Below are positions 1-46,318 of a stretch of DNA of 46,318 bases, piece by piece. The stretch is taken from contig QHVM01000042.1 of the NCBI GenBank assembly GCA_003223555.1, positions 7,154 through 53,471 of the forward strand, in the 5' to 3' direction. This DNA comes from Acidobacteriota bacterium. GTDB taxonomy: Bacteria > Acidobacteriota > Vicinamibacteria > Fen-336. Position numbers and translations under genes: made by a program. The notes beneath the pieces were generated by a model. It was given only the letters and a program-made list of their open reading frames with translations. It did no database searches and was not told the origin of the DNA. Each line of letters starts with the position of its first letter. The stretch's first letter is position 1.

Positions 1-856
1 CGATCGTCGCAAGATCCTCGAAGAAGTCTCCGCGGAAAGCGTTCGGGTCGCAGTTGCTGTACGACCGGTGCTGGATGGTGCCGCTCCACGTCATCTTGAG
101 CGAGTTGAGGATCGAGTTGACGTGGCCCTCCGGGTGGAACGTGTTGAGCGCGTTCGGGACGTCGAAGCCGTCGAAGACCAGCACGTTCTTGACCTGCAGG
201 GAGGCCGTCTCCGCCTTCGGGTCGAACTTCACGCTGCCGACGGGAATGGGCGCGCTCCACATCACGCCGCTGGGGCTGACCCCGGGGTCCCACGAATGGT
301 TCAGCGTTGAGCCCGACGGGCTCAGGCTGTCGAGTCATATGAATGCGAACGCCCCCTTGTGGACCCGGCCGTCGGTGCCGACGAACTTCCCCGCCATGAA
401 TCGCATGTCGGTGTGGAACCGGTAGGGAGTGCTGACCATCGTGGTGGTGTCGGTGCCGGTCCCGTTCAGCTCGAGATCGGCCTGGCCGATGACGCCGTCG
501 AAGTCGAAGATCGTCGAGGGGTCACGGCCGTTGGGTTGTGTGGTGCCCTCGGGGTCGGTGGTCGCAGTCGAGCCGTCGGCCGGGCCGGGGAAGAAGAAGT
601 GGAAAGCGCCGAAAGCGGCCGGGACCTTGTTGATGTGCGGAATCGGGTCGGCCGCGGGGCACACCTGACCCTTCTCGCCTTGCTCGCCGTTTTCGCCCTG
701 GTCGTCGTCGTCGCTGCGGACCGGAGTCCAGAGGCCGGAGCCGAGCATGACACCGGCCGCCCCGGCCGAGGCCCCGAAGAACTGTCGTCGCGAGACGCTC
801 GGCAGCGGGCCGAGGGGTCCCGCGCGCCGAAATCGGCTGAAGACTGGAAGCTTCAT
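1..856 (-). CDS. Tat-exported protein of unknown function, in-frame UGA, 3' end beyond window
   Basis: The start ATG at 856-854 follows a strong GAGGAGG ribosome site; an upstream in-frame ATG at 910 lacks one. The product begins with a twin-arginine signal (SRRQFFGASAGAAG), followed by an Asp/Glu/Gly-rich linker and a domain carrying FDFDGVIGQADLELNGTGTD and FHTDMRFM. After residue 173 (...KGAFAFI) comes TGA at 337-335, but the same frame stays open to the window edge for at least 111 further codons. Those codons read as ordinary protein (LDSLSPSGSTLNHSWDPG, LVFDGFDVPNALNTFHPEGH) with two Trp and one Cys (SNCDPNAF). So the gene is either one selenoprotein-type reading frame or a nonsense-interrupted gene. 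I do not recognise the family. The upstream neighbour is GH31 on the same strand, with no sign of an operon. Confidence 0.7.
302..337 (-). promoter_or_regulatory. SECIS-like hairpin directly after in-frame TGA
   Basis: On the minus strand TGA (337-335) is followed by a hairpin at 329-302. It has an outer 4-bp stem CAGC/GCTG, an internal loop CT/AAC, a perfect 6-bp stem GAGCCC/GGGCTC and an apical loop GTC. The apical loop starts 17 nt after the TGA, begins with G then U, and an unpaired U sits at the base of the upper stem. These are the features described for bacterial SECIS elements (apical loop roughly 16-37 nt from UGA, exposed G in the loop, bulged U as in E. coli fdhF). The geometry is seen; the function is inferred. 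In GC-rich DNA such a hairpin can arise by chance. Confidence 0.4.
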
Positions 857-996
857 CGTATCCTCCTCGTTGGCGAAGAGCGCTGGAGTGATGGGTTTTG
901 CGGGCTTCACGAGCTATACGCTTCGGCCGGCCGGGCTGTCAACAGGAATCTCGGGCCTGACTGGCCGGCCGGATAAACGGCTAACCGGGGAGCAGC

Positions 997-3486
997 TTAC
1001 GGCTCGAGGGTGAGCGTGAACGCGTCGGTCCGGTCGCGGACCTTGACCACGACCAGGCCGTTCTCGCTGCGCGTCCAGCCTCGTGCGGCCTTCTCGAGGC
1101 CGGCGGCGTCGAAGCGGGCGAGCGCCTCTCCCGCGACGGCCACCCGAGACGGCTCCCCGGCGCCGCGCACCTCGAAGACGAGGTCGCGGGGCGCCGGTCG
1201 CCACGAGCCCTCCATCGTAGCCACCTCGATCGCCAACCGGCCGCCGTCGCGCCGCTGTACGAAGCGGCGGCGCGCGAAGGACCCCTGGCGGTAGGCCAGG
1301 CCCTGGCCCTCGTCCTCGTAGAGGCTCGCCTCGGAGTGAGAGGCGGGAAAGACGGCGACCCTCAGAGGCTGGCCGGCCATCTCCCCCGTGTGCTGGACGA
1401 CCGGCTGGCGGAAGACGAACGCGCCGGCGCGGACGAAGACCGGGATGGCCTCCAGCGTGACCGGGACGAGGTGCGTCCGCCGGCCTTCGAAGCGCCAGCC
1501 GCGATGGTAGTCGTACCACTCGCCGGCCGGAAGGTACACGAGGCGGTCGCCGGCGTCCTCGCGCAGCACCGGAGCGACCAGCAGGTCGGGGCCGAAGAGG
1601 AACTCGTCGTCCAGCTCCCAGGTCGCGGGGTCGTCGGGAAACTCCAGGAGCAGGGGCCGGAAGGCCGGGATCCCGGTGCGGCTGGCCTCCTCCATCACGT
1701 TGTAGACCTCGGGCAGCAGCTCGTAGCGCATCTCGATCGCCCGGCGGTTCAGGGCCTCATGGAAGCTGCCGTAGCTCCACGGCTCCTGGTCCGGGGTGCC
1801 GAAGGTCGTGTGGGTGCGCATGAAGGGGTAGAAGACGCCGAGCTGCAGCCAGCGGGTGTACAGCTCGGCGGTGGGCGCCTCGGCAAAGCCGCCGATGTCG
1901 GCGCCCACGAAAGGGAAGCCCGAGAGGCCCATGCCGGCGAACATCGGGATGGTGGCCTTCAGGTGCGCCCAGTCGCTGACGTTGTCCCCCGGCCAGACCG
2001 CCGCGTAGCGCTGGCCCCCGGCGAAGGTGGCCCGGGTCAGCACGAAGGGCCTCTCGCCGGGGCGCAGCCGGGCCAGGCCCTCGAAGGTCGCCCGGCTGTT
2101 GAGCATCCCGTAGACGTTGTGGATCTCGCGCTCGTCGGTCGGCTGGCCCTCGTTGTCGTGGCGGGCGTCGAGGGCCATGGTGTGGGCCGGTTCGACGAAC
2201 ACCGCCGGCTCGTTCATGTCGTTCCAGATGCCGGCGACGCCGGCGTCGAGATAGAACTTGAAGAGGCCGCCCCACCACTCGCGCGCCGACGGCTTGGTGA
2301 AGTCGGGGAACACGCTCGGCCGCGGCTCGCGCTCGGCGTTGGAAGGCCAGACTGGCGCCTCGTAGACCGATCCGTCGGGGTTCTTCACGAAGCTGTCGGC
2401 GGCGAGGCCGGTGTCGTAGACCCACCAGCCCGGCTGTTTCTTGGGGTGCGGATCCACGATCGTGACCACCCGGAAGCCCTGCGCGCGCAGGTCCTTCATC
2501 AGGCGGGGCGGATCGGGGAAGCGCGCGGGGTCCCAGGTGAACGGGTTGTAGCCGTCCTCGTAGTGGATGTCGAGCCAGATCACGTCGGCGGGGATCCGGC
2601 GCTGGCGGAAGTTGTCGGCGATGAAGCGGACCCTGGACTCCGGATAGTAGCTGTAGCGGCACTGGTGGTAGCCGAGGGCCCAGCGCGGGGGCAGCGGCAT
2701 CCGGCCGGTCAGCTCGGTGTAGCGCGACACGACGTCCTTCGGCGTGGGGCCGTCGATGAAGTAGTAGTCCAGCTCGCCGGCCGGCGCCCCGAAGGAGAGA
2801 AGGTCCTGCCTCTCCCGTCCCACGTCGAAGCTGGTGCGGAAGGTGTTGTCGAGGAAGAAGCCGTGGGCCCGTCCGCCCCGCATCACCATGAAGAACGGGA
2901 CGGAGACGTAGATGGGATCGGTGTCGTCCCCGTAGGCGTAGGTGTCGCTGTTCCACATCACGAAGCCGTAGCCACCCAGGTTGCGGCCACGCTTGTCGAG
3001 CCGGCCCGTCTTCTCCCCGAAGCCGTAGACGTGCTCGTCGTCGCGCAGCCGCTTCCACACCCGTGTCTCGGCGCCCACGAACCCGATGCCGCGCGCGGGG
3101 TCGTCCGCGTCGAGCGACTCGCCGGAGGCCGTCGCGAATTCGAGCCGGAACGGGTCGTGGCGGATCGTCACCCGGAGGGCCGGGGTGCGGATGATCGACT
3201 GCGCCGCGCCGACGTCGAACGTGGCCCCCGGATCGCCGAAGACGGGCTTCACGACCGCGTAGGAGTGGTCGCGGCCGAGCGCAGGGCCGGGAGAAAAGCG
3301 TACCCGGACGATCTCCGGCGCGACGACGCTGACGGCCACCGTGCCCTGGGCGTCATGGAACGCCAGCGTGCGGCCGTCGCGGCTCGGCGACGGCATCGAT
3401 CCCAGCGACGCCCACCCGGCATGGAGCGGGGCGCCGCCGAGGAAGATCACGAGCACGGCCAGGCAGGGACGGCGAGCTATGGGCAC
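997..3486 (-). CDS. Exported alpha-glucosidase, glycoside hydrolase family 31
   Basis: The 829-residue protein hydrolyses terminal alpha-linked glucosyl (possibly xylosyl) residues. The GH31 nucleophile motif WNDMNEP lies near residue 424, and the acid/base region is WPGDNVSDW; N-terminal galactose-mutarotase-like and C-terminal beta domains are present, so the length is normal. I chose the GTG start at 3486 because GGAGG lies 5 nt upstream and the product then opens with a clean signal peptide (PIARRPCLAVLVIFLGG). An upstream in-frame ATG at 3531 would overlap the divergent gene start. It is divergent from the CDGSH-malQ-MFS-GH13 block, which suggests joint control of alpha-glucan use. Substrate preference among GH31 activities cannot be read from the sequence. 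Confidence 0.93.
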   Translation of the reverse strand: MPIARRPCLAVLVIFLGGAPLHAGWASLGSMPSPSRDGRTLAFHDAQGTVAVSVVAPEIVRVRFSPGPALGRDHSYAVVKPVFGDPGATFDVGAAQSIIRTPALRVTIRHDPFRLEFATASGESLDADDPARGIGFVGAETRVWKRLRDDEHVYGFGEKTGRLDKRGRNLGGYGFVMWNSDTYAYGDDTDPIYVSVPFFMVMRGGRAHGFFLDNTFRTSFDVGRERQDLLSFGAPAGELDYYFIDGPTPKDVVSRYTELTGRMPLPPRWALGYHQCRYSYYPESRVRFIADNFRQRRIPADVIWLDIHYEDGYNPFTWDPARFPDPPRLMKDLRAQGFRVVTIVDPHPKKQPGWWVYDTGLAADSFVKNPDGSVYEAPVWPSNAEREPRPSVFPDFTKPSAREWWGGLFKFYLDAGVAGIWNDMNEPAVFVEPAHTMALDARHDNEGQPTDEREIHNVYGMLNSRATFEGLARLRPGERPFVLTRATFAGGQRYAAVWPGDNVSDWAHLKATIPMFAGMGLSGFPFVGADIGGFAEAPTAELYTRWLQLGVFYPFMRTHTTFGTPDQEPWSYGSFHEALNRRAIEMRYELLPEVYNVMEEASRTGIPAFRPLLLEFPDDPATWELDDEFLFGPDLLVAPVLREDAGDRLVYLPAGEWYDYHRGWRFEGRRTHLVPVTLEAIPVFVRAGAFVFRQPVVQHTGEMAGQPLRVAVFPASHSEASLYEDEGQGLAYRQGSFARRRFVQRRDGGRLAIEVATMEGSWRPAPRDLVFEVRGAGEPSRVAVAGEALARFDAAGLEKAARGWTRSENGLVVVKVRDRTDAFTLTLEP

Positions 3487-3529
3487 CGGGACCTCCAGGT
3501 ACGGAGTGGCGATTCTAATAGAATGAGGC
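3487..3529. promoter_or_regulatory. Divergent promoter region with ATTCT/AGAAT inverted repeat
   Basis: Only 43 bases separate the GH31 start from the CDGSH gene start. They contain ATTCT-AAT-AGAAT (about 3512-3524), a perfect 5-bp inverted repeat in an unusually AT-rich patch. It could provide -10 elements for both directions (TATTAG on minus, TCTAAT on plus) or an operator for a sugar regulator. No regulator gene is in the window. The +1 positions are inference. Confidence 0.4.
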
Positions 3530-3766
3530 ATGATCGAGACCAGGATCGTCGTACGGAACAACGGGCCCTACCGCATCGAGGGCGACAACATCATCATCAC
3601 CGACGAGGCGGGCCGGCCCTACGGCCTCGCCGGCCGCACCGTGGTATCCCTGTGCCGCTGCGGCACGTCGGCCACCAAGCCCTTCTGCGACGGCAACCAC
3701 AACCGCGTCGGGTTCCAGTCGCAGTGTGAAGCCCTCGAGCTGCCCCCGCCCAAGCCGAAGCCCTGA
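3530..3766 (+). CDS. CDGSH-type iron-sulfur protein
   Basis: This is a 78-residue cytoplasmic protein. It carries the CDGSH signature CRCGTSATKPFCDGNHNRVGF-like pattern (residues about 43-63): two Cys in CxC, a third Cys in FCDG and the His of DGNH, the 3-Cys/1-His ligand set for a redox-active [2Fe-2S] cluster. The core has Asn in place of the usual Ser of CDGSH, a common variation. The ATG is 2 codons into an AT-rich leader with only a weak ribosome site (GAGG). It ends 2 bases before malQ, so the two are almost certainly co-transcribed and translationally coupled. The role is unknown; the coupling with maltodextrin metabolism is by position only. Confidence 0.9.
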   Translation: MIETRIVVRNNGPYRIEGDNIIITDEAGRPYGLAGRTVVSLCRCGTSATKPFCDGNHNRVGFQSQCEALELPPPKPKP

Positions 3767-3768
3767 GG

Positions 3769-5337
<1,569 letters not shown>

Positions 5338-5348
5338 ACAAGCCAGGC

Positions 5349-5433
5349 GTCATTGAGCTGGGGGGTGCTAGCGGCGCACCCCCCAGACCCCCCCGCGGCT
5401 GCGCGGGAGTGAATCCCGCTTCGCCGCGCGGCC
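5349..5433 (+). repeat. Two-hairpin dispersed repeat, copy A
   Basis: About 85 bases in the malQ-transporter gap. Hairpin 1 has 10-bp arms TGGGGGGTGC/GCACCCCCCA with loop TAGCGGC. Hairpin 2 has outer arms GCGGC/GCCGC, inner arms GCGGGA/TCCCGC and the pentaloop GTGAA. The same architecture recurs at 26349-26430 (same orientation), 9437-9517 (inverted) and, as hairpin 2 only, 43154-43193. It lies inside a co-directional gene pair, so it would be transcribed; it may act as a processing or attenuation site or be a selfish palindromic repeat. No function is shown. Confidence 0.8.
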
Positions 5434-5452
5434 TTTGCCGAGGAGCACGGCC

Positions 5453-6790
5453 ATGAACAAGCCTCACCTGGGCTTCTGGCAGATCTGGAACATGAGCTTC
5501 GGCTTTCTCGGCATCCAGTTCGGGTGGGGCTTGCAGATGGCGAACATGAGCGCCATCTACGAGTACCTGGGAGCCAGGCCCGAGCAGATCCCGATGCTCT
5601 GGCTGGCGGCGCCGCTGACCGGGCTCCTGGTCCAGCCCGTCATCGGGAGCATGAGCGACCGCACCTGGGGATGGCTCGGCCGCCGCCGGCCCTACTTCCT
5701 CGTCGGCGCGCTGCTCAGCTCCGCCGCCCTCGTCCTCATGCCCAACGCGCCCAGCCTGTGGATCGCCGCCGGCCTGCTCTGGGTCCTCGACGCGTCGATC
5801 AACGTGAGCATGGAGCCGTTCCGGGCCTTCGTGGCCGACCTGCTCCCGGAGGAGCAGCGCACGCGGGGCTTCGGGATGCAGAGCCTGTTCATCGGCCTCG
5901 GCGCGGTGGTCGCCTCCGCGCTCCCGTGGATCATGACCAACTTCTTCGGCGTCGGGATCGGCTCCGGGGGCGTGGGCACGATCCCCCTCAACGTGAGGCT
6001 GTCGTTCTACGTCGGCGCCGCCGCGTTCCTGGGCGCGGTGCTATGGACGATCCTGACCACGACGGAGTACCCGCCCGAGGACATGGCGGCGTTCCAGGCG
6101 ATGAAGGCGAGCAAGGTGGGGATCATGGGCGGCGCCGCCGAGATCAAGGACGCGGTCCTCCGCATGCCGGACACCATGCGGCGCCTGGCCTGGGTCCAGG
6201 TCTGCACGTGGTTCGGCCTCTTCTGCATGTGGCTCTACTTCCCGGTGGCGGTAGCCCACAACGTGTTCGGCGCCCCCGACGAGTCCTCGCCGCTCTATCA
6301 GTCCGGCGTCGAGTGGGGAGGGATCTGCTTCGCGACGTACTCGGCGGTGTGCTTCGTCTTCTCCTTCGCCCTGCCCGGCCTGGCCGCCGCGCTCGGCCGC
6401 CGGACCACCCACAGCCTGTGCCTGCTCTGCGGGGCCGCGGGCCTGCTCTCGGTGGCCGTCATCCACGACAAGTACCTGCTGCTGCTCTCCATGACCGGCG
6501 TCGGCATCGCCTGGGCCAGCATCCTGTCCATGCCGTATGCGATCCTGGCCGGCGCGCTGCCGCCGGCCCGGACCGGCGTCTACATGGGCATCTTCAACTT
6601 CTTCATCGTCATCCCCGAGATCCTGGCCTCGCTCGGCTTCGGCTGGGTGATGGCCCACCTGCTCGGCAACAACCGGCTGGCCGCGGTGGTGGCCGGGGGT
6701 CTCTTCCTCGCCCTGGCCGCGCTGCTGATGCAGAGGGTGCGCGATCCCCTCGCGACCCGGCCGGCGGTCGCGACGGCGGTGGCGGCGTGA
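5453..6790 (+). CDS. MFS sugar transporter, SLC45/sucrose-maltose transporter type
   Basis: A 445-residue inner-membrane protein with about 12 hydrophobic segments. The opening stretch ([25 protein letters not shown]) and the loop motif [14 protein letters not shown] are typical of SLC45-like disaccharide/proton symporters. The ATG at 5453 has GAGGAG about 7 bases upstream and is preferred to an in-frame ATG at 5435. It sits between malQ and an exported GH13 enzyme, so maltose, maltodextrin or another alpha-glucoside is the likely cargo. It stops 4 bases before the next gene. The substrate is inferred from neighbours only. Confidence 0.88.
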
Positions 6791-6794
6791 CGGC

Positions 6795-8651
6795 ATGATC
6801 GCCGGCCTCGCCCTCGCCCTCGGGCTGGCGGCGGCGCCCGAGGTGACGAAGGTCGAGCCTCCGGGCTGGTGGCCCGGCCACAGCGTGAACCCCGTCCGCC
6901 TTCTCGTCCGCGGCCGCAATCTGGCCGGGGCGCGGGTCGCGGCCGGATCCGGCCTGCAAGCCTCCAGGATCCGCGTCAACGCCGCGGGGACCTGGCTTCT
7001 CGTGGACGTCACGATCGCGGCCGGCGCGGCGCCAGGCGTGAGGACGCTCAGGATGACGACCGCGGCGGGCGCGGCGGGGATTCCCTTCGAGCTGCTGAGG
7101 CCGCTGCCGCGGCCGGGCCTCTTCCAGGGCTTCTCGGCCGAGGACGTGATCTACGAGGTGATGCCCGACCGCTTCGCCGACGGCGATCCCGGCAACGACG
7201 ACCCTCCGAAGTCGCGCGGCCTGTTCGACCGCGCGAAGAGACGGTACTACCACGGTGGCGACCTGAAGGGCATCCTCGATCACCTGCCGTACCTGCGGGA
7301 CCTGGGCGTGACCGCGCTCTGGCTGACCCCGGTCTACGACAACAGCGACCGTCTCAACGAGAAGGAGCGGCCCGAGGGCGAGGCGGTGACCGACTACCAC
7401 GGCTACGGGGCGGTCGATTTCTACGCGGTCGACGAGCATCTGGGCGACGTGGCGGCGCTGCGCGAGCTGGTCGACGCCGCCCACCACGCCGGGATCAAGG
7501 TCATCCAGGACCAGGTGGCCAACCACACCGGACCGTATCATCCCTGGGTCGCCGACCCGCCGACGCCGACGTGGTTCCACGGCAGCGCCGAGCGCCACCT
7601 CGACGAGACGTGGCAGACCTGGACCATCGCCGATCCGCATGCGCCCCCCGAGCTGCGCGCGGCGACGCTCGACGGCTGGTTCGTGAACATCCTGCCCGAC
7701 CTGAACCAGGACGACCCGGAGGTCGCGCGCTACCTGATCCAGAACGCGCTGTGGTGGGTGGGCATGACCGGCCTCGACGGCATCCGGCAGGACACGCTGC
7801 CCTACGTGCCCCGGCGGTTCTGGCGGGAGTGGACGGCGGCCCTCAAGCGCGAGTACCCGCGCCTGCGCGTCGTGGGGGAGATGTGGGACGGCGACCCGTC
7901 GCTGGTGTCGTTCTTCCAGGGCGGCGCGCGCCGGTTCGACGGCATCGACTCGGGCGTCGACGCGCTCTTCGATTTCCCCCTCTTCTACCCGCTGCGCCGA
8001 GCCTTCGCGGAGGGCAAGCCGCTGCGCGAGGTCGCGCTCACGATCGGCCGCGACCACCTCTACCCCGATGCGGCCCGGCTCGTGACCTTCGCCGGCAACC
8101 ACGACACTCCCCGCTTCATGAACGAGAAGGGGGCGAGTGTCGAAGGCTTGCAGCTCGCCCTCACGTTCCTGCTCACCGCCCGCGGCACGCCCATGATCTA
8201 CGCCGGCGACGAGATCGGCCTGCCGGGCGGGAGCGACCCCGACAACCGGCGGGACTTTCCCGGCGGCTGGCCGGACGACGCCCGCAGCGCCTTCACCGAG
8301 GCCGGCCGCACGCCGGCCGAGAACGCCCTCGTCGCGCGCGTGCGCCTGCTCAACCGGCTGCGGGCCGACCTGCCGGCGCTGCGCCGCGGGAGCCACGTCA
8401 GCCTGGCCGTGGCCGAGCAGGCCTACGCCTACGCGCGGGTCGGCGGGGGGGAGCCGGTCGTGGTCGTGCTCAACAACGCCACGACGCCGCTGGAGATGGA
8501 CGCGCCGGCGCGTCCGGCCGGCCTGGCCGAGGGCGCCGGACTCGAGGACCGTCTGGAAGCTTCGGCGGCCGTGAAGGTGGAGGGCGGCCGGCTGCGCATG
8601 CGCGTTCCGGCCCGCTCGGCGGCGGTCTATGCCGCGCGCGCCCCCTCCTGA
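6795..8651 (+). CDS. Exported alpha-amylase family enzyme (GH13), cyclomaltodextrinase/neopullulanase-like
   Basis: A 618-residue protein with a short hydrophobic N terminus (MIAGLALALGLAAAPE), so probably exported. An N-terminal Ig-like/beta-sandwich domain (about 20-105) precedes the catalytic barrel. All four GH13 regions are present: region I QDQVANHTG (about 237), region II GLDGIRQD with the nucleophile Asp (about 327), region III VVGEMWD with the acid/base Glu (about 361) and region IV FAGNHDTPRF (about 434). The domain order resembles enzymes cleaving cyclodextrins, pullulan or starch oligosaccharides. It starts 4 bases after the transporter stop, apparently in the same operon. The exact substrate cannot be determined. 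Confidence 0.93.
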   Translation: MIAGLALALGLAAAPEVTKVEPPGWWPGHSVNPVRLLVRGRNLAGARVAAGSGLQASRIRVNAAGTWLLVDVTIAAGAAPGVRTLRMTTAAGAAGIPFELLRPLPRPGLFQGFSAEDVIYEVMPDRFADGDPGNDDPPKSRGLFDRAKRRYYHGGDLKGILDHLPYLRDLGVTALWLTPVYDNSDRLNEKERPEGEAVTDYHGYGAVDFYAVDEHLGDVAALRELVDAAHHAGIKVIQDQVANHTGPYHPWVADPPTPTWFHGSAERHLDETWQTWTIADPHAPPELRAATLDGWFVNILPDLNQDDPEVARYLIQNALWWVGMTGLDGIRQDTLPYVPRRFWREWTAALKREYPRLRVVGEMWDGDPSLVSFFQGGARRFDGIDSGVDALFDFPLFYPLRRAFAEGKPLREVALTIGRDHLYPDAARLVTFAGNHDTPRFMNEKGASVEGLQLALTFLLTARGTPMIYAGDEIGLPGGSDPDNRRDFPGGWPDDARSAFTEAGRTPAENALVARVRLLNRLRADLPALRRGSHVSLAVAEQAYAYARVGGGEPVVVVLNNATTPLEMDAPARPAGLAEGAGLEDRLEASAAVKVEGGRLRMRVPARSAAVYAARAPS

Positions 8652-8668
8652 GGAGGGCCGGGACAGGG

Positions 8669-8776
8669 ATGGCCGACAAGGACAAACGCCCCCGCAAGCC
8701 CGACAAGAGCGTGGAGACGCGTCGGCTGGAGCCGTGGGAGCGGTACCGGGCGCTCAGCGACGCCTTCATCTTCTAG
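8669..8776 (+). CDS. Possible 35-residue very basic/acidic small protein
   Basis: The ATG at 8669 is 17 bases after the GH13 stop and downstream of GGAGGG and ACAGGG. The reading frame encodes MADKDKRPRKPDKSVETRRL followed by EPWERYRALSDAFIF and TAG. The composition (charged N-terminal half, WERYRALSDAF helix) looks like a real small protein rather than random GC-rich translation. Its last 11 bases overlap the convergent vapC 3' end. No known family is recognised; it may simply be chance. Confidence 0.4.
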   Translation: MADKDKRPRKPDKSVETRRLEPWERYRALSDAFIF

Positions 8777-9170
8777 CTCGGAGCACCTCGACCTTCGCGT
8801 CGTGGCCGGGAGCGCTGGCGAGCCTGGCGTCGCACGTCACCAGGGGTGCGCGCAGCGTCTCCGCCAGCGCCAGGTAGGCGGCGTCGTACGCGGTCACGTT
8901 CTGGCGAAGGTCCCAGATCCGGGGCAACAGCGCGTCATGCGGATACCGCTGCACGGGAAGGTCGGCGAGGTCGGCCAGGGCCTCTCGCCCGCGCTCGGGC
9001 GACAGCTCGCCGGCAGCCGCGTACCGGCGCAGCACCTGAGCTACTTCGACGTCGAGGAGGTGGGGAGCGTGGAGCGAGTCACGCCTCGACAAGAGCCTGT
9101 CTTCGGCCCGGCGTCCGGTGGGGGTGCGGAGCAGCAGCTCGACGATGGCGGAGGCGTCGACGACGATCAA
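8766..9170 (-). CDS. vapC: VapC-family PIN-domain ribonuclease toxin
   Basis: A 134-residue toxin of a type II toxin-antitoxin pair. The PIN acidic residues are visible: Asp in MIVVDASAIVELL (residue 5), Glu in LDVEVAQVL (about 42), Asp in TAYDAAYLALAE (about 95) and the distal Asp in LVTCDARLA (about 113), consistent with an intact Mg-dependent RNase site. The ATG overlaps the vapB stop as ATGA, the usual translational coupling of such pairs. The RNA target is unknown. The stop lies inside the end of the small ORF on the opposite strand. Confidence 0.93.
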   Translation of the reverse strand: MIVVDASAIVELLLRTPTGRRAEDRLLSRRDSLHAPHLLDVEVAQVLRRYAAAGELSPERGREALADLADLPVQRYPHDALLPRIWDLRQNVTAYDAAYLALAETLRAPLVTCDARLASAPGHDAKVEVLRARR

Positions 9171-9397
9171 CCCGCCTCGCGCTCCTGGCGGATCGCCTCC
9201 GCCGGGCGGACGCGCGGCGTCACCGGACTGCGCTGGGCGAGCCGTTCGCGCAGCTCGCTGAGGGACGGCCTTTCTGCGGCCCGCCTCACTTCCCCGAGCA
9301 GGTAATCGGAGAGTGACATGCCTTCCAGGGCCGCCCGCGCCTTCAGCTTCCGGTGCAGACCGTCGGGGACGTTCCTCAACTGGATCATCTTCGACAT
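9167..9397 (-). CDS. vapB: VapB-type ribbon-helix-helix antitoxin
   Basis: A 76-residue antitoxin. The N-terminal stretch MIQLRNVPDGLHRKLKARAA with GMSLSDYLLGEV is a standard ribbon-helix-helix DNA-binding fold (FitA/VapB class), and the variable charged C-terminal tail would wrap the toxin. I chose ATG 9397 (MSKMIQL); the internal ATG three codons later is also possible. The in-frame extension upstream to 9481 reads through the dispersed repeat and the promoter, so it is rejected. It is expected to bind the inverted repeats at its own promoter and to be co-translated with vapC. Confidence 0.88.
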   Translation of the reverse strand: MSKMIQLRNVPDGLHRKLKARAALEGMSLSDYLLGEVRRAAERPSLSELRERLAQRSPVTPRVRPAEAIRQEREAG

Positions 9398-9433
9398 GTG
9401 ATGAGCATACTCACATGCGAAGCACATGTCAAA
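9393..9433 (-). promoter_or_regulatory. vapBC promoter with overlapping operator boxes
   Basis: On the minus strand TTGACA (9433-9428), an 18-base spacer and TATGCT (9409-9404) make a near-consensus sigma-70 promoter, placing transcription start almost at the vapB ATG. Three CACATG-type boxes overlap it: GACATGTG at 9393-9400 with CACATGTC at 9424-9431 (perfect 8-bp inverted repeat), and CATGTGA 9395-9401 with TCACATG 9411-9417 (perfect 7-bp inverted repeat). This fits autorepression by VapB or VapBC. The leader would be very short or absent. Confidence 0.65.
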
Positions 9434-9436
9434 CTT

Positions 9437-9517
9437 GCGCGCGGAGGCGAATTCACTTCGCCGGAGCGCGCGGGGGTTCAAGGGGCCGCCGCCGCCGCGC
9501 CCCCTTGCTCAATGACG
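9437..9517 (-). repeat. Two-hairpin dispersed repeat, copy C
   Basis: About 81 bases upstream of vapBC, in minus orientation relative to copies A and B. Hairpin 1 arms have changed to CAAGGGG/CCCCTTG. Hairpin 2 has outer arms GCGCGC/GCGCGC, inner arms GGCGAA/TTCGCC and the invariant loop GTGAA. It occupies most of the 9434-9600 gap between the vapB promoter and the next minus-strand gene; I see nothing else in that gap. Confidence 0.75.
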
Positions 9518-9600
9518 CCGGCGCGGGCCCTCGGTGGCAGCCGCGGCCGGTCCCGCAGCCGGTCGCGGGTGACGGCCGGCCGCTCCCGTTGCCGTCCTGG

Positions 9601-10146
9601 CTAGGTCGCGAGCCAGGCCTCGACCAGCGTCCGGACCTTGGCCCCTTCGAACCGGCGGCGCACCGCATCGAGCACGCGCAGCCGGATGCCGCTGCCCGCG
9701 GCGTAGAAGCCGATCCAGTACGGTACGTGGAGGTCCAGCGGGATGCGCTCGGCCTGGAAGCGCAGGCCGCGGACACGGAAGAAGCCGGCCTGGAAGACCT
9801 GCCGGCGGAGCTTGTGCTCCAGCAGCGCGGACGCGCGGTCCTCCCCGAGGGCGGCCGGGGGGCGGTTCCGTGTCTCGACCGCGACCAGATCGGCGCCGAC
9901 CGGGGGCCGCTCGAAGCGGTACAGGTCGAGCGACCCGTTCACGGCATCCAGGGCGAGCCAGGACCGCTCGCGCCGGGGACCGTTGACGATCTCCACCTCG
10001 TAGAGCTGGAACGGGAGGTAGACCTCCGCCACCGACCGCAGCGCGCCCGCGCCGAGCCGGTGCAGCAGGCCAGCGACGCCGCCCCGGAACTTCTCTATCG
10101 CCTCCTCCCGGGTGACGTTGGGCCTCAGGCTGTGGATGGCGGGCAC
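9601..10146 (-). CDS. Conserved-looking hypothetical protein, 181 residues
   Basis: It starts with GTG at 10146, 8 bases after the transporter stop; no ATG is available and the ribosome site is weak, so coupling to the upstream gene is likely. The sequence is coherent: helix TREEAIEKFRGG, a beta-rich part YLPFQLYEVEIV...SWLALDAVNGSLDLYRFE, then HVPYWIGFYAAGSG and a C-terminal helix VRTLVEAWLAT. There is no signal peptide and no clear membrane span, hence probably cytoplasmic or membrane-associated. I do not recognise the family. Position suggests a partner of the SSS symporter, but nothing in the sequence proves it. Confidence 0.7.
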   Translation of the reverse strand: MPAIHSLRPNVTREEAIEKFRGGVAGLLHRLGAGALRSVAEVYLPFQLYEVEIVNGPRRERSWLALDAVNGSLDLYRFERPPVGADLVAVETRNRPPAALGEDRASALLEHKLRRQVFQAGFFRVRGLRFQAERIPLDLHVPYWIGFYAAGSGIRLRVLDAVRRRFEGAKVRTLVEAWLAT

Positions 10147-10154
10147 GGATCGGC

Positions 10155-11843
10155 CTATCGGAAATAGATCCACAGGCCGATCACGGTCGCGAGCAGCGCG
10201 CCGCTGAACGCCACGTTCACCCGATGCTCGAAGCGGGTCTCTCGCGCGAGCGTGTGCACCGGCGCGACGGCCGCGGTGTCGATCTTCTCGTCCACCGTGG
10301 CGAACGTGAGACCGGCCAGCTTCTTCCGCTCGGGGGCCGGCGTCATCAGGCTCACCGCCACCAGGACCGCGGCGCAGACCACGAACATCAGGATCGCATA
10401 GTGGAGGAAATTCAGGTCCACGAGCCACCGCAGGGCGGGCGAGGTGTAGTGGCGGCTCTTGTCCAGGACCTCGAACACGAAGCGCACGGCGCCCATGACG
10501 AAGCCGGCCAGGAGGGAGCAGATGGCGCCGGTGCCGTTCAGCCGCGGCCACAGGATGCCGAAGATGAAGCAGACGGCGATGGGCGGGCTGATGTAGGCCT
10601 GCACGCTCTGCAGGTAGATGTAGAGCTGCGAGCTGAGCAGGTGGATGAAGGGCACCCAGAGCAGCCCCAGCACGACCATGACGCCGGTCGCGATCCGGCC
10701 GAAGTTCACGAGCTGGCGCTCCGACGCGGCCGGCCGCAGCTTCTGGTAGAAGTCGAGGGTGACCATCGTGGAGGCGGAGTTGAAGACGGCGCTCATGGCG
10801 CCCATCAGCGCCGCCAGCAGGGCCGCGATCATCAGGCCCACCAGGCCGCGCGGGAGCAGGTTCACGACCAGCGTCGGGTACGCGATGTCGCCGTTGGTGA
10901 CCTGGCCGTTCTCGATCTTGAAGAGCTGCGGATAGAGGGCGAAGGCGATCAGGCCGGGCAGCACCAGGATGAACACGGGCAGGATCTTCAAGAACCCGGC
11001 GAAGATCGTGCCCGCCTTGGCGTGCCCCTCGTCCCTGGCCGACAGCACGCGCTGCACGATCACCTGGTCGGTGCACCAGTACCATATGCCGAGGATGGGG
11101 GCCCCCAGGAAGATGCCCGTCCAGGGAAACGCCGGGTGGCTGATCGGCTTGATCATGCTCAGGTAGTCGGCGGGCACGGCCGCGCGCAGGCCGGCGAACC
11201 CGCCCACCCGGTCGAGGCCGATCCAGGTGAGCGCCACCGCGCCGGCGAGCAGCACCAGGGTCTGGACGAGGTCCGTGTAGATGACGGCCGCCAGCCCTCC
11301 GGCGACGGTGTAGATCCCGGTCGCGACGACCAGCAGGATGGCCGCCGTCATGGGGCTCCACCCGACCACCCGCTCCAGGACGATCGCCGCCGCGTAGAGG
11401 TGCACGGAGATCTTCGTGAAGATGTAGGCGAGGACGGAGATGCTGGCCAGGTAGACGCTGCACTGGCGGTTGAAGCGGCGCTCCAGGAACTCCGGCATCG
11501 TGAACACGTTCGAGCGCAGGTAGAAGGGCACGAACACCCACCCCAGGATCAACAGGATCAGGCAGGCCAGCCACTCGAAGTGGCCCACGGCCAGGCCCGA
11601 GGTGGCCCCCGAGCCGGCGAGCCCGATGAAGTGCTCGGTCGAGATGTTGGAGACGAAGAGCGAGGCCCCGATCGCGAACCAGCCCACGTTGCGGCTGGCC
11701 AGGAAGTAATCCTCCGAGGTACGCTCCTTCAGCGAGAAGTAGAAGCCGATCCCGAAGACGATCATGAAGTACGCAGCGATGATGCCGATGTCCACCGGCT
11801 CCAGGGTCCGGTGGCTGACCGCCCCCGCCGCCGCGAAGAGCAT
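10155..11843 (-). CDS. Sodium:solute symporter (SSS family), SGLT-like
   Basis: A 562-residue inner-membrane protein with roughly 14 hydrophobic segments. The N-terminal YFMIVFGIGFYFSLKERTSEDYFLASRNV and SLFVSNISTEHFIGLAGSGA are the SSS fold opening with the conserved Na-site region; IPEFLERRF-like FTMPEFLERRF follows. This subgroup commonly moves sugars or inositol, which fits the surroundings. ATG 11843 has GGAGGG 5 bases upstream and is preferred to the ATG at 11891, which precedes the promoter. It is followed after 8 bases by the 181-residue unknown protein. Confidence 0.92.
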   Translation of the reverse strand: MLFAAAGAVSHRTLEPVDIGIIAAYFMIVFGIGFYFSLKERTSEDYFLASRNVGWFAIGASLFVSNISTEHFIGLAGSGATSGLAVGHFEWLACLILLILGWVFVPFYLRSNVFTMPEFLERRFNRQCSVYLASISVLAYIFTKISVHLYAAAIVLERVVGWSPMTAAILLVVATGIYTVAGGLAAVIYTDLVQTLVLLAGAVALTWIGLDRVGGFAGLRAAVPADYLSMIKPISHPAFPWTGIFLGAPILGIWYWCTDQVIVQRVLSARDEGHAKAGTIFAGFLKILPVFILVLPGLIAFALYPQLFKIENGQVTNGDIAYPTLVVNLLPRGLVGLMIAALLAALMGAMSAVFNSASTMVTLDFYQKLRPAASERQLVNFGRIATGVMVVLGLLWVPFIHLLSSQLYIYLQSVQAYISPPIAVCFIFGILWPRLNGTGAICSLLAGFVMGAVRFVFEVLDKSRHYTSPALRWLVDLNFLHYAILMFVVCAAVLVAVSLMTPAPERKKLAGLTFATVDEKIDTAAVAPVHTLARETRFEHRVNVAFSGALLATVIGLWIYFR

Positions 11844-11874
11844 GGTTCCCTCCCGAGGCTTGTCGGTCGCGCAC

Positions 11875-11902
11875 TGTATATCAAGGGGCAAGCCTCCGGC
11901 AA
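11875..11902 (-). promoter_or_regulatory. Sigma-70-like promoter for the symporter operon
   Basis: On the minus strand TTGCCG (11902-11897), a 16-base spacer and TATACA (11880-11875) form a good promoter. It lies 32 bases before the symporter ATG at 11843, leaving a leader of about 25 bases. The rest of the 11903-12073 gap shows no gene; it holds a short hairpin GCGACC-TGG-GGTCGC at 12051-12065 without a T-run. Confidence 0.55.
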
Positions 11903-12073
11903 TCCTTCTCGAGGCCCGGGTGTCGAAGGCCGTGATCCCGCGGGCCGGCTTCCGGTGAGCGTCACTCCGCGGCCGACCTTCTTCCGCTCGGAGCGCGGGC
12001 GGCGGCGGGGACCCTCGCCCGGCTCGGCGGACCGGCCGACTCGCTGAGATGCGACCTGGGGTCGCGTCGACGG

Positions 12074-12931
12074 TCAGGATGACCGCGTCTTCAGGTCACC
12101 GCGGAAGAAATCGTCGAGGTCGGCGAAGGGCACCGAGCCGTCGAAGCCGGCGAAGCTGCCCTCGGCCATCGCGGTCGCCGCTCGGATGAAGCCGGTCCAC
12201 GCCGTGCGGGCGAGCGCGGAGCCGACGCTCACGCGCCGCACGCCCAGCTCGGCGAGGTCGGAGAACCGGAGGCCGGCGCTCGAGCCCATCAGGACGTTGA
12301 CCGGCTTCGGCGCCACCGCGGCCACGATCTCCTCGATGTCCTCGCGCTCGCGAGCGCCCGGGGCGTAGAGCACGTCGGCGCCCGCCTGGGCATAGGCCTG
12401 CAGCCGGCGGATCGACTCCTTGAGCGGCTCCGGATGGCGGACCAGATAGCACTCGGCGCGGCCGGTCAGCAGGACGCCCGCCCGCAACGCGTCGATCGCG
12501 GAGCGAGCCGCCTGGATGCGCTCGACCGCGCGCGGCAGGTCGTGGAGCGGCCGGCCGGCATTCCCGCTGGCGTCCTCGATGGAAAGCCCGGCGACGCCCG
12601 TCTCCACGCAGCGCCGCACGTTGTCGGCGACCCCGGCCGGCTCGTCCGCATAGCCGGCCTGGAAGTCGGCGTTCACCGGCAGCCCCGCCGCGGCGACGAT
12701 GTCGCCGACGTGGGCGAGGGCCATGTCGAGCGGCACGGCTTCCTCCCCGTCCGGCCGCCCGCGCGAGAACGCGAAGCCCGCGCTGGTGGTGGCGAGCGCC
12801 TGGTAGCCGAGATGGCGCAGGTAGCGCGCGGTGCCGGCGTCCCACGGGTTCGGGATGATGAAGCAGCCGCTGTCGTGGAGCCGGCGGAAGGCGGCGCGGA
12901 GCTCGACGAGGTCAGGCCGATCGGCGCTCAT
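12074..12931 (-). CDS. Isocitrate lyase/PEP mutase family enzyme
   Basis: A 285-residue cytoplasmic TIM-barrel enzyme that makes or breaks C-C or C-P bonds next to a carboxylate. Family marks: FIIPNPWDAGTARYL near the N terminus, ATTSAGFAFSRGRPDG, the metal-binding stretch VNADFQAGYAD, GLSIEDASG and TGRAECYL. The usual lyase KKCGH-type loop is absent; the group typically annotated this way includes 2-methylisocitrate- and oxaloacetate-type lyases of unknown substrate. ATG 12931 is preferred because the upstream extension to 13030 runs into the divergent promoter. It is divergently arranged with the DinB gene. Confidence 0.88.
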   Translation of the reverse strand: MSADRPDLVELRAAFRRLHDSGCFIIPNPWDAGTARYLRHLGYQALATTSAGFAFSRGRPDGEEAVPLDMALAHVGDIVAAAGLPVNADFQAGYADEPAGVADNVRRCVETGVAGLSIEDASGNAGRPLHDLPRAVERIQAARSAIDALRAGVLLTGRAECYLVRHPEPLKESIRRLQAYAQAGADVLYAPGAREREDIEEIVAAVAPKPVNVLMGSSAGLRFSDLAELGVRRVSVGSALARTAWTGFIRAATAMAEGSFAGFDGSVPFADLDDFFRGDLKTRSS

Positions 12932-13028
12932 GGGATCTCGCTCGCGTAGTCGCGGGCCGACAATCATGACACACCCTGACGTGCATCGAAGAATGGTATA
13001 GGGATGGGGGAGTCGACAAGGAGGCCGC

Positions 13029-13535
13029 ATGAAGATGACCGACCTGTTCCTTGCTCAACTGGAGAGGGAAGCTCCCCTGATACGCCGCGCGCTGGAGCAC
13101 GTGCCCGAGGGCCGCCCGGACTGGAAGCCGCACGAGAAGTCGATGCCGCTGGGCTACCTGTCGACGCTGGTCGCGACGATGCCGTCGTGGCTCGCCATGG
13201 CGGTCAAGCAGGACGAGCTGGATCTGCGGCCACCGGGCGGCGCGCCGCCCACGCCGCGGTCGCCGAGCACGAGCCGGGAGCTGCTCCAGGCGCTCGACGA
13301 CTCCGTCGCCAAGGGGCGGGACGCGCTGGCGAGTACGTCGGACGAGCACTTGATGACGCCCTGGCGGCTGCTGGTCGCCGGGCGTGTGGTCATGGAGCAG
13401 CCGCGGCACGTCGTCCTGAGCGACACGTTCACCCACCTGGCGCACCACCGGGGCCAGTTGACCGTGTACCTGCGGCTCAACGACGTGCCGGTGCCGGCGA
13501 TCTACGGACCGTCCGCGGACGACGGACGATTCTAG
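13029..13535 (+). CDS. DinB-family (DUF664-like) four-helix protein
   Basis: A 168-residue protein; ATG 13029 has AAGGAGG 5 bases upstream. DinB-like proteins are four-helix bundles binding a metal with three His; candidates are the His in EHVPEGRPDW/PHEKS and the pair in FTHLAHHRGQL near residue 140, the family's most constant site. Such proteins act as thiol (bacillithiol/mycothiol) transferases or have unknown roles. A likely promoter with extended -10 TGGTATAGG lies near 12993-13003 in the 97-base divergent gap to the PEP-mutase-like gene. Confidence 0.87.
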   Translation: MKMTDLFLAQLEREAPLIRRALEHVPEGRPDWKPHEKSMPLGYLSTLVATMPSWLAMAVKQDELDLRPPGGAPPTPRSPSTSRELLQALDDSVAKGRDALASTSDEHLMTPWRLLVAGRVVMEQPRHVVLSDTFTHLAHHRGQLTVYLRLNDVPVPAIYGPSADDGRF

Positions 13536-13541
13536 ATACGC

Positions 13542-13564
13542 GAATGCGGCGCGCTCCGCTCCGC
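13542..13564 (+). repeat. 23-base GC-rich repeat shared with 43124-43146
   Basis: A 23-base segment beginning GAATGCGGCG and ending GCTCCGCTCCGC recurs at 43124-43146 with a single difference (C versus A at the eleventh base). It lies in the 90-base gap between the DinB and TPR genes, which otherwise contains no gene. It probably belongs to a dispersed intergenic repeat family different from the GTGAA-loop element, although both occur side by side near 43.1 kb. Confidence 0.6.
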
Positions 13565-13625
13565 GCTCGGCACGCTGCTGGGCGGTCCTCTGGCTTGGCC
13601 GTCCGCGCTGATGTAGAACTAGGCC

Positions 13626-15185
13626 GTGATCCCCTCCCGGGCCGGGTGCCGGCTGGTCCTGGCCGGGCTGGTCCTGGCCACCGCGGGCCCGGCCGCCGGT
13701 CAGCCCGCCGCGTCACAAGCGCGCGCCCGGTCGCTCCTCGCCGAGGGCATGAGCCTGCTCCAGGCGCAGCGCATCGAGCAGGCCCGCGACCGCTTCGAGC
13801 AGACGCTCCGGCTGGATCCGACGTTGGCCGACGCCCACTACATGCTGGGCTGGCTGCGCGAGCGGGACGGCGACCTCGAGGCCGCGGCGGCCTCCTATCT
13901 GGAGGCCCTCCGGTACGCGCCCGAGATGGCCGAGGCGCGCGACCGGCTCGGGTTCGTCCGCGGCCAGCAGGGCCGGACCCAGGACGCGATCGCCGAGTTC
14001 GAGAAGGCGACCCTCGCGAAGCCCGGCCTCTTCGACGCGTGGTACCACCTCGGCGCGACGCGGTGGTGGACGGGCGACGCCGCGGCGGCCCTCCCCGCGC
14101 TGCGGCAGGCGGTCAAGCTCAAGCCCGACCACGCCGAGGCCCGCTACTACCTCGGGCTCGCGCTCGAGCACGAGGGCGACCTCGTCGCGGCGATGGCCAG
14201 CCTGCGCCGGGCCGTGAAGCTCGCCCCCACGCTGGCGGTCGCGCACCTGCGCCTCGGCGTGACGCTGCATGAGATGGGGGACGCGGAAGGGGCGGTGGCC
14301 GAGCTGCGCAAGGCGGTCGCGCTGGACCCCGACCTGGCCGACGCCCGCAACAGCCTGGGCCTCGCCCTCGTCAAGAAGGGCGAGGCGGACGAGGCAGTGG
14401 CGACGTTCCAGGCGCTCGTGAAGAGCCAGCCCGACAACCGGGTGGCCCGCCACAACCTCGGCAGCGCGCTGCTGCAGAAGGGCGACCTCGAGGCCGCGGT
14501 GGCGGTCTACCGCGAGCTGGCCGCCCTCGACCCGCCGAGCGCCGAGGCCTTCTACAACCTGGGCATGGCCCTCAAGCAGCGGGACGACTTCGCCGGCGCG
14601 GAGGAGGCGCTGCGCAAGGCGGTGGCCCTCGATCCCGCGCTGCCCGAGGCCCACTACACGCTCGGCGTCGTGTTGTGGCAGACGGGACGGGCGGAAGAGG
14701 CGGCCCAGGCTTTCCAGACCGCCATCGCCCGACAACCCGCCGACGCCGCCGCCCGCTACATGCTGGGGACGGTGCTGAAGCAGCAGGGCAGGCTGGAGGA
14801 GGCCCTGGCGCAGTTCCGGGAGGCCATCGTGCGCCTGGACTCCGCCGAGCCGCACCTCGGCATCGGCCAGATCCTGCAGCAGCGCGGCGACCGCGAGGGC
14901 GCCGCGGCCGCCTTCGCGGAGGCCGAGCGGCTCAACCAGAAGAAGGCCGACGTCCAGGCGGCCGCCTTCGCGGCCAGCGCCGGCCGGAGCAAGCTGGCCA
15001 GCGGCGACGTCCCGGGGGCCATCGCCAGCTTCCGCGTAGCGGTGCGCCTCGCCCCCGAGGACGCCCAGGCGCACTACCAGCTCGGCCTCGCCCTGCGCCG
15101 GACGGGGGCGCTGGGGGAGGCGCGCCGGGAGCTGGCCGCGGCCCGCCGCCTCGCTCCCTATCTCCAGGACCCGGAAGGAAGATGA
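13626..15185 (+). CDS. Exported tetratricopeptide-repeat protein
   Basis: 519 residues from a GTG start. A signal peptide (RLVLAGLVLATAGPAAGQPA) is followed by about 13 consecutive 34-residue TPR units running almost to the C terminus (repeating pattern such as AEARYYLGLALEHEGDLVAA and AEAFYNLGMALKQRDDFAGA), forming a superhelical protein-binding scaffold in the periplasm. No enzyme domain is attached. The stop is 10 bases before the Tat-exported oxidoreductase, so they are probably one operon. Its partner proteins are unknown; sugar-converting exported enzymes downstream are candidates by position. Confidence 0.9.
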   Translation: MIPSRAGCRLVLAGLVLATAGPAAGQPAASQARARSLLAEGMSLLQAQRIEQARDRFEQTLRLDPTLADAHYMLGWLRERDGDLEAAAASYLEALRYAPEMAEARDRLGFVRGQQGRTQDAIAEFEKATLAKPGLFDAWYHLGATRWWTGDAAAALPALRQAVKLKPDHAEARYYLGLALEHEGDLVAAMASLRRAVKLAPTLAVAHLRLGVTLHEMGDAEGAVAELRKAVALDPDLADARNSLGLALVKKGEADEAVATFQALVKSQPDNRVARHNLGSALLQKGDLEAAVAVYRELAALDPPSAEAFYNLGMALKQRDDFAGAEEALRKAVALDPALPEAHYTLGVVLWQTGRAEEAAQAFQTAIARQPADAAARYMLGTVLKQQGRLEEALAQFREAIVRLDSAEPHLGIGQILQQRGDREGAAAAFAEAERLNQKKADVQAAAFAASAGRSKLASGDVPGAIASFRVAVRLAPEDAQAHYQLGLALRRTGALGEARRELAAARRLAPYLQDPEGR

Positions 15186-15195
15186 GGAGGACCTG

Positions 15196-16563
15196 ATGTC
15201 CAGCGGATCGAAGACGTCGCGCCGCGAGTTCCTGAAACTGGCCACTGCGACCACCGTCGCGTCCGCGTCCAACGTCCGCTTCCTCGACGCCCAGGAGGCG
15301 CAGACGGTCCAACCGGGGGAGCGGGTCGGCCTCGCCACGATCGGCCTCGGCGGCCAGGGAACGAGCGACACCAAGGCGGCCCTCAAGACGTCGGGGGTGG
15401 AGCTGGTGGCGGTGGCCGACCTCTACGACGGCCGCCTGGCCCGGGCCAAGGAGACCTTCGGCGACAAGGTCGTCACCACCCGCGAGTACAAGGAGGTTCT
15501 GGCCCGGCCCGACGTGGACGCCGTCATCATCGCCACGTCCGACCACTGGCACGTGCCGATCGCCGTCGAAGCGCTGGCCGCCGGCAAGCACGTCTACTGC
15601 GAGAAGCCGATGGTCCAGCATTGGGAGGAAGGACACCAGATCATCGAAGCCCAGAAGAAGTCGAGCCGGATCGTGCAGGTGGGCAGCCAGCGCGTCAGCT
15701 CGGTCGTGTACCTGAAGGCGCGCGACCTGCTCGCCGGCGGCGCGATCGGCGAGCTGAACATGATCGACGCCTGGTGGAGCCGCAACTCGGCCATCGGGGC
15801 GTGGCAGTACTCGATTCCCCCCGACGCGTCGCCAGCGACCGTGGATTGGGAGCGCTACCTGGGGCGAGCGCCCCGGCGTCCCTTCGATCCGCTCCGCTTC
15901 TTCCGCTGGCGCAACTACCAGGACTACGGCACCGGCGTGGCGGGCGACCTCTTCGTGCACCTCTTCTCCGGCGTGCACGTGATCACCGGCTCGCTCGGCC
16001 CGACCCGGGTGATGAGCACCGGCGGCCTGCGGTTCTGGAAGGACGGGCGGGACGTGCCCGACGTGATGCTGGGCCTGTTCGACTACCCGAAGACCGACCG
16101 GCACCCGGCCTTCAACCTCGCCCTGCGGGTCAACTTCGCGGAAGGCGGAGGCGACAACTCGGGGCTCCGCTTCGTGGGCAGCGAGGGGGTCATGACGGTG
16201 TCCAACGAGGTGACGCTCAGCAAGCAGGCCCGGCCCCGGGAGCCGGGCTACACGATCGACACCTTCCCCAAGGCGACTCAAGAGCAGTTCCTGAAGGAAT
16301 ACCGGGCCAAGTATCCCGACTCGAGCGCCGAGCTGCTGCCCCTGGAGGTCGAGACCTACCGCCCGCCGCGGGAGTACAACGACACCGAGCACCATTTCCG
16401 GAACTTCTTCGCGTCCATCCGCAGCCGGGCGCCGATGGTCGAGGATGCGGTCTTCGGCCTGCGCGCGGCGGGGCCGGCCGTCGTCTGCAATCTGAGCTAC
16501 TTCGAGGGCCGGCCCTACGTGTGGGACCCGGAGACGATGAAGGCCATGCCGGCGCGCGGCTGA
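15196..16563 (+). CDS. Tat-exported Gfo/Idh/MocA family oxidoreductase
   Basis: 455 residues with a twin-arginine signal (SRREFLKLATATTVASA) and GAGGAGG 6 bases before the ATG. A Rossmann NAD(P)-binding fold follows (VGLATIGLGGQGTSDTKAA), then the family motif EKPM (HVYCEKPMVQHWEEGHQI, about residue 135) and the C-terminal beta-sheet domain. Such enzymes oxidise or epimerise sugars and polyols; Tat export implies folding with tightly bound cofactor in the cytoplasm. A paralogue with the same plan is at 22159-23505. It precedes the LarA-like gene by 11 bases, implying co-transcription. Confidence 0.93.
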   Translation: MSSGSKTSRREFLKLATATTVASASNVRFLDAQEAQTVQPGERVGLATIGLGGQGTSDTKAALKTSGVELVAVADLYDGRLARAKETFGDKVVTTREYKEVLARPDVDAVIIATSDHWHVPIAVEALAAGKHVYCEKPMVQHWEEGHQIIEAQKKSSRIVQVGSQRVSSVVYLKARDLLAGGAIGELNMIDAWWSRNSAIGAWQYSIPPDASPATVDWERYLGRAPRRPFDPLRFFRWRNYQDYGTGVAGDLFVHLFSGVHVITGSLGPTRVMSTGGLRFWKDGRDVPDVMLGLFDYPKTDRHPAFNLALRVNFAEGGGDNSGLRFVGSEGVMTVSNEVTLSKQARPREPGYTIDTFPKATQEQFLKEYRAKYPDSSAELLPLEVETYRPPREYNDTEHHFRNFFASIRSRAPMVEDAVFGLRAAGPAVVCNLSYFEGRPYVWDPETMKAMPARG

Positions 16564-16574
16564 GGGAGGCATAC

Positions 16575-17849
16575 ATGCTGCCCGCCCAGATGCTGGTGGA
16601 AGCGAAGCTGCCCAGCCACGCCCTGGACGACCCGGCCGCGGAGGTGGCGGGGCGGCTCGACGCGTTCCTGGCCGCCGCCGACTGTCGCGACAAGCGCATC
16701 GCGGTCGGGGCGGGCAGCCGCGGCATCGATCGCATCGCGGAGGTGATCCGCGCGGCGGTCGCGACGTTGAAGGCGCGGGGAGCCCGGCCCTTCATCGTCC
16801 CCGCCATGGGCAGCCACGGCGGCGGCACCGCCGAGGGCCAGCTCGAGCTGCTGGACTCGTTCGGCATCAACGAGGCCACGATGGGCGTGCCGCTGCGGTC
16901 CTCCATGGAGGTGGTGGAGCTGGGGCAAACCAGCGCCGGCGAGCCCGTCTTCACCGCCCGCGAGGCGCTGGAGGCCGACGCGGTGCTGCTCGTGAACCGC
17001 GTCAAGCCCCACACCGACTTCGAGAGCGTCCGCGTGGGCAGCGGGCTTCTGAAGATGACGGCGATCGGCCTCGGCAAGGTGGAAGGGGCGGCGGCCGCCC
17101 ACCGGTCGGCCCGGCGCCACGGTTACGAAGAGGCGATCTCCGCGGCGGCCCGGGTGGTCCGCTCGCGCGTGAAGCTGCTGGCCGGGGTGGCCCTGCTCGA
17201 GGACCCCCACCACCGGCTCGCGCGCGTGGAGGTGATCCCGGCCGGCGAGATCGAGGCCCGCGAGCCGGCGCTGCTGGCCCAGGCCCGGACCTGGATGCCG
17301 TCGCTGCCGTTCCCGGACATCGACGTCCTCGTCCTGGACGAGATCGGGAAGAACATCAGCGGCGCCGGCATGGACACGAACATCGTGGGCCGGGGCGTCG
17401 ACGGCATGCCGTTCCAGGCCGCCCGCTCGCGGGCGCGGACGATCTACGTCCGCGGCCTGACCCCCGAGTCGCACGGCAACGCCGTGGGCGTGGGCCTGGC
17501 CGAGGTCGTACGCTCGCAGATCATCGCGCAGATGGACGTCAAGGCCATGTACACGAACGCGCTCTCGGCGATGACGCCGGCCACCGTCCGCGTGCCGATG
17601 CACTTCGACAGCGACGCCGAGTGCCTGAAGGCGATCCTGCGCGTGTCGGGCGCCGACCCCGAGCGGGCGCGGATCGTGCGCGTGCGCAACACGCTCAGCG
17701 TGGACCGGTTCGTGGCCTCGGAGGCCTATGCCCCGGAGATCGCCTCGCGCAGCGACCTGAAGGTCGTGGTCCCGCCCCGGCCGTGGGCGCTCGACGCCCA
17801 GGGGAACTTCGACCCCGCGGAGGACCTGCTGGCCCGGACGCCGGCGTGA
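16575..17849 (+). CDS. LarA-like (DUF2088, nickel-pincer racemase fold) protein
   Basis: 424 residues, ATG 16575 with GGGAGG just upstream. The sequence IVPAMGSHGGGTAEGQLELL (about residues 75-94), VNRVKPHTDFES and the ELIGKNISGAGMD-like DEIGKNISGAGMDTN belong to the lactate-racemase N-terminal family. Characterised relatives use a covalently bound nickel-pincer nucleotide to racemise or epimerise 2-hydroxyacids, including sugar acids. The lar cofactor genes (larB, larC, larE) are not in the window. Placed between a sugar oxidoreductase and an atypical Nramp transporter (stop overlaps within 2 bases of its TTG), it may act on a sugar acid. This particular DUF2088 subgroup has no proven activity that I know of. 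Confidence 0.82.
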   Translation: MLPAQMLVEAKLPSHALDDPAAEVAGRLDAFLAAADCRDKRIAVGAGSRGIDRIAEVIRAAVATLKARGARPFIVPAMGSHGGGTAEGQLELLDSFGINEATMGVPLRSSMEVVELGQTSAGEPVFTAREALEADAVLLVNRVKPHTDFESVRVGSGLLKMTAIGLGKVEGAAAAHRSARRHGYEEAISAAARVVRSRVKLLAGVALLEDPHHRLARVEVIPAGEIEAREPALLAQARTWMPSLPFPDIDVLVLDEIGKNISGAGMDTNIVGRGVDGMPFQAARSRARTIYVRGLTPESHGNAVGVGLAEVVRSQIIAQMDVKAMYTNALSAMTPATVRVPMHFDSDAECLKAILRVSGADPERARIVRVRNTLSVDRFVASEAYAPEIASRSDLKVVVPPRPWALDAQGNFDPAEDLLARTPA

Positions 17850-17850
17850 G

Positions 17851-19239
17851 TTGAGCACGGCCACCGTTCCCGTCGCGACCGCCTCTCCCGCGGGCGATCC
17901 CTACCGACTGGACCCGCGCGACGTGCGCGAGCCGCCGCCCACGCTGCGCCAGGCGCTGCGCCGCATCGGCCCCGGCCTGATCCTGGCCGCGTCCATCGTC
18001 GGCTCGGGGGAGCTGATCGCCACCACCACCCTCGGCGCCCAGGTCGGCTACACCGCGCTGTGGATCATCGTGCTGAGCTGCGCCGTCAAGCCGGTGGTGC
18101 AGGCCGAGCTGGGCCGCCACACCATCGCCACCGGCGAGACGGGCCTGGAGGCGCTCGACCATCTGCCCGGCCCCCGGCTGGGCGTGAGCTGGCTGGTCTG
18201 GGCCTGGGCGGCCATGGTGCTGATGACCCTGCTGCAGGTGGGGGCGATGTTCGGCGGCGTGGCCCAGGCGATGACGCTGCTCGTGCCCGCGGTGGGCGAG
18301 CGGGCGTGGGTCCTGGTCTTCCTGGCCCTGACGCTGGCGCTCCTGCTCGGGGGCGGGTATGCGCGGATCGAGCGGCTGGCGGTGGTCAAGGTGGGCCTCT
18401 TCACGCTGGTGACCGTGCTGGCCGCGGTGGTCCTCATGCGCATGCCGCGCTACTTCAACTGGTCCGGCCTCCGGGAGGGCGTGCGGCTGCGCCTGCCTCC
18501 GCAGGGCATCGCCACCGCCGCCGCCGTCTTCGGCATCACCGGCGTGGGAGCCACCGAGCTGTTCATGTACCCGTACTGGTGCGTGGAGAAGGGTTACGCC
18601 CGCTTCGTGGGCCGGCGTGAGCCGACGCCGGAATGGCAGAGGCGTGCCCGGGGCTGGATACGCGTGATGCACGTGGACATCCTCGCCTCTCTCGTCATCT
18701 ACACGCTCGCCACCCTGGCCTTCTACCTCCTGGGTGCCGGGATCCTGCACGGGATGGGGCTCGTCCCGGCCGCCCGCGACATGATCCCCGTGCTCTCGAA
18801 CATCTACACGCAGACGCTGGGCCGGTGGGCCCTGTGGGTCTTCTACGTGGGAGCCATCGCCACGCTCTACGGGACGATCTTCGCCGCCACCGCCGCCCAC
18901 TCGCGGATCTTCGCCGACATGTGCCGGCTGCTCGGGCTCTTCGCGCGCGACGACGCGGCCGCTCGCCGCCGGTGGCGGCAGGTGTTCGTGCTGGTGTTGA
19001 CGCTCGCGCCGGTCGTGCTCTACTGGCTCTTCGCGTCGCCGGTGAAGATGGTGATCGCGGGTGGCATCGCGCAGGCCACGATGCTGCCCCTGGTGGGGGC
19101 GGGCGCGGTCTGGCTCCGCCACCGCCGCCTGCCGCCGGAGCTGGCGCCCTCTCCGGCGGTGACGGCCGGCCTGTGGACGGCGACGATCCTCATGGCGGCG
19201 ATGATGGGCTATTACACCTGGCTGATCGCCCGCACCTGA
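17851..19239 (+). CDS. Nramp-related membrane transporter lacking canonical metal-site residues
   Basis: 462 residues from a TTG start 1 base after the LarA-like stop, so translation is coupled. About 11 membrane segments follow a 30-residue polar N terminus. GPGLILAASIVGSGELIATT aligns with Nramp helix 1, but the metal-binding DPGN is replaced by GSGE; in helix 6 the GATVMPH motif is replaced by GATELFM. The fold is thus LeuT/Nramp-like but the Mn/Fe ligands are absent. The substrate may not be a divalent transition metal; by context an organic acid is conceivable. It ends 4 bases from the convergent HpaI-type gene. Confidence 0.8.
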   Translation: MSTATVPVATASPAGDPYRLDPRDVREPPPTLRQALRRIGPGLILAASIVGSGELIATTTLGAQVGYTALWIIVLSCAVKPVVQAELGRHTIATGETGLEALDHLPGPRLGVSWLVWAWAAMVLMTLLQVGAMFGGVAQAMTLLVPAVGERAWVLVFLALTLALLLGGGYARIERLAVVKVGLFTLVTVLAAVVLMRMPRYFNWSGLREGVRLRLPPQGIATAAAVFGITGVGATELFMYPYWCVEKGYARFVGRREPTPEWQRRARGWIRVMHVDILASLVIYTLATLAFYLLGAGILHGMGLVPAARDMIPVLSNIYTQTLGRWALWVFYVGAIATLYGTIFAATAAHSRIFADMCRLLGLFARDDAAARRRWRQVFVLVLTLAPVVLYWLFASPVKMVIAGGIAQATMLPLVGAGAVWLRHRRLPPELAPSPAVTAGLWTATILMAAMMGYYTWLIART

Positions 19240-19243
19240 GGGG

Positions 19244-20008
19244 TCAGCCGGAAAACCTCGCGCGGAGCTGCTCGGCCGCGCTGCGCAGCAGCCCGGCGTC
19301 GCTCCCCAGCGCCACGTACGTGAACCCCAGCTCGAGGAACTTCCGGGCGTCCTCCTCGACCGGGGCCAGGATGCCGACCGGCTTGCCCGCTCGCCGGCCG
19401 CGCTGGCAGGCGTCGGCGAAGATCGCCTGCACCTCGGGATCGCGGTTCTCGCCGATGCGGCCCAGGGCGGCGGCCAGGTCGGAGGGGCCGATGAAGACGC
19501 CGTCCACACCCTCGACGGCGGCGATCGCTTCGAGCTGGTCGAGCGCCTCGCGCGTCTCGACCTGGACGAGGACGCACATCTCCTCGTGGGCGCGCTTGAG
19601 GTAGTCGGGGATGCGGCCCCAGCCGCTCGCGCGATGGGCCAGCGCGACGCCACGGATGCCGGCCGGCGGATAGCGGGTGGCGGCCACCGCGCGCGCGGCC
19701 TCCTGCGCGTTCTGCACCCAGGGCACCAGGAACGTCTGCACGCCGAGGTCGAGGTAGCGCTTCATCAGGACGGGATCGTTCCAGGCCGGGCGCACCACGG
19801 GGGTGGCGGTCCCGCCCTTCAGCGCGCGGAGCTGCTCGAGGACGGAGCCCAGCTCGTTGGGCGCGTGCTCGGCGTCGATGAGGATCCAGTCGTAGCCGGC
19901 GCCGGCCAGGATCTCCGCCGCCAGGCCGCTGCAGAGGTTGGTCCAGAGGCCGATCTGCTTCCGGCCCTCCCGGATCGCCCGCTTGAACGCGTTGGCCGGC
20001 AGGTCCAT
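19244..20008 (-). CDS. HpcH/HpaI-family class II pyruvate aldolase
   Basis: 254 residues. This family reversibly splits 2-keto-3-deoxy sugar acids or 4-hydroxy-2-oxo acids to pyruvate plus an aldehyde, using a divalent metal. Key sites: the His of [10 protein letters not shown], the Arg of VVRPAWND, the metal ligands Glu of [10 protein letters not shown] and Asp of [12 protein letters not shown]. Its ATG shares one base with the stop of the upstream dehydratase (TGATG), i.e. coupled translation. With an aldonate dehydratase directly upstream, it probably cleaves the 2-keto-3-deoxy acid that enzyme makes. The exact sugar is not determinable. Confidence 0.9.
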
Positions 20009-21737
20009 CAGTGGATCTCGGGCTCGGGCACCGGAGCGGTGCCCTCCAGGAAGTCGAAGTCGCAGCCCTTGTCCGCCTGGCGGACGTGGCGCGCGTAGAG
20101 AGCCACCCATCCCCGCGGGTAGGGAAGCTCCCGCGGCTTCCAGGCCGAGCGCCGCCGGCCCAGCTCGTCCTCGCTCACGCGCAGCGACAACCGCCGGCCG
20201 GGCACGTCCAGCTCGACGAGGTCGCCGTCACGCACCAGGGCCAGCGGTCCTCCCACGAACGACTCCGGCGCGACGTGCAGCACGCAGGCGCCGTAGGCAG
20301 TCCCGCTCATGCGGGCGTCCGAGATGCGGACCATGTCCCGCACGCCCTGCTGCAGGAGCTTCCTGGGAATGGGCAGCATGCCCCATTCCGGCATGCCGGG
20401 CGCACCCAGGGGGCCGGCGCTCTGCAGGACGAGCACCGAGTCGGGGGTGGCGGGCAGGGCGGGGTCGTCCACCCGGCGCTCGAGGTCGTTGTAGTCGCGG
20501 AACACGACCGCCGGCCCGGCATGGCGAAGGAACCGCGGGTCCATGGCGGTGTGCTTGATCACCGCGCCGTCGGGGGCCAGGTTGCCGCGCAGGACGGCCA
20601 GGCCACCCTCATCGTTGAGGGGACGCTCACGGGGGACGATGACCGTTTCGTTGGAAGCCGTCGCGCCCTCGATGTTCTCGGCCAGGGTGCGGCCGTTGAC
20701 GGCGAGCGCGTCCGTGTGCAGGAGGTCCCGGATCCGGGCCATCAGCGCAGGCAAGCCTCCCGCGTAATAGAAATCCTCCATCAGGTACTGGCCCGAGGGA
20801 CGGATGTTGGCCAGGAACGGCGTGCGCCGGGAGAGGGCGTCGAAGCGGTCGAGGTCCAGCCGCGCTCCCGCGCGGCCGGCCATGGCGATGAGGTGGATGA
20901 CGGCGTTGGTCGAGCCGCCGAGGGCCATGGCCGCCGTCACCGCGTTCTCGAAGGCGTCATCGGTCAGGACGTCGCGGGGCTTGAGGTCCTCCCACACCAT
21001 CTCGACGATGCGCCGGCCGGTGGCGGAGGCGAGCCGGGCGTGGCCGGAATCGGCGGCCGGCATCGACGAGGCCCCGGGCAGGCTCAGGCCCAGCGCTTCC
21101 ACGGCCGAGGCCATGGTGGACGCGGTGCCCATGGTCATGCAGGTGCCGAACGAGCGGGCGATGCCGTCCTCCATCTCCCGCCACGCGCACTCGTCGAGGT
21201 TGCCCGCCCGCCGCTCCGCCCAGTACTTCCACACGTCGCTGCCGCTGCCCAGCACCTGGCCGCGCCAGTGCCGCGCAGCATGGGACCGGCGGGGAAGAAG
21301 ATCGCGGGCAGGTTCATGCTGGTGGCGCCCATGACGAGCGCGGGCACGGTCTTGTCGCAGCCGCCCATGAGCACGACCCCGTCCACGGGGTTCGCGCGCA
21401 GGATCTCCTCCGCCTCCATGGCGAGCAGGTTCCGGTAGAGCATCGTGGTCGGCTTCATGTACGTCTCGCCCATCGAGATGACCGGCATCTCGAGGGGGAA
21501 GCCGCCCGCCTGCCACACCCCCCGCTTGATCTCCTCCGCCCGCAGGCGGAAGTGGGCGTGGCAGGAGTTGGCGTCGCTCCAGGTGTTGAGGATGGCGATG
21601 ACCGGCTTGCCCGCCCAGTCGTCGGAGGTGAAGCCGGCCTGCTTGGTGCGGGAGCGGTGGGCGAAGGCGCGCAGGTCGTCGCGGCCGAACCAGCGGTGGC
21701 TGCGCAGCTCGGTGGGCGTCTTGCGTCGCACGGCCAT
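20008..21737 (-). pseudogene. Aldonate dehydratase (IlvD/Edd family) with a one-base frameshift
   Basis: The gene starts at ATG 21737 (MAVRRKTPTELRSHRWFGRD). The first frame runs through SCHAHFRL, GGCDKTVPAL and IFFPAGPMLRG; the second continues WRGQVLGSGSDVWKYWAERR, SFGTCMTMGTASTM and onward to the normal C terminus. The join requires one extra base between 21270 and 21271: restoring GGC-CAC-TGG (observed GGCACTGG) gives the expected RGHWRGQ. Joined, it would be about 576 residues, the normal size for arabinonate/xylonate-type dehydratases, with all three Fe-S Cys. Either a recent mutation or a sequencing error. It would dehydrate a sugar acid to a 2-keto-3-deoxy acid for the overlapping aldolase gene. 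Confidence 0.88.
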
Positions 21738-21746
21738 TGACGGATT

Positions 21747-22043
21747 CTAGCCGGGAACGATCTCGAAGCGGCGCCGGCCCTTGATCCGGTAGACGGCGAA
21801 GTCGCGACGGTCCGTCGTGAAGACGAGGCTGGTGTTCAACTCCTCCGCCAGGACGACGAGGGTCGCGTCGGCGTAGTCCATCGGGAGGTCGGAATATTGG
21901 CTGACGAGCTCGCGGGAACGGCGGAGGGATGTCCTGGTCGTGGCACGAGCAGCGCGCCCCCCGACAGGAAGAAGTCGATGCACGCTGGTCGACCCCCCGC
22001 CAGGCCGGGCCGAGCAGATGGGTCGCTTCCGTCAGCGCGAAGG
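21747..22043 (-). pseudogene. Decayed PIN-domain (VapC-like) toxin gene
   Basis: Three pieces in three frames reconstruct the back two thirds of a PIN protein. LTEATHLLGPAWRGVD lies at about 22040-21988, CIDFFLSGGALLVP at about 21985-21940, and SQYSDLPMDYADATLVVLAE plus LVFTTDRRDFAVYR at about 21905-21750. The last piece holds the Asp of DYADA and the distal TTDRRDF site. No start region or antitoxin is recognisable, and at least two frame changes separate the pieces, so it is non-functional. It begins 9 bases beyond the dehydratase start. The remaining bases to 22158 carry nothing I can identify. Confidence 0.7.
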
Positions 22044-22158
22044 GATGTGAGCAGGGTCGTGAATCCTGGGGACGCCGGGCACAGCGCCAGGAACCCGGCG
22101 CCCGGGCTTGACGAGGAGCGGGAACCGACGTACCAGTTCAATATCCGCGGAGGTAAGA

Positions 22159-23505
22159 ATGCCGAGCAAACTGAGCCGCCGACAGTTCCTGGCCCGAAGC
22201 GCGGCGGGCACGGTCGCGGCAACCGTCGTCTCCCGTTCTCCCGTCGCGTTCGCCGCCCCTCCCGACTCGCCCAACGGCCGCGTCCAGCTCGGGATCGTCG
22301 GCGTCGGGGCGCGGGTCCAGTCGGGCCTCCTCGAAGCGGCCCTGGCCGTGCCGGGCGTCGAGGTCGTGGGGGTCTGCGACGCCTACAAGGGCCGCGTGCA
22401 GCGGGCCATCGCCCGCACCAATGGCCGGGCGAAGGACTACGGGGACTGGAAGTCCCTGCTGGCGGACAAGTCGATCGACGCCGTGATCGTCGCCACGCCC
22501 GACCACTGGCACCGCCTCCACGTGGTGGAGGCGCTGCGCTCGGGGAAGCACGTCTACGTCGAGAAGCCGATGACCTACGCCATCGAGGACGGCGCGGAGA
22601 TGATCGCCGCCGCGAAGTCCTCCGGCCGCGTGCTGCAGGTCGGCAGCCAGGGCATCAGCTCGAAGACCCAGGAGACGGCCCGCGACCTGATCCGGAGCGG
22701 CAAGCTCGGAAAGGTCACCATGATCCGGGCCACCTACAACCGCAACACCCGCAGCGGGGCGTGGCTCTATCCCATCCCGCCCGACGCCAGCGAGCAGACC
22801 GTGGACTGGGCGGCCTTCCTGGGCCCGGCCCCCCAGCGGCCGTTCAGCCTCGAGCGCTTCTTCCGCTGGCGGTGCTATTGGGACTACTCGGGCGGAATCG
22901 CCACCGACCTCTTCGTCCACCAGATGACCACGATCCATTTCATGATGGACGCGAAGATGCCCGCGCGGGTGATGGCCCTCGGCGAGAACTACCGCTACCG
23001 GGAGACGCACGAGGTGCCCGACACCGTCAACGCGGTGCTCGAGTATCCCGAGGGGTTCACGGTGAACCTCAGCTCGACCTTCAACAACCAGGCCTCGGCG
23101 GAGAGCGGGTTCGAGGTGCTGGGCACCGAGGCCGCCCTCGTCTTCCGCGGCGACCAGATGGTCCTGAAGCCGGAGAGCGCCGTGGAGGGCAACGACTGGG
23201 TCGTGTCCTCCTGGCCGGAAGCCCTCGAGAAGGCCTACTATGCCGATCCGAAGGTCAAGGCTGCCGAGCGCCCCGACACCTGGGCTCCGCAGGTACGCAA
23301 GCAGAGCGAGGCGTTCGGGGAGGTCGGGCGGGACTCGACCTTCGTCCACATGTCGCGGTTCTTCGACTCCGTGCGCCAGGGCAAGCCGTCGACGGAGGAC
23401 GGCCTGACCGGCCACCAGGCCGCCGCCGTCGCGCACATGATCAACCTCTCGCTCCGGCAGCGGCGCCCGCTGGAGTGGAACTTCGCGACCGGCGCGCTTG
23501 TGTAG
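22159..23505 (+). CDS. Second Tat-exported Gfo/Idh/MocA family oxidoreductase
   Basis: 448 residues; ATG 22159 has GGAGGT 5 bases upstream, preferable to an ATG at 22108 inside the toxin remnant. Tat signal SRRQFLARSAAGTVAATVV, Rossmann stretch VQLGIVGVGARVQSGLLEA, family motif HVYVEKPMTYAIEDGAEM and the C-terminal domain with FFRWRCYWDYSGGIATDLFVHQ. The equivalent [21 protein letters not shown] in the enzyme at 15196 shows they are close paralogues. A periplasmic sugar or polyol dehydrogenase is likely. It is monocistronic and convergent with the CoA-ligase gene. Confidence 0.93.
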   Translation: MPSKLSRRQFLARSAAGTVAATVVSRSPVAFAAPPDSPNGRVQLGIVGVGARVQSGLLEAALAVPGVEVVGVCDAYKGRVQRAIARTNGRAKDYGDWKSLLADKSIDAVIVATPDHWHRLHVVEALRSGKHVYVEKPMTYAIEDGAEMIAAAKSSGRVLQVGSQGISSKTQETARDLIRSGKLGKVTMIRATYNRNTRSGAWLYPIPPDASEQTVDWAAFLGPAPQRPFSLERFFRWRCYWDYSGGIATDLFVHQMTTIHFMMDAKMPARVMALGENYRYRETHEVPDTVNAVLEYPEGFTVNLSSTFNNQASAESGFEVLGTEAALVFRGDQMVLKPESAVEGNDWVVSSWPEALEKAYYADPKVKAAERPDTWAPQVRKQSEAFGEVGRDSTFVHMSRFFDSVRQGKPSTEDGLTGHQAAAVAHMINLSLRQRRPLEWNFATGALV

Positions 23506-23543
23506 AGCCCTTCACCCTACCCTCTCCCCAAGGCAGAGGGAGG

Positions 23544-25094
<1,551 letters not shown>

Positions 25095-25193
25095 CGCCGC
25101 CGCCTCCGCCAGAGCGCGTGGCTGCGCATTGGATCGCGCGCATTCTACCGCCGCGAGAGCGCCCGCCGGCGGCCCGGCCTCAGCGCGCCGGGC

Positions 25194-26474
25194 TCAGGAG
25201 GCGATCTCGGATGCGGGTCGAGGCGAGGGCCTCGGCTCCGGCGAGGCCTCGCCCTGCTCGGCCGATCGCCTCCAGAGCAGGATCTCGAAGCCCGCCACCT
25301 TGCCATCCTTCCGCCGGACGGTCGGCCGGTAGCGTCGGTGAAAATCCTCCATCTCCAACGCGTGACGGAGCGCGGTCTCGATGTCCGAGAGCAGCGTCTC
25401 CTGGGCGTCGGGGCCCGGGTGGAACATCTGGAAGCGCGAGCGGCCCAGGATCTTGGCCCGTTCCAGCGCCCGCTCGGCGTCGCGGATGATGGCCTCCGGC
25501 CGGTGGCCGGCCGCGCCGGCCGCCAGGCCCGCGCTGGCGCTGGCCGTCACCATCGCCCCCTGCAGCTCGAAGGGCGCCGCCATCTCGCCGAGCAGCCTCC
25601 GGGCCACCAGCAACGCCTCGTCGCCGCTGCGCAGCCCCGAGAGCAACACCGCGAACTCGTCCGGTCCATACCGGGCGAGGGTGTCTCCCGGGCGCAGCCG
25701 CCGGCCCAGCCGGACGGCCACCGCGGCCAACAGGCGGTCGCCCGCCTCGAAGCCGAGGCGGGCGTTGACGCCCCGGAAACCGTCGAGGTCGAGCAGGAGC
25801 ACGAACAGGCCCTCGCGGCACCAGTCGGCGCCGGCGGTCGCCTGTCGCAGCCGCTCCAGGAACAGCGTCCGGTTGGGCAGCTCGGTCAGCGGGTCGTGGC
25901 GACCGGCCCGTAGCATCTCCTCGCGCCTCTGCCGTGTCTCGTTGTCCAGCTCGAGGGCCAGCCCCACCGTGCCCGCCACGTCGCCCCCGGGGCTGCGCAG
26001 CGGCTCCACGCGCGCGTGCAGCGTGCGGTCCTCCCAGGCCTGGTCGAACTCGACCGCCTCTCCCTTCAGCGCTCGGCGGTGCGCGGCCACCGCCGAAGCG
26101 CCGGCGTCGCCGGACTGGAGAAGCTGGCCGAGGCGCGCGTCCAGGCCCACCAGCGAGGGATGCCTCAGGCCCCACGTCACGCGCAGGCTGCGGTCGGTGG
26201 CCCACAGCAGCACGGGCACCTGCTCGGCCAGCATCCGCATGCCGGCCTCCCCGGCCCGGGCGACGGGATCGGTCGCCGGCGGCCCGCTCGCGCCCGGAGC
26301 GGGCTCGCGCACGACGAGGCGCGCAAAACGCGGCGCGGGGACTTCCTCGTTGAGCTGGGGGGTGCTTGCGGCGCACCCCCCAGACCCCCCAGCGCGCTGC
26401 GGCGAAGTGAATTCGCCTCCGCGCGCAGCCGCGGCGTCTGCGAACAGGGTATGTTCCTGCCATTCGGCTTTCAC
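25194..26474 (-). CDS. PAS-GGDEF protein with truncated EAL domain
   Basis: 426 residues from GTG 26474, which has GGGAGGAG 3-5 bases upstream. Residues about 15-42 (GGEFTSPQRAGGSGGC...) are translation of dispersed repeat copy B. A PAS-like sensor (about 78-190) follows, then a GGDEF domain (about 195-365) with NRTLFLERL, DLDGFRGVNARLG, an RPGD inhibitory site five residues ahead of the signature, and the signature itself as GPDEF instead of GGDEF. The C terminus (SDIETALRHALEMEDFHRRY...GFEILLWRR) is the beginning of an EAL domain that stops right after the EAL-equivalent motif. Cyclase activity is therefore doubtful; c-di-GMP or GTP binding may remain. A candidate c-di-GMP riboswitch lies in its leader. 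Confidence 0.88.
   Translation of the reverse strand: MKAEWQEHTLFADAAAARGGEFTSPQRAGGSGGCAASTPQLNEEVPAPRFARLVVREPAPGASGPPATDPVARAGEAGMRMLAEQVPVLLWATDRSLRVTWGLRHPSLVGLDARLGQLLQSGDAGASAVAAHRRALKGEAVEFDQAWEDRTLHARVEPLRSPGGDVAGTVGLALELDNETRQRREEMLRAGRHDPLTELPNRTLFLERLRQATAGADWCREGLFVLLLDLDGFRGVNARLGFEAGDRLLAAVAVRLGRRLRPGDTLARYGPDEFAVLLSGLRSGDEALLVARRLLGEMAAPFELQGAMVTASASAGLAAGAAGHRPEAIIRDAERALERAKILGRSRFQMFHPGPDAQETLLSDIETALRHALEMEDFHRRYRPTVRRKDGKVAGFEILLWRRSAEQGEASPEPRPSPRPASEIAS
26349..26430 (+). repeat. Two-hairpin dispersed repeat, copy B, inside a coding region
   Basis: About 82 bases, same orientation as copy A and nearly identical in hairpin 1 (TGGGGGGTGC/GCACCCCCCA, loop TTGCGGC). Hairpin 2 has outer arms GCGCGC/GCGCGC, inner arms GGCGAA/TTCGCC and loop GTGAA, as in copy C. 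It lies antisense within the first 42 codons of the GGDEF gene and keeps that frame open. Confidence 0.8.
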
Positions 26475-26522
26475 GGGCTCCTCCCTCGTTCCGGTGGCGC
26501 GAAGCCGCCGGGAACCAAGTGC

Positions 26523-26615
26523 CGCTCCTGGCGGCTCGGCGGACCCTGTCGGGAACTCAGGTCCCGTGGCTCTGCGTCCCCGGGGATCGATCCGGGGTTG
26601 CTCTGAGCAGGAGCG
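26523..26615 (-). promoter_or_regulatory. Candidate c-di-GMP-I (GEMM) riboswitch
   Basis: The minus-strand leader of the GGDEF gene contains GGGGACGCAGAGCCACGGG (26581-26563), which differs at one base from the GEMM-I core as I know it (GACGCAAAGCCACGGG). A three-way junction can be drawn. The closing stem is CGCTCCTG/CAGGAGCG (26615-26608 with 26530-26523, perfect 8 bp). One arm is CCCCGG/CCGGGG (26578-26597) and the other GGACC/GGTCC (26564-26560 with 26545-26541). The total is 93 nt, the usual aptamer size. A following hairpin at 26515-26488 abuts the ribosome site, suggesting translational control. The rest of 26616-26774 shows no gene. The stem facing the GEMM 5' conserved strand is atypical, hence some doubt. 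Confidence 0.6.
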
Positions 26616-26774
26616 CGCGCGGGGGCGGTCGCCCCCTCTACCAGCGAGTCTGGGGTCTGGCCTCGGGCCGGATCAGTGACGTCCCTCACCGGAGGCGGCG
26701 GCCGCGACATGGACCGGCGCGGCCGTGACTTGCGGCTGTGACGGCGCGCGCAGCGCCTCAGCGGGGAGCGGCGG

Positions 26775-27737
26775 CTACGCGCCGATGCTCGCGCCGCGGC
26801 GCGATTCGAGCTCGGCGGCGAGCAGCGCCTGCGCGACGGGCCTCAGCTCGGATCGCTCGGATTCGCCGATGGCGGACACGAACGGCGGAATGGGCCCGGT
26901 GGCGGCCACGCCCGCGACGTCCAGGGCGGCGTGCAGCACGCGCGCCGGTCCCCAGGCGTCGCGCTTGTCCTCCAGCGGCAGGAAGAGAGCGCGCAGCCGC
27001 TCGGCCGCCTCCCACTCGCCCGCCGCGCACGCGCCAAACAGCGCGTTGCTCAAGCCCGGGGCCAGGCACCCCGAGCCGGTCGTGAAGCCGGGCAGCCGGA
27101 ACTCCCGCAGGTGCGCGACGGCCGGGCGCTCGCCGATCCCGCTGATGACGAGGCGGCGGTCGACGCGCCGGAGCAGGCCGTCGAGGTAGGGATCGTGGCG
27201 GGGATCGGGTCGGACGACCGCGTACTTGATGGCCAGGCAGATGCCGGCGTCGACGAGCCGCGCTATGGCGTCGAGGCCCGCGTCCTTGTCGGGGCCGAAG
27301 TTGCCCTCGTCCTTGAGGTAGAGGATCAGGCCGAGGCCGCCCGCCTGCGCGATCTCCCGCAGGCCCGCCTCCAGGCCGCCCGCGTCTCGCGGGTCGCCGC
27401 ACGGCAGGGCCATCGCGCATGGGAAGCGATGCCGGCGGAGCAGCTCCGCCTGGTCCAGCGCGCGGCCGAAGGACGGCCCCACGCTGGGGATCGCCCAGTG
27501 GTCGTCGGCGAAGCTCGACAGCCACCTCAGCAGCTCCTCGTACTCGGCGAGCGTGACGTGGTAGAGGAACGCATTGCCGCCGTAGAGGAACCGCGTCATG
27601 CCTCCCTCGGCCATGTGGCGGAGGAGCCGGTCGTTCTCCCCGAAGTCGATGGAGCGGCGGCCGTCGGGGCGGCGGACGAGCGGCGGCACGGGGAACACGC
27701 CGCGGAGGTCGTCGGGGGTGAGCCTGGCCCTCTTCAT
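26775..27737 (-). CDS. Dihydrodipicolinate synthase/N-acetylneuraminate lyase (DapA) family aldolase
   Basis: 320 residues, ATG 27737 with GAGGG upstream. Class I aldolase TIM barrel: the GGNAFLYH stretch replaces the GGTTGE substrate loop, LILYLKDEGN carries the barrel Tyr, and the Schiff-base Lys is in CLAIKYAVV. Members of this subfamily outside lysine synthesis cleave or dehydrate 2-keto-3-deoxy sugar acids. It follows the DUF2264 gene by 22 bases, so they likely form one transcript. True DapA function is unlikely given the altered loop. Confidence 0.87.
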   Translation of the reverse strand: MKRARLTPDDLRGVFPVPPLVRRPDGRRSIDFGENDRLLRHMAEGGMTRFLYGGNAFLYHVTLAEYEELLRWLSSFADDHWAIPSVGPSFGRALDQAELLRRHRFPCAMALPCGDPRDAGGLEAGLREIAQAGGLGLILYLKDEGNFGPDKDAGLDAIARLVDAGICLAIKYAVVRPDPRHDPYLDGLLRRVDRRLVISGIGERPAVAHLREFRLPGFTTGSGCLAPGLSNALFGACAAGEWEAAERLRALFLPLEDKRDAWGPARVLHAALDVAGVAATGPIPPFVSAIGESERSELRPVAQALLAAELESRRGASIGA

Positions 27738-27759
27738 CGTGAAGCCCTCAGAAGATCTG

Positions 27760-29019
27760 TCATTCGCTCAGCGCGTGGTCCGTTGCCAGGTCCGCCCCGC
27801 CCCACGCCCGGCGCGACGTCCAGTCGACCGCCGGGTCGGCCCAGAACGGATCGCGGGCGGAGAGGCCGAGGGGCAGGAAGGCGGCGGTGCAGAGGTAGAG
27901 GCTGCCGGTGCTGATGTAGGCCTCGGCGATGCCCGGCTGGTGGCCGCCGAGGCCGACCCGCAGCCAGCCCTCGTCGTCGAAGGTGGCCGGCGCCTCCAGC
28001 GTGCGCCGGATGGCCGCGGTGAGCGCCCCCCGGACCTGGGCCGGAGCCAGCCCTTCGGGCAGCTCGCCTCGCAGGGCGGACTGGGCGAGGAGGTGGAAGG
28101 CGCCGCAGCGATAGGCGAGGGAGCGGCCCAGGGGCGGGAAGCTGCCATCGGGGCCGATGAGCCGCTCCTGCACGGTCGCGTAGCGGCGGGCGCGCTTCTG
28201 CGCGGCTTCCCGCAACGGCTCCCAGCGCCTGGTCACGCGGCCCATGTGCTCGAGCACCTCGAGGAGGAAGGGGTGGATCACGAAGCTGTTGTAGTAGTCC
28301 CAGTGGAACCGCGGCCCGTCGCCGTAGGCCCCGTCGCCTTTGTACCATTCTTCGTGGGAGCGCAGGGCCGTCTCCACCGGCTCCGGCCGCCACTGCGCGC
28401 CCGAGGAGGCCAGGAACGTCTCCACCATCGCCGAGAAGAGCAACCAGTTGTTCCGGCCCGGCTCGATCGACCGCGTGGAGGCCATCGCTTCGACGAGACG
28501 GCCCTGGGCCGGGGACGGCAGCGCCTGCCAGAGCTGCTTCGGCGCCCGCAGCAGCCCCTCGGCGAGGAACGCGGCGTCCACCAGGCACTGCCGGCCGGCC
28601 GTGAAGCTCAGGTGGTCCGGCGCGGCGGGGTCGGTGACGTGCTCCAGGCCCGCGCGCGCCCACTGCGCGAGCTGCCCGGCCTCGGCGTCGCCAGCCTCGC
28701 TTTCGAGCCAGGGGGCGACGCCGGCCAGCGTGCGGCCCACCGCCTCCAGGTGGGTCACGGGCCGCCGCTCTTCGATTCGGCCGGCCGGGCACTCGACGGG
28801 CATCTTCGCCCGGAGGCGGTTCGCGGCCAGGCTCTCGAGCACCGGCCGCGCCACGCGCGCGAGCGTCTGACGCCAGAAGGCGCGCTCTTCGGCGCCGCCG
28901 GCGGGTGAGGGCGACGCCACCGGTGATGGCGCGCCGGCCGGCCGCACGCCCGGCGCCGCCCCTACGGCGAGCAAGCCGCGCAGGAACCCGCGGCGGCCTT
29001 CTGGAGCAGGAAGCGTCAT
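27760..29019 (-). CDS. Tat-exported DUF2264 protein, (alpha/alpha) toroid hydrolase-like
   Basis: 419 residues with a Tat-type N terminus (RRGFLRGLLAVGAAPG), then a Pro/Ala linker and the helical DUF2264 domain. Recognisable stretches are SIEPGRNNWLLFSAMVE, EEWYKGDGAYGDGPRFHWDY, YNSFVIHPFLLEVL and the closing GLSARDPFWADPAVDWTSRRAW. The fold is related to alpha/alpha-barrel glycosidases and polysaccharide lyases; specific activity is not established for the family as far as I know. The clustering with a TonB receptor upstream (terminator between) and an aldolase downstream supports a role in uronic-acid or glycan use. Confidence 0.85.
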   Translation of the reverse strand: MTLPAPEGRRGFLRGLLAVGAAPGVRPAGAPSPVASPSPAGGAEERAFWRQTLARVARPVLESLAANRLRAKMPVECPAGRIEERRPVTHLEAVGRTLAGVAPWLESEAGDAEAGQLAQWARAGLEHVTDPAAPDHLSFTAGRQCLVDAAFLAEGLLRAPKQLWQALPSPAQGRLVEAMASTRSIEPGRNNWLLFSAMVETFLASSGAQWRPEPVETALRSHEEWYKGDGAYGDGPRFHWDYYNSFVIHPFLLEVLEHMGRVTRRWEPLREAAQKRARRYATVQERLIGPDGSFPPLGRSLAYRCGAFHLLAQSALRGELPEGLAPAQVRGALTAAIRRTLEAPATFDDEGWLRVGLGGHQPGIAEAYISTGSLYLCTAAFLPLGLSARDPFWADPAVDWTSRRAWGGADLATDHALSE

Positions 29020-29042
29020 CGTGAGCGCTCTCGATCGAAACG

Positions 29043-29069
29043 AAAAAGGGGGCGCGTCGCCGCGCCCCC
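29043..29069 (-). terminator. Rho-independent terminator of the TonB receptor gene
   Basis: On the minus strand a perfect 9-bp stem GGGGGCGCG/CGCGCCCCC with tetraloop GCGA is followed by TTTTT (29047-29043). It begins about 20 bases after the receptor stop at 29090 and separates it from the DUF2264 gene at 29019. This is the clearest intrinsic terminator in the window. Confidence 0.85.
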
Positions 29070-29089
29070 CTTGTATGACTAAGGGCCTC

Positions 29090-32000
29090 TTAAAACTTCA
29101 GCTTCATGGAGAGCTGGATCTGGCGCTCGGTGGTGCCACAGGTGGCGCAGGCGGGGTTGGGGAGCATCGCGGTGATGGTGCCGAAGGCGGAGTTGCCGAA
29201 GACCAGAGCCGGATCGGCGAAGGCGGGGTGGTTGAGTATGTTGAAGGCCTCCACGCGGAGCTCGTGCTCGAAGCGTCCGAACTTCGTCAGCTTGATCAGG
29301 TTCAGGTCGATGTTGAAGTAGCCGGGCCCGCGGGCGATGTTGCGGCCGGCCGTGCCGAAGGTCGCGGTCGGCTCCGGCACGATCTGGAACGCGGCGGGAT
29401 CGAACCAATGGTCGATGGTCTGATCGGAATTGTTGATGTTCTGCTGCAGCCGGTTCGGCCGGTTGTTCGCCTGCTGGCTGGCGTTGGTCCCCGTGGAGAG
29501 GACGGCTTGCGACTGGGTGATGTTCAACGCGCGGCCGGTGCGGGCGTAGAGGATCCCCCCGAGCTGCCAGCCGCCCAGCTTGCGCTGCCTGGCCAAGGGC
29601 AGCATGTAGACCCAGTTCGACACGAACGTGTGCTTGACGTCGTAGTCCGCCGGCCCGCGGTTGTACGCCGGATTGTAGGTGTTCACCAGCGCCACCCCGC
29701 CGTCGTTGTCGGAGCTGAGGTCCATGGCCAGGCCGTAGGTGTAGGAGTTCATGAACGAGAAGCCGTTGGCGAAGCGCCGCTGGAACTTGACGAGCAGGCC
29801 GTTGTAGTCGAGGAAGCCCGTGCTCGTGACCGTGCCCAGGTCGCCCAGGGCGGGATCGATCCTGGCGAAGGGGCGGTTGATGTTCGGGTTGGTCACCCCC
29901 AGCACGGGTGGGGCCTGGTTCTCGTTGGTCTTGAGCAGCATCTGCCGGCCCCGCGAGGCGACGTAGGCCACCTCGAGCATGTAGTTCCGGCCGATCTGCC
30001 GCTGCACGTTGAGGTTGAAGTTGGTCGAGTAGGCGTCGCGGAAGTCGCGGTCGAAGGTCGAGCGCGTCGCCCCGGCCGGGGCCCGGTTGGGATCCACTCC
30101 CGGCGGCGGAGGCAGCCCGTCCGAGACCTTCAGGTTGAGCCCGAAGGTGCTGTTCCTGAGCGCGGTCGACTGCAGGAACGGCGGGTTCTGGGCCTTGGAC
30201 GACGACGTACCGCCGGGGGTGAAGTTCCAGAAGATCCCCGCCCCGCCGCGGACGACGGTCTTGCCGTCGCCGGTCAGGTCGTAGGCGAAGCCGAGGCGTG
30301 GACCGAAGTCCTTCTTGGAATAGGTCTGCAGGTAGCGGCCGACGCTCACCCCGCCCATCACCGCCTCGGACGAGGCCACCACGAACTTGCCGGTCGTCAC
30401 GTCGAAGTTGCTCTGCCGGTCGTCCACCTCCACCCAGGGCACGAACAGGTCCCACCGCAGGCCCATGTTCAAGGTGAGCTTGCTCGAAGCCCGCAGGTCG
30501 TCCTGCACGTAGAGGGCGTACTCGGGCCGCTTCTCGGTGTAGGTCTTGGCGTCGAAGAGGTTGCGGTTCTTCTGGCTCGCGTAGCCGAGCAGGAAGCTCG
30601 CCACGTCGAAGCCGGTGCTCGAGTTCACCGTGCAGCCGCTCAGGATGCCCCCGCAGTTCGAGGTCGGGTTGTTGTCGAAGACGAACTGGCCGACGATCGA
30701 GTCCGCGTTCAGGATCTCCCGCGAGCGCCACGTGATGCTGCCCCCCGCCTTCATGGTGTGCTTGCCCGACACGCGGGTGATGCTGTCGAAGACCTGGAAG
30801 TCGTTCTGGTTCGTGATGAGCGGCACGTTGCCGTTGGCCCCCAGATTGCGGATGTTCTGGAAGTTCAGCATCGTCATGGCCGAGGTGGACTGGTTGAGGT
30901 TGATCCCGGGGATGCCCACCGCGGCGGCGGGGTTCGTGCCATAGTCGATCGGGGTGTTGAGGAACTTCACCGAGTTCCAACCGAACCGGAACTCGTTCAG
31001 CAGCCCGGCGCTGAAGGAGTGGGTGTCGTTGAAGGCCAGGCCCTGCGCCTTGATGTTCCCGTTGCCGGCGCCGAAGGTGAAGCCGGCGTCGCCGTGGGGC
31101 AGGGTCGCGGGCAGCAGGCGGTGCGTCTTCTCGAAGCTGTACCGGACGAAGGCATGGTTGTTGCTCGAGACGTTGTGGTCGAGCTTGAGGTCGAACTGGT
31201 TGTCCTGCCGTTCCAGCACGGGGTTGATCACGTAGTTGTTGATCGTCTGCCCGCTGCTGGCCCGGGATCCCGCGGCGTTGGGCTCCGGGTAGAGCTGGTT
31301 GATGATGTTGCGCGAGGCGGGATCGAACCGGCTGGCGGGGACGATGTTGCCCGCGAAGGGCTGGTTGGTGAGCGGGTCGTAGATGACCCGGTTGACCTCC
31401 GAGAAGTCGCCTCCCCGCATCTTCAAGGAGGGCACGGTCGAGACGTAGGTCTGGCCCTGGTTGATCCGCATCCCCTGGTAGTCGGCGAAGAAGAAGGTCC
31501 GGTCCTTGAAGATCGGGCCCCCCAGCGTGGCCCCGAACTGGTGCTGCTTGAAGTCGGGCTTGGCTCGCCCGGCCCGGTTGTTGAAGAAGTTGTTGGCGTC
31601 GAAGGCATCGTTGCGCTCGAAGTCGAACGCGTTGCCGTGGAACTGGTTGCCCCCCGACTTGATCTGGATGTTTACCACTCCCCCCAGCGACTTGCCGAAC
31701 TCGGCCGCGTAGGTGCTGGTCTGCATCTTGAACTCGTCCAGGGCGTCCACGCTCGGGAAGATCACCACCGTCTGCAGCCAGGTCTCGTTGTTGTCCACCC
31801 CGTCGAGCAGGTAGCTGTTGTCCCGCGCGCGGTGCCCGTTGGCGTTGAACCCCGACCCCGCCCGCCAGGCCAGCGACCCCGCCCCGTCGATGTTCGCCCC
31901 CGGCACCGGCCGCAGCACGCCCGGGATCGTCCGGGTCAGGCTCACGAAGTTCCGCCCGTTCAGCGGCAGCGCCTCGATCTGCGCCCGCACCACCGTCGTC

Positions 32001-32434
32001 CCCAGCTCCGAGCTGTTGGTCTGCACCAGCGGCGCCTCGGCCTGGATCTCGATCGCCTCGCTCATCTGGCCGATCTCCAGCTTCAGGTCCGCCCGCAGCT
32101 TCTGGTCCACCCCCAGGTGCAGGTTGGCCAGGCTCACCTTCTTGAACCCGCTCATCTCCGCCGTCACGCTGTACGTCCCCGTCGGCAGCAGCGGCGCCGT
32201 GAACTCCCCCGACGGATCCGTCACCACCGTCCGGCTCAGGCCCGTCTCCGTGTTCACCAGCGTCACCGTCGCCCCCGGCATCGCGGCCCCCGACGTGTCA
32301 CGCACCGTCCCCAGGATCGTCCCGCTCACCGCCTGGGCCGCGAGCGGCCGCGGCGCGAGCCAGGGAAGGACGGCCAGGGAGACGACCGCGCATCGGAGCA
32401 CGCCGGCGGCCAGGGCGCTCCTCATCTGCTTCAT
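29090..32434 (-). CDS. TonB-dependent receptor with carboxypeptidase-regulatory-like domain (Oar/SusC-like)
   Basis: 1114 residues; of the two adjacent ATGs the second (32434) has GGAGG at 5 bases. Signal peptide VVSLAVLPWLAPRPLAAQA, then a CarboxypepD_reg-like domain (VSGTILGTVRDTSGAAMPGA, about 36-115), a plug (NGRNFVSLTRTIPGV, DNSYLLDGVDNNE) and a large outer-membrane beta-barrel ending in MKLKF with terminal Phe. Such receptors import oligosaccharides or other bulky substrates with TonB energy and are greatly expanded in Acidobacteriota. Neighbouring exported glycosidase-like genes suggest a glycan ligand. A probable promoter is at 32606-32635 and a terminator at 29043-29069, so it is transcribed alone. 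Confidence 0.95.
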   Translation of the reverse strand: MKQMRSALAAGVLRCAVVSLAVLPWLAPRPLAAQAVSGTILGTVRDTSGAAMPGATVTLVNTETGLSRTVVTDPSGEFTAPLLPTGTYSVTAEMSGFKKVSLANLHLGVDQKLRADLKLEIGQMSEAIEIQAEAPLVQTNSSELGTTVVRAQIEALPLNGRNFVSLTRTIPGVLRPVPGANIDGAGSLAWRAGSGFNANGHRARDNSYLLDGVDNNETWLQTVVIFPSVDALDEFKMQTSTYAAEFGKSLGGVVNIQIKSGGNQFHGNAFDFERNDAFDANNFFNNRAGRAKPDFKQHQFGATLGGPIFKDRTFFFADYQGMRINQGQTYVSTVPSLKMRGGDFSEVNRVIYDPLTNQPFAGNIVPASRFDPASRNIINQLYPEPNAAGSRASSGQTINNYVINPVLERQDNQFDLKLDHNVSSNNHAFVRYSFEKTHRLLPATLPHGDAGFTFGAGNGNIKAQGLAFNDTHSFSAGLLNEFRFGWNSVKFLNTPIDYGTNPAAAVGIPGINLNQSTSAMTMLNFQNIRNLGANGNVPLITNQNDFQVFDSITRVSGKHTMKAGGSITWRSREILNADSIVGQFVFDNNPTSNCGGILSGCTVNSSTGFDVASFLLGYASQKNRNLFDAKTYTEKRPEYALYVQDDLRASSKLTLNMGLRWDLFVPWVEVDDRQSNFDVTTGKFVVASSEAVMGGVSVGRYLQTYSKKDFGPRLGFAYDLTGDGKTVVRGGAGIFWNFTPGGTSSSKAQNPPFLQSTALRNSTFGLNLKVSDGLPPPPGVDPNRAPAGATRSTFDRDFRDAYSTNFNLNVQRQIGRNYMLEVAYVASRGRQMLLKTNENQAPPVLGVTNPNINRPFARIDPALGDLGTVTSTGFLDYNGLLVKFQRRFANGFSFMNSYTYGLAMDLSSDNDGGVALVNTYNPAYNRGPADYDVKHTFVSNWVYMLPLARQRKLGGWQLGGILYARTGRALNITQSQAVLSTGTNASQQANNRPNRLQQNINNSDQTIDHWFDPAAFQIVPEPTATFGTAGRNIARGPGYFNIDLNLIKLTKFGRFEHELRVEAFNILNHPAFADPALVFGNSAFGTITAMLPNPACATCGTTERQIQLSMKLKF

Positions 32435-32605
32435 CATTTCCTCCGAGCTAACGACGGGCCTGGGGCCCGTGACCGTTTCACCAGGTTATTCGACCGGTTG
32501 TGGGCCGTCGTCGGCGACGCGAGGAGTCTTCTTCGCGGCGGCAAGGGATCCGAGGCCGGCTTTTGAGGCGCAATACCTTTCTCGGCACTGAAGTTAGAAA
32601 AAACG

Positions 32606-32635
32606 TAGATATCATATATCATATCGGGCGGTCAA
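32606..32635 (-). promoter_or_regulatory. AT-rich promoter/operator of the TonB receptor gene
   Basis: In the 257-base gap 32435-32691 an AT-rich island stands out. On the minus strand TTGACC (32635-32630), 18 bases and TATCTA (32611-32606) form a promoter about 170 bases upstream of the ATG. The spacer and -10 contain an imperfect palindrome GATATCATATATCATATC (32608-32625), a plausible operator. The leader between contains no recognisable RNA element. Confidence 0.5.
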
Positions 32636-32691
32636 CCACGGTCATTATTAATTAATGAGAGCGGCGGCGGGCGCCTTCCCTGCGCGCAACC

Positions 32692-34737
32692 TCATCGCCC
32701 CTCTTCCTGCAGGTCGAGGATGACTCGGGCCAGGATGCTGCCCCAGATGTAGTTCATGGGCGATCCGAGCTTCTCATCATCCGGGCTGTAGGACTCCCAG
32801 AAGCGATGGTTGCGCCGGAGCTGCGCGGCGGCGGCCTCGATCATGCGCTCGCCCAGCTCCCGCGCCTCGCGGCGGTAGCCGTAGCGCCGCAGGCCGTCGA
32901 AGACGAGGTAGTTCCACTCCAGCCACACCGCGCCGTTCCACTGGCAGCAGCGGGTGACTCGCGGCTCGTAGGCGGGGTCGTCGGCGGCGAGGGTAGGAAC
33001 CCCGAACCGCCGCCAGAACTCGGCCGGGCTGGTGAGGTGCTCCACGAGCGCCCTGGCCTGCTCGACCGTGGCGACGCCGGCCCAGAGGGGCAGGAAGCCG
33101 ATGATCTCCTTCCGCCGCAGGTCCAGCGTCGCGCCGGCCGGCGTCGTCACCGTGAAGCCGTTGGTCGCCCGGTCGACGTTGTAGTAGAAGCGCGTCTGCG
33201 GGTCCCACATGGCGGCGTTGATCCGGGCCGACAGCTCGTCGGCGCGCCGCCGCCAGCGCACCGCCGACTCGGTCTCGCCCAGCTCCTCGGCCATGTCGCC
33301 GAGGGCGCGCCTCTCGCGCACGAGCATGCAGTTCAGGTCCAGGGCCTCGACGAGCGACGGGGCCTTCGGGTCGTCGCGTCCCAGCAGGTCCCAGATCGGC
33401 ACCTGGGAGTCCCGCACCGACTCCAGCACGGCGTTCCCGCCCCACTCGAACAGTCCGTCGTGATCGGCGTCGCGGTGGTCGCGCCAGAAGGTGGCGAAGC
33501 TCTCGCCGCCGCCGAAGGCCTGCTTCAGGAAGCGGCGCGCCTGCTCGAGCGAGGCGTTGCCCGCGCCCCGCCGCGCCAGGTCGCGGGCGGCGCGGTAGAC
33601 CTCCCAGCTCGTCCAGGCGAAGAACGGGGCCGAGCTGGTCCTCTCTCCGTCGACCGGGAACGTCCGCACGGCGTAGGGCCCGACGCGATACGGGATGTAG
33701 CCGGTGCCGTCCTGCGCCTCGATGAACACCCGCTGCGAGTCCATCGCGCTCGCGGGATCGAGGAACGCGTAGGCCAGCATCGAGAGGCTCTCGTGGAAGA
33801 CCTGGCCGTCGTGGCCCCAGCCCCACTTCGGCTCGCGGGAGAAGACGTAGTAGTTGTAGCGGGTGCGGCCCTCGGCGGGCAGCATGCACTGGCGGGCGAG
33901 GTTGAGGGCGCTCCAGTAGATCATCCGCCGCGTCGGGTCGGCCAGGCCCGGGTCCCAGGCCACGCGGTAGGGCCGCTCGGCGTCCTCGATCAGGTCCTCC
34001 TCGCTCTTGTGCAGCGCTTCCTTGGCCGCCGAGGCCAGCCTCCCCGGGGGATCCTCCTCGCGGGCCACCGCCCGCACGAAGCGGAGACGCCGCCGCGCCC
34101 CCGGCGCGAGGTCGAAGGCGAAGCGGAGGCTGGCCTCTCGATCGGAGGAAAAGGCGCCGTCGGGGTCGTGATCGGCGGCGAGGAGGTCACGGAAACGGCC
34201 ACTGAAGCCGGAGGGCGGCGTCTCGGAGACCTTCTCCGGTGGCTCGTCGTGGGAGAACGCCAGACCCCGCTCGGAACGCTCGAACGGCCCTCGCGCGCCC
34301 TCGGGGCGGCGGTACCAGACGATGACTGAGCCGCGGGCCGGCCGGTCCGCCACGTTGCGGATGGTGAGGACGAGGACGGCCGCGCGCGACGACCACACGG
34401 CGAACGTCGCCCGCGTGTCGAGCCCGGCGGCCGGCTGGAAGGACAGGCGGGCGAGGCTGGAGAGCGACGACTCGAGGCGGGGCGGCGCCGCGTAGTCGCC
34501 GACGGCATGAACCGTCTGCTCTCCCGCGCGGAAGCTCAGGCCCCAGGCCCCCGCGGCATCGGTGGTCAGCGCCAGCGGCTCCCGCAGCGAGTAGAAGCGC
34601 AGGTGATAGCCCTCATCGACCAGGTACTCCGACCGGCGGAGGGGGGCGGCATAGGTGGTGAAGACGGGATCGCCGGCCGTGGCCGGTCCCATCGGAGGGA
34701 GGACGCCGCCCAGCAGGAAGAAGAGGAGGGTGGGCAC
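32692..34737 (-). CDS. Exported GH63/trehalase-like (alpha/alpha) glycoside hydrolase
   Basis: 681 residues from GTG 34737, chosen because the product then starts with a signal peptide (VPTLLFFLLGGVLPPMGPATAG); no good ribosome site is visible and a TTG at 34776 is an alternative. A beta-sandwich N domain (about 25-270) precedes the (alpha/alpha)6 barrel with WGWGHDGQVFHESL, HRDADHDGLFEWGGNAV, NAAMWDPQTRFYYNVD, and the clan signature QWNGAVWLEWNYLVFDGL. This is the MGH1-type GH63 C-terminal domain; acid and base residues are probably the Asp of GHDGQ/DHDGLFEWG and a Glu near the C terminus. It probably removes glucosyl or mannosyl-glycerate-like units from periplasmic glycans. Divergent from the ABC sugar importer. 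Confidence 0.83.
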   Translation of the reverse strand: MPTLLFFLLGGVLPPMGPATAGDPVFTTYAAPLRRSEYLVDEGYHLRFYSLREPLALTTDAAGAWGLSFRAGEQTVHAVGDYAAPPRLESSLSSLARLSFQPAAGLDTRATFAVWSSRAAVLVLTIRNVADRPARGSVIVWYRRPEGARGPFERSERGLAFSHDEPPEKVSETPPSGFSGRFRDLLAADHDPDGAFSSDREASLRFAFDLAPGARRRLRFVRAVAREEDPPGRLASAAKEALHKSEEDLIEDAERPYRVAWDPGLADPTRRMIYWSALNLARQCMLPAEGRTRYNYYVFSREPKWGWGHDGQVFHESLSMLAYAFLDPASAMDSQRVFIEAQDGTGYIPYRVGPYAVRTFPVDGERTSSAPFFAWTSWEVYRAARDLARRGAGNASLEQARRFLKQAFGGGESFATFWRDHRDADHDGLFEWGGNAVLESVRDSQVPIWDLLGRDDPKAPSLVEALDLNCMLVRERRALGDMAEELGETESAVRWRRRADELSARINAAMWDPQTRFYYNVDRATNGFTVTTPAGATLDLRRKEIIGFLPLWAGVATVEQARALVEHLTSPAEFWRRFGVPTLAADDPAYEPRVTRCCQWNGAVWLEWNYLVFDGLRRYGYRREARELGERMIEAAAAQLRRNHRFWESYSPDDEKLGSPMNYIWGSILARVILDLQEEGR

Positions 34738-34749
34738 GGAAGAGGAATC

Positions 34750-34777
34750 TTTGCACCGGGGGGCCCTCGGGTACAAT
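34750..34777 (+). promoter_or_regulatory. Promoter for the ABC sugar importer operon
   Basis: TTTGCA (34750-34755), a 16-base spacer and TACAAT (34772-34777) form a sigma-70-like promoter. Transcription would start near 34784, only about 10 bases before the ATG at 34794, implying a very short leader, in keeping with the missing strong ribosome site. It overlaps the 5' end of the divergent GH63-like gene. Confidence 0.5.
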
Positions 34778-34793
34778 CACCCGCGCATCGAAA

Positions 34794-36284
34794 ATGTCCG
34801 GCCTGGCCTTCCAGGGCGTCACGAAGTCGTTCGGCGCCGTCCGCGCGCTCAAGGGCGTCACGTTCCCGGTGCAGCCGGGCGAGGCCCACGCGCTCGTGGG
34901 CGAGAACGGCGCCGGCAAGTCCACCCTCATGCGCGTGCTGGCGGGCATCGTGCGCCCCGACGGCGGACAGCTCGTCTGGGACGGCCGCCGGCTCGAGCTG
35001 CACAGCCCCCGGGCCGCGCTCGACCAGGGGATCGGGATGGTCTACCAGGAGATGCTGCTCTTCCCGAACCTCAGCGTGAGCGGGAACATCTTCGCCGGCC
35101 GGGAGGTGACCGGGCCGGGAGGCCGGCTCCGCGAAGCCGAGATGCGGGCGCGCACGGCCCGCCTGCTGGGCGAGCTGCACCTGGCGGTCTCTCCGGACGC
35201 CGAGGTGGCCTCGCTCAGCACCGCCCACCATCAGCTCGTCCAGATCGCCCGCGCCCTGGCTTTCGAGTGCCGCATCCTCATCCTCGACGAGCCCACCACC
35301 TGCCTCACGGATGCGGAGACGGCGCACCTGTTCGCGATCCTCGACCGGCTGCAGCAGCGCGGGGTGACCCTCATCTACGTCTCCCACAAGCTCGACGAGG
35401 TCTTCCGCCTGTGCCAGCGCATCACCGTGCTGCGCGACGGCGAGCACGTCGGCACGTTCGAGGCCGCGAAGACCACGCCACGCGAGGTGGTGCGTTCGAT
35501 GGTGGGCCGGGACATCGACCCCGCCGCCAGGGTGCCGCGCTCGGCGCCGTCCGATTCGCCGGTGGTCCTGGCCGTCGACCGGCTCACGCGCCAGCCGTGG
35601 TTCGAGGACGTGACGCTCGCCGTGCGGGCGGGGGAGATCGTCGGGCTGTTCGGGCTGGTGGGCTCGGGGCGCTCGGAGCTGCTGGAGACTCTCTTCGGCC
35701 TCTACCGCGCCGACTCCGGCGCCGTCTCGTTCGCCGGCGCGAGGGTGCGCTTCGCCTCGCCGGTCCAGGCCATCCGCACCGGCCTGGCCCTCGTCCCCGA
35801 GGAGCGCCACCGGCAGGGCCTCTTCTTCAACCTCAGCGTGCGCGACAACCTGTTGCTGCCCGCCGAGAACGCCTCGGGCGCGTGGCGCCTGGACGTCCGC
35901 CGCGAGCGGGCCGACTCGCAGCGGCTCGTCGAGCAGTGGCGCATCAAGACGCCCGGCGTCGAGGCGGTGCCCGACCGCCTGAGCGGCGGCAACCAGCAGA
36001 AGGTGGTGATGGCGAAGTGGCTGCGCGCCGCTCCCCGGCTGCTGCTCCTCGACGAGCCGACCAAGGGTGTCGACGTGGGCGCCAAGTGGGAGATCCACGA
36101 CCTCATCCGCCGCCAGGCCGAGCAGGGCATGGGCTGCCTGGTGGTCTCCAGCGAGCTGCCGGAGATGCTCGCCCTGGCCGACCGCATCGTCGTGCTGCGC
36201 GAGGGCCGCGTGCAGGGCGAGCTGCCGGGGGCGGAGGCCGACGAGGAGTCGGTCATGCGGCTGGCCACCGCGGTGAGGCATTGA
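34794..36284 (+). CDS. Sugar ABC importer, duplicated ATPase subunit (RbsA/XylG type)
   Basis: 496 residues with two fused nucleotide-binding domains. First domain: Walker A GENGAGKST, Walker B ILILDEPTTCLT, and a signature drifted to LSTAHHQ, as usual for the N-terminal half of this class. Second domain: degenerate P-loop GLVGSGRSE, signature LSGGNQQK and Walker B LLLLDEPTKGVDVGAKWE. It energises import of ribose, xylose, galactose or similar sugars with the permease and binding protein immediately downstream (7- and 2-base gaps). The organisation A-C-B matches CUT2-class importers. Confidence 0.95.
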   Translation: MSGLAFQGVTKSFGAVRALKGVTFPVQPGEAHALVGENGAGKSTLMRVLAGIVRPDGGQLVWDGRRLELHSPRAALDQGIGMVYQEMLLFPNLSVSGNIFAGREVTGPGGRLREAEMRARTARLLGELHLAVSPDAEVASLSTAHHQLVQIARALAFECRILILDEPTTCLTDAETAHLFAILDRLQQRGVTLIYVSHKLDEVFRLCQRITVLRDGEHVGTFEAAKTTPREVVRSMVGRDIDPAARVPRSAPSDSPVVLAVDRLTRQPWFEDVTLAVRAGEIVGLFGLVGSGRSELLETLFGLYRADSGAVSFAGARVRFASPVQAIRTGLALVPEERHRQGLFFNLSVRDNLLLPAENASGAWRLDVRRERADSQRLVEQWRIKTPGVEAVPDRLSGGNQQKVVMAKWLRAAPRLLLLDEPTKGVDVGAKWEIHDLIRRQAEQGMGCLVVSSELPEMLALADRIVVLREGRVQGELPGAEADEESVMRLATAVRH

Positions 36285-36291
36285 GGCGGGC

Positions 36292-37263
36292 ATGAAGGCG
36301 CGGCTGAGGGCCGTCTGGAAGACGCGGGAGCTGAGCACGCTGTTCGTCCTCGCCCTCGAGGTGGCCCTGTTCACCTGGTACCTGTGGCCCGAGAGCGGCC
36401 GCGGCCATCCCTTCTTCAACCTCAGCAACTTCGTCTTGATCCTGAAGTACTCCGCGCTCTACGGCATCGCCGCCATCGGCGCGGCCATGGTCATCATCTC
36501 CGGCGGCGTGGACCTGGCTCCGGGCGCGGTGATGGCGCTGGCCGGTGTCGTCACCGGCCAGCTCTTCGTCGTGCAGGGCTACTCGCTGCCGGTCGGCGTG
36601 ACGGCCGGCATCCTGGCCGGCCTGCTCTCCGGGATCCTGAGCGCGGTGCTGGTGGTCTTCGTGAGCCTGCCCCCCTTCATCGCCACCCTGGGCGTGATGG
36701 GGATCGCCCGCGGCATCGCCTTCATCATCACCGAAGGACGCTTCTTCGACCTCTCGAGCCGGCTGCCGGCGGGCTGGAAGCCCTTCGGCCTGCCCGCCGA
36801 CTGGCTGGCCCCGATCGTCCTCATCGTCCTCGCCGCGGTCTTCCAGTACCTCATGCAGCGCTTCCAGTGGGGAAGGGCGGTCTTCGCCCTCGGGGGCAAC
36901 GAGACGGCCGCGCTCTTCTCCGGCATCCGGGTCGGCCGGGTGAAGGCTTCGGTGTACATCATCGCCGCCCTGCTCGCCTCGCTCTCCGGTGTGATCCTGG
37001 TCGTGATCCAGGGCCAGGGCCGGGCCGACCTCGCCACCGGCTACGAGCTGGACATCATCGCGTCCGCGGTCGTGGGCGGGGCGAGCCTGACCGGCGGCCG
37101 GGGCTCGGTGGTGGGCGCGGTGCTGGGGACGCTGATCTTCGGCGTGCTGCGCAACGCCCTGCCCCAGATCCCGGGCGCCACCTTCTACGACCGCCTGATC
37201 GTGGGCGTGGTCGTCGTAGTGATCGTCGTCGTCGACCAGTTCATCGCGCGGAAAGGAGCATGA
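36292..37263 (+). CDS. Sugar ABC importer permease (RbsC type)
   Basis: 323 residues, inner membrane, about 8-10 hydrophobic segments. Family marks: ALYGIAAIGAAMVIISGGVDLAPGAVMALAG near the N terminus, the ATPase-contact stretch FALGGNETAALFSGIRVGRVK and ELDIIASAVVGGASLTGGRGSVVGAVLGTLIFGVLRNAL at the end, all typical for CUT2 sugar permeases, which function as homodimers. Its stop is 2 bases before the binding-protein start. Confidence 0.95.
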   Translation: MKARLRAVWKTRELSTLFVLALEVALFTWYLWPESGRGHPFFNLSNFVLILKYSALYGIAAIGAAMVIISGGVDLAPGAVMALAGVVTGQLFVVQGYSLPVGVTAGILAGLLSGILSAVLVVFVSLPPFIATLGVMGIARGIAFIITEGRFFDLSSRLPAGWKPFGLPADWLAPIVLIVLAAVFQYLMQRFQWGRAVFALGGNETAALFSGIRVGRVKASVYIIAALLASLSGVILVVIQGQGRADLATGYELDIIASAVVGGASLTGGRGSVVGAVLGTLIFGVLRNALPQIPGATFYDRLIVGVVVVVIVVVDQFIARKGA

Positions 37264-37265
37264 GC

Positions 37266-38249
37266 ATGCACCGAGTGGCGGCGCGTTTCTTCATCGTCAC
37301 GGCGGTCGTCGGCCTGGCGTTCGCGGGGTGCGGCCGAAAGGAGGAGCGCGCCGCGACCGGCGGGAGCCCGGCCGGGAAGAAATACCGCTTCGCGGTCATG
37401 CCCAAGGCGCTCAATCTCCCCGTCTTCTTCTACGCACGCACGGGGGCGGAGCGGGCGGCCAAGGAGCTGGGAAACGTGGAGGTGATCTGGCGCGCCCCCG
37501 AGTCGGCCGATCCCCTGAGACAGAAGGAGATCCTGGAGTCGTTCATCACCCAGGGGGTCGACGGCATTGCAATCTCTTGCACGAGCGCGGACCTGCTCAA
37601 CGACCCCATCAACAAGGCGATCGAAGCCGGCATCCCCGTCGTCACCTGGGATTCCGATGCGCCACGCTCGAAGCGCATCGCTTTCTGGGGCGTGGACGAT
37701 CTCAAGTCCGGCCAGATCATGGGGGAGGAGGCGGCCAAGCTCGTGGGCGGCAAGGGAAAGGTGGCGCTCATGACCAGCCTGGGAGCGGAGAACCTCGCCC
37801 GCCGCCTCGACGGCGTGAAGGAGAGCCTGAAGAAGCACCCGGACATGGAGGTCGTCGAGACCTACGACATCAAGGAGGACCCGACACGCTCGGCGGAGAT
37901 GATCGCCTCCGGCACGAGCCGCTACCCCGACCTCGCGGTCTGGATCTCCGTCGGCGGCTGGCCGGTGTTCGTGCGCAACGCGCTCGATCCCATCGACCCC
38001 GCCAAGACGAAGTTCGTCTGCTTCGACACCGTGCCCCCCGCGCCCGAGCTGCTCAAGACGGGGAAGGTGCAGGTCCTCATCGGCCAGAAGTACTTCGGCT
38101 GGGGCAGCGAGCCGGTGAAGCTCCTGGCCGGGATCAAGCAAGGCCGCATGCCGGCGGAGAAGAAGATCGACTCCGGCGTCGACGTGGTCACGAAGGACAA
38201 CGTGGACGCCTACCTCGAGCAGTGGAAGAAGTGGGAGAAGGGGGAGTAG
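37266..38249 (+). CDS. Sugar-binding lipoprotein of the ABC importer
   Basis: 327 residues. The second of two in-frame ATGs (37266) is chosen because AAGGAG lies 7 bases upstream; the first (37260) is only 1 base away from it. The N terminus is a lipoprotein signal (VVGLAFAGC, Cys at about 21). The mature part is a periplasmic-binding-protein type I fold: YRFAVMPKALNLPVFFYARTGAERAA, GVDGIAISCTSADLLNDPINKAIEAGIPVVTWDSDAP and the C-terminal lobe QVLIGQKYFGWGSEPVKLL. It delivers a sugar to the permease. Ligand identity cannot be predicted. Confidence 0.94.
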   Translation: MHRVAARFFIVTAVVGLAFAGCGRKEERAATGGSPAGKKYRFAVMPKALNLPVFFYARTGAERAAKELGNVEVIWRAPESADPLRQKEILESFITQGVDGIAISCTSADLLNDPINKAIEAGIPVVTWDSDAPRSKRIAFWGVDDLKSGQIMGEEAAKLVGGKGKVALMTSLGAENLARRLDGVKESLKKHPDMEVVETYDIKEDPTRSAEMIASGTSRYPDLAVWISVGGWPVFVRNALDPIDPAKTKFVCFDTVPPAPELLKTGKVQVLIGQKYFGWGSEPVKLLAGIKQGRMPAEKKIDSGVDVVTKDNVDAYLEQWKKWEKGE

Positions 38250-38257
38250 GGACGCAG

Positions 38258-38400
38258 AACTCATCCCCGCCCTGGTCCACGACCACGAGCGTCCCGTCCG
38301 GCGCCGCGTCGATCCTCTGCACCCACCGCAGCGGAGGGCCGCTGCCGGTGTCGGTGTCCGAGAAGATCATCCGATCGCCGGTGACCGGCCACCGGCGCCG
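38258..38400 (-). pseudogene. Fragment of an NHL/SMP-30-like beta-propeller gene
   Basis: On the minus strand one frame reads PVTGDRMIFSDTDTGSGPPL, WVQRIDAAPDGTLVVVDQGG and DEF, the repeat pattern of NHL-type propellers. Flanking sequence in the same and other frames is not coherent, and no start or full repeat array is present, so this is a leftover of a larger gene. The rest of the 38250-38619 gap contains only a GC-rich palindrome around 38534-38560 (AAGGCGCC/GGCGCCTT), perhaps a terminator for the ABC operon. Confidence 0.4.
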
Positions 38401-38619
38401 CCCAATACCTCGGCGGGTCGCGGTGGAACCCGGCGGCAGCCTGGCCGTGACCGGCGACGAGAATTTCCACGCCATGCGGATCTTGACCGCCGGTGGCCGG
38501 CCCGATTAAGCTCCGCCTGCCGTCTCCCTCCGTCAAAGGCGCCGCCGTCGGGCCGGCGCCTTCCTGTCGAACGAAGCGACGTCCGCCTGCCCGACGCATT
38601 GATCGGGAGATTGCGCCTC

Positions 38620-40791
38620 ATGCGAAAGGTCCTCATCCTCACCGTCGTCGGCCTCGCCCTCACGGCGCCCGTCGCCGCGGCCCAGGAACGGCCTTCAGAA
38701 TTCGACGCGGCGCACGCCCGTGTCCACCGCTCCGAAGGAGGGCAGGCGCTCACCGGGCCCTCACGGGAGCCGGCCGCCGCGGTGGTGGCGCGGTTCCTGC
38801 GGGAGCACGGCAAGAGCGACGCCATCCTGGCCTCGCTCCGCGAGGCGGGGCAGGGCCGCTCGGCTTCGACCGGGCTGTCCTACCTACGGATGGAGCAGCA
38901 GGTCGGCGGCCTGCGCGTGGCCGGGGCCTACCTCAAGGCGGCGCTCGACGAGCGCGGGCAGATCGTGCACCTCATCGACAACCTGGCCGAGGTCCCCGCG
39001 CGGGGCGTCACGCCGGCGCGGATCGACGAGGCCCGCGCGCTGCGGGTCGTGCTGGCCGTCGTCCATCCCCAGCTGAAGCGGGACCCGGCCGAAGTGGGCC
39101 GCGAGGACGGCGTGGTGCTCTTCGACAAGGGGACGTTCTTCTACGAGCCGCCGCGCGTGGAGCGGCTGGCCATCGCGATGGAGAGCGGCGCCCTGAAGGC
39201 GGGCTTCCGCGTCCAGACGTGGACCAGACGCGGCAACCTGCTCCACGAGACCCTGGTCGGTGGCGACGGCCGCGTGCTGGACGTAGAGCTGCGGACGAAT
39301 GCGGACTCCTACAATGTCTTTCCCGAGGATCCGGGCCACTCGGTCCAGGGCGTCGTCAGCGGTCCCGGCAACGGCAACACCGAGTCCCCCGCAGGCTGGG
39401 TCTTTCCCGGGAGCCAGCGCAGCATCGACATGGCCGGCAACAACGTAGACGCCTACCTCGACCGCGACGCGAACAACGCGCCCGATCCGGGTGGAGCGAC
39501 GATCGGCGACGGAAACTTCGTTACCACGGCGGATCTGACGTCCCCCCCGATCGAGTCCGGCAACCAGGAAGTGGCCGTCCAGAACCTGTTCTATCTGAAC
39601 AACGTCATCCACGACACGCTCTACCGCCACGGGTTCACGGAGGCGGCCGGCAACTTCCAGGAAGACAACTTCGGCAAGGGCGGGGTAGGGGGCGACTCCG
39701 TGCGTGCCGAGGCCCAGGATGGCCTGGGCACCGACAACGCGAACTTCGCGACCCCGTCCGATGGCAAGCACGGGCGGATGCAGATGTACTTGTGGACGGG
39801 CAAGGGGACCAACCAGGTGGTCGTCAACACGCCGGCTCCCGTCACTTATCGCGCGCAGGGCGCGGCGTTCGGCCCTCCCCTCAGCGCTACCGGCGTCACC
39901 GGCGACGTGGTGCTGGTCAACGACGGGACAGGGACCACCTCGGACGCGTGCGAGGCGGTCGCGGGCCGCCTGAGCGGCAAGATCGCTCTCATCGACCGGG
40001 GAACCTGCCCCTTCACGGTCAAGGTGAAGAACGCGCAGGTGGCGGGTGCCCTGGCCGCCATCGTGGTCAACAACGCGGGCGACTCGATCGTCACCATGGG
40101 CGGAACGGACGCGACTGTCACCATCTCGTCCGTGTTCATCCGGCAGGCCGACGGCAACGCCCTCAAGGCGATCCTGCCCGCGCCCGCCAACGTCACCGCG
40201 CGCCTCACCGTGCCCGCTCCGCTGCAGCGCGACGGCGACCTCGACTCGGACATCGTCTTCCACGAGTACGGCCACGGCCTGACCTGGCGCATGATCGGCC
40301 GCATGAGCGGCCCGATGTCGGGGGCCATCGGCGAGGGGATGAGCGACACGCTGGCGATCATCATGAACGACGACGACGTCGTGGGCGAGTACGCGTTCGA
40401 CGAAGCGAACGGCATCCGCAGCGCTCCCTACGACGATTACCCGCGGACCTATGGCGACGTGGCCGGGACCGAGGTCCACTTCGACGGCGAGGTCTACGGG
40501 GCCATTGGCTGGCTCCTCTATCAGAAGTACCTACAGCGGGGCCTCACGAAGGACGACGTGCTCGACGACATCGTGGACGGCATGAACTTCACGCCCGCCA
40601 AGCCGTCCTTCGAGGACATGCGGGACGGGATCCTGCAGTCGGTCGCCCTCCGCAGCCCGAGCCACGAGTGCCTGGTCTGGGACGCTTTCGCCCACTACGG
40701 TGTCGGCGTGGGCGCCAGGGGCCGAACGTTCTTCGGCAGGGTCTTCGTCAGGGAATCCTTCGTCCTGCCGCCGGAGTGCTCGGCGCCCTAA
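38620..40791 (+). CDS. Exported M36 (fungalysin-type) zinc metalloprotease with inserted PA domain
   Basis: 723 residues; ATG 38620 gives a clean signal peptide (MRKVLILTVVGLALTAPVAAAQ) and GGGAG lies upstream, whereas a TTG at 38599 would add seven residues. Order: FTP-like propeptide (about 70-200), catalytic N part (FYLNNVIHDTLYRHGF), a protease-associated domain (about 395-510, GKIALIDRGTCPFTVKV), then the zinc site HEYGH (about 547-551) in DIVFHEYGHGLTWR with the third ligand Glu in GAIGEGMSDTLA. It hydrolyses extracellular proteins after propeptide removal. It is monocistronic and convergent with the enolase-superfamily remnant. Confidence 0.93.
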   Translation: MRKVLILTVVGLALTAPVAAAQERPSEFDAAHARVHRSEGGQALTGPSREPAAAVVARFLREHGKSDAILASLREAGQGRSASTGLSYLRMEQQVGGLRVAGAYLKAALDERGQIVHLIDNLAEVPARGVTPARIDEARALRVVLAVVHPQLKRDPAEVGREDGVVLFDKGTFFYEPPRVERLAIAMESGALKAGFRVQTWTRRGNLLHETLVGGDGRVLDVELRTNADSYNVFPEDPGHSVQGVVSGPGNGNTESPAGWVFPGSQRSIDMAGNNVDAYLDRDANNAPDPGGATIGDGNFVTTADLTSPPIESGNQEVAVQNLFYLNNVIHDTLYRHGFTEAAGNFQEDNFGKGGVGGDSVRAEAQDGLGTDNANFATPSDGKHGRMQMYLWTGKGTNQVVVNTPAPVTYRAQGAAFGPPLSATGVTGDVVLVNDGTGTTSDACEAVAGRLSGKIALIDRGTCPFTVKVKNAQVAGALAAIVVNNAGDSIVTMGGTDATVTISSVFIRQADGNALKAILPAPANVTARLTVPAPLQRDGDLDSDIVFHEYGHGLTWRMIGRMSGPMSGAIGEGMSDTLAIIMNDDDVVGEYAFDEANGIRSAPYDDYPRTYGDVAGTEVHFDGEVYGAIGWLLYQKYLQRGLTKDDVLDDIVDGMNFTPAKPSFEDMRDGILQSVALRSPSHECLVWDAFAHYGVGVGARGRTFFGRVFVRESFVLPPECSAP

Positions 40792-40811
40792 CCGGAGCCA
40801 CCGGGGCGCGG

Positions 40812-41177
40812 CTACCCCTGCGGTCTTCGCTTGTGCCAGTCCTCGGCGAACAGGTCGAAGTGGACGTTCCGGGGAGGATGGGCGCGGATGACGTCCTCAT
40901 CGAGCTTCACGCCGAGGCCGGGGCCGGGCGGCAGGGCGAAGCTGCCGCCCTCCACCTCGTGGGACATCCGATGGACGAGCTTCTCGATCTCGAACGGATC
41001 GCTCCCCAGCACGTAACGGGGCAGGACGCCGGCCAGGTAGCCGAGGGTGGCGTCGAGCCGGTTCATGGAGCGGGCCTCGCCGACGCCCACCAGCCCCTCG
41101 TCGGTCTCCACCTTGAGGAAGATCAAGTCCCGCCAGGCGGTGCCGAGGACGAGGGGAGTGGCCCGGGTGATCTTCAC
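40812..41177 (-). pseudogene. Enolase-superfamily (mandelate racemase/muconate lactonizing) gene with large in-frame internal deletion
   Basis: 121 codons from GTG 41177, whose GTGA overlaps the upstream stop. The first about 80 residues are the N-terminal capping domain of a sugar-acid dehydratase-type enolase (ITRATPLVLGTAWRDLIFLK, LVGVGEARSMNRLDATLGYL, DPFEIEKLVHRMS). The last about 40 (PGPGLGVKLDEDVIRAHPPR) are the normal C-terminal tail. The whole metal-binding (beta/alpha)7 barrel, about 270 residues, is missing, and the frame is kept. The product cannot be catalytic. The original enzyme probably dehydrated a sugar acid, working with the co-transcribed alcohol dehydrogenase. Confidence 0.8.
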
Positions 41178-42019
41178 GACGGTTCCGCCGGGATGCCCAG
41201 GTCGCGGGGTCCCCGCGCCGAGGGCTGCGCCTCGGGAAGGTAGCGCCGGAGCAGGTCCACCGCGATGGCCGCCCGGTGGACCCGCTCGCGGGCGAGAGCG
41301 ATGGCGGTGGGCACCTCGTAGTGGCGCACGAAGCCGCCGAAATCGTCGGGCGCCTCGACGTAGATGTCGAAGGGCACGGCCGTGGCCTGGCGCAGGGCGG
41401 CCAGCTGGGCCAGCGACAGGTCGGTGGGCACGTTGTAGCTCGTGGCGCCGAGCTGCTCCATCCATCGGACGGAGACCGGGTTGGCCGCCCCCACCTGGAC
41501 CGAGACCTTGACGACCAGGTCCCGCGGCAGCTCGCCCGCCTTCTTCATCTCGTTCACGAGGAACAGCAGCCCCTCGTCGGCGACGAGCACCGAGCGGATG
41601 CCGAGGGCGCAGGCGCGGCGGATGTCCTCGGCCGCGTAGACGACCTGGTCCATGCCCCGCAGCCGCGCCCCGAGGTTCTTCCCCGCGCTGGAGACGACCT
41701 GGGCCCCCGTGTCCCAGCCCGCCCGCGGGCCGACGAACAGGCACACCTCGATGCCGGTCTCGCGGCCCATCCGGCCCATCTCCTTGATCTCCGCGTCGGT
41801 CAGCATCAGGATCCCGCTCCCCTGGGAGACACGGTGGATGGTGACGGAGAGCCGCTGGGCCTCCTCGAGCACCGCGGCCAGCACGCGCGGCCCTTCCACG
41901 CTGGGGATCTCCACCCGGTAGTGGGCGCCGTCGGGGAACCGCCGGGACGAGGCGGGCAGATCGTGGGCGTCGCCCGGAGGGAAGCCCAGGCTGGTCAGGA
42001 AGCGCCGCGTTCTCTCCAT
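41174..42019 (-). CDS. U32 peptidase-like TIM-barrel protein, possibly internally shortened
   Basis: 281 residues, ATG 42019 with GGGAGG 7 bases upstream. The core stretches RVEIPSVEGPRVLAAVLEEA, HRVSQGSGILMLTDAEIKEM, EVCLFVGPRAGWDTGAQ, RGMDQVVYAAEDIRRACALG and YNVPTDLSLAQLAALRQA match proteins commonly annotated as U32-family peptidases that occur beside enolase-superfamily sugar-acid genes; proteolysis is not demonstrated for this group. After GGFVRHYEVP the sequence passes directly to TAIALARERVHRA; the relatives I remember have about 30 residues between these, so an in-frame loss is possible. It is coupled by GTGA to the next gene. Confidence 0.7.
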   Translation of the reverse strand: MERTRRFLTSLGFPPGDAHDLPASSRRFPDGAHYRVEIPSVEGPRVLAAVLEEAQRLSVTIHRVSQGSGILMLTDAEIKEMGRMGRETGIEVCLFVGPRAGWDTGAQVVSSAGKNLGARLRGMDQVVYAAEDIRRACALGIRSVLVADEGLLFLVNEMKKAGELPRDLVVKVSVQVGAANPVSVRWMEQLGATSYNVPTDLSLAQLAALRQATAVPFDIYVEAPDDFGGFVRHYEVPTAIALARERVHRAAIAVDLLRRYLPEAQPSARGPRDLGIPAEPS

Positions 42020-42065
42020 GGTCGATCCTCCCCTCGTTGTGGCCGCCCAGCGGATTCCCGCGGGG

Positions 42066-43094
42066 TCACGGTCGCAGCATCACCTTCACGACCGGCTCCG
42101 GCCGGTTGCTCAGCAGCTCGAAGGCCTTCTCGAACTGCCGCAAGGGGAGAGTGTGCGTGATGAGGGGCTTCACGTCGAGCTGGCCCGACTCGATCATGCG
42201 CAGGGCCCGCTCGAAGCTGTCCGTCGTGTACGCGAACACGCCGTCGACGCGCAGGTCCTTGAGGGCGAAGAGGTCGGACTCCAGGAACATCCGCCGGCTG
42301 CCCCCGGCGATCCCGGCCAGGACGACGGTGCCTCCCCGCCGGGCCAGCTCCAGGGCCAGGGGCACTGCCGCCTCGCTTCCCGCCGCCTCGAACACCACGT
42401 CGGCGCCGGCTCCTCCCGTCATCTCGCGGACCTTCGCCGCCGGCTCGTCCTTCACCGTGAAGTAGTGGGTGGCCCCCATCCTGCGGGCCACCGCCTCGTT
42501 GCCGCGGTCGAGGCCGACGGCCACCAGCCGCGCCGGCCGCGACATCGCGGCCCAGCCCACCGCCAGCAAGCCGATCGTTCCCGGCCCCACCACCGCCACC
42601 GTGTCCTCGCGTTGGATCCGGGCGCGCTGGGCGCCGTGAACGACGCACGCGAAAGGCTCGACCATCGCCGCCGCCTCGAAGGGCAGCGTCTTCGCGAAGG
42701 GATGGGCGAGGTCGGCCCGCACGGCCACGTACTCGGCGAAGCCGCCGGGGAGGGTGAAGCCGATCTCGTTGTAGGAGGCGCAGAGGTTCGTCTCGCCCCG
42801 GCTGCACCAGGAGCAGGCGCGGCAGAAGTTGTGGCCCTGCACCGCCACCCGGTCGCCCGCGGCGACGCGCTTCACGCCGGAGCCCACTTGCTCCACCGTC
42901 CCGCACCACTCGTGGCCGGGGATGACCGGATACTTGACGTAGGGCGCCGGCCGGGTCCCCTTCATCACCTCGACGTCGCTCATGCACACGCCGGCCAGGG
43001 CCACCTTCACGAGGACCTGGCCGTCGCCGGCCGTCGGGTCCGCCTCGTCGCGGAAGAACGCCCGGTTCGGAGCGCGGATGACGACGGCTTTCAT
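42066..43094 (-). CDS. Zinc-dependent medium-chain alcohol dehydrogenase (sorbitol/threonine dehydrogenase-like)
   Basis: 342 residues, first gene of a three-gene minus operon. Catalytic zinc ligands: Cys in GVCMSDVE, His-Glu in GHEWCGTVEQVG. Structural zinc Cys cluster CRACSWCSRGETNLC. NAD(P)-binding VVGPGTIGLLAVGWAA. It oxidises a sugar alcohol, sugar or secondary alcohol. ATG 43094 (MKAVVIRAPNRAFF) is the natural family start; a run-on ORF to 43148 is translation of a tandem repeat. No ribosome site is seen upstream of this ATG, perhaps because the repeat has replaced it. Confidence 0.92.
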   Translation of the reverse strand: MKAVVIRAPNRAFFRDEADPTAGDGQVLVKVALAGVCMSDVEVMKGTRPAPYVKYPVIPGHEWCGTVEQVGSGVKRVAAGDRVAVQGHNFCRACSWCSRGETNLCASYNEIGFTLPGGFAEYVAVRADLAHPFAKTLPFEAAAMVEPFACVVHGAQRARIQREDTVAVVGPGTIGLLAVGWAAMSRPARLVAVGLDRGNEAVARRMGATHYFTVKDEPAAKVREMTGGAGADVVFEAAGSEAAVPLALELARRGGTVVLAGIAGGSRRMFLESDLFALKDLRVDGVFAYTTDSFERALRMIESGQLDVKPLITHTLPLRQFEKAFELLSNRPEPVVKVMLRP

Positions 43095-43138
43095 AAACCG
43101 GGATGCGGCGTGCTCATGAACCGGAATGCGGCGAGCTC
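43093..43138. repeat. Two tandem 23-base repeats at the alcohol dehydrogenase start
   Basis: Positions 43093-43115 and 43116-43138 are direct repeats of 23 bases differing at three positions, each with the core ATGCGGCG followed by GCTC. The first copy overlaps the alcohol dehydrogenase start codon. The second copy continues into GCTCCGCTCCGC, and 43124-43146 as a whole matches 13542-13564 at 22 of 23 bases. Confidence 0.75.
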
Positions 43139-43153
43139 CGCTCCGCACAACAC

Positions 43154-43193
43154 TTCATCGAGTGCGCTCGCGGGAGTGAATCCCGCTTCGCGC
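43154..43193 (+). repeat. Dispersed repeat copy D (second hairpin only)
   Basis: About 40 bases: outer arms TGCGC/GCGCA, inner arms GCGGGA/TCCCGC identical to copy A, loop GTGAA. The first hairpin of the full element is missing. It lies in the 368-base divergent gap 43095-43462, together with further GCTCCGCTCCGC-type sequence near 43205-43220. Confidence 0.7.
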
Positions 43194-43344
43194 AAGAGAG
43201 GAAATGCTCCGCTCCGCTCGCCGGACGCCGCAAAACCGTGACGTGAGCCTGAATGCGACGAGCTTGCCTTCGCACGGACCCTCCCGGCTATCCACGCGCG
43301 GTGATGCATGGCTCGATAGGGTCGCATCGCCCGTGCGCGATCGT

Positions 43345-43362
43345 ACCTGCCGTTCGGCAGGT
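43345..43362. promoter_or_regulatory. Perfect palindrome upstream of the second TonB receptor
   Basis: ACCTGCCG-TT-CGGCAGGT, two perfect 8-base arms around TT, lies 100 bases before the receptor ATG. It may be an operator for a dimeric regulator or a hairpin in the leader; there is no T-run, so a terminator is unlikely. The surrounding 43200-43462 otherwise shows no gene. Confidence 0.45.
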
Positions 43363-43462
43363 GACAGGCTGGGGCGTCCCCGTTAGCTTCCCCGGATAAC
43401 GACATACCCGAGACCGGGCCCGATGCGAGTGTCCGGCCCGCGCTCGTTGCGAGGAGGAGACC

Positions 43463-46318
43463 ATGACCGCAAGGCTCACCCGGCGATGGCTCTGGACCTT
43501 CTACGCCGCGGCCCTGGCGCTGCTGGGGGCTTCGGCGGTCGAGGCGCAGCTCACGACCGGCTCCATCCTGGGGACGGTGTCGGACAGCGGGGGCGGCGTC
43601 GTCACCGGCGCCACGGTGACCGCGACCCAGCGCGACACGGGCTTCACGCGCGCCGGCCGGACCGACGCCACCGGGGCCTACAGCTTCCCGAACATGCCAC
43701 TGGGCCGGTACGACATCAAGGTCGAGCATGCCGGATTCAAGACCAAGCTCGTGGGCCCGGTGACGCTGGTCGTGGACCAGAAGCTGCGGGTCGACGCCGT
43801 CCTGGAGCTGGGCCGGGTGGAGGAGACCGTGGAGGTCTCGGGGGCGGCCACGCTGCTCCAGACCGACCAGCCCGACGTCAACCAGATCGTCCAGGAGAAG
43901 GAGATCAAGGCCCTGCCCCTCAACGGCCGCGACTTCTTCTCCCTCCTCCTGCTCAGCAACGGCGTGCAGGACACCTCCAACGACCAGGGCGGCGCCACCA
44001 CCAACGTCACCTTCTCGGTCAACGGCATGCGGCCGGAGGCCAACTCGGTGACGCTCGACGGCGTGCAGATGGCTTCGGTGCGGGAATCGGACGTGGACCT
44101 GAGGCCCAACGTCGATGCGATCAGCGAGTTCAAGGTCCTGACCTCCGCGTTCTCGGCCGAGTACGGCCACACCGCCGGCGGCGTCATCTCCATCCAGAGC
44201 AAGGGGGGCACGAACGCCTACCACGGCAGCGCGTTCGAGTTCCTCCGCAACGACGCCTTCAACGCGGCCAACTACTTCCGCAACCCCGTCGATCCCCAGA
44301 AGGCGCCCCTCCAGCAGAACCAGTTCGGCTTCACGTTCGGCGGGCCCGTGCGCAAGGACAGGACCTTCTTCTTCCTCGACTATCAGGGGGAGACCGTCCG
44401 CAAGGTCACCGAGGCGTTCGCGAACGTGCCCGAGGAGCCGTTCCGGCGCGGCGACTTCTCGTCGCTGCTGCCGGACACGGTCATCTACGACCCGGCCACC
44501 GGCGGCACCGTGCCTTTCCCCAACAACATCATCCCGCCCGACCGCTGGGACCGTTTCGGCTGGACGCTCCTGAACATGGTGGACCTGCCGAACCTGCCGG
44601 AGGGCTATCCTCTCGGCAACTATTTCGTGCGCCAGAACCACCGGATCGACGGCCACGAGGGCGGCTTCCGCGTCGACCACATCTTCTCCGCCGCCGACCG
44701 CGTCTTCCTGCGATTCCGGATGAACCACAGCCACCTGTTCACGAGCGACGCCATGTCGCGGCCGGACGGCCCGCTGCCCGGCCTGGCGCGGGGCGTGAAC
44801 GACGACAACCGCGGGATCATCCAGGGAGGCATCCACACCGACCGCAACTACAACGCGGTCCTCGCCCACACGCACCTGTTCGGCTCGCGCCTCGTCAACG
44901 AGGCCCGCATCGGCTTCCACCGCTACGAGCTGGACGTGGAGTCGAACGCACACGGCCGGAACCTGGCCGAGGCGAACGGGCTGCGGGGAGTGAACCTGGA
45001 TGCCCGCTCCTCGGGCCTGCCGATCCTGTATCTCGACGCCTACACGGGGATGGGGGGCGACGACTGGAAGCCGCTCTACTTCAAGAACACGTTCTGGCAG
45101 TTCAACGACACGCTCACCCACACCGCCGGCCGCCACACGCTGAAGTTCGGGGCGGAGTACCGCCGGCGCCGCGAGGACGACTACTTCGCGGTCTTTCCGG
45201 CCGGGGCCTTCTACGTGGGCAACTACGCCACCTCCTACCAGCTCTCCTGGTGGCAGGGCAACGAGCTGGCCTCGCTGCTCCTGGGCCGGCCGAGCTTCGG
45301 CTACCTGGGCCGCCGCTTCGGCAGCCCCATCCTCGACGATCGGCAGTACGCGGCCTTCGTGCAGGACGACTGGAAGGTCAGCAACAAGCTCACGCTGAAC
45401 CTCGGCCTGCGCTACGACTACGGCACCCCGTTCTTCAGCCCGACCAACGAGCTGTCGATGTTCGACCTCGACCAGCGCCGGATGCTGATCGCCGGCCAGG
45501 AGGGCGTCTCGCGCTACATCGTCAACCCGGACAAGAGCGATTTCGCGCCCCGGCTCGGTCTCGCCTATCAGGTCAACCGCAAGACCACCGTGCGCACCGG
45601 CTTCGGAGTCTTCTACACGCCCGAGACGGCCAAGCGCGACGACGTCCGCCACAACCCGCCCTTCTACCGCCAGGCCACCTGGTACGACCAGTGGCACTTC
45701 TCCGACCCCGCCCCCCCGCCCTTGCCCGTGCCCGGCCCCTACCCGGCCGGCTACGACGTCAAGACGGTGGACAAGGACCTGAAGACCGGCTACTCCCTCC
45801 AGTACTCGCGGGCCGCCGGCTGCCCTTCGTGGTGAACGCCAACCAGGCGCGGCCGGACGGCACGCCGGCTCCCTTCGACGGGGTGGGAAAGGTGCAGGTG
45901 ATCCGCGCCATCGGCGACTCGACGTATCACTCGGGACAGTTCAAGCTCGAGAAGCGGTTCGGGGAGGGCCTGTTCCTCCTCGGCTCCTACACCTGGTCAA
46001 GGTCCATCGACACGGTCAGCTCGGCCATGTTCGACTCGCAGTTCACCGGAGGCGTCCAGAACATCTTCGACGTGAAGCAGAACCGCGGCCCTTCGGACTG
46101 GGACGTGCCGCACCGCTTCTCGCTCAGCTACGTCTACGACTTGCCGTATGGGCGAGGCGATCGCTCCCGCGGGGGCGCGCTGAAATCCCTCTTCGGCAAC
46201 TGGCAGGTGAGCGGCTTGTTCGTGGCCCGCTCGGGCATGCCGGGCACGGTCACCGTCGGCAGCTCCATCCCCGGGGGAGACGCCCGACCCAACCTGCTTC
46301 ACGACCCCAACCTGCCCG
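43463..46318 (+). pseudogene. TonB-dependent receptor, disrupted by an internal deletion; 3' end beyond window
   Basis: ATG 43463 has GAGGAGGAG upstream. Signal peptide (AAALALLGASAVEAQ), carboxypeptidase-regulatory-like domain (TGSILGTVSDSGGGVVTGAT), plug (NGRDFFSLLLLSNGVQD, NSVTLDGVQMAS) and barrel, the same plan as the receptor at 29090-32434. After DKDLKTGYSLQYS (about 45805) the frame runs into TGA at 45833-45835. A different frame then carries GRRLPFVVNANQARPDGT, FLLGSYTWSRSIDT and VYDLPYGRGDRS to the window end. Compared with the intact paralogue about 20 residues are missing at the junction, so the lesion is a deletion of about 60-65 bases that is not a multiple of three. Unless an assembly error, the product lacks its last strands. 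Confidence 0.85.

Follow-up and report, generated by a model that had tools for sequence, protein, structure and literature searches.

Can a UGA codon in the middle of an exported acidobacterial protein be read as an amino acid, and if so, what would that amino acid do there? The question arises from a gene at the left end of the window, the 46,318-nucleotide stretch of an Acidobacteriota bacterium contig analysed here. On the minus strand, a coding sequence at positions 2 to 856 (start codon ATG 856-854) is open except for a single codon, TGA 337-335 (residue 174), and reading of the sequence bears out the original prediction that the same protein-coding frame lies on both sides of it. The window's left end cuts the gene, so that roughly its last 40 codons are missing; in the assembly (G000, contig 90) it extends across an 11-N scaffold gap to G000:C90:7039, where it ends in a motif also found in its relatives, giving a protein of about 300 amino acids. 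A Shine-Dalgarno sequence (AGGAGGA, 861-867, minus strand) can be read off 5' of the ATG, and AAGGAG-type sites precede the start codons of most relatives. The N-terminus carries a Tat signal region (716-856, minus strand), with the twin arginine at 785-790 (SRRQFF) and a hydrophobic stretch after it; the arginine pair is invariant in all 28 members that have an N-terminus, and Tat models give weak matches to the window protein, below cut-off. Export through the Tat pathway is likely on these features.

The first protein search, across 60 genomes, returned two homologues besides the query gene (69% and 27% identical), both with an internal TGA at the position matching that of the window gene. 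Profile searches then matched 6 of 193 genomes in the window's own class, 6 of 396 drawn from the phylum and 31 of 299 in another class, a few of the latter being matches to the Tat signal only. Weak matches over about residues 10-79 were set aside as Tat signals of unrelated proteins rather than family members, and the frames that were read include some for proteins of the 2Fe-2S type. Full or nearly full homologues were aligned from 30 genomes, all Acidobacteriota, at 22-69% identity to the window protein. At the site where the original prediction had asked for either Cys or a further UGA (KGAFAFI-x-LDSLSP), the UGA occupies one column in 30/30 members, and neither Cys nor Trp nor any other residue takes its place; it is likewise invariant in a 28-member alignment, and two further fragments (L062, L063) also carry it. 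About 1,400 genomes, nearly all from Acidobacteriota and hardly covering other phyla, gave no Cys homologue, and it is within this range that the family appears to be entirely Sec-encoding. Plasmids (tblastn with four family members) and a scan of viral contigs yielded no relative. Two loci depart from the usual gene structure: in G052 (L036:5875-5930) the frame starts inside or beside a tRNA-Ser-like gene and lacks a Tat signal, which looks like a truncated copy or a join made during assembly, and in G363 (L112:1464-1626) a 54-residue open frame corresponds to the C-terminal part of the family only, with no convincing match upstream, a probable decayed copy.

Twelve pairs of members were taken and dN/dS 3' of the UGA was computable in ten: nine gave 0.06-0.45, and the tenth, a pair almost identical in that part, gave 0.80. 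Purifying selection thus acts on both sides of the UGA, which excludes a pseudogene. That the TGA arose in a normal gene by a nonsense mutation (from TGG, as the original prediction had considered, or from an Arg, Gly or Cys codon) or by a read error might seem plausible given that the assembly is a draft and that a scaffold gap interrupts this gene, but it is ruled out by a UGA held in a single column by 30 independent assemblies and by the purifying selection 3' of it.

The UGA is followed by a hairpin (302-329, minus strand) composed of a lower stem (329-326/305-302), an upper stem (324-318/314-308) and a GUC loop (317-315). The original prediction was right about the loop, with its G first and 17 nt from the UGA, but it described a 6-bp upper stem above an unpaired U; the upper stem is in fact 7 bp (UGAGCCC/GGGCUCA), with this U in a pair, and is separated by a C/AC internal loop from a lower stem of 4 bp. 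The published model of bacterial SECIS elements (bSECIS) allows a loop of 3-9 nt with G in position 1 or 2, an upper stem of 4-16 bp, a distance of 16-37 nt from the UGA and an MFE of -7.5 or lower (PMC13188914). The window hairpin, predicted to resemble such an element, lies within all these bounds (3-nt loop, 7 bp, 17 nt), folding at -16.9 kcal/mol with a z-score of -2.9. The same type of hairpin (perfect stem, -7.5 or better) follows the UGA in 24 of the 30 genes and occurs at 299 of 6413 control codon positions in those genes (4.7%); the corresponding binomial p of 5e-27 overstates the evidence because the 30 hairpins, coming from related genes, do not count as independent. The stem sequences vary between subfamilies while pairing is kept (GAGCCC/GGGCUC, AGGGACC/GGUCCCU, CCGAUCC/GGAUCGG). 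In a gap-free set of eight sequences, 3 of 7 pairs changed on both sides, and the covariation score was reached by none of 500 shuffles, other measures on that set being not unusual. No simple, strong hairpin of the model type was found in L040, L042, L043 and L050, and the stem in L033 is only 4 bp.

Insertion of selenocysteine also needs a dedicated machinery, and the search for selA, selB, selC and selD that had been proposed gave three of the four. The genome encodes tRNA-Sec (selC, 72.8 bits, confirmed by ARAGORN), SelB (336 bits) and SelD (341 bits, G000:C126:2747-3667); the selD gene has one in-frame TGA of its own and is itself, by its sequence, a selenoprotein gene. SelA had no real match in this 98%-complete draft; since it scores 490-540 bits in 9 of 14 relatives, one of them from the same genus, its absence is likely to be an assembly gap. 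Among the genomes that carry the family, 32 of 33 have SelB over cut-off, a figure which has no matched background rate and so does not serve to test for enrichment; the remaining one is a draft, 84% complete and split into about 810 contigs. As a side observation, the tRNA-Sec gene (L073:1-1159, G000:C45) adjoins a reading frame resembling an integrase, which might mean that a mobile element targeted the tRNA gene.

These data bear on two other ways of reading the codon. Decoding as Trp, through a code change or a general suppressor, would suit a residue set among hydrophobics (FAFI-x-LD), but no member has TGG, or Trp at all, in the conserved column, of the 11 long reading frames that were checked in the window 8 end in TGA, and both SECIS-like hairpins and the Sec machinery are present; we reject it as extremely improbable. 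Slightly less remote, and still very improbable, is a true stop, with the second half made as a separate protein or reached by programmed readthrough at a low level, a different amino acid being inserted and the hairpin acting as signal. Stem-loops can indeed stimulate readthrough; however, the fit of the hairpin to the bSECIS model in 24 of 30 genes and the presence of SelB in 32 of 33 carriers speak against this, and an unsystematic look noticed no conserved start site 3' of the UGA. With the UGA invariant, the hairpin recurrent, the downstream sequence under purifying selection and selB, selC and selD in the genome, the window gene very probably encodes a selenoprotein, as originally predicted: SelB and tRNA-Sec would decode the internal UGA as selenocysteine, directed by the hairpin directly downstream. 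What counts against this reading is that the genomes covered hold no Cys homologue to supply the customary proof from Cys/Sec pairs, that selA did not turn up in the own assembly and that a few members have no simple, strong hairpin.

What kind of protein is it? The original prediction recognised no family, and this has held: Pfam, NCBIfam 20.0 and the PDB matched no member apart from Tat signals and chance-level matches, PDB profile searches returning only matches of the signal-peptide type. None of the 119 prokaryotic selenoprotein families and subfamilies catalogued in 2026 (PMC13188914, Table 1) fits, and the families of Haft and Tolstoy 2025 were covered by the NCBIfam scan since they bear NCBIfam accessions in that catalogue. 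No report of such a protein came up in the literature covered. Six residues are invariant (Gly134, Asp150, Gly156, Sec174, His187 and Trp200, window numbering). The immediate surroundings of the selenocysteine (FAFI-U-LD) contain no adjacent Cys, and judged by this context and by the Pfam, NCBIfam and PDB searches, the family has neither a UxxC/CxxU motif nor a thioredoxin-type domain. The best-conserved cysteine column is occupied in at most 18 of 28 members and four members are entirely devoid of cysteine; in these, therefore, selenocysteine would act without an intramolecular Cys partner. Two AlphaFold2 predictions with five sequences reached mean pLDDT values of 31 and 44, and a fold search with these models gave no match below E 1e-3; because the models are too poor and the search gave no match, we claim no fold, and the protein is predicted to be beta-rich with low confidence only.

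The surroundings of the gene offer a lead to its function. In the subfamily to which the window protein belongs (LDS), the adjacent gene on the same strand encodes a vanadium haloperoxidase-type protein in four loci (L089, L090, L091, L125); in another four (L034, L081, L088, L124) its product is a DHOR di-haem peroxidase. The haloperoxidase calls of L090 and L091 match DUF6851 and VCPO_2nd, and those of L089, L125 and the own genome are based on BLAST similarity (the own copy also having a sub-threshold PAP2 match); the DHOR call in L124 comes from a 50-residue match near a contig piece. In the own genome, the haloperoxidase-type gene lies about 2.3 kb past the end of the selenoprotein gene (L094, G000:C90:3490-4692); it has a DHOR-like C-terminal tail and has lost the last segment of the haloperoxidase, and its counterpart in L125 (5182-6327) has a DHOR-like N-terminal stretch. 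Such chimeras suggest that haloperoxidase and DHOR genes recombined or replaced each other in one gene slot. The link to peroxidases is a lead drawn from about 8 loci of one subfamily with no background rate, the other subfamilies having mostly unrelated neighbours. Directly downstream of the selenoprotein gene, the own genome also has a ferritin-like gene (G000:C90:6315-6863), and none resembling it turned up next to the other members examined.

Taken with the Tat signal, the lone selenol and the invariant Asp, His and Trp, the peroxidase neighbours lead us to propose, tentatively, an extracytoplasmic peroxide or hypohalite reductase. The selenoprotein, exported by the Tat pathway, would be rich in beta structure and have one selenol at its active site. 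Sec174, together with Asp150, His187 and Trp200, would act outside the cytoplasm on an oxidised small molecule (peroxide or hypohalous acid), reducing or transferring it. Since no cysteine partner is conserved, recycling would fall to an external reductant, and in the window-type subfamily the protein would act alongside a haloperoxidase or di-haem peroxidase that is itself exported. The main alternative role is that of a selenoprotein whose Sec is structural, or a haem or metal ligand, and reduces neither peroxide nor hypohalite. The lack of a resolving Cys (with four Cys-free members), an invariant His and Asp that could bind metal and the di-haem proteins among the neighbours would all suit a ligand, but neither a metal-binding motif nor a cofactor domain is recognised and most selenoproteins of known function are redox enzymes (PMC13188914); a structural or ligand role is less likely than not, though about as probable as the reductase. 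A wider proposal is that the family exists in the selenocysteine form alone and that a new beta-rich enzyme, exported and acting together with vanadium haloperoxidases or di-haem peroxidases, has Sec as its one chalcogen, be it as catalyst or as ligand; in our estimation this has appreciable promise but short of an even chance.

Whatever its function, the family, as judged by sequence, matches none in the catalogues and literature searched and is of an unusual type: (i), the residue is encoded by UGA throughout; (ii), the protein carries a Tat signal; and (iii), it has no Cys pair. Nearly all selenoproteins have Cys-containing homologues (PMC13188914), and discovery relies on these, so that a widespread all-UGA family of soil bacteria would escape. 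A Sec-only family being invisible to finders that look for Cys/Sec pairs, more such families may hide in soil bacteria. The present family suggests that Acidobacteriota make more use of selenium than has been counted. Selenocysteine may even be required here rather than an upgrade of cysteine, and the invariant Sec/Asp/His/Trp set is available for experiment.

How does the family compare with known systems? With other bacterial selenoproteins it shares the in-frame UGA, a bSECIS-type hairpin within 16-37 nt downstream and a genome with SelB, tRNA-Sec and SelD; it differs from those listed in having neither UxxC/CxxU nor a detected Cys homologue in the mostly Acidobacteriota genomes covered. 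The Sec-containing alpha subunit of formate dehydrogenase is likewise a selenoprotein with a Tat signal, and the N-terminus of the family profile weakly resembles that signal (E 1.4), but the likeness is confined to the signal peptide, the new family being about 300 amino acids long and devoid of a molybdopterin domain. Glutathione peroxidases, whose active site is Sec-Gln-Trp-Asn, differ from the new family, which has no thioredoxin-fold or glutathione peroxidase match, no recognised shared motif and a predicted beta-rich structure. They nevertheless offer a functional analogy, and only that: a single Sec, catalytic in glutathione peroxidase, a conserved Trp and, possibly, a chemistry directed at peroxides.
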